A stretch of 64,000 bases of DNA, taken from positions 28,635 to 92,634 of the forward strand of contig CALDZP010000073.1 in NCBI GenBank assembly GCA_937944105.1, written 5' to 3'. The DNA is from an uncultured Ignavibacteria bacterium (GTDB lineage: Bacteria; Bacteroidota; Ignavibacteria; Ch128b). Each line of letters starts with the position of its first letter. Within the stretch, counting starts at the first letter, position 1. Made by a program: the position numbers and the translations under genes. Positions 1 through 64,000 of this stretch are shown here, piece by piece. Under the pieces are notes generated by a model. The model did no database searches. It was given only the letters and a program-made list of their open reading frames with translations, and was not told the origin of the DNA.

Positions 1-243
1 TGCCGTTCTTCCAGTAAATCGGCCTGATCTTGTAAATTGAGTCTTTGTTTTTCCTTTTCTGATTACAGTTCTTACATTTAAAACTTTAACATTAAATTTT
101 TTCTCAACAGCATTAGCTATATCAATCTTATTTGCATCTTTACTAACAACAAATCCATATACATTAACACCTTTATCCTGTAAAGCAGTAATTTTTTCAG
201 TTAATAACGGTCGAATAAGTATTTGATTAATTTTTTTACTCAT
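1..243 (-). CDS. rplW: 50S ribosomal protein L23 (partial, runs off the window edge)
   Basis: Manual reverse-strand translation MSKKINQILIRPLLTEKITALQDKGVNVYGFVVSKDANKIDIANAVEKKFNVKVLNVRTVIRKGK..., L23-like; lies after rplD in the S10 order. Confidence 0.93.
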   Translation of the reverse strand, partial: MSKKINQILIRPLLTEKITALQDKGVNVYGFVVSKDANKIDIANAVEKKFNVKVLNVRTVIRKGKTKTQFTRSGRFTGRTA

Positions 244-868
244 GGCTAAAATTCTTATTTATTAAATTCAATGCACTTTCTTGTAAAAGTAATACCTTAT
301 TATTCAAGATATCATAAGTCGAAGCTTTATTCGCCTCAAGAACATTTAAACAAGGAATATTTCTACCAGCCAAATAGATAGTTTTGTTGTAACTGCCAGT
401 TAAAAGTAAAGTCTTTTTATCATTAATTTTTAATGCTCTGAGAATATTAAACATTTCTTTTGTTTTTGGTTGTTCAAAATTAAAATCCTCAACAACCATA
501 ATTTGATTATTCTGAGCCTTATAAGTTAGAGCTGATAGCCGAGCTAACAATTTAACTTTCTTAGGTAACTTTAATTCGTAATCACGTGGTTTTGGTCCAA
601 AGACAGTTCCACCACCGACCCATAAAGGAGAACGAATGGAACCAGCTCTAGCAGTTCCACGTCCTTTTTGACGCCAGGGTTTACGACCACCTCCTCTTAC
701 TTCACTTCTTTCTTTTGTTTTTGCCGTTCCTTGTCTTTGATTAGCTAAATAAGCTTTAACTGCTAAATAAATTGCATGATCGTTAGGTTTAACAGCAAAA
801 ATATCCGGATTTAATTCTACTTGTCTTCCGGTAAGTGTTCCATCTATTTTATAAACATCAACTTTCAT
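236..868 (-). CDS. rplD: 50S ribosomal protein L4
   Basis: Motif KPWRQKGRGTARAGSIRSPLWVGGG...FGPKPRDY; S10 operon context. Confidence 0.98.
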   Translation of the reverse strand: MKVDVYKIDGTLTGRQVELNPDIFAVKPNDHAIYLAVKAYLANQRQGTAKTKERSEVRGGGRKPWRQKGRGTARAGSIRSPLWVGGGTVFGPKPRDYELKLPKKVKLLARLSALTYKAQNNQIMVVEDFNFEQPKTKEMFNILRALKINDKKTLLLTGSYNKTIYLAGRNIPCLNVLEANKASTYDILNNKVLLLQESALNLINKNFSHE

Positions 869-870
869 TT

Positions 871-1491
871 TTATTTCTTTATCAATTTCACATATCCGTT
901 TATATGACCAGGAATTGCACCTTTAATAAAAATTAAGTTCTGGTCTTTATCAATTTTAACAATTTTCAGGTTCCTCACAGAAACTTTAACACCACCCATT
1001 CTACCAGCCATTCTCTGACCCTTAAAAACACGGCTAGGGAATGAGCTTGCACCAATTGATCCTGGTGCTCTTAATCTATCACTTTGACCGTGTGTAACAG
1101 GTCCACCGCCAAATCCATGTCTTTTGACAACACCTTGAAAACCTTTCCCTTTAGAAATTCCCTGCACAGTTATTTTATCACCTTCTGAAAATATATCAAC
1201 TGAAATCATCTGTCCAAGTTTTATATCCTTTAAATCAAAATCCTTAAATTCTGCAAGAAACCTTTTAGGAGAAATTCCAGCTTTTTCAAAAAGTCCCAGT
1301 AAAGGTTTATTTGTAGATTTAATCTTTTTATCGCCAAATCCTAACTGAATTGCATTATATCCATCTTTTTCTTTGGTTTTAATCTGAGTCACAAAACAAG
1401 GACCTGCCTCAACTATTGTAACGGGAATAACATTACCGCTTTCGTCAAAAATTCTTGTCATTCCTGTTTTTTTACCTAAAAGACCTATCAT
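871..1491 (-). CDS. rplC: 50S ribosomal protein L3
   Basis: [15 protein letters not shown]...; ORF track begins 4 codons upstream (1503) but MIGLLGKK is the likely start. Confidence 0.98.
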
Positions 1492-1503
1492 TATAATCTC
1501 CAA

Positions 1504-1818
1504 CTATGCATTTACTTTAATCTCAATATCGACACCCGCCGGGATATCGAGTTTCATTAGTGAATCAATAGTTTTATTATTAGAATTTATTATATCAATT
1601 AATCTTTTGTGCGAACGAATTTCAAACTGATCACGTGATTTTTTATCTACATGCGGAGATCTAAGAACTGTATAAACGGTTCTTTTTGTTGGCAAAGGAA
1701 TGGGGCCTGAGACTAATGCCCCTGTACTTCGAACGGTTTTTATGATCTTCTCAGCTGATTTATCCAAAAGATTATGATCGTATGATTTTAACTTAATGCG
1801 TATCTTTTGACTTTGCAC
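1504..1818 (-). CDS. rpsJ: 30S ribosomal protein S10
   Basis: [25 protein letters not shown]...GPIPLPTKR... Confidence 0.98.
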
Positions 1819-1853
1819 TTCTTAAATCTCCTTAAATATGATTTAATCTACTC

Positions 1854-3062
1854 TTATTCAATAATTTTTGTTACAACACCAGCACCAACAGTTCTACCAC
1901 CTTCACGAATAGCAAATCTTAATCCTTCTTCCATCGCAATTTCTGAAATCAAATCAACTCTTAACTTAACATTATCACCTGGCATAACCATTTCCACACC
2001 CTCTGGTAAAGTCACTACTCCTGTAACATCAGTTGTTCTGAAGTAAAATTGCGGTCTATAACCAGAAAAGAATGGAGTATGTCGACCACCTTCTTCTTTT
2101 GATAAAACATAAACTTCACATTCAAACTTTTTATGAGGTGTTATACTTCCTGGTTTTGCAACAACCATACCTCTTTCAATTTCATCTTTACCGACTCCTC
2201 TTAAAAGCAATCCTGCATTATCACCAGCGATTGCTTCATCAAGCTCCTTTCTAAACATTTCAATTCCAGTAACCACGGTTTTCTTGTGTTGTCCTAAACC
2301 AATTAACTCAACTTCTTCATTTAATTTTATTCTACCTCTTTCAACTCTACCAGTAGCAACTGTTCCACGACCAGTAATGCTAAATACGTCTTCCACGGGC
2401 ATCAAAAATGGTTTATCAATTTCTCGTTGGGGTAATGGTATATAGTTATCAATTGCATCTATCAGTTCATAAATACATTTAAACTCGGGTTCATCAGCAG
2501 TTGAATTAGGTAACATTGCTTTTTCCATTGCTTTTAGAGCACTTCCTCTAATAACTGGGATTTCATCGCCTGGAAATTCATATTTTGTAAGTAATTCTCT
2601 TACTTCCATCTCTACAAGATCTAACAATTCTGGATCATCGACAGCATCAACCTTATTCATAAACACAACAATTGCAGGAACACCAACCTGACGAGCAAGA
2701 AGTATATGTTCTCTTGTTTGAGGCATAGGACCATCAGTTGCTGCAACAACTAAAATTGCGCCATCCATCTGTGCAGCACCAGTAATCATGTTCTTTATAT
2801 AGTCGGCGTGTCCCGGACAGTCGACATGTGCATAATGTCTTTTTTCTGATGAATATTCAACATGTGCAGTTGCTATGGTTATACCACGTGCTTTTTCTTC
2901 AGGTGCATTATCTATAGAATCAAATGTTCTAGCTTGAGCAAGGTTTTTCTTAGCAAGTACCATTGTAATTGCAGCAGTAAGAGTTGTCTTACCGTGATCC
3001 ACGTGACCAATTGTTCCAACATTCACGTGAGGTTTACTTCTATCAAATTTTTCCTTTGCCAT
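1854..3062 (-). CDS. tuf: Elongation factor Tu
   Basis: [54 protein letters not shown]. Confidence 0.99.
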
Positions 3063-3095
3063 GTTTGTTTCTCCTTTGATTAGTAAAAGTTAAAC

Positions 3096-5192
3096 TTAAA
3101 CTAAAATCCCTTCTTTACCGATTGATTTTTCAATTATTTGATCTGCAATTTGTTTTGGAACTTCCTGATAAAATGCAAATTGCATAGTGTATATTGCTCT
3201 ACCTTGTGTCATTGACCGTAAAACTGTTGCATAACCAAACATTTCCGATAAAGGTACTAATGCTTTTATCACCTGAGCATCTTTTCTAGCACTAAATCCT
3301 TCAATTTTACCTCTTCTTGAATTAAGATCACCCATAACATCACCCAGATATTCTTCGGGGGTGACTACTTCAACTTCCATTATTGGTTCTAATAAAACAG
3401 GATTGGCTTTCTTTGCAGCTTCTTTAAATGCTATTGAACCAGCTATCCTAAATGATAGTTCATCCGAATCAACTTCATGATAAGAACCATCAAAAAGTGT
3501 TACTTTCACATCAACTACCGGATAACCTGCAAGAACACCATTTCTCATTGCCTCTTCAATTCCAGCTGATACTGCAGGAATATATTCTTTAGGAATAACA
3601 CCACCTACTATTTTATTTATAAATTCATAACCCTTGCCTTTTTCATTGGGCTCTACTTCAATCCAGACATGTCCAAATTTACCTCTACCACCAGTCTGTC
3701 TAATAAACTTACCTTCTGCTTGAACTTTATTTTTTATAGTTTCTCTGTATGCAACCTGGGGTTTACCAACATTTGCCTCTACTTTAAATTCTCTTTTCAT
3801 TCTATCAACTAAAATTTCAAGGTGAAGTTCACCCATTCCTGCTATTAATGTTTGACCCGTTTCTTCATTAACACTCACACGAAATGTTGGATCTTCATCA
3901 GCTAATTTATTGAGAGCTTCTGAAAGTTTATCTTGATCGGCTTTTGTTTTTGGTTCAATTGCAATCTGAATTACAGGTTCTGGAAACTCCATTTTCTCTA
4001 AAATAATTGGATCAGACTCATCACATAAAGTATCACCGGTCTTTGTAAATTTTAACCCAACCGCAGCCGCAATATCACCAGCATAAACTTCATCGATATC
4101 TGTTCGGTGATTAGCATGCATTTGTAATAACCGCCCTAATCTTTCTTTCTTTTCCTTTGTCGAGTTGTAAACATAAGAACCAGCGGTCGCTTTTCCTGAA
4201 TAAACTCTAAAGAATGTTAGACGACCAACATACGGATCGCTCATGATTTTAAATGCCAGAGCTGTAAATTTCTCGTCTTCAGTTAATTTTCTTGTGATAA
4301 GATCATTCATATGTGGATGATGACCAATTATCTCCGGTAAATCAGCAGGTGAAGGTAAATAATCTACAATAGCATCAAGCAACAATTGAATTCCTTTGTT
4401 TTTAAAAGCAGAACCACAAAGAACAGGAACAATTTTTCCTTTAATAGTTGCCTGCCTTATTACCTTTTTAATTTCATCTTCGGTAATTTCTTCACCTTCA
4501 AGATATTTAACAAGCAGTGTGTCATCGATATCAGAAACTGATTCTAATAATTTCGTTCTATGCTCTTTTGCATACTTTTCAAGATCTTTTGGCACATCAA
4601 AAATTTCAAACTTAGTTCCGAGCGGGTCTTCTGTATACATTATTGCTTTCATTCCAATTAGATCTATAACGCCGGTAAACAAATCCCCTTCACCTATAGG
4701 AATTTGAACAGGGACTGGATTTGTGCTTAGGCGATCTTTCATCATTTGAATAACATTGAAGAAATCAGCGCCCACTCTATCCATTTTATTTACAAATGCA
4801 ATACGAGGGACACCAAATTTATCTGCCTGTCGCCAAACGGTTTCTGATTGAGGCTCAACACCACCAACGGCACAAAATAATGCAACAGCACCGTCCAGAA
4901 CTCTTAAAGATCGTTCGACTTCAACAGTAAAATCAACATGGCCAGGAGTGTCAATAATATTAATTCTATGTCCTTTCCATTCACAAGTTGTAGCAGCACT
5001 AGTTATAGTTATTCCTCTTTCTTTTTCCTGTTCCATAAAATCCATAGTAGCTGCACCATCGTGGACTTCACCCATTCTGTGTACTTTACCAGTATAGAAC
5101 AGAATACGTTCAGTGGTTGTAGTCTTACCGGCATCAATATGTGCCATTATCCCAATATTTCTTAACTTTTCAATTGGTAATCCTCTAGGCAT
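3096..5192 (-). CDS. fusA: Elongation factor G
   Basis: [20 protein letters not shown]...; EF-G full length. Confidence 0.99.
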
Positions 5193-5212
5193 AAAATTTT
5201 ATTTCTCCAATC

Positions 5213-5680
5213 TTACCATTTAAAATGAGCGAATGCTTTGTTAGCCTCAGCCATACGATGAGTATCGTCTTTCTTCTTGATTGCAGCACCTTCATTATTA
5301 GCCGCTGCAATCAGCTCAGCTGCTAATTTATTTGAAAAAGATTTATCTTTTCTTTCTCGAGCAAAATTTATAATCCATCGTAATGCAAGAGCAATTTGTC
5401 TTTCATGTCGAACTTCGGTTGGTACCTGATATGTTGCACCACCAATTCTTCGACTACGTACCTCAATCATTGGCTTTACATTATTAACTGCTTTTAAAAA
5501 AACATCAAGTGGATTTTTATTGGTTTTTTCTTTAATAATATCGAATGCACCATAGACTAATTTTCTTGCTACATTTTTCTTTCCACGCTTCATTACATAA
5601 TTAATGAGCTTGGTGACAAGAACCTCATTATAAATTGGATCTGGTGGCAATATTCTTTTTTCTGCTCTTCTCTTTCTCAT
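5213..5680 (-). CDS. rpsG: 30S ribosomal protein S7
   Basis: MRKRRAEKR...[23 protein letters not shown]. Confidence 0.98.
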
Positions 5681-5682
5681 GA

Positions 5683-6066
5683 CTATTTACTTGCTGTTTT
5701 TGCTTTTTTAGTACCGTACTTAGATCTTCCTTGTTTTCTATCTGTTACACCTGCTGCATCGAGTGTCCCTCTTATTATATGATAACGAACACCTGGCAAA
5801 TCCTTTACTCTTCCACCCCTGACAAGGACAATTGAGTGCTCTTGTAGATTATGTCCTTCGCCAGGAATATAAGCTGTAACTTCAATACCATTTGAAAGCC
5901 TTACACGAGCTACTTTTCTTAAAGCCGAATTTGGTTTTTTTGGTGTAGTTGTGTAGACACGAGTACAAACACCTCTTTTTTGAGGACAAGCTTGAAGAGC
6001 CGGTGACTTGCTCTTGCTTTTAACCTTTACTCTATTTTTTCTTACTAGTTGATTTATAGTTGGCAA
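5683..6066 (-). CDS. rpsL: 30S ribosomal protein S12
   Basis: [12 protein letters not shown]...[22 protein letters not shown]. Confidence 0.99.
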
Positions 6067-6133
6067 AACTAAATCTCCGTTTTATCAAAAATTAGCTACG
6101 CAATATAATAATTATGATTTTTTTAATCAAGTA

Positions 6134-9100
6134 TTATTTCATTCTAACTTTACTTGTTTCTATTGATTGTGTTTTAGTTTCTGTAACAAATTCAGGACTC
6201 GTGATAATTATATTTCTAAATTTCTTCAAACCAGTACCAGCCGGAATCTTATGACCTATCACAACGTTTTCCTTTAATCCTAATAAGTAATCTGTTTTAG
6301 CTTCTGTTGCTGCATCAGTTAATACTTTGGTTGTTTCCTGGAAAGAGGCTGCTGATAAGAAACTTTCAGTTGATAGAGCTGCAGCAGTAATTCCAAGCAA
6401 TACAGGTTCTGAAGTTGCTGGTTGTGCATCTCGATATTCAATTAATTTCTTATTTCTCTTTCTTAATTCAATGTTTGCGTCTCTAACTTTGTTTCTTTCA
6501 ACAACCTGTCCATTTCTGAATCTTGAATCACCGCGATTCAACACTACAACAGATTGCATTATCTTATTGTTTTCTTCATCCAGGAAATATCTATCAACTA
6601 AATCATTTTCAAGGAATTTTGTATCTCCTGGATCAAGAATTTTAACTTTCTGCAACATTTGTTTAACGATAATCTCAATATGTTTATCATTTATCTTAAC
6701 ACCTTGTAATCGGTAAACTTCTTGAATTTCATTAACAAGATATTCTTGTACAGCACTTGGTCCTTTAATTCTTAGAATATCATGAGGATCAAGATCCCCA
6801 TCGGTAAGTTTATCCCCAGCCTTGACGAAATCACCATGCTGAACAAGAACATGTTTTCCAACCGAAATTGAATAAGTTTTTTTAGTAATTCCATCAACGG
6901 AATGAATCTCGATATCCCTTGTTCCTCTTTTCTTATCACCGAATACAATTACACCATCGAATTCCGCAACTATTGCTGGATCATGAGGTTTCCTTGCTTC
7001 AAATAATTCAGTTACTCTTGGTAAACCACCTGTAATATCACGGGTTTTTCCGATTTCTCTTGGTATTTTGGCAACAACTGTTCCCGCTTCAACTTCTTGA
7101 CCCTCTCTAACAATTAAATGTGCTTTAGCAGGAATAATAATTTCTGTTACCTTTTCTCCATTTTGTACAATGCTTATTCTTGGAACAAAAGACTTATCAC
7201 GAGATTCAATAACGACCTGTTGAATGTGACCAGTTTGTTCATCCGTTTCATGTCTAAAAGTAACGTTTTCGACCATATCTTCAAATTCAACTACACCATC
7301 CTTATCTGTAATAATGACTGCATTATATGGATCATGATTATATAATATTGTTCCTCTTTCAACTTTTTGACCATCTTCAATAACGATTTCAGCACCAAAA
7401 GGAACTTCATATCTTCGTAAAACTCTACCATCGTTATCAACAATTCCAATAACACCATTTCGAGTTAAAGCGACTTTTACTTTTTCACCAAACTCATTTA
7501 CTTTTTCTACATATTTTAAATTTTCGAATGTAGCTTTTCCTTCAAATCTTGATGTAACTTGTGATGTTTCTACAATTCTACTTGCAGCACCACCGATGTG
7601 AAATGTTCTCAGGGTTAACTGAGTACCAGGTTCACCAATGGATTGTGCAGCAATTATACCAACGGCTTCACCAACATCAACTAATTTTCCTGTAGTTAAA
7701 TTTCTACCATAACATTTTGCACACACACCACGTTTGCTATCACAAGTTAACACTGTTCTTATTTTGACTGATTCAATCGTAGACTCACCAATCTTTTCCG
7801 CAATTTCTTCTGTAATTAGTTCACCAGCTTCACATAATAACTCTTGAGTTAAAGGATCATAAATATCTTCAAGTGCAACACGACCCAGAATTCGTTCAGA
7901 AAGTGGTTCACGAATTTCCTCACCATCTTTCAAAGCTGAAATTTCAATGCCACGAATTGTTCCGCAATCATATTGAGTTACTACAACATCTTGGGAAACA
8001 TCGACCAATCTTCTTGTTAAGTAACCAGCATCAGCTGTTTTTAATGCAGTATCAGCAAGTCCTTTCCTTGCTCCGTGTGTTGAGATAAAGTATTCGATGA
8101 CAGAAAGTCCTTCTTTAAAATTGGATATAATTGGACTTTCAATGATTTCTCCAGCTTGACCAGTCAAACTCTTTTGAGGTTTGGCCATTAATCCACGCAT
8201 ACCTGCAAGCTGACGAACTTGTTCTTTGGAACCACGAGCACCTGAATCTATCATCATCCATAAAGGATTAAATCCATCTTGAGATTTCTTCAAAGTATCA
8301 ATTAATGCATCAGCAACATTATTTGTTGTGTGAGTCCAGATATCAATAATCTTATTATATCTTTCTCCTTCTGAAATGTAGCCTTCCTGCCACTGATTAA
8401 GAACTTTTTTAACTTCTTTATTTGATTTTTCAACGAATTGCCATTTGATCTCTGGAACAATCATGTCTTCTACATTTATTGAGATTCCACCAATGGTGGC
8501 ATATTTAAATCCAATATCCTTCAAATCATCAAGAAATTGAGCTGTTCTAACATTACCAAGTTTTCTAAACATTTTGCCAATTAGCGTTCCAAAGGATTTC
8601 TTAACAAGTAATTCATTAATGAATCCCATTTCTTTAGGAACAATAGTATTAAAGATAACTCTACCAACAGAGGTTTCTATTAATTCATCATCAATTCTAA
8701 CTTTGATTCTTGCATGGAGTCCAACTTTTTTATTTTCATAAGCAACAATTACTTCATCGGGAGAACTAAAGACTTTACCTTCACCAAAATCACCATCTTT
8801 TATTTTTGTCAAATAATAAGCACCAAGAATGATATCCTGTGTTGGGATAACAATTGGATTACCATTTTGTGGTGACAAAATATTATGACTGGAGAGTAGT
8901 AAGAGTTGGCACTCGAGTATAGCTTCAGGTGAAAGTGGTACGTGAACAGCCATCTGATCACCATCAAAATCAGCATTAAATGCTGTGCACACCATTGGAT
9001 GAATTTCAATGGCTTTTGTTGTTACAAGTATCGGTTGAAAAGCTTGAATACCCAATCTGTGTAGAGTTGGAGCACGGTTTAACATTACTGGATGTGAATC

Positions 9101-10384
9101 AACGATGTTTTCTAAAATTTCCCACACAACTGGCTGCTTTTTCTCAATAACCTTTTTAGCACTTTTCACAGTCTTAACATAACCACGTTCAATTAATTTA
9201 TTAATCACAAAAGGTTTAAATAATTCCAGAGCCATATCTCTGTTCAGACCACACTGATGCAATTTTAATTCTGGATTAACAACAATAACAGATCGTCCTG
9301 AATAGTCAACTCGTTTACCTAATAAGTTTTGTCTGAAACGGCCTTGTTTTCCTTTTAAAATATCAGAGAGAGATTTAAGAGCACGATTTGATTCAGCTCT
9401 CACCACATTAGTTCTTCTTGAGTTATCAAATAAAGCGTCTACAGCTTCCTGAAGCATTCTTTTTTCATTTCTTAAAATCACATCAGGAGCTTTGATATCA
9501 ATTAATCTTTTTAATCTATTGTTACGAATGATAACTCTTCGATAAAGATCATTTAAATCACTTGTTGCAAATCTTCCACCTTCAAGAGGAACAAGCGGAC
9601 GTAGTTCGGGAGGAATAACCGGAACTACTTCAACAATCATCCATTCTGGTTTATTTTCTGGAGCACCTTCTTTTGGTTTAAATGCTTCAATAATTTTTAA
9701 TCTTTTTAAAAGTTCTTGTTTTTTCTGTTGTGATGTTTCTTCTTTAAGTTGAGTTCTAAGTTCTAAGCTTAAAGCTTCAGGATCAACTTTTTTCAACAAA
9801 GCTTTTAATGCTTCACCACCCATTTTAGCAACGAACTTTCTGGGATCGTCATCTGTTAATTTTTCATTATCTGGTGGTAAAGTGCTAAGAATTTCAAAAT
9901 ATTGTTCTTCCGTTATTAAATCTTTTTCTTTTAAGCCTGTTGGACCGGGATTAATAACGACATAAGTTTCGTAGTAAACTATTCTTTCAAGATCCTTTGT
10001 CGTAAAACCAAGAACATTACCTATTTTACTTGGTTGAGATCTGAAAAACCATATATGCGCCACAGGAACTGCAAGCTGAATGTGACCCATTCGTTCGCGT
10101 CTAACTGATTTTGTAGTAACCTCTACTCCACAACGATCGCAAATTATTCCTTTATATCTAATTCTCTTATATTTACCACAATGGCATTCCCAATCTCGAG
10201 TAGGACCAAAAATCTTCTCACAGAATAAACCATCCTTTTCTGGTCTAAAGGATCTATAATTAATAGTTTCAGGTTTGGTTACTTCACCATGAGATCTCTT
10301 TAAGATAACATCAGGATTTGCAAGACTAATTGTAATCTTTGCGATTGTTTTTGTCTGTTGGTCTAATGGTTTAATTGTTGTCAT
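6134..10384 (-). CDS. rpoC: DNA-directed RNA polymerase subunit beta'
   Basis: [16 protein letters not shown] catalytic motif; zinc motif [20 protein letters not shown]. Confidence 0.99.
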
Positions 10385-10415
10385 TTTTCAAACTCATATT
10401 TTGTTTTTGATATTC

Positions 10416-13400
10416 TTACTCGTATTCAACATTTACTTCGAGACATAGACCCTGCAATTCCCTGACCAGAACATTAAACGATTCAGGAACATTTGCCTCA
10501 GGGAAATTATCACCTTTAACGATGGCTTCGTAAACTTTTGCTCGACCCATTACGTCATCACTTTTAACTGTCAGCATTTCTTGTAGAGTATGAGCAGCAC
10601 CATAAGCTTCAAGAGCCCAGACTTCCATTTCTCCGAATCTCTGACCACCGAATTGTGCTTTCCCACCAAGAGGCTGCTGAGTAATCAATGAGTATGGTCC
10701 AATTGAACGAGCATGTACTTTATCTTCAACAAGATGTGAAAGTTTCATTATATAAGCGATACCAACTGTAACTTCTTTGTCGAATCTTTCTCCCGTTCTT
10801 CCATCATATAGAACAGTTTTTCCATTTGGATTCAATCCTGCTTTTTTGAGATAATCTTGAATTTCTTCCCATGATGCACCATCAAAAATCGGAGTGGCAA
10901 ACTTTACACCTAATTTATATGCAGCCCAACCTAAAGCACATTCGAGCAATTGCCCAACATTCATTCTTGAAGGTACGCCAAGAGGATTCAAAATTATATC
11001 AACTGGAGTTCCATCCGGTAAGAATGGCATATCCTCAACAGGAACAATCTTTGCAACAACTCCTTTATTTCCGTGACGACCTGCCATTTTATCACCGACC
11101 ATTATTTTTCTTTTCTTCGCTACATAAACCTTAGCCAGCTGAACAATTCCAGGAGGGAGATCATCTCCAGCTTGTATTTTGTTTTTCTCTCTCTTTAGTG
11201 TATCATCAATTTCTTGTTTTTGAACGAAATAATTTTCGTAAAGTTTTTTTACAAGACTATTTTTCTTTGAATTTTCAGACCAATCATTTTCTACATCTAA
11301 CTCATCTACTTTATCTCCCAGCGCTTCAAAGATAGCCCTTCTTAATACAGTACCACTTCGAATTGCAGATGAACCATCCTTGAATTTTATACCAACACAT
11401 TCAACACCATCAAAAATTTCTACGAGACGATCAACCAGTTTAGATCTAAGTTTGTCTATTTCTTCATCGTGTTGTTGCTCAAGTAATTCAATTAATCTTT
11501 TTTCTTCTTTTCTACCTTCAGCATCTCTTCTTCTTCTTGTAAATAATTTTGTAGCAACAACAACTCCTTTCATGCCTGCGGGAGCTCTAAGTGAAGCATC
11601 CTTAACATCCCCTGCTTTATCACCAAATATTGCCCTAAGTAATCTTTCTTCAGGAGTTGGATCAGTTTCGCCTTTCGGGGTAATTTTACCTATAAGAATA
11701 TCACCCTCTTTAACTTCCGTTCCCACACGAACGATTCCATTCTCATCAAGGTCTTTAGTCGCTTCTTCGCTTACATTAGGAATTTCTCGAGTTAATTCTT
11801 CTTCTCCTCTTTTGGTTTCCCGTACTTGCAGTTCAAATTCTTCAATATGAATTGAAGTGTAAACATCCTCTTTTACAAGTCTTTCACTGAGTATAATAGC
11901 ATCCTCAAAATTGTAACCGCGCCATGGCATATAGGCTACTAAAATATTCTTTCCTAGTGCGAGTTCTCCATTCTCTGTTGCATGACCATCAGCAAGTACA
12001 TCTCCTTTTTTAAATCTCTGCCCTTCAACTATTAATGGTTTTTGATTTATACATGTATCTTGATTAGTTCTATAAAACTTAGTAAGGTTATATGTCCTGA
12101 TCTTTTTGTCTTCAAAAGATGTTAATCTTTCGGTTTCAGTCATATCATATTCAACAGTAATATGATTTGAATCACACTCCAGGACTACACCATCTCCTTC
12201 TGCCAGAATCAAAGCTCTTGAGTCTCTTGCAACTTTTGCTTCCATTCCAGTACCAACAAGAGGCGCTTCTGTTTTTAATAAAGGAACAGCCTGACGTTGC
12301 ATGTTACTACCCATCAAAGCTCTGTTTGCGTCATCGTGCTCAAGGAATGGGATTAATGAAGCTGCCGGACTCACAATTTGATTTGGTGCAACATCCATAT
12401 ATTTAATATTTTCAGGTGATTCTTCCGGGAAATCACCACGAAATCTTGAGATTATCCTTTCACCTACAAATTTCCCCTGTTCATTAATTTTGGTACTTGC
12501 CTGTGCAATTGCCACTTCATCTTCTTTTTCGGCAGTTAAATATTGAATTTCATTTGTTACTTTTCCTTCCTTTACTTTTCTATATGGAGTTTCAATAAAT
12601 CCATATTTATTTATTCTTGAATAAATGCAAAGAGAAGAAATTAATCCAATATTTGGACCTTCAGGGGTCTCAATTGGACACAGACGACCATAATGTGTAT
12701 AATGAACATCTCGGACTTCGAAACCTGCTCGTTCACGAGTTAAACCTCCAGGACCTAATGCGCTTAATCTTCTTTTGTGGGTAATTTCTGCAAGCGGATT
12801 TGTTTGATCTAAGAACTGTGATAATTGGTTTGTTCCAAAAAATGAATTAATAACACTTGAAATAATTCTGGCATTTACAAGATCTTGGGGACCAAAATTT
12901 TCTGTCTCCTGAATATTCATTTTTTCTCGAATAGTTCTTGCTAATCTTGCAAATGCAGTGTTAAATTGCTGTGTTAATTGTTCTCCGACGGTCCTAACTC
13001 TTCTATTTCCAAGATGATCAATATCATCAACAGGATGCTTTTGATCTTTGAGGTCGATTAGATATTTAATAATTGCAATTATATCTTCTTTGGTAAGAAT
13101 TGTAATATCTTCGGGGATATTTAATCCAAGTTTTACATTCATTCTATGCCGACCAACTTCACCAAGGTCGTATCTTTTAGGATTGAAGAATAATTTGTCG
13201 ATTAGTCCACGGGCCGTTTCCAGATCTGGTGCTTCAGTTGCTCTTAGCTGTTTATAAATAGCTTCGAGAGCCTCTTCTTCACTATGAGCTATATCATTTG
13301 CTAAAGTATTGAGGATTAAATGACCATCGATCGATTCAATTTTTTTAATAAATTTAATTTTTTTATTGCCTGTTTTTTTCGCCCTTTGAAGAATTTCTTC

Positions 13401-14174
13401 GGTAAACTCTGTATCTTTTGTAGCAAAAATTTCGCCGGTCGAAAAATCAATTAAGTCGGTGGCTAATTTTCTACCAATATATTCTTTAATCTGATCTTTA
13501 TTTATGTCTACTTCTTCGTATAAATCAAATAATTCAAGAATTTGTTCATCAGAAGAATAACCAATTGCTCTTAATAATGTAGTTGCTGGAAATTTCTTTT
13601 TTCGATCAATATAAACATACATCATATTGGAGATGTCTGTTGCAAATTCCACCCATGATCCTTTGAAAGGAATTACCCTGCCAGTGTAGATCATCGTTCC
13701 GTTTGGATGCATCGTTTCAGAAAACACAACACCTGGGGAACGATGTAATTGACTAACTATTGCTCGCTCTGCACCATTAATAATAAAACTCCCTTTAGGT
13801 GTCATGTAAGGAAGATTTCCAAGATAAACATCTTGTTCAATTGATTGAACAAATTCCTGAGTATCTAAATCTCTTATCGAAAGTCTCATTTTAGCTTTCA
13901 AAGGTACAGCATAGGTCAAGCCTCTTTCAAGGCATTCTTGAATTGAATATCTTGGTTTTTCAACATAATACTCCACAAAATCTAATTTAAAATTTTCCCT
14001 CTGATCTAAAACAGGAAAGTTTTGAAGAAATACACTTTGTAATCCTTTATTTTCCCTTTTTTCAGGTGGAACTTTTGCTTGGAGAAAATCTTCAAATGAT
14101 TCGAGTTGCACAGCTAATAAATCCGGAGCTTCAATCGCACTTGGAATTTTCGAAAATGATATTCTACCTTTCAC
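10416..14174 (-). CDS. rpoB: DNA-directed RNA polymerase subunit beta
   Basis: [39 protein letters not shown]-terminal [40 protein letters not shown]. Confidence 0.99.
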
Positions 14175-14218
14175 TTTTACATCTCCAATACTTATTAATG
14201 ATTTAGACTAATAAAAAT

Positions 14219-14256
14219 GGAAAATGATGAGCCTTTAAATTGACTCATCACTTTCC
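14219..14256 (-). terminator. rplL-rpoB intergenic hairpin (attenuator/processing-site-like)
   Basis: Minus strand GGAAAGTGATGAG-N12-CTCATCATTTTCC, 13-bp stem with one G-U, followed by ATTTTTATTAG. Confidence 0.55.
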
Positions 14257-14288
14257 TATTAGGGATAATCTTGTACAAATTAATTATT

Positions 14289-14669
14289 TTATTTGATTTC
14301 GACTTTTCCGCCGGCTTCTTCAATTTCTTTTTTGATTTTTTCAGCTTCTTCTTTGCTAACACCTTCTTTCACAGTACTAGGAGCTGATTCAACTAAATCT
14401 TTGGCTTCTTTCAAACCTAAACCAGTGTGAGCACGAACGACTTTTATCACATTAATTTTTTGCGCACCTGCGTCTGTTAAAACTACATTAAATTCTGTTT
14501 TTTCTTCTTGAGCAGGAGCTGCCGCACCTACAGCTGGTGCACCAGCCATAACTACTGGAGCTGCTGCAGTTACTCCAAATTCATCTTCTAAAGCTTTTTT
14601 CAATTCAGCTGCTTCAGTTAAAGTCAATCCTTTAATTTGCTCTACTAAACTTGCTACTTTCTCTGTCAT
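14289..14669 (-). CDS. rplL: 50S ribosomal protein L7/L12
   Basis: Ala-rich hinge and [56 protein letters not shown]. Confidence 0.99.
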
Positions 14670-14689
14670 TTTTATAACTCCTAAATTTT

Positions 14690-15214
14690 TTAATTACTTT
14701 CATGTTTTTTAATATATGCATCAAGGACACCCACAAGATCACGCATAACGCCACCGATGGCTCCAACAATGCCAGTGATTGGCGACTGGATTCCACTAAT
14801 GATACCTGCAATGATCTCGGGTTTTGATGGTAATGATGCAAGTTCATCTAATTTAGAACCATCGTAAAAAGATGTTTCAATATAACAAGCTTTTAAATCG
14901 AGCTTGTTATATTTTTCCTTAAATTTTTTGATAATCTTTGCTGGAACCACTGGGTCTTCTTTTGGAATTGCAAGACCTGTCATTCCAACAAGAAAATTCT
15001 TCGCTTTTTCAAAACGATTTATTTTATCAATTGCAAGTTTTGTAAGTGTGTTTTTTACAACACGATACTCAACATTTGCTTTCCTGAACTCACGTCGAAG
15101 TTCATTGACTTCTTCAACTGTTATACCTTGGTAATTTACGAGATAAAGACCAGTAGCATCTTTTAATTGTTCGACAACCCTTGCAACGATTTCTGCTTTT
15201 TCAGCTTTGTTCAT
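14690..15214 (-). CDS. rplJ: 50S ribosomal protein L10
   Basis: [44 protein letters not shown]; position upstream of rplL. Confidence 0.97.
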
Positions 15215-15281
15215 AATTTAACCTATCCTTAATGGATTAACATCATTTTATATAGAAGTTAAGAGTGCGTAATAGTCACAT

Positions 15282-15977
15282 TTATAAATTAGTCAATTCA
15301 CTTCTGTCAATCTTAATACCAGGTCCCATTGTACTGGATAAATAAATAGACTTGACATATTGACCTTTTGCTGAAGCAGGTTTTAATCGAAGAATTGTGC
15401 TCAATAGAGCTTTAAAATTCTCGATTAATTTTTGTGCATCAAATGATGCTTTACCAATTGATGCATGAATTATTCCTGCCTTATCAACCCGGAATTGAAT
15501 TTTTCCTGCTTTCAGTTCTTTAACAACTTTACCTACATCCATAGTAACAGTACCACTTTTCGGATTTGGCATTAAACCTCTGGAACCTAAAATTTTACCC
15601 AATTTTCCAACCTCGGGCATAACATCAGGTGTTGCAACAACGACATCAAAATCTAACCATCCTTCCTGGATTTTTTTGATATATTCATCAAAGCCAACAT
15701 AATCAGCGCCTGCTTCTTTTGCTTCCTCTTCCTTTGGACCACGAGTTAAAACTAAAACTTTTACTTCTTTCCCAGTCCCATGTGGCAAAACTACTGTACC
15801 CCTTACCATTTGGTCAGCATGACGAGGATCAACACCCAATCTTACAGCTACATCGATTGATTCATTAAACTTTGTATTTGCAAGCTCTTTAACAAGAGCC
15901 ACTGCTTCAGAAAGTTTATATTCTTTCTTAGAGTCAACTTTAGAAATATTATTTTTTACTCTTTTACTAACTTTCAT
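15282..15977 (-). CDS. rplA: 50S ribosomal protein L1
   Basis: [26 protein letters not shown]...[14 protein letters not shown]. Confidence 0.99.
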
Positions 15978-15992
15978 ATCAAACCTATTTTT

Positions 15993-16418
15993 TTATCCTT
16001 CTACTGTAATACCCATACTTCTGGCAGTCCCTTCAATCATACTCATTGCTGCTTCAAGCGAGGCAGCATTCAAGTCGGGCATTTTTAATGTAGCAATTTC
16101 TTTTATCTGTTCTTTAGTAACTTTGCCTACTTTAATTCTATTTGGTTCAGCTGAACCTTTTTCAATTTTAGCTGCTTTCAATAATAAAATTGACGCCGGA
16201 GGAGTCTTTGTTATAAATGTAAAAGATTTATCCGAGTAAACAGTTATAACGACAGGTATAATCAAACCAGCTTGATTTTGAGTTCTTGCATTAAATTGTT
16301 TGCAGAACTCCATTATATTAACACCTTTTTGACCAAGTGCTGGTCCTACTGGTGGAGAAGGGTTTGCCTGTCCTGCCGGAATTTGAAGTTTTATATAACC
16401 TACAATTTTCTTAGCCAT
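15993..16418 (-). CDS. rplK: 50S ribosomal protein L11
   Basis: [38 protein letters not shown]. Confidence 0.99.
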
Positions 16419-16433
16419 ATTTTTCTCTCAAAT

Positions 16434-16973
16434 TTATTTTTCTAATTCTGCTTGAGTAAAATCAATTTCAACTGGAGTTTTTCGACCAAAAATACTCACC
16501 ATTACTTTCAATTTTAATTTTTCGCTATTAACTTCTTGAATTGTGCCCTTCATTTTTGCAAATGGTCCATTCGTTATAACAATTGGATCACCAACCTTGA
16601 ATGGCGTTTCAATTCGTTCTCCTCTTTCTTCAGCTTTAATTTTACCAATTATTCTTTCAACTTCATCAGGATGCAATGGTTGAGGTCTATTTTTGGTTCC
16701 CAAAAACCCCATAACCGATGGAATACTCAAAATAATATCAATTATTTTTTTATCAAGCTGAGCTTCGATTAAAATATAACCCGGGAAAAAACTTTTTGTT
16801 TTGCTTTTTTTCTTCCCATCCTTTACTTCAAAAACTTTTTCAATTGGAATAAGAATCTGCTTTATATAAGGTTGCAAATTTCTAAACTCAATCTCTTTTT
16901 CAAGAGCTAACTTAACTTTATTCTCATGACCCGAAAATGTTCTTAACACATACCATTGAAAACTCATCTTCAA
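16434..16973 (-). CDS. nusG: Transcription termination/antitermination protein NusG
   Basis: WYVLRTFSGHENKVK...KVGDPIVITNGPFAKMKGTIQEVN (KOW). Confidence 0.98.
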   Translation of the reverse strand: MKMSFQWYVLRTFSGHENKVKLALEKEIEFRNLQPYIKQILIPIEKVFEVKDGKKKSKTKSFFPGYILIEAQLDKKIIDIILSIPSVMGFLGTKNRPQPLHPDEVERIIGKIKAEERGERIETPFKVGDPIVITNGPFAKMKGTIQEVNSEKLKLKVMVSIFGRKTPVEIDFTQAELEK

Positions 16974-17152
16974 AAAATTCCTTTGATTATATTACTTAAA
17001 ATCTGATCAATAATGTAAACAAACATAGCAAGAATTAAACATGTAATAATAACAAGCTGAGTTGATCCCTTCAGTTCTTCTTGAGTTGGCCAGGTAACTT
17101 TTTTCATTTCTCTGACCACATCATTCACATAATTTATAATTTTTTCTTTCAT
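16970..17152 (-). CDS. secE: Preprotein translocase subunit SecE
   Basis: MKEKIINYVNDVVREMKKVTWPTQEELKGST; the ORF track start at 17230 reads through tRNA-Trp and is not real. Confidence 0.95.
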   Translation of the reverse strand: MKEKIINYVNDVVREMKKVTWPTQEELKGSTQLVIITCLILAMFVYIIDQILSNIIKGIF

Positions 17153-17172
17153 ATAGATAACTCCTGTATCTG

Positions 17173-17245
17173 CACGTCTGGAGGGACTCGAACCCCCAAC
17201 CTGCGGTTTTGGAGACCGCTGCTCTACCAATTGAGCTACAGACGT
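17173..17245 (-). tRNA. tRNA-Trp (CCA)
   Basis: Cloverleaf read by hand; anticodon loop CTCCAAA, T-loop GTTCGAGTC, acceptor ACGTCTG/CAGACGT. Confidence 0.95.
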
Positions 17246-17249
17246 AAAT

Positions 17250-17399
17250 TTATTTAGTCTCTTTATGAATTGTGTGTTTGTTACACCACTTACAATATTT
17301 CTTGTACTCTACTCTTCCTGAATGGAGCTTTTTATTTTTTGTAGTTGTGTAATTTCTCCTTTTACACTCTGTACATTCTAATGTTATAATGTCTCTCAT
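17250..17399 (-). CDS. rpmG: 50S ribosomal protein L33
   Basis: [49 protein letters not shown]; upstream part of the track ORF is read-through of tRNA-Thr. Confidence 0.96.
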
Positions 17400-17419
17400 G
17401 TTAATTTCTCTTTTTTTTG

Positions 17420-17492
<73 letters not shown>

Positions 17493-17514
17493 TTATTTCA
17501 AATTTTCAAATAAA

Positions 17515-17537
17515 AAATTTCCCAAAAAGGGAAATTT
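17515..17537 (-). terminator. Intrinsic-terminator-like hairpin upstream of tRNA-Thr
   Basis: AAATTTCCC-AAAAA-GGGAAATTT with T-rich tail on the minus strand. Confidence 0.45.
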
Positions 17538-17892
17538 TACTTATCAAAATTTATACCTAATTAAAATAACTTAAATATCTCTGTAATCTAACAACACAAT
17601 CTTAATTACAATCAAAAATCCACAGCAAACAAAACTTAACAAAATAATTGCACAAAATAAGTTAATCCAAACCTAACATTTTTGATAATTTCTTTATGAT
17701 TTAAAACTTTTCTTTTTTTACTACTTACTATTCACCACCAATAATGTACCCTTCACAATGTAAAAGAACCTGAAGATGATATTTTTTTGTATATCAAATT
17801 TTTAGATTCTGATTAAATTCTATTCCAAAATTCTCTTTTGATTCTATATATATGTAAAAAGATTTTCAAAATTTAATGCAAAAAGTTTTTTG

Positions 17893-17965
17893 AGCGGGAG
17901 ACGGGACTCGAACCCGCGACCAACAGCTTGGAAGGCTGTGACTCTACCAACTGAGTTACTCCCGC
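17893..17965 (-). tRNA. tRNA-Gly (TCC)
   Basis: Cloverleaf; anticodon loop CTTCCAA, acceptor GCGGGAG/CTCCCGC. Confidence 0.95.
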
Positions 17966-18007
17966 CTATATAAAATCAGGCACAAATTTTTAATGAACAT
18001 CTTTTCG

Positions 18008-18091
18008 TGGGTGGCGAGGGATTCGAACCCCCTAAGGCGTATGCCAACGGATTTACAGTCCGCCCCGGCTCTCCAACTCCGGCGTCCACCC
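18008..18091 (-). tRNA. tRNA-Tyr (GTA)
   Basis: Class II tRNA with long variable arm; anticodon stem-loop CGGACTGTAAATCCG. Confidence 0.94.
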
Positions 18092-18493
18092 AATTTATCT
18101 TTTAATTTTAGCTTACAATAATATTAATCTTATTTTAAAGATGCAACTATTTAAATTAACTTGTGACATTTTTGAATCGAGTTTATCTTAACCCATATCC
18201 TTCAAATAAGGAATTTTATTTCTTTTAAGTTATTTCTTCTCATGTGAACATTATTAGAGGTAATTAATATAATTTTAATAATAGAGAAAACGCACTAAAT
18301 CCCAATCTATACGAATAATCAACTTTTAGATTATAAATTTTCAAGATTAGTTTTAAACATTAGATGATAATTCAATTAATTAAAAATATAAACCAATTAA
18401 AATATTAGAAAAAAATTAAATGATAAATAAAAAAGCTTTTATTAATATCCCAATTATATTTGTCCTAACAAAAAAATTTAAATTTTTATAATT

Positions 18494-18646
18494 TCATTTA
18501 AAAAGTCGATTTAAAATTTTTCCAAAGACTCTGCCAGTTATTCGTCTTCCAATTCGTTGTTTTATTTTTCCTTTTTGTACAGCATTAATATCGCCTAATA
18601 TTCGCGCTAAAAAATATAGTATAGTTCTAATTTTATTTATACTCAT
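18494..18646 (-). CDS. Small basic protein (50 aa), not in ORF track
   Basis: MSINKIRTILYFLARILGDINAVQKGKIKQRIGRRITGRVFGKILNRLFK; hydrophobic N-term then GD-INAVxKGKxxxRIGRR pattern. Confidence 0.65.
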   Translation of the reverse strand: MSINKIRTILYFLARILGDINAVQKGKIKQRIGRRITGRVFGKILNRLFK

Positions 18647-18719
18647 AAATTAATTTCTTTTTCTTAAACTTATCAAATTATCTTTTTATAATCGATGTTG
18701 ATTTATTAAAATAAAAAAA

Positions 18720-18746
18720 GTCACTCTTTGATATTATAAGAGTGAC
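18720..18746 (-). terminator. Intrinsic terminator of the outer-membrane receptor gene
   Basis: GTCACTCTT-N9-AAGAGTGAC followed by T-run on minus strand. Confidence 0.75.
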
Positions 18747-18790
18747 ATTCGTTTGAATTTTTCACCTTTCTTCATTAAAAAATCAAGTAG

Positions 18791-21301
18791 TTAAAACATT
18801 TCTTGTTCAATTTCGTCAGGATTCAATCTTTCTCGTTTGTTTTGATAGTTGTTAAACTTATAACTTATGCCAATATATAAAACTCTTGAATCCATCTTTC
18901 GATCAAAAATCGAATTGAATCCTTCACCATTTACTTCACCTTTAAATTTTCTGGTATTAAATACATCGCTTAATCTTAAATTAACAGATAATTTATCCCC
19001 ATAGAAATCTTTTCTTAATCCTAAATCCAAACCATACATTTCGTAAATTTTTCCTTGTGCGATTGCCTGAGTTCCATATCTTCCACTACCACCAAATCCC
19101 ATTCCTCCACTCATCATAATTGTAGGAGAGTTATAATTAAACACAACTTGTAATTGGGTTTTGTCCCAAAATGTAAATGAAGACATTATTCTTGAAGTCC
19201 AGCTTGTTCCATCTTGATTAACATTCACAATTCCTTGACCATTCAATTTAATTCTAAAGTACGAGAAATTTGCAACAAGTCGCCACCATTTAGTAACTGG
19301 TTGAGTCCAAATAAATTCTACACCGTAATTTTCTCCTTTTGCAACATTATCAAATGTTGAATATAAAACACCATTGGACTGTAAAGTACTTACTGTTGAA
19401 ATTATTCCACTTGTTGTTCTATAAAAAACACTTGTATTCATAAAGATGAATCCCAATGCATTATTCAAATTCAGTTCGAAAGAATTTGTATACTGAGGTT
19501 TTAAGTAGGGATTCCCAGCAAAAACATTTAATGAATCCGCATAATCAACAACTGGGTTTATCTGTCTGTTATTTGGGCGATCAACTCGTCTACTATAACT
19601 TAATTGAACCTCATTCATTGGTAAAAATTCATAAGAAATATGAATAGATGGATATATGGAACTATAATCATTTCTAAACGATTCATTTGAAAGAGGTAAA
19701 TGTGATTTTGTTAATACTTTTTCACCTCTTAAACCGAATTGATACTTAATGCCATGAATAGAATGAGAAACTATTCCATAAACTGCGTGTATTTGTTCGC
19801 TATAATCGAAATAATTTTTAAGTGAAAAATTTTCAACAAATAGATTATTTGAATAATCATAATTAAAATAATCACTATGAGTATTTATTTTTCTTATAGT
19901 GGATTGAAAACCTGCTTCGATTCTAATGCCATTTGAAAAAGGATGAATATAATTCGATTGCAAAATGTACATTTGATTTTTACCAATACCGCTGAGTCTT
20001 CTTAAAGATTGTGTTTGTGAATTTGATGGCAAATATATTGAGTTTAACTGTTCAGCATCTTCCAATCGATCCATTTTAAAATCAGAAAAGAGAAAATCAG
20101 CAGTATACTCCCTTCCTTTCTGTTCAAAAGTTTTTTTATAACCAAATGTAAAATTGAGTGATTTAAAGGTTCTATCTCCCGTATTTGAACGATTATTCTT
20201 ACTACTTAATTGATCGTTAGAATTATAAAATAAATCCTGATTTGAAAAATTGTTAGCAAACGAGTTATTTCTATATTTCAATGAAGTACTTAAGGAATTA
20301 AAGTCATTAATGTTGTAATCAGCTCCTAATGTAAAATTATTTGAGGTCATTTTATTAAAGCCAAATTGAGTTTGATTAAGAACTTGTGATGAGTTTTGAA
20401 TCATCGATATGCGGTTGTTTGAACCGTATGAGTTAAACTTATTTATTCTTCCATCATAACCAGTATATAAATTGAACCCATCTAAACGGTAATTAAAATT
20501 AAATGAAGTACTATACTTATCACCTGTACCAGCATTTAAAGTTACTATTCCATTAATTCCAGCTTCTTTTCTTTTCTTAAGAACTATGTTAATAATTCCA
20601 GCAGTACCTTCGGGATCATATCTTACAGATGGATTTGTTATTAATTCGATCTGTTCAATTTGACTTGCAGGAATCTGAGTAAGGATATCGTAATTACTTA
20701 ATCCTTCCATATTGGTTGGTTTTCCATCGATCAATAAACGTATGTTTGTGCTTCCCCTTAAAGCAACATTACCATCGGCATCTACTGTTACTGATGGTAG
20801 GTTTTGCATAACATCTAATGCAGAGCCTCCTACATTAGTCAAATCTTTTTCAACATTGATTACTTTTTTATCAAGATTATTTATTATTAATTCTTTTTCT
20901 CCTTGCACAACAACTTCACCAAGTTTAAAGACTGCTGGAGTTAATTTAATTGTTCCCAAATCAATCTCTTGATTTCTTGGTGTAACAAATAAAGAATCAA
21001 TTACTTTTGTTTCAAATCCTATAAAACTAATCTTTAAAAAGTATCTGCCAGCATTTACATTATCAAACAAAAATTTTCCTTGAGAATTAGATATCGTACC
21101 TGTAACCATTGATGAATCTCTAAAACGATATAAAACAATATTACCATATTCGATTGGTTTTCCAGATTGAATATCAATTAAGGTTCCAGTAATCTTGCCA
21201 GAAAATTGAAGATTATACAATCTCATTCTTCCTTGATCCTGAGCAATAATTATATTTGTTATAAAAATGTAAAAAACAAACGCAACAAAAATATTTTTCA
21301 T
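18791..21301 (-). CDS. Outer-membrane beta-barrel/TonB-dependent-receptor-like protein with N-terminal carboxypeptidase-regulatory-like domain
   Basis: GTLIDIQSGKPIEYGNIVLYR..., plug VMQNLPSVTVDADGNVALRGSTNIRLLIDGKP, C-terminal barrel. Confidence 0.85.
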   Translation of the reverse strand: MKNIFVAFVFYIFITNIIIAQDQGRMRLYNLQFSGKITGTLIDIQSGKPIEYGNIVLYRFRDSSMVTGTISNSQGKFLFDNVNAGRYFLKISFIGFETKVIDSLFVTPRNQEIDLGTIKLTPAVFKLGEVVVQGEKELIINNLDKKVINVEKDLTNVGGSALDVMQNLPSVTVDADGNVALRGSTNIRLLIDGKPTNMEGLSNYDILTQIPASQIEQIELITNPSVRYDPEGTAGIINIVLKKRKEAGINGIVTLNAGTGDKYSTSFNFNYRLDGFNLYTGYDGRINKFNSYGSNNRISMIQNSSQVLNQTQFGFNKMTSNNFTLGADYNINDFNSLSTSLKYRNNSFANNFSNQDLFYNSNDQLSSKNNRSNTGDRTFKSLNFTFGYKKTFEQKGREYTADFLFSDFKMDRLEDAEQLNSIYLPSNSQTQSLRRLSGIGKNQMYILQSNYIHPFSNGIRIEAGFQSTIRKINTHSDYFNYDYSNNLFVENFSLKNYFDYSEQIHAVYGIVSHSIHGIKYQFGLRGEKVLTKSHLPLSNESFRNDYSSIYPSIHISYEFLPMNEVQLSYSRRVDRPNNRQINPVVDYADSLNVFAGNPYLKPQYTNSFELNLNNALGFIFMNTSVFYRTTSGIISTVSTLQSNGVLYSTFDNVAKGENYGVEFIWTQPVTKWWRLVANFSYFRIKLNGQGIVNVNQDGTSWTSRIMSSFTFWDKTQLQVVFNYNSPTIMMSGGMGFGGSGRYGTQAIAQGKIYEMYGLDLGLRKDFYGDKLSVNLRLSDVFNTRKFKGEVNGEGFNSIFDRKMDSRVLYIGISYKFNNYQNKRERLNPDEIEQEMF

Positions 21302-21410
21302 AAATCTCCTTTAATTTTATTCTTTTGACAATAAAATTTGTTTTTTAGTTTAAACAAAAAAGTGATATATAAAATTCAAATTAAAAGTTATTGTAATAGG
21401 AAAAGGCATA

Positions 21411-22031
21411 ATGCAAAAAAAATTTATATTTATATCGCTTTTAAGTATTTTTTGTTTCTTATTAAACAATTGCTCAACTATAAAAAATTCTATTCAACTC
21501 GTTGAACTTCAACAACTTGATTCGACAATAATTATTGATGTCCGTTATGCAACTAAAAATAACTTCACGGGAGAAATTCTTTACCCAACATCAAAAATCT
21601 ATCTAATTGATAAAGTTGCTTTTCAGATTGTGAAGGTTAATCAATATTTAAAGGATCATTATGGATTGCGTTTAAAAATTTTTGATGGTTATAGACCATT
21701 ATCGGTTCAAAAGAAAATGTGGAGTATAATTCCCGACGAACGATATGTAGCAAACCCGAAAAAAGGTTCAAGGCATAATAGAGGTTGTGCTGTTGATTTG
21801 ACATTAATTGATTCAACAGGAAATGAACTTGATATGGGAACAAAGTATGATGATTTTTCAGAGAAATCTCACATTGACTTTTACGATTTACCTGATCATG
21901 TTATAAAAAACCGAAGGTTATTGTTAGAAACCATGACTAAATTTGGATTCACTCCACTTCAGACGGAATGGTGGCATTTTGATTATAAAGATTGGGAACG
22001 ATACCCAATTTTAGATATCGAAATCAAATAG
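21411..22031 (+). CDS. D-alanyl-D-alanine dipeptidase-like (VanX/DdpX, M15 family), putative lipoprotein
   Basis: IIDVRYATKNNFTGE..., SRHNRGCAVDLTL, TEWWHFDY motifs; lipobox-like LLNNC. Confidence 0.88.
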   Translation: MQKKFIFISLLSIFCFLLNNCSTIKNSIQLVELQQLDSTIIIDVRYATKNNFTGEILYPTSKIYLIDKVAFQIVKVNQYLKDHYGLRLKIFDGYRPLSVQKKMWSIIPDERYVANPKKGSRHNRGCAVDLTLIDSTGNELDMGTKYDDFSEKSHIDFYDLPDHVIKNRRLLLETMTKFGFTPLQTEWWHFDYKDWERYPILDIEIK

Positions 22032-22106
22032 TCACTACAAAATTGAATTAATTTTACATTTCTCATCTTTTTAAGCAAATAAAAATAGAATGTAAAATAA
22101 TATTAC

Positions 22107-22156
22107 TTGACAAATATATTTTTTTTAACTAAGTTAAATCAGATAAATTTATCTGA
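22107..22156 (+). promoter_or_regulatory. Two abutting dyads upstream of the nos genes (putative operator/promoter)
   Basis: TTGACA at 22107; TTTAACT-A-AGTTAAA at 22124-22138; perfect palindrome TCAGATAAATTTATCTGA at 22139-22156. Confidence 0.5.
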
Positions 22157-22225
22157 ATTAAGATGAATTTTTTAATAAATTTTTATCACGCAATAAAATC
22201 TTAAATAAATCAGGAGTAATTAAAA

Positions 22226-22693
22226 ATGTTAAATCACTTAAAAATTGTTTTGATAGTTTCAATCAGTTTAATTCTTATTTCTTGTGGTTCTGAGAAAAAG
22301 GAAGAGACTCCACAAAACCAAAGTTCTGCTGAAGTAGGAGCAGATTTAACAGAATTCGAATTTGAAAATGGAATTGGTCCAATCAAGGAGAAGCTCGAAT
22401 TAGGTCCAATTGATCCTAAACTAGTGAAAAAAGGGGAAGAGATCTGGAATCAAAAATGCATTGCATGCCATAAATTAGATGAACGCTATGTTGGTCCAGC
22501 TCAGCGAGATGTTATTAAAAGAAGAACTCCAGAATTTATAATGAATATGATGTTAAATCCTGAAGAAATGCAAAAACGCCACCCTGTAGTAAAACAACTT
22601 CTTGCTGAGTATATGACGCCAATGACAAACCAGAATTTAACAATTGATGATGCAAGAGCAGTACTCGAATTCTTAAGGGAAGTCGGAAAATAA
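22226..22693 (+). CDS. c-type cytochrome lipoprotein
   Basis: Lipobox LISC; heme motif CIACH; immediately upstream of nosZ. Confidence 0.88.
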   Translation: MLNHLKIVLIVSISLILISCGSEKKEETPQNQSSAEVGADLTEFEFENGIGPIKEKLELGPIDPKLVKKGEEIWNQKCIACHKLDERYVGPAQRDVIKRRTPEFIMNMMLNPEEMQKRHPVVKQLLAEYMTPMTNQNLTIDDARAVLEFLREVGK

Positions 22694-22732
22694 AAATAAA
22701 CAAAAACTAAAAATTAATTGGAGGACTGATAT

Positions 22733-24700
22733 ATGTCAAACGCGCTTTCAAAAAAGCTGATATTAATCAGCGTAACCATTCTTTCTTTCATTGTAATTTA
22801 CCTTGGGTGTAAATCATCCAAAGATGCTGTAAGTGGAGATGTCGCACAAGCAGTTTATGTAGCTCCTGGAAGCTATGATGAATTTTATCTTTTTACTTCT
22901 GGTGGATTTAATGGTCAAGTTGGTGTCTATGGATTACCATCAGGAAGACATTTTAAGACAATTTCTGTATTCTCACAAAATCCCGAAACCGGTTATGGAT
23001 ACAGTGAAGAGACAAAACCAATGTTAATGACTTCATATGGATTTATTCCTTGGGATGATTCTCATCACCCGGTATTTTCCATGACCGACGGTGTTCCTGA
23101 TGGTAGATTTTTATTTATTAATGCTAATAATACGCCGAGAGTTGCTAAAATTGATTTAAGAACTTTTGAAACAACTGAAATCGTTGAAATTCCAAATTCA
23201 GCAGGCAATCATGCTTCTCCATTCGTTACTGAAAATACTGAGTATATTGTTGCATCAACAAGATTTAGTGTTCCTATTCCCAATGCCGATGTTCCTATAT
23301 CGACTTATAAAGAAAACTTTAAAGGTACTATCTCCTTTATAGCTTTTGATAATAAAACCGAAAGAATGAATTTAGCATTTCAAATCATAGTACCTGGTTA
23401 TAATTATGATTTAGCTCGTGCTGGAAAGGGTCCATCTAAAGACTGGGCATTTTTTACTTCTTATAATACCGAGCAAGCAAATACATTACTCGAAATAGAA
23501 GCATCAAAAAATGATAAAGACTTTATTGCAGCGGTTAATTGGAGACTGGCAGAAAAATATGTGAAAGAAGGCAAAGCAAAAAAAATGAGTGCTGAGTATT
23601 ATCATAATTATTATGACGAGAAAAAACATAAAGCTACAAATGAAGTAAAAAAAGATGTTTTAGTTCTCGATCCTAAGGATTGCCCTGGAATGATTTATTA
23701 TTTACCAACACCCAAATCTCCACATGGTGTTGATGTTGATCCCACAGGCGAATATATCGTTGCAGGGGGGAAGCTTGCAACAGTTATACCAGTTCATTCT
23801 TTCTCCAAAATGTTAAAAGCTATCGAAGAAAAGCAATTTGATGGTGAAGTTGATGGAATACCAATTTTAAAATATGATGCTATTGTCGCTGGTGAAGTTA
23901 AAAACCCAGGTCTTGGGCCACTTCATACTGAATTTGATGGAAAGGGCTATGCTTATACATCGCACTTTGTATCTTCGGAGATTGTAAAATGGAAACTTGG
24001 AACATGGGAAATTGTTGATCGGATACCAGCTTATTATTCAATTGGTCACCTTTGTATTCCAGGAGGTGATAGCAAAAAGCCATGGGGTAAGTATGTTGTC
24101 GCTTTGAATAAAATTACCAAAGATAGATATCTACCTACTGGACCAGAACTTACTCAATCTGCTCAATTGATTGATATTTCCGGTGATAAAATGAAATTGT
24201 TACTCGACTTTCCAACTGTCGGCGAACCTCACTATGCCCAGGCTATTCCGTCAGAGATTTTAATGAAAAATAGTGCTAGAATTTATCGTATTGAAGATAA
24301 TCAACACCCATACGTAACAAAGAGCGAAAAAGATGCAAAAGTTGTAAGAGAAGGAAATAATGTCCATGTTTATATGAGTGCAATTAGAAGTCATTTTGCT
24401 CCTGATAACATTGAAGGGATTAAAGTTGGTGATAATGTTTATTTCCATGTAACAAATCTTGAACAAGATTGGGATATACCACACGGTTTTACAATAAAAG
24501 GCTTGAACAACGCAGAAATTTTAATAATGCCAGGACAAACAAGGACCATTCTATGGCAACCAAAGAAACCTGGAATTTATCCATTTTATTGTACAGATTT
24601 TTGTTCTGCATTACATCAAGAAATGCAAGGTTATGTTAGAGTTTCGCCTGCTAATTCCACTGTAGCTTTAAGTTATTACACAGGAACACCGAAAAAATAG
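22733..24700 (+). CDS. nosZ: Nitrous-oxide reductase, Sec-dependent clade II type
   Basis: VAPGSYDEFYLFTSGGFNGQVGVYGLPSGRHFKTI; C-terminal CuA motif FYCTDFCSALHQEMQGYVRV; Sec/lipoprotein-like leader, no Tat RR. Confidence 0.95.
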   Translation: MSNALSKKLILISVTILSFIVIYLGCKSSKDAVSGDVAQAVYVAPGSYDEFYLFTSGGFNGQVGVYGLPSGRHFKTISVFSQNPETGYGYSEETKPMLMTSYGFIPWDDSHHPVFSMTDGVPDGRFLFINANNTPRVAKIDLRTFETTEIVEIPNSAGNHASPFVTENTEYIVASTRFSVPIPNADVPISTYKENFKGTISFIAFDNKTERMNLAFQIIVPGYNYDLARAGKGPSKDWAFFTSYNTEQANTLLEIEASKNDKDFIAAVNWRLAEKYVKEGKAKKMSAEYYHNYYDEKKHKATNEVKKDVLVLDPKDCPGMIYYLPTPKSPHGVDVDPTGEYIVAGGKLATVIPVHSFSKMLKAIEEKQFDGEVDGIPILKYDAIVAGEVKNPGLGPLHTEFDGKGYAYTSHFVSSEIVKWKLGTWEIVDRIPAYYSIGHLCIPGGDSKKPWGKYVVALNKITKDRYLPTGPELTQSAQLIDISGDKMKLLLDFPTVGEPHYAQAIPSEILMKNSARIYRIEDNQHPYVTKSEKDAKVVREGNNVHVYMSAIRSHFAPDNIEGIKVGDNVYFHVTNLEQDWDIPHGFTIKGLNNAEILIMPGQTRTILWQPKKPGIYPFYCTDFCSALHQEMQGYVRVSPANSTVALSYYTGTPKK

Positions 24701-24717
24701 ATGCGTGAGTTTCTCGT

Positions 24718-25026
24718 ATGGAGAATAAAAAAGAAAAAATAGTGGATTTGATTCAAATTCAAAATAACTCGATTGTAAGTCGACAAATTATTAAAAAAGC
24801 AAATGGTAATGTAACCCTTTTTGCATTTGACAAAGATGAATCACTAACAGAGCATACCTCTCCATACGAAGCATTAGTTCAAATACTCGAAGGTAAGATG
24901 GTAGTAACAATTGGAGGGCAACCTCAGGAAGTCGGAGAAGGAGAAATTATTCTCCTTCCTCCGAACATTCCTCACGGACTTACTGCAAAAGAAAAAACAA
25001 AAATGATTTTAACAATGATTAAGTGA
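24718..25026 (+). CDS. Cupin-domain protein
   Basis: TEHTSPYEALVQILEGKMVVTIGGQ...IILLPPNIPHGL. Confidence 0.88.
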   Translation: MENKKEKIVDLIQIQNNSIVSRQIIKKANGNVTLFAFDKDESLTEHTSPYEALVQILEGKMVVTIGGQPQEVGEGEIILLPPNIPHGLTAKEKTKMILTMIK

Positions 25027-25036
25027 GATAATTTAC

Positions 25037-25618
25037 ATGAGACCATTATCAAAAAAACTATTATTTATTTCATCATTAATTTTAATCCTTGTTTACTTTT
25101 TCCCAATCTGGAGAATAGAACTTCAAGCTCCGCAATATCCTGAAGGTTTAGGTTTAAGAATATGGGTAAACGAAATCACCGGTCAAAAGGAATTTGATTT
25201 ACAAAACATTAATGGTTTAAATCATTACATTGGAATGAAACCAATTCATCCAGAAGACATACCGGAATTAAAAATAATGCCTTTCTTAATTGGTTTTATG
25301 ATCTTATTTGGATTGTTTAATGCATTGAAGGGAAATAAAAAAACTGTTCTTGCATGGTTAATTCTGTTCGTTCTACTTGGGGCAATAGGACTTTATGATT
25401 TTTATATGTGGGAATATGAGTATGGGCATAATCTCGATCCAAACGCACCAATTAAAGTTCCTGGCATGACATATCAACCACCTTTTATTGGTTCAAAACA
25501 ATTGTTAAACATCAATGCCGTTTCTTTACCCGATATTGGCTCATTTATCATATTGATTTCTATCTTACTTGCAGTATTAGCTATATATCTGGACAGAGAG
25601 AAAAACAAACTTTATTGA
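25037..25618 (+). CDS. nos-cluster integral membrane protein
   Basis: Four hydrophobic segments; between nosZ/cupin and nosL. Confidence 0.7.
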   Translation: MRPLSKKLLFISSLILILVYFFPIWRIELQAPQYPEGLGLRIWVNEITGQKEFDLQNINGLNHYIGMKPIHPEDIPELKIMPFLIGFMILFGLFNALKGNKKTVLAWLILFVLLGAIGLYDFYMWEYEYGHNLDPNAPIKVPGMTYQPPFIGSKQLLNINAVSLPDIGSFIILISILLAVLAIYLDREKNKLY

Positions 25619-25628
25619 GGGGAATAAA

Positions 25629-26099
25629 ATGAATTATTCTACTTTAAAAATTTTCAAAATTCAAAATTTATTTTTAATGATTGCTCTAACCTTGATCCTT
25701 GCTTCATGCAATCCAAAACCTGAACCAATAAATTATGGTCAAGATGTATGCGATTTATGCAAGATGAATATTACCGATAACAAATTTGCTGCAGAGATTG
25801 TGACGGCCAAGAATAAAATTTATAAGTTCGATTCAATTGAATGTTTGTTCAATTTTAAGAATAGCGTTCTCGATAAAAGTGAAGAAATTCACTCTGAGTG
25901 GGTAAATGATTTTTCAAATCCCGGGGAATTAATTGAATTAAATAAAGCTCATTTTCTTTTAAGCGAACATTTTAAAAGTCCCATGGGCTTAAATGTTTTA
26001 AGTTTTTCATCGCATGAAAAGCTACTTGAGATAAAAAATGAACATGGTGGTAAGGAGTTAAGCTATGATGAAGTAAAAAAGTTAGCCACTGAGGAATGA
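25629..26099 (+). CDS. nosL: NosL family copper-chaperone lipoprotein
   Basis: Lipobox LASC; YGQDVCDLCKMNITDNKFAAEIVT...KFDSIECLFNF. Confidence 0.93.
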   Translation: MNYSTLKIFKIQNLFLMIALTLILASCNPKPEPINYGQDVCDLCKMNITDNKFAAEIVTAKNKIYKFDSIECLFNFKNSVLDKSEEIHSEWVNDFSNPGELIELNKAHFLLSEHFKSPMGLNVLSFSSHEKLLEIKNEHGGKELSYDEVKKLATEE

Positions 26100-26148
26100 A
26101 TTTTTTGAATTTTAAAATTGTTGAACGTAAAAAAATCGTTAATGTGTA

Positions 26149-27399
26149 ATGAAAAGTATCCATCTAATAATTATAAATTTATTCTTTTCATTTTTACTTC
26201 AAGCAAGTCAAACATATGTAATCACTCCAGAATTTAATCTTAGCAATGTAATAGAGAAGACTTCTGAAGGGGCAATTTTAATTTTAAAACCGGGCATTTA
26301 TAAAGTAAACAATATTAAGATTTCAAAGAGAATTACAATAATAGGTGAAGGTTATCCTACCATAGAAGGGAATAACAAAGATGAAGTTTTTACTATTACA
26401 GCAAATAATGTGATAATAAAAGGGCTCGTCATAAAAAATGCTGGTGTTAGTTTTCTTCAGGAAAATGCTGCTATAAGATTAGAACAAGTATCTGGCTGTC
26501 GGATTGAAGGGAATATACTCAACAATAATTTTTTTGGAATTTACATTTCAAAATCCTTTAACTGCGTTATTAAAAACAATAAAATAGAAGCTTTTAATCA
26601 AAATGAAACAAATTCAGGTAATGGAATTCATCTATGGTATAGCAAAGCTATAACTATTGATAGTAATGAAATCATTGGTCATCGTGATGGGATTTATTTT
26701 GAATTCGTAAAAAATTCACTTGTCAAGAATAATATTAGTAAAAAAAATCTTCGCTATGGTCTTCATTTTATGTTTTCAGACAGTTGTACATATGAAAAAA
26801 ATATTTTTGAAAATAATGGGGCGGGTGTTGCTGTGATGTATACTCGTTATGTAACAATGAGAGAAAATCAATTTATCAACAACTGGGGTGCTGCTTCTTT
26901 TGGTGTTCTTCTTAAAGATTTGAGCGATTGCTTAATTGAAAAAAACTCTTTCAGAAAAAATACAAACGGATTATATATTGAAGGTTGTAATCGAATTACT
27001 GTTAATCAAAATGATTTTATTGAAAACGGATGGGCAGTGAAATTAATGGCAAATTCAATGGATAACTTTTTCTTTGATAATAATTTTATTGCTAACTCTT
27101 TCGATGTTATGACAAATAGCAGAAATAATTTTAATCAATTTAAAGGAAATTATTGGGATAAATATACTGGTTATGATTTGAATAAAGATGGATTTGGAGA
27201 TATTGCTTATAGACCAGTTAATATGTTTTCTGTCTTGGTTGAAAAGCATCAAGCATCAATGATTTTACTTCACAGTCTTTTTATTGAAATTTTGAATATT
27301 GCAGAAAGTATACTCCCTTCACTTACACCAATTAACTTATTAGATAATAAACCAAGAATAAAAAAAATTCAATATGATCAAACTTTCAAACATTATTAA
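26149..27399 (+). CDS. nosD: NosD, nitrous oxidase accessory protein (right-handed beta-helix)
   Basis: Repeated N-rich beta-helix repeats (IEGNILNNNFFGIYISKS...), C-terminal NYWDKYTGYDLNKDGFGDIAYRP. Confidence 0.93.
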   Translation: MKSIHLIIINLFFSFLLQASQTYVITPEFNLSNVIEKTSEGAILILKPGIYKVNNIKISKRITIIGEGYPTIEGNNKDEVFTITANNVIIKGLVIKNAGVSFLQENAAIRLEQVSGCRIEGNILNNNFFGIYISKSFNCVIKNNKIEAFNQNETNSGNGIHLWYSKAITIDSNEIIGHRDGIYFEFVKNSLVKNNISKKNLRYGLHFMFSDSCTYEKNIFENNGAGVAVMYTRYVTMRENQFINNWGAASFGVLLKDLSDCLIEKNSFRKNTNGLYIEGCNRITVNQNDFIENGWAVKLMANSMDNFFFDNNFIANSFDVMTNSRNNFNQFKGNYWDKYTGYDLNKDGFGDIAYRPVNMFSVLVEKHQASMILLHSLFIEILNIAESILPSLTPINLLDNKPRIKKIQYDQTFKHY

Positions 27400-28090
27400 A
27401 AAATATGGCAAGCTTGAAGTACTAAAAGGAATTGATGCTGAAATAGCAAAAGGAAAAGTAACTGCTATTGTCGGTCCAAATGGGTCGGGTAAAACAACTA
27501 TTATTAAAATAATCCTTGGGCTCGTTAAAGCTGACTATGGAAAGGTTTTCATTAATAACTCACCAATTAATGGCGGTTTTGAATATAGAAAATTAATTGG
27601 TTATATGCCTCAAGTTGCAAGTTATCCTGAAAACTTAACTGTTGCGGAAGTATTGAATATGATTAAAGATCTAAGAAATAGGTTCGATCATCCAGAAGAA
27701 AAATTATTGAAATTATTCGAACTCACTGGTGAATTAACCAAACCAATTAGAGCACTTTCAGGTGGAAATAAACAGAAATTAAGTGCTGTTCTTTCATTAA
27801 TGTTCGAACCTGAAATATTGATTTTTGATGAACCTACCGCAGGTTTAGATCCGGTTGTAAGTAATCGTTTTAAAGAAATTGTTTCTTCAGAAAGAAAGAA
27901 AGGTAAAACAATTATTTTGACTTCTCATATAATGAGCGAAGTACAGGAACTCGCAGATGAAATTATTTTCATATTGGACGGGAAAATTCATTATCACGGA
28001 TCAATTCTAAATCTATTACTTGATAAAGGTGAAGTAAATCTGGAAAAAGCAGTTGCAAAAATATTAGAAGAAAGAGCTATTTGGAATTGA
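27374..28090 (+). CDS. nosF: ABC transporter ATP-binding protein NosF
   Basis: Walker A GPNGSGKTT, LSGGNKQKLS signature, Walker B EILIFDEPTAGLDP; 26-nt overlap with nosD. Confidence 0.92.
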   Translation: MIKLSNIIKKYGKLEVLKGIDAEIAKGKVTAIVGPNGSGKTTIIKIILGLVKADYGKVFINNSPINGGFEYRKLIGYMPQVASYPENLTVAEVLNMIKDLRNRFDHPEEKLLKLFELTGELTKPIRALSGGNKQKLSAVLSLMFEPEILIFDEPTAGLDPVVSNRFKEIVSSERKKGKTIILTSHIMSEVQELADEIIFILDGKIHYHGSILNLLLDKGEVNLEKAVAKILEERAIWN

Positions 28091-28302
28091 AAAAATTTTT
28101 TGAAAGAAAATGGTTACCATAAAAATTATAACTATTGAACAAAAATTTACCAGATAAATTCCAAGTAAAATTTTAATAATTATTTGCAGATTTTAATTGA
28201 GCTTTTTTAATTGTTCTATCAATCTAAAAATTTGATCAGTATTAAAAGTAAAAACCAAAGATATATTAAAAGCCAAAAATTCTTTGATGGTTATAGAAAA
28301 AA

Positions 28303-29115
28303 ATGATAACTAAAGAGATGAAAGTTTCAGAAGTTCTGAAAAAATATCCAGATACACTTGAGGTGTTTATTGAGACTAGTCAACATTTCAGAAAACTTGA
28401 AAATAAATTTTTACGGAAAGCATTAGCAAGCCGAGTAACTGTTGAACAAGCCGCTAAAATTGCTGGCGTTGATTTAAATGAGTTACTATTTAGATTAAAT
28501 AAGAAAATTAATCCTGATTTTATCTTAGTTGATAAGGAGAAAGACGAAAAACCTATGATACACATAAAACCTGTTTGGTTGGAAAATATTTCTAAAGATA
28601 AAATTGTTGAACTCGATGTTAGACCAATTATTAATTCTGGTAAAGATCCATTTCTTGATATCATGAATAAAATAAAAGAACTAAAAGAAGATGAAATTCT
28701 TTTAATAATAAATTCATTTGAACCTATTCCACTATACACTGTTTTAGGAAATAAAGGTTTTGAACATTTTACCGAGAAGGAGCTCGATAAATTCAAAGTT
28801 TATTTTTTCAAAAAACAAACAGAACAAACGCAAGCGAATTCTTTATCAAATTCATCGATCGAAAATTTTCAAAGTGAGTTTAAAAACTTAGTTGAGCTTG
28901 ATGTGAGGGACCTCCCTCCTCCAGAACCGATGATTAAAATTCTTGAATCACTTTCAAGGGTAGATGAAAATACAGTTTTAGTGGTTCACCATCATCGCGA
29001 ACCTTTGATGTTGTATCCTAAGCTTGAAGAAAGAGGATATACAGCTATCTCAAACAAAATTGACGAAAATTATTATAAAGTTCTTATTTACAAAAAGAAG
29101 AGCAAAAATTTATGA
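28303..29115 (+). CDS. DUF1858 + two DUF2249-like domains protein
   Basis: N-term MKVSEVLKKYPDTLEVFI (DUF1858-like); two repeats VELDVRPI... and VELDVRDLPPPEPMIKIL. Confidence 0.8.
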   Translation: MITKEMKVSEVLKKYPDTLEVFIETSQHFRKLENKFLRKALASRVTVEQAAKIAGVDLNELLFRLNKKINPDFILVDKEKDEKPMIHIKPVWLENISKDKIVELDVRPIINSGKDPFLDIMNKIKELKEDEILLIINSFEPIPLYTVLGNKGFEHFTEKELDKFKVYFFKKQTEQTQANSLSNSSIENFQSEFKNLVELDVRDLPPPEPMIKILESLSRVDENTVLVVHHHREPLMLYPKLEERGYTAISNKIDENYYKVLIYKKKSKNL

Positions 29116-30377
29116 TTCAATCTGAGCAAGTTGCAGGAATCTATTCTCCTCCTTTTAAAATTGTTTCAAAATACTTTATTGGATCAATAATTTCTTTTGT
29201 CGTATTTAATCTGTTGCTTGTTTTAAACTATAATTCAATCAATGGTCATCATTTCCAACCAAAAATATTATCATTAAATCACATCGCTACTTTAGGTTTT
29301 GTAACAATGGTAATTTTCGGGGCAATGTTTCAATTGGTTCCTGTAGTAATGGAAGTAAAATTATTCAGTCCATTGCTTGCAGAGATACAATTCTGGATTT
29401 ACACATCTGGTGTCGTACTTCTTGTTTATAAATTCTGGTATTTTGATTCTTTTATAAGTTTTCTTTTACCTGGTTTAATTTTAAGTCTTGCAATTTTACT
29501 ATTCTCGATTAATATAATTTTCTCAATGATAAAAGTTAAAGTCTGGAATATAACCGGCAGTTACCTAATTGCGGCTATCTTCTGGCTTTTGATTACAGCT
29601 CTTGCAGGGTATCTCTTAACTAAAAATCTTGATAAACCATTTATAAAAATAAATCATTTACAATATTTGAATCTTCATGCAATAACTGCTTTTGTGGGTT
29701 GGGTGGGAATGGTAATCATGGGAGTAAGCTTTAAATTAATTCCTATGTTTACTCTTTCACACGGATATAAAATGACTTTTGCAAAAATTTCTCTCCTGAT
29801 TACAAATGCAGGACTCCTTGGTATAAACTGGATAATGCACTATTCAGATACTGGTTTTTATAATCTTGTTTTTGGAACACTTATTTTTATTGGCGTGATT
29901 CTATACCTGATTCAAATTTTTATCATATTCAAAAAAAGAATTCGAAAAAAATTAGATATTGGGCTCAAATTCTCTGCATTTGCATTTATTATTTTCGGAA
30001 TTGTTTCAACTTTGAATTTTTCCTTTCTCTTTTTTGATTATGAATCAATTGTAAATTTAACTCTCGTTTACGGCATAATAGTCATTTACGGTTTTTTCGG
30101 GACTTTAATTCTGGGTCAAATGTACAAAATCGTTCCTTTTCTTGTCTGGTATCATAAATACAGTAGCAAAGTCGGAATAGAAATTGTTCCGATGCTAAAA
30201 GATATGTTTAATGAAAAATTAGCTGAGTATCAACTTTATTTATTGTTAGGTGGTATTGTTATCAGTTCATCAGGATTATTAATCAACAAAGGTATAGTGG
30301 TTTTAATTGGATTTATTTTGCTCTTAACAAACTCAATAATCTTTACAATTAATATGATCAAAATTTTCAGGAGTTAG
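29112..30377 (+). CDS. Polytopic membrane protein, NnrS/heme-copper-oxidase subunit I-like
   Basis: About 12 hydrophobic segments; LNHIATLGFVTMVIFGAMFQLVPVV and LNLHAITAFVGWVGMVIMGVSFKLIPMF. Confidence 0.65.
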   Translation: MIQSEQVAGIYSPPFKIVSKYFIGSIISFVVFNLLLVLNYNSINGHHFQPKILSLNHIATLGFVTMVIFGAMFQLVPVVMEVKLFSPLLAEIQFWIYTSGVVLLVYKFWYFDSFISFLLPGLILSLAILLFSINIIFSMIKVKVWNITGSYLIAAIFWLLITALAGYLLTKNLDKPFIKINHLQYLNLHAITAFVGWVGMVIMGVSFKLIPMFTLSHGYKMTFAKISLLITNAGLLGINWIMHYSDTGFYNLVFGTLIFIGVILYLIQIFIIFKKRIRKKLDIGLKFSAFAFIIFGIVSTLNFSFLFFDYESIVNLTLVYGIIVIYGFFGTLILGQMYKIVPFLVWYHKYSSKVGIEIVPMLKDMFNEKLAEYQLYLLLGGIVISSSGLLINKGIVVLIGFILLLTNSIIFTINMIKIFRS

Positions 30378-30380
30378 ATC

Positions 30381-30689
30381 ATGGTAATTAAAGAAATTAA
30401 AAGAGAAGATGTTCTTGAAACATTGAAAGCAGTCATCGATCCAGAAATCGGGCTAAATATTGTTGATCTTGGTTTAGTTTATGATGTTCAAATTTCGGAT
30501 GAAGTGATATTAATAACAATGACTCTAACAACACCGGGGTGTCCAATGCATGGAAGCATTGTCAATTGGGTAGAGAGGATTATTTCAATGTCTTTTCCGA
30601 ATAAAATTGTTGATGTTCAATTGGTGTGGGAACCAAGATGGACACCTGAAAAAATGTCAGAAGAAGCAAAAAAATTTTTAGGAATATAA
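30381..30689 (+). CDS. MIP18/DUF59 family metal-sulfur cluster assembly factor
   Basis: VIDPEIGLNIVDLGLVYDV...TLTTPGCPMHGSI...LVWEPRWTPEKMSEEAKKFLG. Confidence 0.9.
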   Translation: MVIKEIKREDVLETLKAVIDPEIGLNIVDLGLVYDVQISDEVILITMTLTTPGCPMHGSIVNWVERIISMSFPNKIVDVQLVWEPRWTPEKMSEEAKKFLGI

Positions 30690-30691
30690 AT

Positions 30692-31147
30692 ATGTTCAGT
30701 ACTGTTAGATACTTTATTAAAACAAGTGTGATTTTTTTGGCTATTGGAATCATTACGGGCTTATATATGGCAATTTCAAAATATGTCTTTAAATCGGGAT
30801 ATACACAAGAACTAATTTCTGCCCATACACATTTAATTCTTGTTGGTTCAGTAATGATGATGATAATGGGAGTAGCATTATGGTTTTTTCCACGAGCAGA
30901 AAAAGAAGATAGAAGATATAATCCAACTTTAATTTTAATTTCTTACTGGATTATCACAATTGGAACATCATTTCGTTTTGTCTTTCAAGTCGTTGCGAAC
31001 TTTGTTTATGCCGAATGGATTCATTATTTAATAGCTTTATCTTCTTTTCTTCAAGTTATAGCAATGATTTTATTTTTCTATTCAATGTGGGGGAGAATTA
31101 GACCTGTGGGTAGTCACATTCGTGAAGCCAAAGGTGAAAAATTTTAA
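30692..31147 (+). CDS. Short heme-copper-oxidase subunit I-like membrane protein
   Basis: ELISAHTHLILVGSVMMMIMGVALWFFPR; four TM-like segments. Confidence 0.65.
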   Translation: MFSTVRYFIKTSVIFLAIGIITGLYMAISKYVFKSGYTQELISAHTHLILVGSVMMMIMGVALWFFPRAEKEDRRYNPTLILISYWIITIGTSFRFVFQVVANFVYAEWIHYLIALSSFLQVIAMILFFYSMWGRIRPVGSHIREAKGEKF

Positions 31148-31165
31148 TAAACAAATGGAGGTTAT

Positions 31166-31576
31166 ATGTCCAAACTTTTTAATTACTTTGAAGAAAGAAA
31201 AGAATTATCTTATTCTTTAATAAGAATATTTCTTGGCTTTGCTCTCTTCATTAGAGGTTTAATTTTTGTGAGTGATCCTGCCACTTTAACTCGAATTGCA
31301 GGAAGTGAACAAAATTTTTATTTGTTTGCTTATGTAGCAATTGGTCATCTAATCGGAGGTTTGTTACTTGGAGTTGGTTATTTCACACGCCTTGCTTCAT
31401 TAATTCAAATTCCAATTTTAATTGGTGCCGTCTTTGTAATACATCTTAAACAGGGTCTACTAAGTTCAGGTCAATCGCTTGAAATTTCAGTGCTTGTTTT
31501 ATTTCTTTTGGTAATCTTTTTCCTTTTTGGAAGCGGAAAACTTAGTCTCGAGAAATATTTGTCTAAAAATAACTAA
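31166..31576 (+). CDS. DoxX family membrane protein
   Basis: SYSLIRIFLGFALFIRGLIFV...GHLIGGLLLGVGYFTRLASLIQIPILIGAVF. Confidence 0.8.
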   Translation: MSKLFNYFEERKELSYSLIRIFLGFALFIRGLIFVSDPATLTRIAGSEQNFYLFAYVAIGHLIGGLLLGVGYFTRLASLIQIPILIGAVFVIHLKQGLLSSGQSLEISVLVLFLLVIFFLFGSGKLSLEKYLSKNN

Positions 31577-31584
31577 AAACAAAG

Positions 31585-31965
31585 ATGAGTTTATCTCGAA
31601 AAGTTTTTATTCCATTTTTAATATTAATTTACTTTGCAGTCATTAACGGTAATCTCATTTCGTTAGCTGAATACTTAATTCGATATGACTATATCGTAAA
31701 AAATTTATGTGTACAGAAAAATAATATAAAAAATACATGTAAAGGTTCCTGTCACTTAAAACAGAATCTTGAAAAAGTAAACGAATCAAATGGTAGTAAT
31801 CCAGAATCAATTGAATTGAAATTGTTATCGTCAATCGATATTCATTATAATCAGAACATTTCTTTATTTAATTACGACAAACACAATTGCAAGCGTATTG
31901 CTTTACAAAATCAGAGAAAAATAAATCAATTTGAAATAGAACCTGAAACACAACCTCCGGAGTAA
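31585..31965 (+). CDS. Small membrane-anchored Cys-motif protein
   Basis: N-terminal TM/signal, then LCVQKNNIKNTCKGSCHLKQ (C-x9-C-x3-CH). Confidence 0.7.
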   Translation: MSLSRKVFIPFLILIYFAVINGNLISLAEYLIRYDYIVKNLCVQKNNIKNTCKGSCHLKQNLEKVNESNGSNPESIELKLLSSIDIHYNQNISLFNYDKHNCKRIALQNQRKINQFEIEPETQPPE

Positions 31966-32027
31966 ATATCTATTTATAACCATAATTCAAAAACATTAAA
32001 CATAATAAAAAACTACGGAGGTTTAAT

Positions 32028-33893
32028 ATGAGAAAAATTGTGTCTTTACTTATCTCATTTTTCATAATTTTTTATAATCACTTATTCTCACAAAATTATG
32101 ACTCACTTAAAACATTTGAATTACCTTCAATCGAGATTATTTCCAGAAGAGGAATTCCTTTTGTTGAAATTCATAAGTATGGAACTGATTATAACAGTAA
32201 TTTATTAAATCAAAATGGCTATACTCTGATCAGACGTGGTATCAATTTTACACAGGATTTATATGTTGAGGGTTTCAAAAAAGGTGACATTAAAGTGTTA
32301 ATTGATGGTGAACATTATCATAATGCTTGTCCAAATCGTATGGATGCTCCTGCAACACGTGTTAACATAATTGATATGGAATCTGTTGAATTAACAAAAT
32401 CGTCTTCTCTAATTGGCACAGGTGTTTACGGTAAAGTCGAATATCATAGATCAAGCTTAAGTGATGTCTTCAAATTTAAATCATTGGTTAACGGTTCAGC
32501 AGGTTATAAGAAAGATTTTGATTTTGCCGTTGCTGGTGAAGGCTTAAATTCATCGATTACTTTTAGAATTTCTCAAGGTATACCTTACCTTAATGGTGAA
32601 GGAAAATCTTTTAAGGAATTATACAATTATAAAGATAACGGTAAATTTTCTTATTACAATACTTCATTCAGACATAAATTAAATAATTTTGATTTAGAAA
32701 TTGGCAGCAATTTTACATTTGCTAATAACATATCATTTCCATACTTACAAATGGATGAGAAACTAAGCAAATCATATAACATTTATTTGAAGTATAAAAC
32801 AAATAAAATTTATTTGAATTATACTGACCATCTTATGAATAACGATTTGCGTAACTCAAGTATGTTTATGGAAACTCGTGCAAAAAATTTAACAATTGGA
32901 CTCAATGGAAAATTTTACGAAGTATATTATCGTAACTGGAATGCTGATAATGTAATTCGAATGATGTCAAATTCTATTTACAATAAACTTATGCCTAATG
33001 TTGATCAAATTGGTCTTAATCTTTCTGAAAATTTCTCTTTTGAATTTGTTAAGGTATTTTTGAAGGGTGGATTGCAATACCTAACATTCAAAGATGAAGC
33101 GAGAAAAACTTTTTATGAAGAATTGTATTCAAATGTTAGTTCAAAAAGATATTTTATTTCATCAGGAGTAACTTTTGTTTACTCACCAAAAATTCATTCA
33201 AACTTAACGGGTAAAATAATCACAGAATTTTCATCAGATTCACCGGATCCTGAACTTCTTTTTATTGCTGTGAAAAGAATGGGAAATAATCCTGACTGGA
33301 GTGGTAATCCCAATTTAAGACAACCAGTAAAATTCGGAGCTCGAGGAACTTTAGATTACAAAAACATTAGTTTTGAAATCTTTACAAATTATATTTTAAA
33401 CTATATTGATGTTGTTAAAAAAATGAAAACAAATAAACCTGTAATGACTTATGAAAATGTCAACTCCCTGTTAATGGGTTCCAATTTACATTTAAGATAC
33501 AGATTCTTTGAAACAAACATATCATATTTATGGGGCGAAAATACAAAAACAAAAAAACCACTTGCTGAAATCGCTCCACTTTCTATGAACTCGAGTTTGT
33601 ATCTTCCTGTGTTTTCTAATTTTGACATTATAGTTTATCATCAATACGAAAATGCACAAAAGAGAATCAACAAAGATTTGAATGAATTTTCTTCTGCTAC
33701 CTGGAATACAATTGGACTCGGCTTAAATTATACTTATAAAGATTTTAATTTCGATTTAAGGATAAACAATTTATTAAATCACAATTACTATCGTTTCCTA
33801 TCATTTTCTAGGAATCCTTTCAGCACTAATAGACCAGTCTACGATCCAGGTAGGAACGTAACTCTTACAATTTTCATGAGCAAAATTTTCTAA
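32028..33893 (+). CDS. TonB-dependent receptor, putative copper receptor (OprC/NosA-like)
   Basis: Plug-like region VLIDGEHYHNACPNRMDAPATRVNIIDMESVELTKSSSLIGTGVYG; C101-x3-M105 and H268-x-M270; C-terminal barrel. Confidence 0.8.
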   Translation: MRKIVSLLISFFIIFYNHLFSQNYDSLKTFELPSIEIISRRGIPFVEIHKYGTDYNSNLLNQNGYTLIRRGINFTQDLYVEGFKKGDIKVLIDGEHYHNACPNRMDAPATRVNIIDMESVELTKSSSLIGTGVYGKVEYHRSSLSDVFKFKSLVNGSAGYKKDFDFAVAGEGLNSSITFRISQGIPYLNGEGKSFKELYNYKDNGKFSYYNTSFRHKLNNFDLEIGSNFTFANNISFPYLQMDEKLSKSYNIYLKYKTNKIYLNYTDHLMNNDLRNSSMFMETRAKNLTIGLNGKFYEVYYRNWNADNVIRMMSNSIYNKLMPNVDQIGLNLSENFSFEFVKVFLKGGLQYLTFKDEARKTFYEELYSNVSSKRYFISSGVTFVYSPKIHSNLTGKIITEFSSDSPDPELLFIAVKRMGNNPDWSGNPNLRQPVKFGARGTLDYKNISFEIFTNYILNYIDVVKKMKTNKPVMTYENVNSLLMGSNLHLRYRFFETNISYLWGENTKTKKPLAEIAPLSMNSSLYLPVFSNFDIIVYHQYENAQKRINKDLNEFSSATWNTIGLGLNYTYKDFNFDLRINNLLNHNYYRFLSFSRNPFSTNRPVYDPGRNVTLTIFMSKIF

Positions 33894-33903
33894 TTATTAT
33901 TAC

Positions 33904-33940
33904 AATCGGGCTGGGACTTATAACGTCTCTCAGCCCGATT
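33904..33940 (+). terminator. Intrinsic terminator after the TonB receptor gene
   Basis: AATCGGGCTGGGA-N11-TCTCAGCCCGATT (13 bp, one G-U) followed by AATAAATTATTTTTTATTTT. Confidence 0.8.
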
Positions 33941-33992
33941 AATAAATTATTTTTTATTTTAATAAAAAATCTTTTACCAATTCAGGATCTTA

Positions 33993-34781
33993 ATGCAATA
34001 CATAAAAAAAATTTTGAAGTTTGAATTCAACAACGTAATTCGAAGCCGATGGATATTTTTTTTCTTTGCATTCTTCTTTGTTGTCTCTTATGCACTATTT
34101 ACCTTCGAATCAAATATTCAAAAATCTTTAATTAGCTTATTTAACTTAATTATTTATTTAATCCCCTTGATTAGCTTAATATTTGGAACAATGTATTTTT
34201 ATAATTCGAAAGAATACATTGAAATGATGCTTTGCCAACCCATTCCAAGAAAATCACTATATATAGGAATATTTTTAGGCACAGCTCTTCCATTAATTAT
34301 AAGTTTAATATCGGGAATTTTAGTCCCATTCATTTTATTTAGTAATATAAACGAAGGTTTTAATTTTATTCTGCTTCTTGTTTTAATCAGTATTTTACTA
34401 ACTCTAATTTCAATTGCAATTGCTTTTCTAATTTCTACTATGATCAATGATAAAGTTAGAGGATTAAGTGTTGCTATTTTTTTCTGGCTCGTAATGGCAA
34501 TTGCATTTGATGGAATTTTGCTTTTGTTGATGTTTCTTTTAAGTGATTACCCTGTTGAAAAATTTTTGCTTTTTATCACTTTAATCAATCCTATCAATCT
34601 ATCTCGAACATTGTTTGTATTACATTTCGATATCTCCGCATTGATGGGAATAACTGGTGCAATATTTAAAAAATTTTATGGAACTACTTTGGGCATTATT
34701 GTTTCGGTGACTTCATTAATTTTTTGGATTATAATTCCATTCTGGATTGGACTAAAAAATTTTATGAGAAAAGATTTCTAA
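33993..34781 (+). CDS. nosY: ABC-2 type permease, NosY-like
   Basis: IKKILKFEFNNVIRSRWIFFFFAFFFVVSYALF...IEMMLCQPIPRKSLYIGIFLGTALPLIISL; six TM. Confidence 0.85.
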   Translation: MQYIKKILKFEFNNVIRSRWIFFFFAFFFVVSYALFTFESNIQKSLISLFNLIIYLIPLISLIFGTMYFYNSKEYIEMMLCQPIPRKSLYIGIFLGTALPLIISLISGILVPFILFSNINEGFNFILLLVLISILLTLISIAIAFLISTMINDKVRGLSVAIFFWLVMAIAFDGILLLLMFLLSDYPVEKFLLFITLINPINLSRTLFVLHFDISALMGITGAIFKKFYGTTLGIIVSVTSLIFWIIIPFWIGLKNFMRKDF

Positions 34782-35023
34782 AAATTTTTAACTGATAATT
34801 CTTTTGTGTTCTGTCGGTAATCGTAATACTATCCATTAAATCTCAACTCATTTTATTTTTGGAATAATTTTTTTAAGAGACCTACTGTATTTTAGAATGA
34901 ATAATTCACACACTCTTAAATGGAATTAAACAAAATTTCACAAAATTCGTTAGAGGGATTATTTCCTTGATAATCTCTTTTGAACCAAATCTTTAAATTT
35001 GCTAAATAAAGAAAGGAACAACA

Positions 35024-36268
35024 ATGAAATTTGCTTATTTGGATACTTTTTCTGGACTTAGTGGTGATATGATGATTGGTGCCTTAATTTCAGCGGGGAT
35101 GCCATTTGAATATTTACAAGATGAGCTTAAAAAATTAAATATCAAAGGCTATGAATTAAGTCATAAAATTATACAAAAGCAATCAATTACTGCAATTAAA
35201 TTTGATGTTAAAATACTTGAAGAAAATAACTCTGGTGAATTGATTGATTCTAAAGAAAAGCATCAACATATAAAGCAAAGACTTCATAACCATGAAAATC
35301 ACCACTCACATCAAGGTAGAACTTACTCAGCAATAATTGAATTAATTGAAAAGAGTGAACTTTCACCATATGTAAAATCAACTTCACAAAAAATTTTCAA
35401 AACCATCGGCGAAGCAGAAGCAAAAATTCATAATGTTAAACTTGAGAATGTTCATTTTCATGAAGTTGGAGCTATTGATTCAATTATCGATATTGTAAGC
35501 ACTGCAATTGGGTTAGAATACTTTGGTATCAAAGCTGTTTATTCTTCTATCGTCTCACTTGGAAAAGGTTTTGTAGATACCCAACATGGAAAAATGCCAG
35601 TCCCAGCTCCTGCAACAATAGAAATCCTCAAAGATTATCCCGTAACTTTCCTTGATGTTCAATTTGAACTTACCACACCAACTGGCGCTGCCATAATTAA
35701 AACTTTATCTCAAGGATTACTAGATTATCAAAAAGTAAGATTCACACACATCGGTTATGGTGCTGGAAGTAAAAATATTCCTCAAATACCAAATTTATTC
35801 AGACTAATGATTGGTGAATTTTTAGAAAATTATTCAATAGATGATTCGTACATCATTGAAACCAACATCGACGATATGAATCCTGAATTTTATCCTTTTG
35901 TTATTGAAAAGTTGCTAAATGCTGGAGCTCACGATGCCTACTTGATTCCGGTAATTATGAAAAAAGGTAGACCTGGTATTGTTTTATCAACTCTTTGTGA
36001 ATCAAATAAAATAGATGAATTATTAAAAATAATTTATAACGAGACAACAACTCTTGGCGTTCGATTGATTAAAATTGATCGAAGAAAATTAAATCGTGAT
36101 TATGAAATTATACAAACAAAATTTGGTCAGATGAAAGTTAAAGTCGTAAAAAGTGAAAGTGGGAAAAAATATCTTCCCGAGTTTGAGGAATGTAAAAAAA
36201 TTGCTCTTGAGAAAAATATCCCGATAGCAGATATTTATAATGAAATATTAAAATTAAACATTGTTTGA
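35024..36268 (+). CDS. larC: LarC family nickel-pincer cofactor biosynthesis protein
   Basis: MKFAYLDTFSGLSGDMMIGALISAG...HFHEVGAIDSIIDIV...ETNIDDMNPEFYPFVIEKLLNAGAHDAYLIPVIMKKGRPGI. Confidence 0.93.
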   Translation: MKFAYLDTFSGLSGDMMIGALISAGMPFEYLQDELKKLNIKGYELSHKIIQKQSITAIKFDVKILEENNSGELIDSKEKHQHIKQRLHNHENHHSHQGRTYSAIIELIEKSELSPYVKSTSQKIFKTIGEAEAKIHNVKLENVHFHEVGAIDSIIDIVSTAIGLEYFGIKAVYSSIVSLGKGFVDTQHGKMPVPAPATIEILKDYPVTFLDVQFELTTPTGAAIIKTLSQGLLDYQKVRFTHIGYGAGSKNIPQIPNLFRLMIGEFLENYSIDDSYIIETNIDDMNPEFYPFVIEKLLNAGAHDAYLIPVIMKKGRPGIVLSTLCESNKIDELLKIIYNETTTLGVRLIKIDRRKLNRDYEIIQTKFGQMKVKVVKSESGKKYLPEFEECKKIALEKNIPIADIYNEILKLNIV

Positions 36269-36904
36269 TTGAAATTGATAGTTCAAATTAATCTTGTTTT
36301 CTGCTTTCTTTTATTTTTAAGGGTCATTGATATGTCAGCTCAACAATTTTATATAAATCAAGAAAAATCATCATTACAAAAGGCAACATTCGGCGGTGGT
36401 TGTTTCTGGTGTACCGAAGCCATATTTAAACAAATTAATGGTGTCGTTGAAACAGTTGTAGGTTATGCAGGTGGTCATGTTGAAAATCCAACTTACGAAC
36501 AAGTATGTAGCGACAGTACGGGACATGCTGAAGTTTGTCAGGTCACATTTAATCCCGATAAAATTTCTTATGAAGAGTTACTTGAAATATTCTTCAAAAC
36601 ACATGATCCAACAAGTCTAAATAGACAGGGAGCTGATATTGGAACACAATACCGCTCGGTAATTTTCTATCATGATGAAACTCAAAAAAGATTAGCAACA
36701 GATTATATCAAAAAACTTGAAAAGTCCGGAATTTTTACGCAAAAAATAGTTACAACAATAGAGCCACTAAAAAATTTTTATAGAGCTGAAGAATATCACC
36801 AAAATTATTTTGAAAAGAATCCTTATAGTTCATACTGCATTTTCGTTGTCAGTCCAAAAGTTGAAAAATTCAAAAAGATCTTTAATAACAAATTAAAAAG
36901 ATAA
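36269..36904 (+). CDS. msrA: Peptide-methionine (S)-S-oxide reductase MsrA
   Basis: ATFGGGCFWCTEAIFKQINGVVETVVGYAGGHVENPTYEQVCSDSTGHAE. Confidence 0.96.
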   Translation: MKLIVQINLVFCFLLFLRVIDMSAQQFYINQEKSSLQKATFGGGCFWCTEAIFKQINGVVETVVGYAGGHVENPTYEQVCSDSTGHAEVCQVTFNPDKISYEELLEIFFKTHDPTSLNRQGADIGTQYRSVIFYHDETQKRLATDYIKKLEKSGIFTQKIVTTIEPLKNFYRAEEYHQNYFEKNPYSSYCIFVVSPKVEKFKKIFNNKLKR

Positions 36905-36947
36905 TGGATTTTTAATTTCACTAAAGGATTTTTAAATTTGTTATAAA

Positions 36948-38492
36948 GTGGAGGACAATATGAGAATCAATTACCTTAAAATTTTTCTAATTTTTATCTT
37001 TTCAACTTTTATTTCTTTAAACTATTTTTACGGTTATAATATTAAAATCAATCAGAAACTTTTAAATCGTTATTCTCAAATTAAATCAAAAATTGAAAAA
37101 CTTAATTGGCAAAGAGAACTGTTTAATCAATCACTCAATAAGTTTAACACCTATTTACTTTCACCATCTTCAAATCACCTGTTCACAGCAAAAGAAAAAC
37201 TCGATACAGCTAAACTTATTGCAACTACCTTCGTATCCGATGCAGATTTGAAAGCAATAATGTTTTATGAATCAGGATATTTTATCGATGATTCAATCGA
37301 TGGTAGAGCCCCGTATATAACCTACTACTTTCATTCTAATAACAAAGGATTTTTTTCAGTATCTATTTCATCTTTTTTCACATACCTCGATACATTAATC
37401 AATGTGAATCTTGATTCAACCTTAAATCTAAATTTTAATTTTGTTGATAGTGATATAATCTCTGATACAGTTGAAGCAAATGGTGGAACGGAATTTCGAT
37501 ATGACGAAGGAAAACTCACCAGTGTATTTTATGAATTAAAGAATTATCCAGAAAATGATATTGGTTCACCTGACAATATAAATCCTTACTGGAAGGTTAC
37601 ATATTCAAAGTCGGATACTAATTACCAGAACTTAGAATTTCTAATCTTCTATCTTGATCCTTTAACAGGCCAAATTATCTCTAAGATCAATTTCTCATTT
37701 GATAGTAAATATACCGTAAAAGAAAAATTCTCAATAGTTGATTCACTTGCAAAAAATTATGACGCAAATGCTAAGTTGATGTATGCAGTGGGATTAGAAG
37801 ATTCATTGGTTGATGGTAAGTCTTTCTTTCTATCATATGCATATCTTGGAAGTAACGATAAGAAATTTTCTGTAAATCTATTACTCGGTTATCCAGTTAT
37901 TGACGATTCAAGTGGTTGGTTGTTTGATGATTTGATAATAACCAAAGAAATTAATTTACTATCATACTTAGATAGCGATACTCTGATGTATATTTCAGAA
38001 ATAAATGGTGGTCAAGCTTTTAGAGATAGTATCATAATTGAAAGCATTGGTTTTCTTTATGTTCAGTCTCCTTTAGATACTTCAAATATTTATTTCCATG
38101 GCTTATATTTTGGGACAAATCCTCAAACAGTTAACCGAACCTCTTTGATAAATTTAATAAATCCTATAACAGGTCAATTTGTAAACTCTATTTTACTTAA
38201 GAATGACGATGAAATTAACCTTTTACCATCAGAATTTAATTTAGCTCAAAATTATCCAAATCCATTTAATGCAACTACAAAAATTAGTTATACACTCTCC
38301 AAGCCTTCTTTTGTACAATTAAAAATTTATGATTTACAAGGCAGAGAATTAAAAACTTTAGCCAATGAATTTTTGCCTGCGGGTACTTATGAGATTACAT
38401 TTGATGCTTCTGAACTATCAAGTGGAATTTATTTTTACAGTCTATCAGCTAATGGAATAAATAAAACAAGGAAGATGGTCCTGGTAAAATGA
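36948..38492 (+). CDS. Secreted protein with type IX secretion C-terminal sorting domain
   Basis: C-term LAQNYPNPFNATTKISYTLSKPSFVQLKIYDLQGRELKTL...GIYFYSLSANGINKTRKMVLVK. Confidence 0.85.
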   Translation: MEDNMRINYLKIFLIFIFSTFISLNYFYGYNIKINQKLLNRYSQIKSKIEKLNWQRELFNQSLNKFNTYLLSPSSNHLFTAKEKLDTAKLIATTFVSDADLKAIMFYESGYFIDDSIDGRAPYITYYFHSNNKGFFSVSISSFFTYLDTLINVNLDSTLNLNFNFVDSDIISDTVEANGGTEFRYDEGKLTSVFYELKNYPENDIGSPDNINPYWKVTYSKSDTNYQNLEFLIFYLDPLTGQIISKINFSFDSKYTVKEKFSIVDSLAKNYDANAKLMYAVGLEDSLVDGKSFFLSYAYLGSNDKKFSVNLLLGYPVIDDSSGWLFDDLIITKEINLLSYLDSDTLMYISEINGGQAFRDSIIIESIGFLYVQSPLDTSNIYFHGLYFGTNPQTVNRTSLINLINPITGQFVNSILLKNDDEINLLPSEFNLAQNYPNPFNATTKISYTLSKPSFVQLKIYDLQGRELKTLANEFLPAGTYEITFDASELSSGIYFYSLSANGINKTRKMVLVK

Positions 38493-38517
38493 AAAAGAAT
38501 TATTAAAAGATTAAATG

Positions 38518-38538
38518 GCCGGAACAAATTGTTCCGGC
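38518..38538. terminator. Bidirectional terminator between convergent genes
   Basis: GCCGGAACAA-A-TTGTTCCGGC followed by CTTTTTATTTCTT. Confidence 0.8.
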
Positions 38539-38541
38539 TTT

Positions 38542-39990
38542 TTATTTCTTCACAAGGAATTTCAAATATTTAGAGTTATTGTTTATTCTCAATTCAGCAA
38601 AATATATTCCATTATTAAATTCATTTAATTCTAATTGAATTTCAAATTCCCCGTTTCCTGATTTTGTATAACTTTTTTCAAAAATTTTTTCGCCTATCAA
38701 ATTAAAAACTCTTAGAATTATTTTGTAAGTCCGATAAAAATTATCACTTATATTATATCTGATTTTAGTGTTATCGTGAGCTGGATTAGGATAAATATTT
38801 CCTATCTGAATGGTTTCTTTTCTATTCATTAAATTACTTTTCACATTCGTCAATTTTTTGAATTTATATATTCTTCCTTCATAACCAACTACATAGATTT
38901 CATTTTGTTCATCTAAACCAAATGAACTAATTGCCTGTGGTGAGCTTGCAATTAAAGTATTGGTAGGAGTAGAGCTACCATCATACTCAAGAGCCCAGAT
39001 TTTCTTTGATCCAAAATCACCATATATATACTTTCCATTTAATTCCGGAAATTCACTCCCACGATAAACATAACCACCTGTGATGCTAATCCCTTCAATG
39101 TGTGAATATTCAAAAATCGGAAAAATATAATTACCATTACAACCTGATAGATTGTACGGATGATTTCCTTCATAACACCTCCATCCATAATTTCCTCCTT
39201 TTTGTATTAAATTAATTTCTTCCCAATCATATTGACCAACATCGGCACACCAGATCTTATTTGTTAAAGAATCGAAACTAAAACGCCATGGATTTCTCAA
39301 TCCATAAGCAAAAATCTCTTTTTTAATTACTGGATTTAAGCTATCAACAAATGGATTATCAACGGGGATACCATAATTTAATGGTGTAACTGGATTGTTA
39401 ACATCGATTCTCAAAATTTTTCCTAAAAGATTATCAAGGCGCTGAGAATTGTTCTGTGGATCACCCGCTGAACCTCCGTCACCAGTTGCAATATAAAGAT
39501 AGCCATCGGAGCCAAAAGCAATACAACCTCCATTATGATTTGAATAAGGTTGTAGAAATGTCAATAAAATTAACTCAGAATTTTTATCTGCTGAATCGGG
39601 ATTTAACTGAGAAACTTTAAATCTTGAAATGACAGTTCTACGAGGATTATTAGCAGTATAATTAACATAAAAATAACCATTCGAAGAAAATTGTGGATGA
39701 AAAGCAAGACCTAACAAACCCATTTCTCCGCCCCAGGCAACTCTATCAGTTATATCCAAGAAAGTCTTTTTAGTGGTTGTATTCCTATTTCTTTCAAAGA
39801 CAATTATTCTCCCCTGTTGCTCGACAACAAAAAGTCTGTTTGTTCCATCTCTTGGAGATTGCAGGTCAACAGGATTTGAAAATTTTAAATACGGAAAAGC
39901 TTCTTCAAGTGAAAAAGAAGTTGGTCTCAGTTCTTTGCAAGTGCTTATTAAAAATGAAATCAAAATAAATAAAAATATTTTCATGAACAT
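38542..39990 (-). CDS. PQQ-dependent sugar dehydrogenase-like (GDH/HHIP beta-propeller) with T9SS sorting domain
   Basis: LFVVEQQGRIIVFERN...GMGLLGLAFHPQFSSNGYFYVNYT...NHNGGCIAFGSDGYLYIATGDGG; C-term IGNIYPNPAHDNTKI. Confidence 0.88.
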   Translation of the reverse strand: MFMKIFLFILISFLISTCKELRPTSFSLEEAFPYLKFSNPVDLQSPRDGTNRLFVVEQQGRIIVFERNRNTTTKKTFLDITDRVAWGGEMGLLGLAFHPQFSSNGYFYVNYTANNPRRTVISRFKVSQLNPDSADKNSELILLTFLQPYSNHNGGCIAFGSDGYLYIATGDGGSAGDPQNNSQRLDNLLGKILRIDVNNPVTPLNYGIPVDNPFVDSLNPVIKKEIFAYGLRNPWRFSFDSLTNKIWCADVGQYDWEEINLIQKGGNYGWRCYEGNHPYNLSGCNGNYIFPIFEYSHIEGISITGGYVYRGSEFPELNGKYIYGDFGSKKIWALEYDGSSTPTNTLIASSPQAISSFGLDEQNEIYVVGYEGRIYKFKKLTNVKSNLMNRKETIQIGNIYPNPAHDNTKIRYNISDNFYRTYKIILRVFNLIGEKIFEKSYTKSGNGEFEIQLELNEFNNGIYFAELRINNNSKYLKFLVKK

Positions 39991-40074
39991 TTTAATTTTT
40001 CCTTCCTTGTTATTTTTTCAAACGAAAGTTTATAATTACTTATATAATAATCAATGGAGGAAATGAGAATAAAA

Positions 40075-40112
40075 AATCTCAGCCAGAAATGTTTAAATTT
40101 CTGACTGAGATT
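40075..40112 (-). terminator. Intrinsic terminator
   Basis: AATCTCAG-C-CAGAAA-loop-TTTCTG-A-CTGAGATT with T-run on minus strand. Confidence 0.75.
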
Positions 40113-40152
40113 AGTTCAGATGGGACAAAAAGTCTTTAAATGAATTATCTCT

Positions 40153-40914
40153 TTAGTTTAAAATTAACTTGGTTGTAATAGCAAACCCAAAATCTCTTGA
40201 GTTAGCTAAACCTTTAGCAAATTCATTTTGTAGATAAATTTTGTTACCAAGATAAGTTCCAAAAAACAAACTTGTAGAAAATTCACTTTGAGTTAATCTT
40301 TGACCGGCATAACTACTACTATGAATGCTTGCATACTCAGCACCTAAACCAATGAGACTATTAGGATCAAAAGAATAGAATAAACCTAAGTGGCCACCTG
40401 CCATAAGATCATTAGAATTTAAGCCATAACTAATTGTTGGATGAATAACATAAGTAAAATCATTATTATAAATTAATAACGGTGTGGAAAACTCAACTTC
40501 ATTAGCTGCTTGATTAAACATTCCCCGATATTCTGCAATAAGATTTAAATTGTAATTATTTTCTTTCGAGGTATATAAATTATAAACTCCTCTTAAACTA
40601 AAAGCATCAAGTGCGAATTCGCTTCGTGATCTTTCTGAAGAACCCAACGACAATTGAATCGAAAAATTTTTCAACAAACCATAGTATAAACTTCCCGTAA
40701 CAAAGTACTGATCCTGGTTTGGATCGCTAAATTTCGTGAAAGAGAATTCACCATTTGCTTCAAGAACAAGTGATTTGTAAGGATAAGCCATTGAGGCTTT
40801 CCTTAAAAACAAATAAGTATCAAAACATGCATTTGCACCTGTGTAAAGGGTAAAAATTATAACTGGTATTAAAATAATTTTTTTCATATGAAACTCCTTA
40901 TATTTAGATAACAT
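40153..40914 (-). CDS. Hypothetical secreted/outer-membrane protein
   Basis: Signal peptide MKKIILIPVIIFTLYTGANAC; alternating beta-barrel-like segments; start may be at internal MKKIIL. Confidence 0.6.
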   Translation of the reverse strand: MLSKYKEFHMKKIILIPVIIFTLYTGANACFDTYLFLRKASMAYPYKSLVLEANGEFSFTKFSDPNQDQYFVTGSLYYGLLKNFSIQLSLGSSERSRSEFALDAFSLRGVYNLYTSKENNYNLNLIAEYRGMFNQAANEVEFSTPLLIYNNDFTYVIHPTISYGLNSNDLMAGGHLGLFYSFDPNSLIGLGAEYASIHSSSYAGQRLTQSEFSTSLFFGTYLGNKIYLQNEFAKGLANSRDFGFAITTKLILN

Positions 40915-41219
40915 TTTTTTTATAATTTTAGCATTTTATTTCGGGAAAGTCAATTTTCAATTTTTTGTGAATCTGAAAAATATTTTGATTTCGTAATAAC
41001 TTTTTCAAATCTTACATCCAAATTTTTCATTATCCTAAAACTTACATTGCTTAAAAAGAAAAGGCTTAAAAATCATTTTAATTTCTCGTTTGATAGCCAT
41101 ATGAACGAAATTACATTAATTTTTATATCTTTTTATCATCCATTAAATTTTCCTGAGCTCTTTAATACATTGTTAATCACAAAAAACTTTATAAAATTTA
41201 AATAAAGTTCAGGTGATTT

Positions 41220-42227
41220 ATGGTTGAAGCGAAATGGTGGAAAACATTAGATAATGGGAAAATACTTTGTACTCTCTGTCCGAGATTTTGCACCATCGGT
41301 GAAGGTCAATACGGATTTTGTTTTGTTCGTCAAAATCATAATGGAAAACTTTATTCAATTGCTTATGGAAGACCAACGGGTTTTGGTATTGATCCAGTTG
41401 AAAAAAAACCTTTGAATCATTTCCTGCCTGGCACAACAATTCTAAGTTTTGGGACAGCAGGATGCAATTTAGGGTGTAAATTCTGTCAAAACTGGAGTAT
41501 AAGTAAAGCTCATCTTGATGATACAAACGCATTAAATGTTTCGCCTGAAGGTGTAGTTAAGTTAGCATTAAAATATAAAACCCCAAGTATTGCTTTTACC
41601 TATAATGAGCCAACAATATTTGGTGAATATGTTATTGACATTTCAAAAATTGCACATGAACATGGAATTAAAACTGTAATGGTAACTGACGGTTACATCA
41701 CCGAAGAAGCAAGAAAAGAGATTTATCAATACATTGATGGTGCAAATGTTGATTTAAAAGCGTTTTCTGAAAGGTTCTATCACAAATTGACATTTTCACA
41801 TCTTGAGCCTGTACTCGATACTCTCATTTGGTTAAGAAAAGAAACAAAAGTTTGGTTTGAAATAACGACATTGTTAATACCTGATGAAAATGATTCAGAT
41901 GAAGAGATTAATGCGATGTGTGATTGGATTACTGAGAATCTTGGTGATGAAGTTCCTCTTCATTTTACAGCATTCCATCCAGATTTCAAGTTGCGTGATA
42001 AACCTCCAACCCCACCCTCCACATTAAAACGCGCACGTAATATTGCTTTGAGTAAAGGTTTAAAATTTGTTTATGTGGGAAATGTTTTTGATAGAGAAGG
42101 TCAAACAACTTATTGTCCTAACTGCAACCTAAAATTAATTGAAAGAGATTGGCATTCGGTTGTTGTTAATCGATTGAAAAATGGAGTATGTCCTAATTGT
42201 AATACCGTCATTCCCGGAGTATTTTAG
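41220..42227 (+). CDS. amrS: AmmeMemoRadiSam-system radical SAM enzyme
   Basis: Radical SAM CNLGCKFCQNWSIS; CTLCPRFC; LHFTAFHPDFKLRDKPPTPPSTLKRAR. Confidence 0.92.
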   Translation: MVEAKWWKTLDNGKILCTLCPRFCTIGEGQYGFCFVRQNHNGKLYSIAYGRPTGFGIDPVEKKPLNHFLPGTTILSFGTAGCNLGCKFCQNWSISKAHLDDTNALNVSPEGVVKLALKYKTPSIAFTYNEPTIFGEYVIDISKIAHEHGIKTVMVTDGYITEEARKEIYQYIDGANVDLKAFSERFYHKLTFSHLEPVLDTLIWLRKETKVWFEITTLLIPDENDSDEEINAMCDWITENLGDEVPLHFTAFHPDFKLRDKPPTPPSTLKRARNIALSKGLKFVYVGNVFDREGQTTYCPNCNLKLIERDWHSVVVNRLKNGVCPNCNTVIPGVF

Positions 42228-42424
42228 TACCAGAGATAATAAATGCGTAAAATGATTAATTATTGAAATTAAATCAAACTAAAATCATTAAAACTATTTT
42301 TGCAATCAAAAATGGATTAACCATTAATTGAGAAGATTTTCATCAAATTTCAGTGAACATTATTAAAATCCAAAATGAAAAATTACAAGCTTTATACTAA
42401 GGTAAGATAACACATAATAAAAAT

Positions 42425-43408
42425 CTAATTTTTATTCTTTCTTAAAATTTCAATAAGATGTTTCATATCCTCAGGTAATTCAGAATCAAACTTTACAAAC
42501 TCGTTTGTTGCGGGGTGAATAAATCCGAGTGTTTTAGCATGAAGTGCCTGACGTTTCATTATCTCCAATAAATTTTCCACTTCTTGTTTAACTCGTGTTG
42601 TTACATTTGAATAATGAATCTTTCTTCCACCGTAAGTTGGATCACCAAAAACCGGATGATTAATATGTGAAAGATGAACACGAATTTGATGCGTTCGACC
42701 AGTTTTCAGTTTTAATCTGACTAGTGTTAGATATTCAAATTCTTCTAGAACATAATAATAAGTAACAGCCACTTTACCATCTTCGACAACTGCAAACTTT
42801 TTTCGGTCAGATTTACTTCTACCAATTTTTGTTTCAATAACTCCCTCCGAAGACTTGAAATGTCCCCAAACAACAGCCCAATATTCTCGATCAATTGAAT
42901 GAGCCGAGAATTGTTTTGCTAGTTTTGCATGTGCAATATCATTTTTTGCAACGACCAATAATCCACTTGTATTTTTATCGATACGGTGGACAATCCCAGC
43001 ACGTTCTACATCATTTGAACGAGATAAATTTTGAGTATAATAAAGCAACGCATTTACTAAAGTACCCGTATAATTTCCAAGTGCTGGATGTACAACTATA
43101 CCGGCTGGTTTATTAATAACAATCACATCATCATCTTCATAAACTATATCAAGAGGAATAGGTTCAGGGAGAGTTTGAGCAGGTCGAGGTTTGACAGGAA
43201 TTCTAACTTCAATTATATCGCCTGAATTAAGCTGGTAAGATGGCTTTACAAATTTACCGTTAACAGTTACAAATTCATTCTTGATTAGATTTTGAATTTT
43301 TGTGCGGGTTGAGTTTTCAATTGCATGAGTTAAAAATACATCAAGTCGTTCTTTTTTCTTTCCTTCAGGGATTTCAAATGTAAATTTCTTTTCTGTGATT
43401 ATTTCCAT
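42425..43408 (-). CDS. rluD: RluA/RluD family 23S rRNA pseudouridine synthase
   Basis: S4-like N-term; AGIVHRIDKNTSGLLVVAKND; KTGRTHQIRVHLSHINHPVFGDPTYGG. Confidence 0.92.
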   Translation of the reverse strand: MEIITEKKFTFEIPEGKKKERLDVFLTHAIENSTRTKIQNLIKNEFVTVNGKFVKPSYQLNSGDIIEVRIPVKPRPAQTLPEPIPLDIVYEDDDVIVINKPAGIVVHPALGNYTGTLVNALLYYTQNLSRSNDVERAGIVHRIDKNTSGLLVVAKNDIAHAKLAKQFSAHSIDREYWAVVWGHFKSSEGVIETKIGRSKSDRKKFAVVEDGKVAVTYYYVLEEFEYLTLVRLKLKTGRTHQIRVHLSHINHPVFGDPTYGGRKIHYSNVTTRVKQEVENLLEIMKRQALHAKTLGFIHPATNEFVKFDSELPEDMKHLIEILRKNKN

Positions 43409-43419
43409 CTTTCTAAATA

Positions 43420-44079
43420 TTAATCATCAGAGCTTCTTTCGACATCTAAAGTTTCGATAGCCTGAACAACAGATTCATTTTCATTAGAAGTTTTTTCAGT
43501 TTTTAATTCTTCTAGGTTTTCCCCTTTATTAACATTTTCTGTTTTGCTTTCTTTATGAAATAAAAGTAATAAAATTACACCAATAGAGACTGACATATCG
43601 GCAATATTAAAAATAGGCCAGCGGTCATAAGTATATCCAAATAAACTTATGTTAAAGAAATCAAAATCCAGAAAGTCAACAACTTTACCATAAAAAAGTG
43701 GTGCTTCATTATAAATTACACCGTAAAACATTCTATCAATTAAATTTCCAATAGCACCACCAAGAATCATTGCCAGAGGTAATCTCAAGCTCAACTTGTC
43801 ATCTTTGTGTCGAATTAAATAAATAGTTATTGCAATGCTTGCAAATAAAGAAAATAGAGTTAAATATAATTTAGCCGATTCACCGAAATCAATCCCGAAA
43901 GCCATTCCAGGATTTTCGATGTATGTAATACGAAAAAAATCTCCTATCACATTGATACTATCATATAATTGCATACCTTTAAGTTCTAAACCCAGGAATG
44001 GAATTTTAATTCCTTTGATAAGAATTTTTGTAATTTGATCAAAAAAAACAATAAAGAAAGTTAAATAAAAAATTTTCAT
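43420..44079 (-). CDS. lspA: Lipoprotein signal peptidase
   Basis: FFDQITKILIKG...YIENPGMAFG...GGAIGNLIDRMFYG...VVDFLDFDF...NIADMSVSIG. Confidence 0.95.
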   Translation of the reverse strand: MKIFYLTFFIVFFDQITKILIKGIKIPFLGLELKGMQLYDSINVIGDFFRITYIENPGMAFGIDFGESAKLYLTLFSLFASIAITIYLIRHKDDKLSLRLPLAMILGGAIGNLIDRMFYGVIYNEAPLFYGKVVDFLDFDFFNISLFGYTYDRWPIFNIADMSVSIGVILLLLFHKESKTENVNKGENLEELKTEKTSNENESVVQAIETLDVERSSDD

Positions 44080-44687
44080 TTTTTGCTGTATTTGAGTTTA
44101 CAATTCACACAATGTTGAGTATGTGGAACAGCTTCAAGACGACCCTTCTCAATAGGATTCCCACATTCTATACAATAACCATAAGAACCATCTTCAATTC
44201 TTTTCAAAGCCGCATCGAGATAACTTAAGAATTTTGTTTCTCTTTGAGCCCAGAGAAAATTCTTTTCTTTTTCAAAAGCATCTGTCCCCTGCTCAGCCAT
44301 ATGAAGTGAATATGGTGAATTCTCATTTACGAATCCCTGACCATTTTCATCTAACATTCTTTCTCTTAAACTTTCCAGTTGCTCAATAATTTCTTTCTTC
44401 TTTTCAAGAATAATCTGTTTGAAATATTCGAGTTCTTTAGGTGAAAATGGTGACTTTTTTTGTTTCACTGGAGACTTCCCCGTTAAATTTGATGATTGTT
44501 GAGATTTCAATTCGGTCTTTGCTTTCCCTTGAGTCTCAGATTTCTTCGAGCTCTTTTTGACAGTTTTTGACACACTCGATGCTTTTGATGATTTCAATTT
44601 CTTTTCAACCTTTTTGGTAGTTGATTTTGCAGCATCTTTAGCCTTTGTGGTGTTTTTAGCTTTCCTGGTTTTTGTTGATTTTGCCAT
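44076..44687 (-). CDS. DksA/TraR C4-type zinc finger protein with Lys-rich N-terminal tail
   Basis: GYCIECGNPIEKGRLEAVPHTQHCVNCK; N-term about 75 aa Lys/Ser/Thr/Ala-rich. Confidence 0.9.
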   Translation of the reverse strand: MAKSTKTRKAKNTTKAKDAAKSTTKKVEKKLKSSKASSVSKTVKKSSKKSETQGKAKTELKSQQSSNLTGKSPVKQKKSPFSPKELEYFKQIILEKKKEIIEQLESLRERMLDENGQGFVNENSPYSLHMAEQGTDAFEKEKNFLWAQRETKFLSYLDAALKRIEDGSYGYCIECGNPIEKGRLEAVPHTQHCVNCKLKYSKK

Positions 44688-44698
44688 TTTAAACTCTC

Positions 44699-47600
44699 CT
44701 ATTTTTTTGTTATACTAATTTTACATTCTTCGCTTCCAATTTTCCATTCCTGCACAAACCCTGAATTACAACTACCAAATTGTAATTCCTCCGCAAGTGT
44801 TTCTTGCATAATATATGATTTCATTTTTGTAATTGCATTGTGAAGATTATTACTTCCTTCAAAAACTATTGATATTCTATCGCTCACTTCAAAACCTGCA
44901 TCTTTTCTCATATTTTGAACTCGATTAACAAATTCTCTTGCAAGACCTTCCTCAATTAACTCTTGTGTTAAATTGGTATCAAGTGAAACTGTAATGCCAT
45001 CTTCACTTTCTACAATCCATCCTTTAATTTCTTCACCAACAATTTCAACATCTTGAGGCGTAATTTCTATATTTTCATTCTCAATTTGAAGGTAAATATT
45101 TTTACCATTTTCAATCATTTTTATTTGTTCATTATCTAAATTTTTAATTGCAGTGGCTACCTGATTAACCTTTTTACCGAATTTTGGACCAATGGATTTA
45201 AAATTTGGCTTGGCTTTTTTAACAACAATCTCAGAATCAGTATCAAGGAGCTGTAGTTCTTTTACATTAACTTCATCAAGTATAACTTGTTCCATTTGTC
45301 GCACAGATTCCTGATCTTCTTTCTTTACAACCACAAGCATTTTTTGAAGAGGTTGGCGAACTTTTAGATTATTTTTTGATCGGATTGAACGAACAATGAA
45401 AACTATTTTTTGTGCAACTTCCATTTTATGAAGTAATTTCTCATCTATCGTTTCAATTTCTGGATATAAAGCAAGATGTACTGATTCATACGGTTCTTTT
45501 TTGGTAACCGAATTAAGACATTGATAAATTTCTTCAGAAATAAATGGAGTAATTGGTGAGCTTAATTTGGCAACTGTGACTAAACATTTATAAAGAGTCT
45601 GATATGCCGAAATTTTATCATTATTCATTTCACTCTTCCAGAATCTTCGGCGATTCCTTCGGACATACCAATTGGAAAGTTGTTCAATTGTGAAATTTGA
45701 AATAGCACGAGCTGCTTTGGTTAAATCATAATTATCAAAATATTCTTGCACTTCTTTTACGAGTAGACTTAAAGCAGATAAAATCCATTTATCAATTTCA
45801 GGTCTTTCTTCAAATGGAATATCCTGTTCTTCATATTTAAATCCATCAAGATTTGCATAAAGAGCAAAGAAAGCGTAAGTATTAATTAATGTTCCGAAAA
45901 ATTTTCTTTGTACATCTACTAAATCATCTTCATTAAATAATGTAGCTTTCCAGGGTGGACTGTTTGAAATTAAATACCATCTTGTTGTATCAGCTCCGTA
46001 TTTTTCAACTATTTCAAAAGGATCTACCGTATTGCCCAGAGATTTGGACATCTTTTTTCCTTCCTTATCCAAAATCAACTCATTAACAATAACATTTCTG
46101 TAAGCAGGTTTTTTAAATAGAAAAGTTCCAATAGCATGAAGTGAATAAAACCAACCACGAGTTTGATCAATTCCTTCGGCAATAAAATCAGCAGGATAAT
46201 TCTTTTCAAAGACTTCTTTGTTTTCAAATGGGTAGTGAAATTGAGCAAAAGGCATTGATCCTGAATCATACCAGACATCAATCAATTCTGGGGTTCTATG
46301 ATATATTTTTCCGTTCTTTTCAAAAATGATTTTATCAATATAAGGTTTGTGTAAGTCAAGATCGGTCAATTCACCTACTGGTATTTTTTTGCCATCATCT
46401 GTTAAGAAATAACCTTGTTTAAGCTCTTCGATACTACCAATAGCAAACATATCACCATCTTCACTAATCCAGATTGGAAGTGGAGTTCCCCAAAATCTAT
46501 CCCTTGATAGAGCCCAGTCTTTATTTTCTTCGAGCCAGTTTCCAAATCTTCCTTTACCGACTTCTGGTGGATACCAATTAATCTGCTTATTCAATTCAAT
46601 CATCATGTCAACATATTTTGTAGTCGCTATGTACCATGATTCTCGTGCGTAATAAAGAAGTGGCGATTTACATCTCCAGCAGTGTGGATAGCTATGTTCA
46701 ATTGTTTCTTTTTTAAAAAGTAACTTTCGAGATTTAAGATTTTGAATTATATGTGGATCTGCTTCCTTAACATGCATTGACTTGAAATCAGCAACAATCT
46801 CATTAAATCTACCACTTTTATCGACTGGATTTATTAAAGGAAGATCATATTTTTTACCTACTTGATAATCATCTTCACCAAATGCGGGTGCAATATGAAC
46901 AATACCAGAACCATCTTCGGTGGTTACAAAATCACCTTCGATAACATAAAATGCTTTTTTATCAATTGGAATATAATCGAACAATCTCTCGTATTCCCAA
47001 CCAAGCAATTCATGACCTTTATATTTTTCAACAACTTCATATCCCGGAGGCAAAACACCAACTCTTGCTTCTGCTAGAATTAAATAATAAGGATTTTTAC
47101 TTTCATCTATTAACTTTACTTTGACATAGTCAACATCTTTATTAACAGCAAGAGCAACATTTGAGATAAGAGTCCATGGTGTGGTTGTCCATACAAGAAA
47201 GTAAGTATCTTTTTGATTTTTAACTTTAACCGCAACATAAATTGAAGGATCTTTTACATCTTGATAACCAAGTGAAAGCTCATGTGAAGAAAGTGGAGTT
47301 TCACATCTAGTGCAATAAGGTTGTATCTTAAAACCTTTGTAAATGTATCCTTCATCAAAAAATTTTTTTAATGACCACCAAACTGATTCTATATATTCAT
47401 TTGTACAGGTAATGTAGGCATCATCAAGATTAATCCAGTAACCAATTCTTCGAGTTAATTCATTCCAATCTTTTAAGTATGTAAAAACAGAATTTTTACA
47501 GGCTTGATTAAATTTCTCAATGCCATAAACAACTATTTCATCTTTTGTTTTTATACCAAGTTCCTTTTCTACTTCAATTTCGACAGGCAGTCCATGGGTA

Positions 47601-47872
47601 TCCCAACCAGCTTTTCGATTAACTCGGAATCCTTGAAGAGTTTTATATCGACATACAATGTCTTTTATAGTTCTTGCCATTACATGATGGATTCCAGGTT
47701 TGCCATTTGCCGTAGGAGGACCTTCATAAAATGTAAATGATTTATCTGGATTTCTGGATTCAATACTTTTTTCAAAGATTTTGTTCTTTTCCCAAAATTC
47801 AAGTATACTTTTTTCGATCTCAGAATATTTAATTTTATCAGAATATTGTTTGTACATATCCCATTTCATCAA
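44699..47872 (-). CDS. ileS: Isoleucyl-tRNA synthetase
   Basis: FYEGPPTANGKPGIHHVMARTIKD; KMSKSLGNTVDPFEI. Confidence 0.98.
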   Translation of the reverse strand: MMKWDMYKQYSDKIKYSEIEKSILEFWEKNKIFEKSIESRNPDKSFTFYEGPPTANGKPGIHHVMARTIKDIVCRYKTLQGFRVNRKAGWDTHGLPVEIEVEKELGIKTKDEIVVYGIEKFNQACKNSVFTYLKDWNELTRRIGYWINLDDAYITCTNEYIESVWWSLKKFFDEGYIYKGFKIQPYCTRCETPLSSHELSLGYQDVKDPSIYVAVKVKNQKDTYFLVWTTTPWTLISNVALAVNKDVDYVKVKLIDESKNPYYLILAEARVGVLPPGYEVVEKYKGHELLGWEYERLFDYIPIDKKAFYVIEGDFVTTEDGSGIVHIAPAFGEDDYQVGKKYDLPLINPVDKSGRFNEIVADFKSMHVKEADPHIIQNLKSRKLLFKKETIEHSYPHCWRCKSPLLYYARESWYIATTKYVDMMIELNKQINWYPPEVGKGRFGNWLEENKDWALSRDRFWGTPLPIWISEDGDMFAIGSIEELKQGYFLTDDGKKIPVGELTDLDLHKPYIDKIIFEKNGKIYHRTPELIDVWYDSGSMPFAQFHYPFENKEVFEKNYPADFIAEGIDQTRGWFYSLHAIGTFLFKKPAYRNVIVNELILDKEGKKMSKSLGNTVDPFEIVEKYGADTTRWYLISNSPPWKATLFNEDDLVDVQRKFFGTLINTYAFFALYANLDGFKYEEQDIPFEERPEIDKWILSALSLLVKEVQEYFDNYDLTKAARAISNFTIEQLSNWYVRRNRRRFWKSEMNNDKISAYQTLYKCLVTVAKLSSPITPFISEEIYQCLNSVTKKEPYESVHLALYPEIETIDEKLLHKMEVAQKIVFIVRSIRSKNNLKVRQPLQKMLVVVKKEDQESVRQMEQVILDEVNVKELQLLDTDSEIVVKKAKPNFKSIGPKFGKKVNQVATAIKNLDNEQIKMIENGKNIYLQIENENIEITPQDVEIVGEEIKGWIVESEDGITVSLDTNLTQELIEEGLAREFVNRVQNMRKDAGFEVSDRISIVFEGSNNLHNAITKMKSYIMQETLAEELQFGSCNSGFVQEWKIGSEECKISITKK

Positions 47873-48302
47873 TTTTGTTCAACATTGTAATAAAAAATTA
47901 ACACTAAATTAAAGTTTTAAATTAATTTTTGAAAGTTAATGACGAATTCATGAATAATGAATTTTCACAAGATTAATTAAATGATATTTGATCCGGTGAA
48001 CGATAGAAAAAAAATAACTTCTAATAAAAAGAATTGGATAAAATTTAAGAAGTAAAATAATTAAATGATTATGTCATACACTGGGAACAAAATTCTTTAA
48101 TTAAAATCCTTTTTACTTCACCAAGCTTTGAAAAACTCTAAGCATCAGAAAGGAGAAAAAAATTAAAATTAAGACTAAAAAATTGTTTTCATACTCACTC
48201 CTTATTATGAAACTTTCTTAATAAGAATTTATACTTCTTTCTTGAATGCTCACTGCAAACACTGAAAAATAGTATCAAAAATTTTGTAAAAAAAACTAAT
48301 CT

Positions 48303-48482
48303 TTATTTATCCAGCATTTTACCAATACCAAAAGCAATTGCAGCAAGAAGGCATGTTTGCGAAAACATATGCCAGGTTGCATTAGCAAAAACAATTGAGG
48401 ACCCAATAATTTTTCCGATCAGACCGATTAAAATGCTAATACCTGATAATATTATAAAAGCTAATATAATTTTGTTTTTCAT
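48303..48482 (-). CDS. Small membrane protein (59 aa, below ORF-track cutoff)
   Basis: MKNKIILAFIILSGISILIGLIGKIIGSSIVFANATWHMFSQTCLLAAIAFGIGKMLDK; two hydrophobic segments. Confidence 0.5.
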   Translation of the reverse strand: MKNKIILAFIILSGISILIGLIGKIIGSSIVFANATWHMFSQTCLLAAIAFGIGKMLDK

Positions 48483-48633
48483 TTTGAACCCCTTTAATTG
48501 TTAATCTAAACTAATTAATTGTTCTTTGAATTTCAATTGTTCGCCTGATAACAAACTCATTCCAGATACATTTAAAAAAACACAAAATAAATTGTTAATT
48601 TTAAGAAGAATAATTTAACAATGAGGTGACAAA

Positions 48634-51600
48634 ATGAAATATTTACCCGCCTTTTCAAAAATTTCAAAATCTTCTTCATACAATTCATCCAAATCTTACC
48701 GTAGATTAACAATTTTGAGTTTAATGTTCTTAATCATTCTTAATTCGGTTAAATCTCAAACACTGGTTCAAGTAATAGATTTACCCAGTAATAATTTTTT
48801 TAATTACGGTTATGGATTGGTGGCAAAGGATGGTTTACTTTGGATTTCAAGTTCTTATTCAACTGGTAACCTTGGGGCAAGATTATATGCTGTAGATACA
48901 CTCGGGTTAATAAGAGACAGTGTTATTTTTAGTAGCAGTCATCTTAATTCGAGTCAGGGTCTTACCACAGATGGTGATAATTTTTATTTTGTTCAGAGAT
49001 ATACTGCAAGATGTAGAATAATAAAAATTGCAAGGAATGGTCAGATACTTGATTCTTTAAGCTGGCCAACAGCTTCAAGCGTTTATTTAGGTGGACTTGG
49101 ATATGACGGACATATATGGGCTTCTGTATATTATCCAAATTCTGATGCAGCGCTTTATCGGATTGATAAGAATACAAGTCAGGTTTTAGATACAATACGA
49201 GTTTATGGTTTACAACCACAGGGAATTGCTGTAAAAGGTGATACAATCTTTTACGTAATGGATGGTTTTGATGGTGATGATGAACGAATTTACGCAGTTA
49301 ACCGCTTAACTAAAGATACTTTATTTTCATTTCATGTTCCTGAAAGTCCAGGAGTTAGGCAAAATCCAAGGGGACTCGCCTGGGATGGTCAATATCTTTA
49401 TCTACTTGCTGAACCAGTTGGAGCTTCATCTGGAAGAAAAATTTTTAAATATGCAATCGGTGGTGGAACTCCTGTAATCAATATACCAATAAAATTTTTC
49501 GACTTTGGAAGTATTGTTTTGGGTACTACCTCACAGGTAACAGCAACTATCTATAATCAAGGAACAGCTGATCTTATAATTGATAGTTTGAGATTTTTCT
49601 ATTCACAAAGTTTTTCGACTACATTAACTACTCCACAGGTAATTGAACCTGGAAATTATATTAATTTTCAGATTAACTTTTCTCCTACAGTTTATGGACC
49701 AGATAGTGCACATTTTTATATTTATCATAATGATCTTTCAAGAAGTGTGCAAATAATTAGATTGGTTGGTACAGGAATTTATGGCTCTGGGGTTATTAAT
49801 GTCCCATCAAATTATGATTTCGGAACAAAAAGATTAGGTAGCACCAATTTCTGGTACATGAGAATCGAAAATCAAAGTACGCAGCCCATTTACATAAGCT
49901 CATGGTCCACTTCAAAAAATGATTTTTATCTGGAAGAAAATATCTTTCCAACCACGCTTCCACCTCAAAGTTTTAAATATGTTCGTGTATGGTTTAAGCC
50001 TCAGTCAGCTGCATTAATAACAGATACTTTAAGAATTTTTAATAATTCTTCAAATGCTCCGGAAGCAAAAGTTTTTCTTTCGGGATTTAGTGAAATTCAA
50101 AATGTTCCTCTTGGTCAACCAATCTGGACTCATACAATTCCCAATCATCCAATTTCAAATACATTTAGAACTGTAAAAGGTCTTCGTGCAATTAACGATA
50201 TCACAGGTGATGGTAAAGCTGATGTAATTGTTTGCACTGAGAATTACTGGACTGTGGCACTCAATGGAAATTCTTCAGGTGGAAATGATACTTTATGGTC
50301 ATTCAATACTTACATTTCCAGTTCAAGTGCAGGTTCAATTGGTACATCAGGAGATTATTCATATCAAAAAGCTCTTTCTATCGCAAGTGATTTAAACGGC
50401 GATGGATTTAATGATGTTGTAATAGGTACAGGCGGTGGTAATGAAACTGTTTATGCAATTAATGGAAAAAGCGGTCAGATGCTCTGGAAATTTGGAACCG
50501 ATCATCCCGATAGTTTTGCTCTTGGAGATTTCACTGGAGTTGATGCAACAACAGATTTCAATGGAGATGGTGTACCTGATGTAATTGCCGCAGCAAGCGC
50601 AACACAAACTGGTGGTGTTGCAGGCAGAAGAACAGTTTATCTTTTCAATGGTCAAAATGGACAGATTATCTGGCAAAGATTTGTTGGCGGATTTACTCAC
50701 GCCGTAACTGCTATTTCAGACATTAATAATGATAATATTCCGGATGTTATTGCAACCGTCGGTGAGCCTGTTTATCAATTTCAAGCTTTAAGTGGAGCAA
50801 ATGGGAATCTTTTGTGGTCTCATCAGGTTGCATCAAATACTGGTGGAGCAAAAGAAGTTATTGTTTTTCCTGTTTCAGGGCAAAAACCGGATGTAATTGC
50901 TGGAGCATTTTGGGGCCCAATTTATCGATTAAAAGGGACTACAGGACTTCCACTCTGGACATACTCAACAGGAGGTGGCGCACCAACACAGATGAAAATC
51001 TTAAGAGATGTTAATGGAGACGGAATTAATGAGATAGTCGTTTCAATTCTGGCGGGTGGTGCAGCATGTATTGATGGTGCAACTGGAAATCAATTGTGGT
51101 TCAAGTCTACTGGAAATACAATGGGAGTTGATGTTATTCCAGACTTAAATGGAGATGGCTCTGATGATGTTGTGTTTGCTGTTCAAAATCAAGGAGCTTT
51201 AGTTGTAAATGGAAGCAATGGAAATGAAATTGTTTTATATTCATTTGGCGGATCAACACAAGCAAGAGAAGTTGCAGTTGTTCCTGATATGGATAATAGT
51301 GGATCTATGGAATTTTTAGTTGGTTCAAATCTTGGAAATGTTGCTTTAATTTCTGGAGGAATTATCGTTCAACCTGCTTCTGTTCAGGTCATTTCACCAA
51401 ATGGCGGTGAAATATGGTACTTAAACCAACAGAAGAAAATTAAATGGTCAAGTTCAAATGTAACAAATGTTAAAATTGAAATCTCAACCAATAATGGTGG
51501 AAGCTGGAATTTAATCGCAACTAATATTCCAGCACAAAATGGTGAATATTTATGGATAGTAAATATTACACCATCAGAGCAATGTAGATTAAAGATCTCT

Positions 51601-52755
51601 GCAGTAGAAAATCCAAATATTTTTGATTTAAGCGATGATATTTTCAGTATTCGAAGAGAGTTATGTGTGAACTTCAATGTCAATAAAAATTGGAATATCA
51701 TCTCTGTTCCTGTATTAAAAACTAATATGTCAAAAAGTGAACTTTTCCCTGGTGCAAGTTCATCCGCATACAGTTTTAATCAAGCAATTGGTTACTACAG
51801 AGCTGATACTTTAGTTAATTCAAAAGGATACTGGTTAAAATTCCCTGACTCTCATCAAATTTCAATTTGTGGTTTGCCAGTGGAGAGTAATCTCATTCAA
51901 GTTGATCAGGGTTGGAATTTAATCGGAGGATATGAAAAAGATGTTTTAATCTCATCGTTATCTACAAATCCACCAAACATAATTCAATCTTACTTTTTTG
52001 GATATAACAATGGATATTTTATTTCCGATACTCTAAATAAAGGTAAAGGTTATTGGATTAGAGTTACTCAACCAGGTCAAATTATTTTACCCAACAATAA
52101 TTATTTCAAAAGTAATCCAGAGCAAAAAGTAAAGTTTTTCGAAAATGCATGTGAAATATTAGTAAGTGATCAATCTAATTCTATAGCCACATTATATCTC
52201 ATAGAAGGAAAAGAAACAAATTATTTTGAATTACCACCCATACCACCTTCACAAATTTTTGATGTCAGATTTTCTTCAAATCGATTTGTTGAAGATGCCA
52301 ATCAAAAGAACAAAATTTTATTTCAATCTGTTAGCTATCCAATTAAAATAAAATCATCGAGATACTATTTATTAGTTGAAAGCGATGACGATCCAGAATT
52401 TTCAGAAATCTTAAGTCCCGAAAAAGAGTTAACAATAAATGACTCAAAAATTAAATCAGTCAAAATTTCCAGGTATTTAATTCCTGATAAAACAGAATTA
52501 TTCCAGAATTATCCTAATCCATTTAATCCATCAACAAGGATTCGATTCAATTTAAAAGATAAGTCGAAAGTAACTATAAAATTATTCGATTTACTTGGTA
52601 AAGAAATTATTACTTTAATGGATGAAGATAAGGCCCCTGGTGTTTATTACTTAGATATAGATGGTAGAGATTTAAATTTGTCCAGTGGAATTTATTTTTA
52701 TCAATTAAAAGCAGGAGACTATACATCCATAAGGAAAATGATTTATATGAAATAA
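48634..52755 (+). CDS. Large secreted protein: HYDIN-like domains, FG-GAP/VCBS beta-propeller, T9SS sorting domain
   Basis: FDFGSIVLGTTSQVTATIYNQGTADLIIDSLRF; multiple DLNGDGFNDVVIGTGGG-type repeats; C-term LFQNYPNPFNPSTRIRFNLKDKSKVTIKLFDLLGKEI. Confidence 0.88.
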   Translation: MKYLPAFSKISKSSSYNSSKSYRRLTILSLMFLIILNSVKSQTLVQVIDLPSNNFFNYGYGLVAKDGLLWISSSYSTGNLGARLYAVDTLGLIRDSVIFSSSHLNSSQGLTTDGDNFYFVQRYTARCRIIKIARNGQILDSLSWPTASSVYLGGLGYDGHIWASVYYPNSDAALYRIDKNTSQVLDTIRVYGLQPQGIAVKGDTIFYVMDGFDGDDERIYAVNRLTKDTLFSFHVPESPGVRQNPRGLAWDGQYLYLLAEPVGASSGRKIFKYAIGGGTPVINIPIKFFDFGSIVLGTTSQVTATIYNQGTADLIIDSLRFFYSQSFSTTLTTPQVIEPGNYINFQINFSPTVYGPDSAHFYIYHNDLSRSVQIIRLVGTGIYGSGVINVPSNYDFGTKRLGSTNFWYMRIENQSTQPIYISSWSTSKNDFYLEENIFPTTLPPQSFKYVRVWFKPQSAALITDTLRIFNNSSNAPEAKVFLSGFSEIQNVPLGQPIWTHTIPNHPISNTFRTVKGLRAINDITGDGKADVIVCTENYWTVALNGNSSGGNDTLWSFNTYISSSSAGSIGTSGDYSYQKALSIASDLNGDGFNDVVIGTGGGNETVYAINGKSGQMLWKFGTDHPDSFALGDFTGVDATTDFNGDGVPDVIAAASATQTGGVAGRRTVYLFNGQNGQIIWQRFVGGFTHAVTAISDINNDNIPDVIATVGEPVYQFQALSGANGNLLWSHQVASNTGGAKEVIVFPVSGQKPDVIAGAFWGPIYRLKGTTGLPLWTYSTGGGAPTQMKILRDVNGDGINEIVVSILAGGAACIDGATGNQLWFKSTGNTMGVDVIPDLNGDGSDDVVFAVQNQGALVVNGSNGNEIVLYSFGGSTQAREVAVVPDMDNSGSMEFLVGSNLGNVALISGGIIVQPASVQVISPNGGEIWYLNQQKKIKWSSSNVTNVKIEISTNNGGSWNLIATNIPAQNGEYLWIVNITPSEQCRLKISAVENPNIFDLSDDIFSIRRELCVNFNVNKNWNIISVPVLKTNMSKSELFPGASSSAYSFNQAIGYYRADTLVNSKGYWLKFPDSHQISICGLPVESNLIQVDQGWNLIGGYEKDVLISSLSTNPPNIIQSYFFGYNNGYFISDTLNKGKGYWIRVTQPGQIILPNNNYFKSNPEQKVKFFENACEILVSDQSNSIATLYLIEGKETNYFELPPIPPSQIFDVRFSSNRFVEDANQKNKILFQSVSYPIKIKSSRYYLLVESDDDPEFSEILSPEKELTINDSKIKSVKISRYLIPDKTELFQNYPNPFNPSTRIRFNLKDKSKVTIKLFDLLGKEIITLMDEDKAPGVYYLDIDGRDLNLSSGIYFYQLKAGDYTSIRKMIYMK

Positions 52756-52912
52756 AAAGTCGTTTCTAATATTAATTGAAGAATTTCATTAGATATTAGA
52801 TAATTGTTTAAGAAATTCTTTAAGCTATGTATTTATTGTATAAAGCCTCACATTTAGCTTTGAAATTGTAAATGTTAGATAATTGATTTAATGCCAAAAA
52901 ATTTGATCATAT

Positions 52913-53181
52913 TTATATCTGGAGAATGTTTTCTCTTACAAAAGGTGTAACAAAAGTGTAATTTAATTGATGACGGACAGCCGATGTAATTTTATCATAT
53001 TTATATTCTTTTTCTTTTAGATTTGAAACTCCTTCTTCGGCATCTTTAAATTCTGAGTAAAGCTTATCTACTTAAGATTCAATCTCCTCGAGGGGGAAGC
53101 AAGTTCGTTAAAGTATTTAAAACACTTTTCTTCCTCTGGATTTAACTTTTTAGCAAATTTTTTCCATAGTTTATGCTACAT
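52913..53181 (-). pseudogene. Degraded DUF47/PhoU-like (phosphate-transport regulator family) remnant
   Basis: Fragments in two frames: KLWKKFAKKLNPEEEKCFKYFNELA and VDKLYSEFKDAEEGVSNLKEKEYKYDKITSAVRHQLNYTFVTPFVRENIL; in-frame stops plus frameshift, 3' half missing. Confidence 0.65.
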
Positions 53182-53395
53182 TTCAACAAAACTTAATAAT
53201 AGAAAATAATCTGTAAAAAATCTTCAAGAAAATTAAAGATTTGTGGCTAATATCAAGCTAAATTCCTGGTTTTCCCATAATTCTTAAGGCAATGGAAAAA
53301 ATCATAAACTTTTACTCATATTAATAAAAAAGGGAGACCCCTTTAAATATTAAGTTCAAGGAAATTAAAAACCATCATTAAAATTGAGGTGAACC

Positions 53396-54328
53396 ATGCA
53401 AAACTCAATCCTTCAATCATTATTAAACAACATACAGATTTGTAATCCATTATATGCTAATAAAAAAATTACCTTTATACCAATAAAATCATATCAAATT
53501 CCAAAATTAAATTACATTTCCATAGAGCAAGCCCACAAAATGGATAAAGTTCATATAAAAGAACTTAATGAGGAGGGTGTTGTTCAAGAAATTTTTATAA
53601 TTAATAAAGCTGACCAATTTATTTTAATTCCGCAGGGGGAAACTCTCGTCGGAGCAAAACAAAATAGAATTGTTAATACTTCAATTTTACTTGAACCAAA
53701 TAGCGAATCCAAAATCCCGGTAAGTTGTATCGAATCGGGAAGATGGAGATACAGAAAACCTAATTTTGAACCATCAAATGAATATGCAACATATAAACTC
53801 AGGAAGCATGCATTAAAAACAGTTTCAAAAAATTTTGAATCACCAGGATTCAGGTCAGATCAAACAAGTATCTGGAATTTCATAGATAATGAGTTTAGAA
53901 AAGAAAATTTATATTCTGAAACTTCATCATATACAGAATTTATGACGCAAAAATTAGCGGATATTGATACACAAATCAACGAGGTAGATTTTCCCCCGGA
54001 CACAAATGGTTTTGTGACATATTTTGGTGAAAGGATTTTATCATTTGAATATTTTTCTAGACCAGATGTTTTCAAAGACAACAGTAAAAGATTAATCAAA
54101 GCAGTACTGGTTGATTCAATTGATTACGAAAAAATGACACGACCAGAAAATTTTGATTTTGAGACTAAAACAAAAGAAAAAATTATTGGGTTGTCAACAT
54201 TAAAACTCAAAAGTAAAAAGTCAATTGCAGCCGGGATTGATTTCAAAGCCATTGATGAAGAAAAGGATATTAATCTTAGTTTTATTTCATATGAAGAAGA
54301 GATTATTCATCTTGTCACTTACTTCTAG
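53396..54328 (+). CDS. ARPP-1 (DUF6569-like) family protein
   Basis: NKADQFILIPQGETLVGAKQNRIVNTSILLEPNSESKIPVSCIESGRWRY. Confidence 0.8.
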   Translation: MQNSILQSLLNNIQICNPLYANKKITFIPIKSYQIPKLNYISIEQAHKMDKVHIKELNEEGVVQEIFIINKADQFILIPQGETLVGAKQNRIVNTSILLEPNSESKIPVSCIESGRWRYRKPNFEPSNEYATYKLRKHALKTVSKNFESPGFRSDQTSIWNFIDNEFRKENLYSETSSYTEFMTQKLADIDTQINEVDFPPDTNGFVTYFGERILSFEYFSRPDVFKDNSKRLIKAVLVDSIDYEKMTRPENFDFETKTKEKIIGLSTLKLKSKKSIAAGIDFKAIDEEKDINLSFISYEEEIIHLVTYF

Positions 54329-54443
54329 TTTATAGTTTGGAGAGTTTTAAGTAATTGATATTGAATGGGAAATATTTTTATTAAAATTTTAGAATTGTTT
54401 AAGCTCAGTATTTAATTGATAATTTAATTTGTCTGAGAGATTA

Positions 54444-55454
54444 TTAATTATCTACTTTTTCTATTACAAAATCTCTCAGACAATTTTCTTTTGTAAATTG
54501 AATTTGTGATTTAAAGTCTTCTCTCCTGATATGACAATTTTCTTTTGAACAATACGAACAATAGATTGGCTTGCATGGATCGAAGTGAATCATTGTTTGC
54601 AAATCACTGCCAATTTCTTTTCGTAATGAATCTGTTAGGTATCTTTGAATTGAATGTGATTCATCTATAGTATAGAATTCTGGAATAATAAGATGAAAAT
54701 CGACGAAATGAAAATTCCCAGCACTCCATGCTCTTAATTTATGTATTTCAATAAAATCATCTCTTCGAACCTTTTCTAAAGCAGGGATTATTTTATCAAT
54801 TAGCTCTTCATCTTTTTCTTGCATTAAACCTCGAAAAGATTGACGAACAAGTTTATAGCCTGTGAAAATAATGTTTATAGCCACCAGTATTGCAATGATA
54901 GGATCAAGTATTTTAAAGTCTGTTATCATTACAATAATTATCGAGATTAACACGGCAATAGATGTAACAGAATCGGTAAGAATATGTTTTCCATCAGCCT
55001 CAAGAATTAAAGATTTTGTCCGCCTTCCAATCCTTACTAAAAACAATCCAAGACCGAGATTAATAATTGAAGCGACAAAAATTAAATATGCTCCTATGTC
55101 GAGTTTTTTTAATTCAATACCAAAAATTAAATCTTCAATTGCAAAGAAGATGATTGAAGCAGCCGCAATTATAATTAAGCCACCTTCGAAACCAGCTGAA
55201 AAGTATTCAATTTTACCATGCCCATAAGGATGAGAATCATCAGGAGGACGCAAAGAAACCAATAAACTTATAAAAGCTATAAAAGTGGCAAAAATATGAA
55301 CAATGGATTCAATAGCGTCTGAGAGAATAGCCGAAGAACCTGTTACAATAAAAGCAAAAATTTTTAGAAAGAACATTAAAAAACCGACTATCAATGATAG
55401 ATATGCGGCGTTTTTCTTTTGTGAAATATTGGTTGTTAATGAATCTGCATTCAT
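54444..55454 (-). CDS. Cation diffusion facilitator (CDF) family transporter
   Basis: GSSAILSDAIESIVHIFATFIAFISLLVSLRPPDDSHPYGHGKIEYFSAGFEG; C-term HFDPCKPIYCSYCSKENC. Confidence 0.93.
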   Translation of the reverse strand: MNADSLTTNISQKKNAAYLSLIVGFLMFFLKIFAFIVTGSSAILSDAIESIVHIFATFIAFISLLVSLRPPDDSHPYGHGKIEYFSAGFEGGLIIIAAASIIFFAIEDLIFGIELKKLDIGAYLIFVASIINLGLGLFLVRIGRRTKSLILEADGKHILTDSVTSIAVLISIIIVMITDFKILDPIIAILVAINIIFTGYKLVRQSFRGLMQEKDEELIDKIIPALEKVRRDDFIEIHKLRAWSAGNFHFVDFHLIIPEFYTIDESHSIQRYLTDSLRKEIGSDLQTMIHFDPCKPIYCSYCSKENCHIRREDFKSQIQFTKENCLRDFVIEKVDN

Positions 55455-55500
55455 AGGTTTATCAAAGTTTAAATTTATGAAATTCTATTTATAATTTTTT

Positions 55501-56217
55501 TTAATAACCCGCACTAAAAGACCTTACCATCGCAAAGAATATAGGTTGAAATTTTTTAAATTCATTTTCATTCGGTGATGTGCATTTAATAACAAAATCA
55601 GCTTTAAATGAACCTGTTCGTATATAAATTGTTTGTGTTATCTGTTCATAAGTTTTTTGTGGCTTTGAAATGAAATACTGGACTTTATTATATATAAATG
55701 ATGAATCATATAAATACGGATTGAAAAGATTTTTATTTGTATTAACCTGAATCATAACAGATAATCTTTTATCGTAATTTGAATTTTCTCCTGGCATAAA
55801 AATAATACCATCGATTATATCCTTAACCTTATTATCAAAATAAATCCATCCCGCAGGGAATAAAATTGAAACATTTAAGGTGTTTTCTTGATAACGATTT
55901 ACAATATCTGTAGTATCAATCTCAAATCCAGCAAAAATAATTTTTTCTGGTTTTATTTGAATTGTATCATTTACGGAAGAACCTTTTACAGCAATTTGTG
56001 GTTTTGGTTGTTCAATTTCTTTAAGTTCAACGGCAAATTGTTTTATTTTTTTTATTTTGATTTTTGTAGTTCGATTTAAATCAAGTCCAAGCAAGACTTG
56101 AATAATAAATACTAAAATAAAATGGATTACAATTGAATAATAAATAGATTGTTTGAGACTCTTGAACCAATTTAGCTTCTGAATTTTTATCTTTTTCTGA
56201 AAATCAAAATTATTCAT
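55501..56217 (-). CDS. Hypothetical single-TM protein
   Basis: N-terminal TM SIYYSIVIHFILVFIIQVLLGL; no family recognised. Confidence 0.55.
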   Translation of the reverse strand: MNNFDFQKKIKIQKLNWFKSLKQSIYYSIVIHFILVFIIQVLLGLDLNRTTKIKIKKIKQFAVELKEIEQPKPQIAVKGSSVNDTIQIKPEKIIFAGFEIDTTDIVNRYQENTLNVSILFPAGWIYFDNKVKDIIDGIIFMPGENSNYDKRLSVMIQVNTNKNLFNPYLYDSSFIYNKVQYFISKPQKTYEQITQTIYIRTGSFKADFVIKCTSPNENEFKKFQPIFFAMVRSFSAGY

Positions 56218-56221
56218 GAAC

Positions 56222-57394
56222 TTAAAGATTATATTTTTTAATTAACCTCTCCATACGAAAGTATAATATCAAATCAATAAATTTTTTCTGATGAATTGGA
56301 TTTTCCTTAAAATAAAACAAATGGGAAAAACAATTACAATCACTCGAACCAAAGTTGTTTATAGAGCCATCAGAAATTTTTTGGAGAGAAAGTGCAATTT
56401 CACACTCAAGTTTATCAACTCCACGAATTTCCAATGCTTTATAAATTTTAGTCTTATCTAAAAAATAATCAATATGCCAGTGAAATCTTTTGTTTTTTCT
56501 TTTATGTCTTTCTATTCTTTTTGAAAGATTTTGAAGTGCACTCCCAACATAACAGTAATAACCTTTATCAAATGTAATTAATCCAATATTACCAATCTCA
56601 ATTTTTTGTTTTTTTTCATTATATATGATCAATATGTATGTTCCTGAATCAAAAAGTTCATTTTCTAAAATATCAAATGGAATTTTAAGTTTTTTAATTT
56701 GAGATGGATAAAGAGTCAATCCATTATCCCAGTTCAAACCATAAACAATAATCCTCAATTTATCTTTTAGATTATAAAAATTTTGAGCAAACCTTAAATC
56801 GGTATGATACTCAGGTAAAAAATATTCTGCATCAAAGTTATGAACAAGCAAAAGAATTCCACCGTTCTGAAAATTATTTTTTAAGTCAACCAGTTCTTTT
56901 AAATGTTTTGTTCCTCTTTCAGAAACTGCATCAGGAAACATTGCAATCTTGTTATGAAATAGAGTGCAAGATTTAACTTCAAGAAAAAATTTTTCTCTAC
57001 CATTTGTTAGAAAAAAATCAATTCTACTATTATTAATTATCTTTTCTTTTGAAAGTATTCGATAATCTTTTAATTCTTCAATAAGACTATTCTTTATTAA
57101 CCACTCGGCAACAGAATTTGTTTTAATTGTATGTAGCAGTACAGGCTTTGCATCTTTATAGACCGCAGCAACAGTATATTTCAAAGTATTAAAAGAATTA
57201 TTCGCATATAAAAGAATTTTAGAATCTTTGAATAGCAATTCCCATAATCTTCCAGGATTTGGAAGATGAGCTAAAGTTTTTTTACCATTAACTTTACATT
57301 CTATTACAAATCTGTTAAGTCTTCTAAGGAAAAACCCCTCAATAAGTTTTTTATTTGTCAACCGAAAAATAATTTGTTTTTGGTTTTCTTTCAT
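56222..57394 (-). CDS. SfsA-type nuclease fused to GIY-YIG-like DUF123 domain
   Basis: N-term RRLNRFVIECKVNGKKTLAHLPNPGRLWELL...RIDFFLTNGREKFFLEVKSCTL...FPDAVSERGTKHLKELV; C-term GTYILIIYNEK...GYYCYVGSALQNLSKRIERHKR...HWHIDYFL. Confidence 0.88.
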   Translation of the reverse strand: MKENQKQIIFRLTNKKLIEGFFLRRLNRFVIECKVNGKKTLAHLPNPGRLWELLFKDSKILLYANNSFNTLKYTVAAVYKDAKPVLLHTIKTNSVAEWLIKNSLIEELKDYRILSKEKIINNSRIDFFLTNGREKFFLEVKSCTLFHNKIAMFPDAVSERGTKHLKELVDLKNNFQNGGILLLVHNFDAEYFLPEYHTDLRFAQNFYNLKDKLRIIVYGLNWDNGLTLYPSQIKKLKIPFDILENELFDSGTYILIIYNEKKQKIEIGNIGLITFDKGYYCYVGSALQNLSKRIERHKRKNKRFHWHIDYFLDKTKIYKALEIRGVDKLECEIALSLQKISDGSINNFGSSDCNCFSHLFYFKENPIHQKKFIDLILYFRMERLIKKYNL

Positions 57395-57784
57395 AGATAC
57401 AAATTAAAATTTTTATCGATAACCGTCATCAGAAAATCTCTTAATGCTTCTATACTTTTTTAATTTTTTTTCAAGATTTAATCAATTTATAAAAATTTTT
57501 TTAACAAATGATTTGATGAGTGAAGAGAGTTTTAATTCATAATTGTCCGTATTTTATCAATAGTCGCATAGCAATCCTTCTTTCTTAGGCTATAAAGTGA
57601 GATTGAAATTTTGTTAGAACCGAAGCTATTCTTCAAGAAAGAATTGAAATACATTTATGTAAGATGTTGTTATAACCAGAAAAGATTGTTTCACTTCGGT
57701 AACAATTACTGGTATAAGAGAAACGGTTGCTCCCCTGATTTTTATTGAGACTCATAATGACTATTTCACTTAATCACTCATTAC

Positions 57785-58171
57785 ACGGGGTGAAACAACG
57801 AAGCAATCCTACTCAAAGAACGAAAAAGCAAACTAGAAATTGTTGATTTAACCACAAAAAATTCACTTCATTTTTATTGCAAAGATTGTAACACCTAGCC
57901 TGTCATTGCGAGTCCCGATCCAAATCGGGACGAAGCAATCCTTCTCAAATGAACGAAAAAGCAAACTAGAAATTGTTGATTTAACCACAAAAAATTCACC
58001 CCATTTTAATTGCAATGATTGTAATACTTAGCCCGTCATTGCGAGTCCCGATCCAAATCGGGACGAAGCAATCCTTCTCAAATGAACGAAAAAGCAAACT
58101 AGAAATTGTTGATTTAACCAAAAAAGATTCTTTGATCATAATCGGGACTCAAAATGACTGATTAAAGAGAA
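57785..58171. repeat. 133-bp-period tandem repeat with palindromic module
   Basis: GAACGAAAAAGCAAACTAGAAATTGTTGATTTAACCA starts at 57818, 57951 and 58084 (exactly 133 bp apart); two copies of GTCATTGCGAGTCCCGATCCAAATCGGGACGAAGCAATCCTTCTCAAAT. Confidence 0.92.
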
Positions 58172-58267
58172 AAGTTGGTGGGTCTAATTTATGTTGGTAA
58201 ATTTTAAATTTCATTCAGTCCGATTTAAAGAACAAATGGAGTCGTGTTTTAATAAAAGAAAAAGAGT

Positions 58268-58852
58268 TCAATTACAATAAAGTTCTAACTCCACAAGCTC
58301 ACAAATAATATGTTCAATTACAAGATGCCCTTCTTGAATTCTCTGAGTATTTTCTGACGGGACTTTGATTAACACATCACACATATTCAACATTTTACCA
58401 CCTGTTGAACCAGTAAGACCGATTACAAACATTTTTTTACTACGAGCCATTTCAATTGCTTTAATAATATTTAGAGAGTTTCCACTTGTAGAAATTGCCC
58501 AGAGTACATCGCCTTCAGAACCAAGTCCTTCAACATTTCTGGCAAAAACATTTTCGTACCCGATATCATTTCCGCCGGCAGTTAAATTCGATGTGTCTGT
58601 AGTTAAAGCTATTGCTGGTAATGCTGGCCTTTTAATATGATGATTTAATCTTATCATTAACTCTGTTGCAATATGTTGACAATCTGCAGCACTTCCCCCA
58701 TTTCCAACAAGCAATAATTTCTTATTATTTTTATACACGCTTACAATTAAATCAACAGCTCGCATAATATCATGTTCGCAATTTTCAATTATCTGTCTTT
58801 TCAGATTTGCACTTTCATTTAATGATTCTCTAATAAATTTTGATTTATCCAT
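58268..58852 (-). CDS. gmhA: SIS-domain phosphoheptose isomerase (GmhA-like)
   Basis: LLLVGNGGSAADCQHIATELMIRL...AISTSGNSLNIIKAIEMARSKKMFVIGLTGSTGG. Confidence 0.9.
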   Translation of the reverse strand: MDKSKFIRESLNESANLKRQIIENCEHDIMRAVDLIVSVYKNNKKLLLVGNGGSAADCQHIATELMIRLNHHIKRPALPAIALTTDTSNLTAGGNDIGYENVFARNVEGLGSEGDVLWAISTSGNSLNIIKAIEMARSKKMFVIGLTGSTGGKMLNMCDVLIKVPSENTQRIQEGHLVIEHIICELVELELYCN

Positions 58853-59626
58853 TTAAACCTCAGTTGAAGTTTTCAATTTATAATGAACAATTGATGTAAA
58901 TTCTTTTAATTGACTGAAATTTTCGGGATTCTCAAAATGATTACCCACAACAACTATTTTTGCTCCTGCATCAACTTTTTCCCTTGCAATTTCAGGTGAA
59001 CGAATTCCACCACCAACAATAACCGGAATAGAACAAGTTTTACTTACTGCATAAATCATCTCTCCGGGAACTGTTAACTCGGCACCACTCCCAGCTTCAA
59101 GATAAATAAGTTTCATCCCAAGATATTCCGCTGCAAGAGCATGAGCCACAGCTAAATCTGATTTATGTCGAGGAATCGGTTTACTATTACTTAAAAATTC
59201 CGCCGTTGTTGTTTTCCCAGATTCAATAAGAATATAAGCAGTAGGAATTGGTTCAAGATTAATTCTTTTTATCAACGGTGCTGCAATTACATGTTTACCA
59301 ATTAAATTTTCTGGATTTCTTCCGCTCACGATTGAAAGGAATAAAATAGCATCGGCATATGGACTAACCTGTTCAACACCACCAGGAAAAATTACAACTG
59401 GAATCTTCGATTTACTTTTTATAGTCTTAACAAACTCATTGAAATCAGAATCCAGAATTAAACTCCCTCCAATCAAGAGTAAATCAACATCAGCGGATTC
59501 AAATTTAGGAATCAAATCATCGAGAGCTTCAATCTTTGTTTTGTCTGGATCAAGAAGTAAAAAGAATAAAGCTCCTTTCTTTTCGATGTTCTCCAAAATA
59601 TAATTGTAAACTTTACCTTTTTCCAA
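58853..59626 (-). CDS. Geranylgeranylglyceryl/heptaprenylglyceryl phosphate synthase family
   Basis: FFLLLDPDKTKIEAL...DLLLIGGSL...IPVVIFPGGVEQVSPYADAILFLSIVSGRNPENLIG...IYLEAGSGAELTVP...VGGGIRSPEIAREKVDAGAKIVVVGN. Confidence 0.92.
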   Translation of the reverse strand: MEKGKVYNYILENIEKKGALFFLLLDPDKTKIEALDDLIPKFESADVDLLLIGGSLILDSDFNEFVKTIKSKSKIPVVIFPGGVEQVSPYADAILFLSIVSGRNPENLIGKHVIAAPLIKRINLEPIPTAYILIESGKTTTAEFLSNSKPIPRHKSDLAVAHALAAEYLGMKLIYLEAGSGAELTVPGEMIYAVSKTCSIPVIVGGGIRSPEIAREKVDAGAKIVVVGNHFENPENFSQLKEFTSIVHYKLKTSTEV

Positions 59627-59640
59627 TTTGAACGATAAAT

Positions 59641-62202
59641 TTAGTTCTGGATAAATTTTTTGACTATGCTATCGAATTGATTTAAGGCATCATTTAATTT
59701 TGAAACTTCTTTACCACCCGCAGTAGCGAGATGCGGTCGTCCACCACCTCCACCACCAACCAATTTAGCAACTTCACCAACAATTTTACCAGCATTTAAT
59801 TTTTTCTCTTTAATAAGATTATCTGTTACAACGCAAACAAAAGAAACTTTATTTTCAAAAGTTGAAGCAAGTAAACCTATACCATTCTTCAATTTTTCTC
59901 TAAGTACATCTCCCAATTCTTTAAGTTGATCCATATTATCCACATCCACAATTCCACTGACAATTGAAAAACCATCAATTAATTTTTTATTTATCATAAA
60001 AGAATCTAATTCTCTAATTTTTTCCTGTAGTTTCAGTCGAGCTATTTCCTTTTCAAGTTGTAATTTTTCTTCCATTAACTGTTCATATCTCGAAGAGAGT
60101 TCATTTAATTTTTGTAATTGTTCATCTATGAATTTTTCAACTCCTTCCCCTGTCACAGCTTCAATTCTTCTAACTCCGCTGCTAATACTTCCTTCAGAAA
60201 CAATTTTCAATAAACCAATTTCCGAAGTATTTGAAACATGAGTTCCGCCACAAAATTCCATTGAGAAATCACCAAATTGAACAACATTCACTTTATCACC
60301 GTATTTATCACCAAAAAACATTAAAGCTCCCATTTTCTTAGCCTCTTCAAAAGGTATATTGCGATGATGAATTAATGGTAAAGCTTCTCTAATTTTTTCA
60401 TTAACCAATTGCTCAATTGCTTCAAGTTGCTCTCTTGATAATTTTTTATAGTGAGTAAAATCAAATCTTAGGCGTGATGGTTCAACGAGCGATCCAGCTT
60501 GTTTCACATGACTTCCAAGAATTTCTCTAAGAGCTTTATGGATTAAATGTGTGGCTGAATGATTGCGCATTATAGCTTTTCGTCTTAATTTATCGACTAA
60601 AGCTCTAACTGTTTTATCCATCAGATCAAAATCAATTTTTTCCACCTTGTGAATTATTAAATCCCCATCTCGTTGAGTGTCAATAACATCAATTAAATAA
60701 TTATCATAAATAATTTTTCCAGTGTCACCTACCTGACCACCGGCTTCACCATAAAATGGTGTCTGGTCAAGTACAATTAAATCATCTTCCTGTGCAACGA
60801 CTCTACCTTCAGCATCTAATCTATCGTATCCTAGGAATTCAACTTTTTTAAGATTCGATGCATCAATCTTACCAGAGATAGCAAAAGACCCAAAGAACTT
60901 TTTTGTTTCCCTTGAACGAGTACGTTGTTCATCCATCAATTCTTCAAATCTTTGTTTATCTACAGTAAATCCAATCTCGCGTGCCATTAACTCGGTTAAA
61001 TCAATTGGAAAACCATAAGTATCATAAAGTTTGAAAGCATCCTCACCCGATATGACCTTTAAATTTTCTCTTTGAAGTTTTTTAACAATCGAATCGAAGA
61101 TTTCTAATCCACGATCCAGTGTTTCACCGAAAGCTTCTTCTTCTGACTTTATAACTTCTTCAATCTGTTTTTGATTTTGTTTTATTTCGGGGAAGACATC
61201 ACCCATAGTTTCAACAAGTGTCGGAACAATTTTATAAATCACTGGTTCGTGCATTTCAAGTTTACGAGCAAATCGTGAAGCTCTCCTTAAAATTCTACGA
61301 AGAACATAACCTCGACCTTCGTTTGATGGAAGAGCACCATCAGCAATTGCAAATGTGAGTGTTCTAACATGATCTGCAATAACTCGCATTGCAACTTGAT
61401 TTGACTCTAAATCATATTTTTTGCCAGTAATTGTTTCAATTTTTTTAATTAAAGGAGTGAAGATATCTGTATCGTAATTTGATTTTTTATTTTGCAGAAC
61501 CGCGCAAATTCTCTCAAAGCCCATTCCAGTATCAACAAATTTATCTTTTAGTTGCTCAAGTGTTCCATCTGGCAAACGATTGTATTGAATAAAAACAAGA
61601 TTCCAGATTTCAATGCAAAGAGACGAACCTGAATTTACAAGGGACGCATCATCTGGATTATCAGATAGATTTATATGAATTTCTGAACATGGACCACAAG
61701 GACCAGTTTCACCCATTTCCCAGAAATTATCTTTTTCACCAAATCTTAAAATATGATTGGGATTTATATCAGTTACTGTTTTCCAGCAATTGAAAGCTTC
61801 GTCATCAGTTTGATAGACTGTTGTAAAAAGCCTTTCTTTTGGTAGTTTCCAAATTTCGGTAAGTAATTCCCACGCCCATTGAATTGCTTCCTTTTTGTAA
61901 TAATCACCAAATGACCAATTCCCAAGCATTTCGAAAAAAGTATGATGATAGGTATCAAATCCTACTTCTTCGAGGTCATTATGTTTTCCAGAGACTCGAA
62001 TACATTTTTGAGTGTTTGCAGCACGTTTATATTCACGAGTTCCTGTACCAAGAAAAACGTCTTTAAATTGATTCATACCTGCGTTTGTAAAAAGTAAAGT
62101 TGGATCGTCAAATGGAATTACAGGTGAACTTGGTACAATTTTATGTCCTTTTGATTTGAAAAAGTCTAAAAATTGCTGTCTAATTTCTCTTGAGCTTATC
62201 AT
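59641..62202 (-). CDS. alaS: Alanyl-tRNA synthetase
   Basis: MISSREIRQQFLDFFKSKGHKIVPSSPVIPFDDPTLLFTNAGMNQFKDVFLG; GGTHVSNTSEIG; GGGGGGRPHLATAGG. Track ORF starts at 62244; MISSREIR is the likely start. Confidence 0.98.
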   Translation of the reverse strand: MISSREIRQQFLDFFKSKGHKIVPSSPVIPFDDPTLLFTNAGMNQFKDVFLGTGTREYKRAANTQKCIRVSGKHNDLEEVGFDTYHHTFFEMLGNWSFGDYYKKEAIQWAWELLTEIWKLPKERLFTTVYQTDDEAFNCWKTVTDINPNHILRFGEKDNFWEMGETGPCGPCSEIHINLSDNPDDASLVNSGSSLCIEIWNLVFIQYNRLPDGTLEQLKDKFVDTGMGFERICAVLQNKKSNYDTDIFTPLIKKIETITGKKYDLESNQVAMRVIADHVRTLTFAIADGALPSNEGRGYVLRRILRRASRFARKLEMHEPVIYKIVPTLVETMGDVFPEIKQNQKQIEEVIKSEEEAFGETLDRGLEIFDSIVKKLQRENLKVISGEDAFKLYDTYGFPIDLTELMAREIGFTVDKQRFEELMDEQRTRSRETKKFFGSFAISGKIDASNLKKVEFLGYDRLDAEGRVVAQEDDLIVLDQTPFYGEAGGQVGDTGKIIYDNYLIDVIDTQRDGDLIIHKVEKIDFDLMDKTVRALVDKLRRKAIMRNHSATHLIHKALREILGSHVKQAGSLVEPSRLRFDFTHYKKLSREQLEAIEQLVNEKIREALPLIHHRNIPFEEAKKMGALMFFGDKYGDKVNVVQFGDFSMEFCGGTHVSNTSEIGLLKIVSEGSISSGVRRIEAVTGEGVEKFIDEQLQKLNELSSRYEQLMEEKLQLEKEIARLKLQEKIRELDSFMINKKLIDGFSIVSGIVDVDNMDQLKELGDVLREKLKNGIGLLASTFENKVSFVCVVTDNLIKEKKLNAGKIVGEVAKLVGGGGGGRPHLATAGGKEVSKLNDALNQFDSIVKKFIQN

Positions 62203-62582
62203 AACTTCCAATCTTATTATTGATAATTGTGAATTAGTAATCAAATATAAGTTTAAGATGATTTTTATTCAATTAAATTAATTAACTTTTTTGATTATGA
62301 TTTATTGCTCTGGGGTCAGTTTCAAGTTTAATGTATTTTAATTTCGGGGAAAATAATTCTCAAAATATTTTCTTTACTTCTGGATAGAAAACAATTAATA
62401 TAAAATATTTTTCATCTTGGAAATCTAATCCTGATAAACATAAAAATGAATTCAAGAAAAATGTTTCTAAATTTTCACACAGGTAATTAATTATAAATGA
62501 TAGCAAATAAAATACTATTTATTACCTTGCTCTATTTATAATGATTTAATTTTTATTAAGTTTGCTCAATAAAAACAAAAAA

Positions 62583-62614
62583 ATCGGCTGCCTCGAATTT
62601 TCTCAGCAACCGAT
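62583..62614 (-). terminator. Intrinsic terminator
   Basis: Minus strand ATCGGTTGC-loop-GCAGCCGAT followed by TTTTTTTG. Confidence 0.75.
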
Positions 62615-62644
62615 CATAAGTAAGAAAACCAAGTTTTTTAATGA

Positions 62645-63355
62645 TTATTCAAATAAATCCTGTAAACTTTCATATTTAGAATGCATATCCTCAACAGCAT
62701 TTTCCATCTCTTCATCGCCGACTATACAAAGTTTCTTTACTGATGTAAAAAGCTCTTCTGCCAATTTTTTGTACTCATCTGTTTTTGATTCCAGACGCTT
62801 AGGAAGTTTTGCATCCAAAACACCTTGAGCTCTTTGTTTCAATTTATCACATTCATTACGAATCTCATCCCATTTTTTATCGGGAAGATATTTGTGATAA
62901 ATCACATAAAGAACTTTATGAAATTCATCAAGTTCTTTCACAATTGGTCTAATGATTCTAACCAGGTTTTCATATTTAGTGTGTAGCAATTCAGCTGCAT
63001 CGAGTAAAGCCTTTTCATCGTTCCCCTCTACAGCTTCATTGTATTTATTAACAGCCTCTTTAAATTCTTCCACACCTTTTTTCCACTTTGCTTCCTTTTC
63101 GCGAAGAATTCCAGGCAATTTTACAGTATAAATTTTTTCTGCTTTTTGATTAACTTCTTCAACATAACTTTTCAACGCTTCAATATCTTTTGAAGGATAA
63201 GCTTTATGCCATATTGGATGCATTATTTCATGGAATTCAACAAGTGCAGGAACATTTGTATTTGTTTCATCTTCACATTCTTCTTCTTGAGCAAGAACAA
63301 TTTGAGTGCATACAAACAGTAAAGAGATGAAATAATACAAAATTTTTTTGTACAT
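62645..63355 (-). CDS. Hypothetical secreted helical protein
   Basis: Signal peptide MYKKILYYFISLLFVCTQIVLAQ; two internally similar segments LVEFHEIMHPIWHKAYPSKDIEALK and LDEFHKVLYVIYHKYLPDKKWDEIR. Confidence 0.65.
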   Translation of the reverse strand: MYKKILYYFISLLFVCTQIVLAQEEECEDETNTNVPALVEFHEIMHPIWHKAYPSKDIEALKSYVEEVNQKAEKIYTVKLPGILREKEAKWKKGVEEFKEAVNKYNEAVEGNDEKALLDAAELLHTKYENLVRIIRPIVKELDEFHKVLYVIYHKYLPDKKWDEIRNECDKLKQRAQGVLDAKLPKRLESKTDEYKKLAEELFTSVKKLCIVGDEEMENAVEDMHSKYESLQDLFE

Positions 63356-63516
63356 AAATTCCTCCAAATTTTTTTTTGATTACAAATATTTCAATGATGA
63401 CCTCTAACCTTATGCAAAATTAAAATTTTTAGTTAACAAATAAAATTTCTTTGCAGTATTTAATTAATCCTTTTTAAAAGAACAAAATGGGAATTGTTAC
63501 TAGCAATGACTTTTCC

Positions 63517-64000
63517 AATTTGTCTGTCATTGCAAGAGACAGCTTATTGCTGTCTCGAAGCAATCCTTTACACAAGAACAAAATGGAAATTGGTCAATCA
63601 AACAGAAAAGATTGCTTCCCCGCCTTTGGCGGGTCGCAATGACAGTTCTTTGTAGCAGTCATTGCGAGGAGTGAAACGACGAAGCAATCCTTTACAAAAA
63701 CACAAAAATGCAAAATGAAAATTTTTGTCGTAACCAGGAAAGATTGCTTCACCGCCTTTGGCGGGTCGCAATGACTGTTCCATTTAGCAGTCATTGCGAG
63801 GAGTGAAACGACGAAGCAATCTTTCACAAAAAAACAATTTGAGAATTGGTCATTCAACCAGAAAAGATTGCTTCCCCGCCTTTGGCGGGTCGCAATGACT
63901 GTTCCATTTAGCAGTCATTGCGAGGAGTGAAACGACGAAGTAATCTTTCACAAAAAAACAAAATTTTGCATTTAGGGAAATTATTGGATCAACCAGGAAA
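63517..64000. repeat. Array of palindromic repeat units, continuing past window end
   Basis: ATTGCTTC(C/A)CCGCCTTTGGCGGGTCGCAATGAC at 63611, 63743 and 63867, each followed by GTCATTGCGAGGAGTGAAACGACGAAG(C/T)AATC. Confidence 0.92.

Follow-up and report, generated by a model that had tools for sequence, protein, structure and literature searches.

A predicted OprC/NosA-type copper receptor in a clade II nos cluster of an Ignavibacteria bacterium, preceded by a CutF/CruR-like leader gene

Only a few outer-membrane proteins are known to import ionic copper, and it has been disputed for decades whether NosA serves nitrous-oxide reductase. The reference system is OprC of Pseudomonas aeruginosa, together with NosA of P. 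stutzeri (TIGR01778; PDB 6fok and 6z8q; PMC8610252). C143, M147, H323 and M325 are the copper ligands of OprC, and M286, M341 and M343 of its methionine track hold Ag(I) in the crystal (PMC8610252). The link between NosA and NosZ is contested in P. stutzeri, where one strain showed no NosZ phenotype when nosA was knocked out, and OprC also occurs in non-denitrifiers (PMC8610252).

Two small proteins are the closest described counterparts of the leader reported below. CutF of Rhodobacter capsulatus has a Sec signal, a CxxxC motif and a proline tail, and a stem covers the Shine-Dalgarno of the next gene (PMC8456105, PMC9973294); CutF-like genes are on record for Bacteroidota, and also at positions upstream of TonB and nosZ/nosR genes (PMC9973294). 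CruR of Bordetella pertussis precedes a TonB receptor that is repressed by copper (PMC9426467). Here, we analysed a 64,000-nt stretch (the window) from an uncultured Ignavibacteria bacterium, which probably carries an OprC/NosA-type importer in a clade II nos operon, controlled by a CutF/CruR-like leader; transport, ribosome arrest, copper sensing, its polarity and delivery to NosZ are what we infer from comparison.

The receptor and its putative copper site

The receptor gene (32028..33893, plus strand) starts with ATG and is an intact open reading frame of 621 aa, whose product is a predicted importer of ionic copper. The first-pass annotation had read an OprC/NosA-type copper signature in it, and the residues are exactly as it gave them: C101-PNR-M105 (CPNRM, 32328..32342, plus strand) as the plug half of the putative site and H268-L-M270 (HLM, 32829..32837, plus strand) as the barrel half, with a single copy of each motif in the protein and a C-to-H spacing of 167 residues against 180 in OprC. 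When the single receptor sequence was searched against the PDB, OprC was the sole match (best E 9.9e-6), with NACPNRMDAP aligned over GACPNRMDAP and YTDHLMNN over YADHIMDN of OprC. A profile of 36 relatives matched OprC at E 1.2e-65 over positions 40-620, far ahead of PhuR (7.6e-31) and ZnuD (2.1e-12). In the profile alignment, C101, M105, H268 and M270 all fell on the OprC ligands C143, M147, H323 and M325. Further, M242 (32751..32753, plus strand), M279 and M281 (codons M279-F-M281, 32862..32870, plus strand), which the annotation did not mention, aligned with M286, M341 and M343, the three methionine-track positions compared. The receptor had one NCBIfam match, TIGR01778 'TonB-dependent copper receptor' (E 1.9e-20), and its 73.2 bits lie far below the equivalog cut-off of 472.45 bits, which by sequence makes it an outlying branch of the OprC/NosA type. 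With the window receptor as tblastn query, the plasmids searched for OprC references gave no match, while a less divergent nos-linked relative as query found OprC references.

We then modelled the receptor with AlphaFold2 from a 36-row alignment (pLDDT 89.2, pTM 0.85). The model has the plug and 22-strand barrel of a TonB-dependent receptor and superposes best on OprC: the first 28 fold matches in the PDB were all OprC chains (TM 0.71-0.76), at 16% identity in the fold alignment, and the zinc receptor ZnuD was also among the matches. H268 and M270 lie in strand 259-271 of the model, and C101 and M105 in a plug loop preceding helix 108-111; superposition on OprC, together with the alignment, suggests that the four residues would come close together.

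Strong matches to the receptor occurred in four of the 61 genomes around that of the window, namely its own, one of the same genus (G002, 62% identity) and two others (G006 and G016, 38%). A phylum-wide draw gave matches at E <1e-20 in 14 of 397 genomes, and a scan of named genomes gave 14 loci, in Ignavibacterium, Ignavibacteriaceae, Chlorobiota, Bacteroidota, Calditrichaeota and Latescibacterota assemblies. The annotation had named loss of the four residues in orthologues as grounds for refutation; they were kept in all 27 full-length close relatives, among which M242 and M281 were likewise invariant, and in 36 of 36 sequences of a wider alignment with distant OprC-type receptors. Generic TonB receptors of the same class, aligned in the same way, had none of the four. 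The copper-signature reading is thus upheld by sequence, profile and fold comparison. A compact group of TonB receptors (f31 genomes) scored 180-220 bits against the OprC profile.

The nos cluster and linkage to NosZ across the phylum

The placement of the receptor in a nos locus was also borne out. On the plus strand we found nosZ, encoding a Sec-dependent clade II nitrous-oxide reductase (22733..24700; TIGR04246, 964 bits), the copper chaperone gene nosL (25629..26099; PF05573), the maturation genes nosD (from 26149) and nosF (from 27374; together 26149..28090), and a nosY-type ABC permease gene directly after the receptor (33993..34781). Codirectional genes encode a cytochrome c (from 22226), a cupin (from 24718) and a membrane protein found again beside nosZ in other genomes (from 25037). 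The receptor gene lies inside the cluster, between nosF and nosY, and the gene order is the same in G002.

Seven extra genes (28303-31576), the leader and the receptor separate nosF from nosY. The inserted set includes codirectional genes for a DUF1858-DUF2249 protein (from 28303), a COX1/NnrS-like protein (from 29112), a MIP18/SufT-like protein (from 30381), a small COX1-like protein (from 30692) and a DoxX protein (31166-31576; PF07681), and is kept in G002. The DoxX protein has a weak NCBIfam match, far below cut-off, to HvfX, which acts in the maturation of copper-binding RiPPs. Just past nosY, 35024-36904 encodes a LarC-type nickel insertion protein (PF01969) and MsrA.

Across the 397 genomes, an OprC-type receptor (called at >225 bits) was present in 105, NosZ in 131 and both in 66 (odds ratio 5.9, Fisher p 1.5e-13, uncorrected for shared ancestry). 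Pairs within 15 kb numbered 16, against 0.56 expected under random placement in 3.7-Mb genomes, again uncorrected for shared ancestry. A receptor with both motifs was found in 12 of 101 fetched nos regions, a set partly hand-picked and weighted to the window's class, and these belonged to several distinct branches. On a tree of the sampled set, the nos-linked state needed 9 changes (by a quick method, on a biased sample); therefore, nos linkage arose or was lost several times. Given that the NosA-NosZ link is disputed in P. stutzeri, these data offer comparative support from another phylum, extending to clade II reducers, which matter as N2O sinks. Two broader readings failed: several TonB receptors near nosZ are without both motifs, so that not every such receptor is of the OprC type, and the motif is unsupported as a marker of NosZ supply, the window's own subclade being mostly not nos-linked.

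An OprC-type importer might instead serve general copper needs, for example those of haem-copper oxidases, its nos position reflecting the gathering of genes for copper-limited or anaerobic growth. This is the strongest of the alternatives, and we consider it possible, though clearly less probable than supply of NosZ in this genome. In the window's subclade, only its own genome, G002 and G222 have nos-linked receptors, NosZ is present in just 6 of the 14 genomes that strongly match the receptor, and the occurrence of OprC in non-denitrifiers and the P. stutzeri knockout point the same way (PMC8610252). However, the window receptor is the only OprC-type receptor of its genome and keeps its place between nosF and nosY in G002, and several separate OprC-type branches stand beside nosZ far above chance. 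The receptor thus likely supplies NosZ in the window's genome; since its subclade is mostly not nos-linked, this is probably not its general role. The annotation's term for it, a 'dedicated' importer, agrees with the position inside the nos cluster, but goes further than the subclade bears out.

In other OprC-type branches, a lipoprotein-like gene whose product carries MDMG..H and MPSMGHGS motifs lies just before the receptor (L047, L049, L120, L148, L154, L159, L195, L202, L206, L207 and L209). The two products scanned (L148 and L049) matched YtkA-like PF13115. The MDMG..H protein may act as the importer's copper partner in the periplasm.

The leader gene and its pairing with the receptor start

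Upstream of the receptor, on the same strand and across a gap of 62 nt, lies a gene for a 126-aa product (31585..31965, plus strand) that the first-pass annotation did not include. Its product has an N-terminus that is hydrophobic as judged by eye, C42, C52-K-G-S-C56 and a terminal QPPE. It had no match in NCBIfam, or in Pfam searched to E 1; the DUF2946/CruR family (PF11162) was rejected, as there was no Pfam match and CxGxC and PPE replace CXXC and RAPP. Relatives of the leader stand directly upstream of most receptors in the subclade. In 17 aligned leaders, the only invariant residues were C42, C52, G54, C56 and P124, and most ended in PPP[KRE]. The G002 row of this alignment ended at PPPK, whereas the G002 frame (L039 14255-14743) continues for ~37 codons past it and overlaps the receptor gene start, unlike the window leader, which stops one codon past Pro-Pro. 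When 3307 open reading frames of 80-180 aa from about 129 loci were screened, 12 combined CxGxC with a PPP among their last 14 residues, each of them directly upstream of an OprC-type receptor. In loci fetched later, a Cys-rich, PP-ended frame heads the operon of most OprC-type receptors, and leaders with a RAPP end precede OprC genes in Klebsiella and Burkholderia records, the Klebsiella one being annotated as DUF2946.

By the published rules for CutF-like proteins (PMC9973294), the leader is shorter than 150 aa, has PP in its last 15 residues and has a codirectional gene within 1000 nt; it also has the Cys metal motif (CxxxC) and a stem over the next Shine-Dalgarno. Since the CutF-like group was already known to reach Bacteroidota and to occur upstream of TonB and nosZ/nosR genes, the leader belongs to a described kind. 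It is probably a copper-sensing regulator of the receptor.

The terminal Pro-Pro codons (31954-31959) are held in the arm AACCTCCG (31952..31959, plus strand), which is perfectly complementary to the receptor's Shine-Dalgarno, CGGAGGTT (32016..32023, plus strand). In G002, the corresponding pairing is longer and has a different sequence, and in six further loci (L072, L086, L080, L090, L075 and L053) the last codons of the leader or the bases after its stop pair with the receptor start region. The folding energy of the window junction alone was weak (z -1.1); therefore, we used a comparative duplex test. Over 18 leader-receptor pairs, the mean duplex energy was -12.9 kcal/mol. Other parts of those leaders gave -6.8 (p 4e-6), shuffled tails -7.8 (Fisher p 3e-14) and tails swapped between loci -8.6 (p 1.3e-4); these p values are optimistic, as some of the pairs are related. 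For 133 ordinary neighbouring gene pairs, the shuffle test gave -6.74 versus -6.72 (combined p 0.60). Pairing was weak or absent in L073, L088, L089 and L048. It was weaker in distant Bacteroidota leaders, where several targets are without a Shine-Dalgarno and the wrong leader frame was taken in L205, so the case does not rest mainly on this extension. We hold it an even question whether Pro-Pro arrest codons that double as the importer's anti-Shine-Dalgarno are a recurrent device of OprC-type loci in the Ignavibacteria/Bacteroidota group.

Alternatively, the product of this gene could be exported and act as a copper chaperone for the receptor or NosZ, instead of working as a regulatory nascent peptide; the protein is Cys-rich and apparently exported, and CutF itself was first discussed as a chaperone (PMC8456105). 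We regard this as unlikely, given that the invariant residues are only cysteines, one glycine and the terminal proline, that PPP stands at the extreme end regardless of leader length, and that the pairing of the tail codons with the receptor start region is a constraint at the RNA level.

Proposed mechanism and comparison with known systems

In the proposed import route, M242, M279 and M281 would guide ionic copper to the site formed by C101/M105 in the plug and H268/M270 in the barrel, TonB action would release it into the periplasm, and NosL and NosDFY would load NosZ with it. Uptake of a different substrate, be it zinc, a chelated metal or a metallophore, by a receptor that retains OprC-like residues could account for the low identity to OprC and for the match to ZnuD, whose metal site is in almost the same position (PMC8610252). 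This is very improbable, as neither the Cys, His and two Met ligands nor the track methionines vary, OprC is a far better match than ZnuD in sequence as well as in fold, and the gene context is that of a copper enzyme.

For control of the copper importer by the leader, we propose that pairing of the Pro-Pro codons with the importer's Shine-Dalgarno would keep the importer start closed, that a ribosome halted at Pro-Pro would hold this Shine-Dalgarno open, and that the halt would change when copper binds the CxGxC motif of the nascent peptide. The ribosome may be halted, and the importer ON, at low copper, as for CruR, which is the sensible polarity because the receptor is an importer. The leader makes this copper control testable with a simple reporter, and, if true, arrest codons doubling as an anti-Shine-Dalgarno would be nascent-peptide control in a compact form.

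Compared with known systems, the receptor shares with OprC the 22-strand TonB fold, the CxxxM plug motif, the HxM barrel motif and key methionine-track positions, and OprC-type genes, like that of the window, are headed by a Cys/PP leader. It differs from OprC/NosA in being about 100 residues shorter, in occurring outside Proteobacteria, in lying inside the nos cluster and in having a leader that is not of the DUF2946 family. With CutF, the leader has in common its small size, CxxxC, a proline tail of PPP plus a charged residue and a stem covering the Shine-Dalgarno of the next gene (PMC8456105, PMC9973294), and its hydrophobic N-terminus suggests that it may likewise be of the exported type. 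However, CutF precedes a multicopper oxidase, while the window leader precedes an importer, and in the window the Pro-Pro codons themselves make up the anti-Shine-Dalgarno, as against an intergenic stem-loop as described for cutFO. With CruR (DUF2946), which lies ahead of bfrG/crtA in B. pertussis (PMC9426467, PMC12914433), it has in common a Cys motif, a terminal Pro-Pro and a place immediately before a gene for a copper TonB receptor. CruR carries CXXC and RAPP where window-type leaders carry CxGxC and PPP, and it works by Rho termination across a 162-nt spacer, unlike the mechanism proposed here; in CrtA receptors neither a Cys nor a Met is conserved, in contrast to the window receptor.
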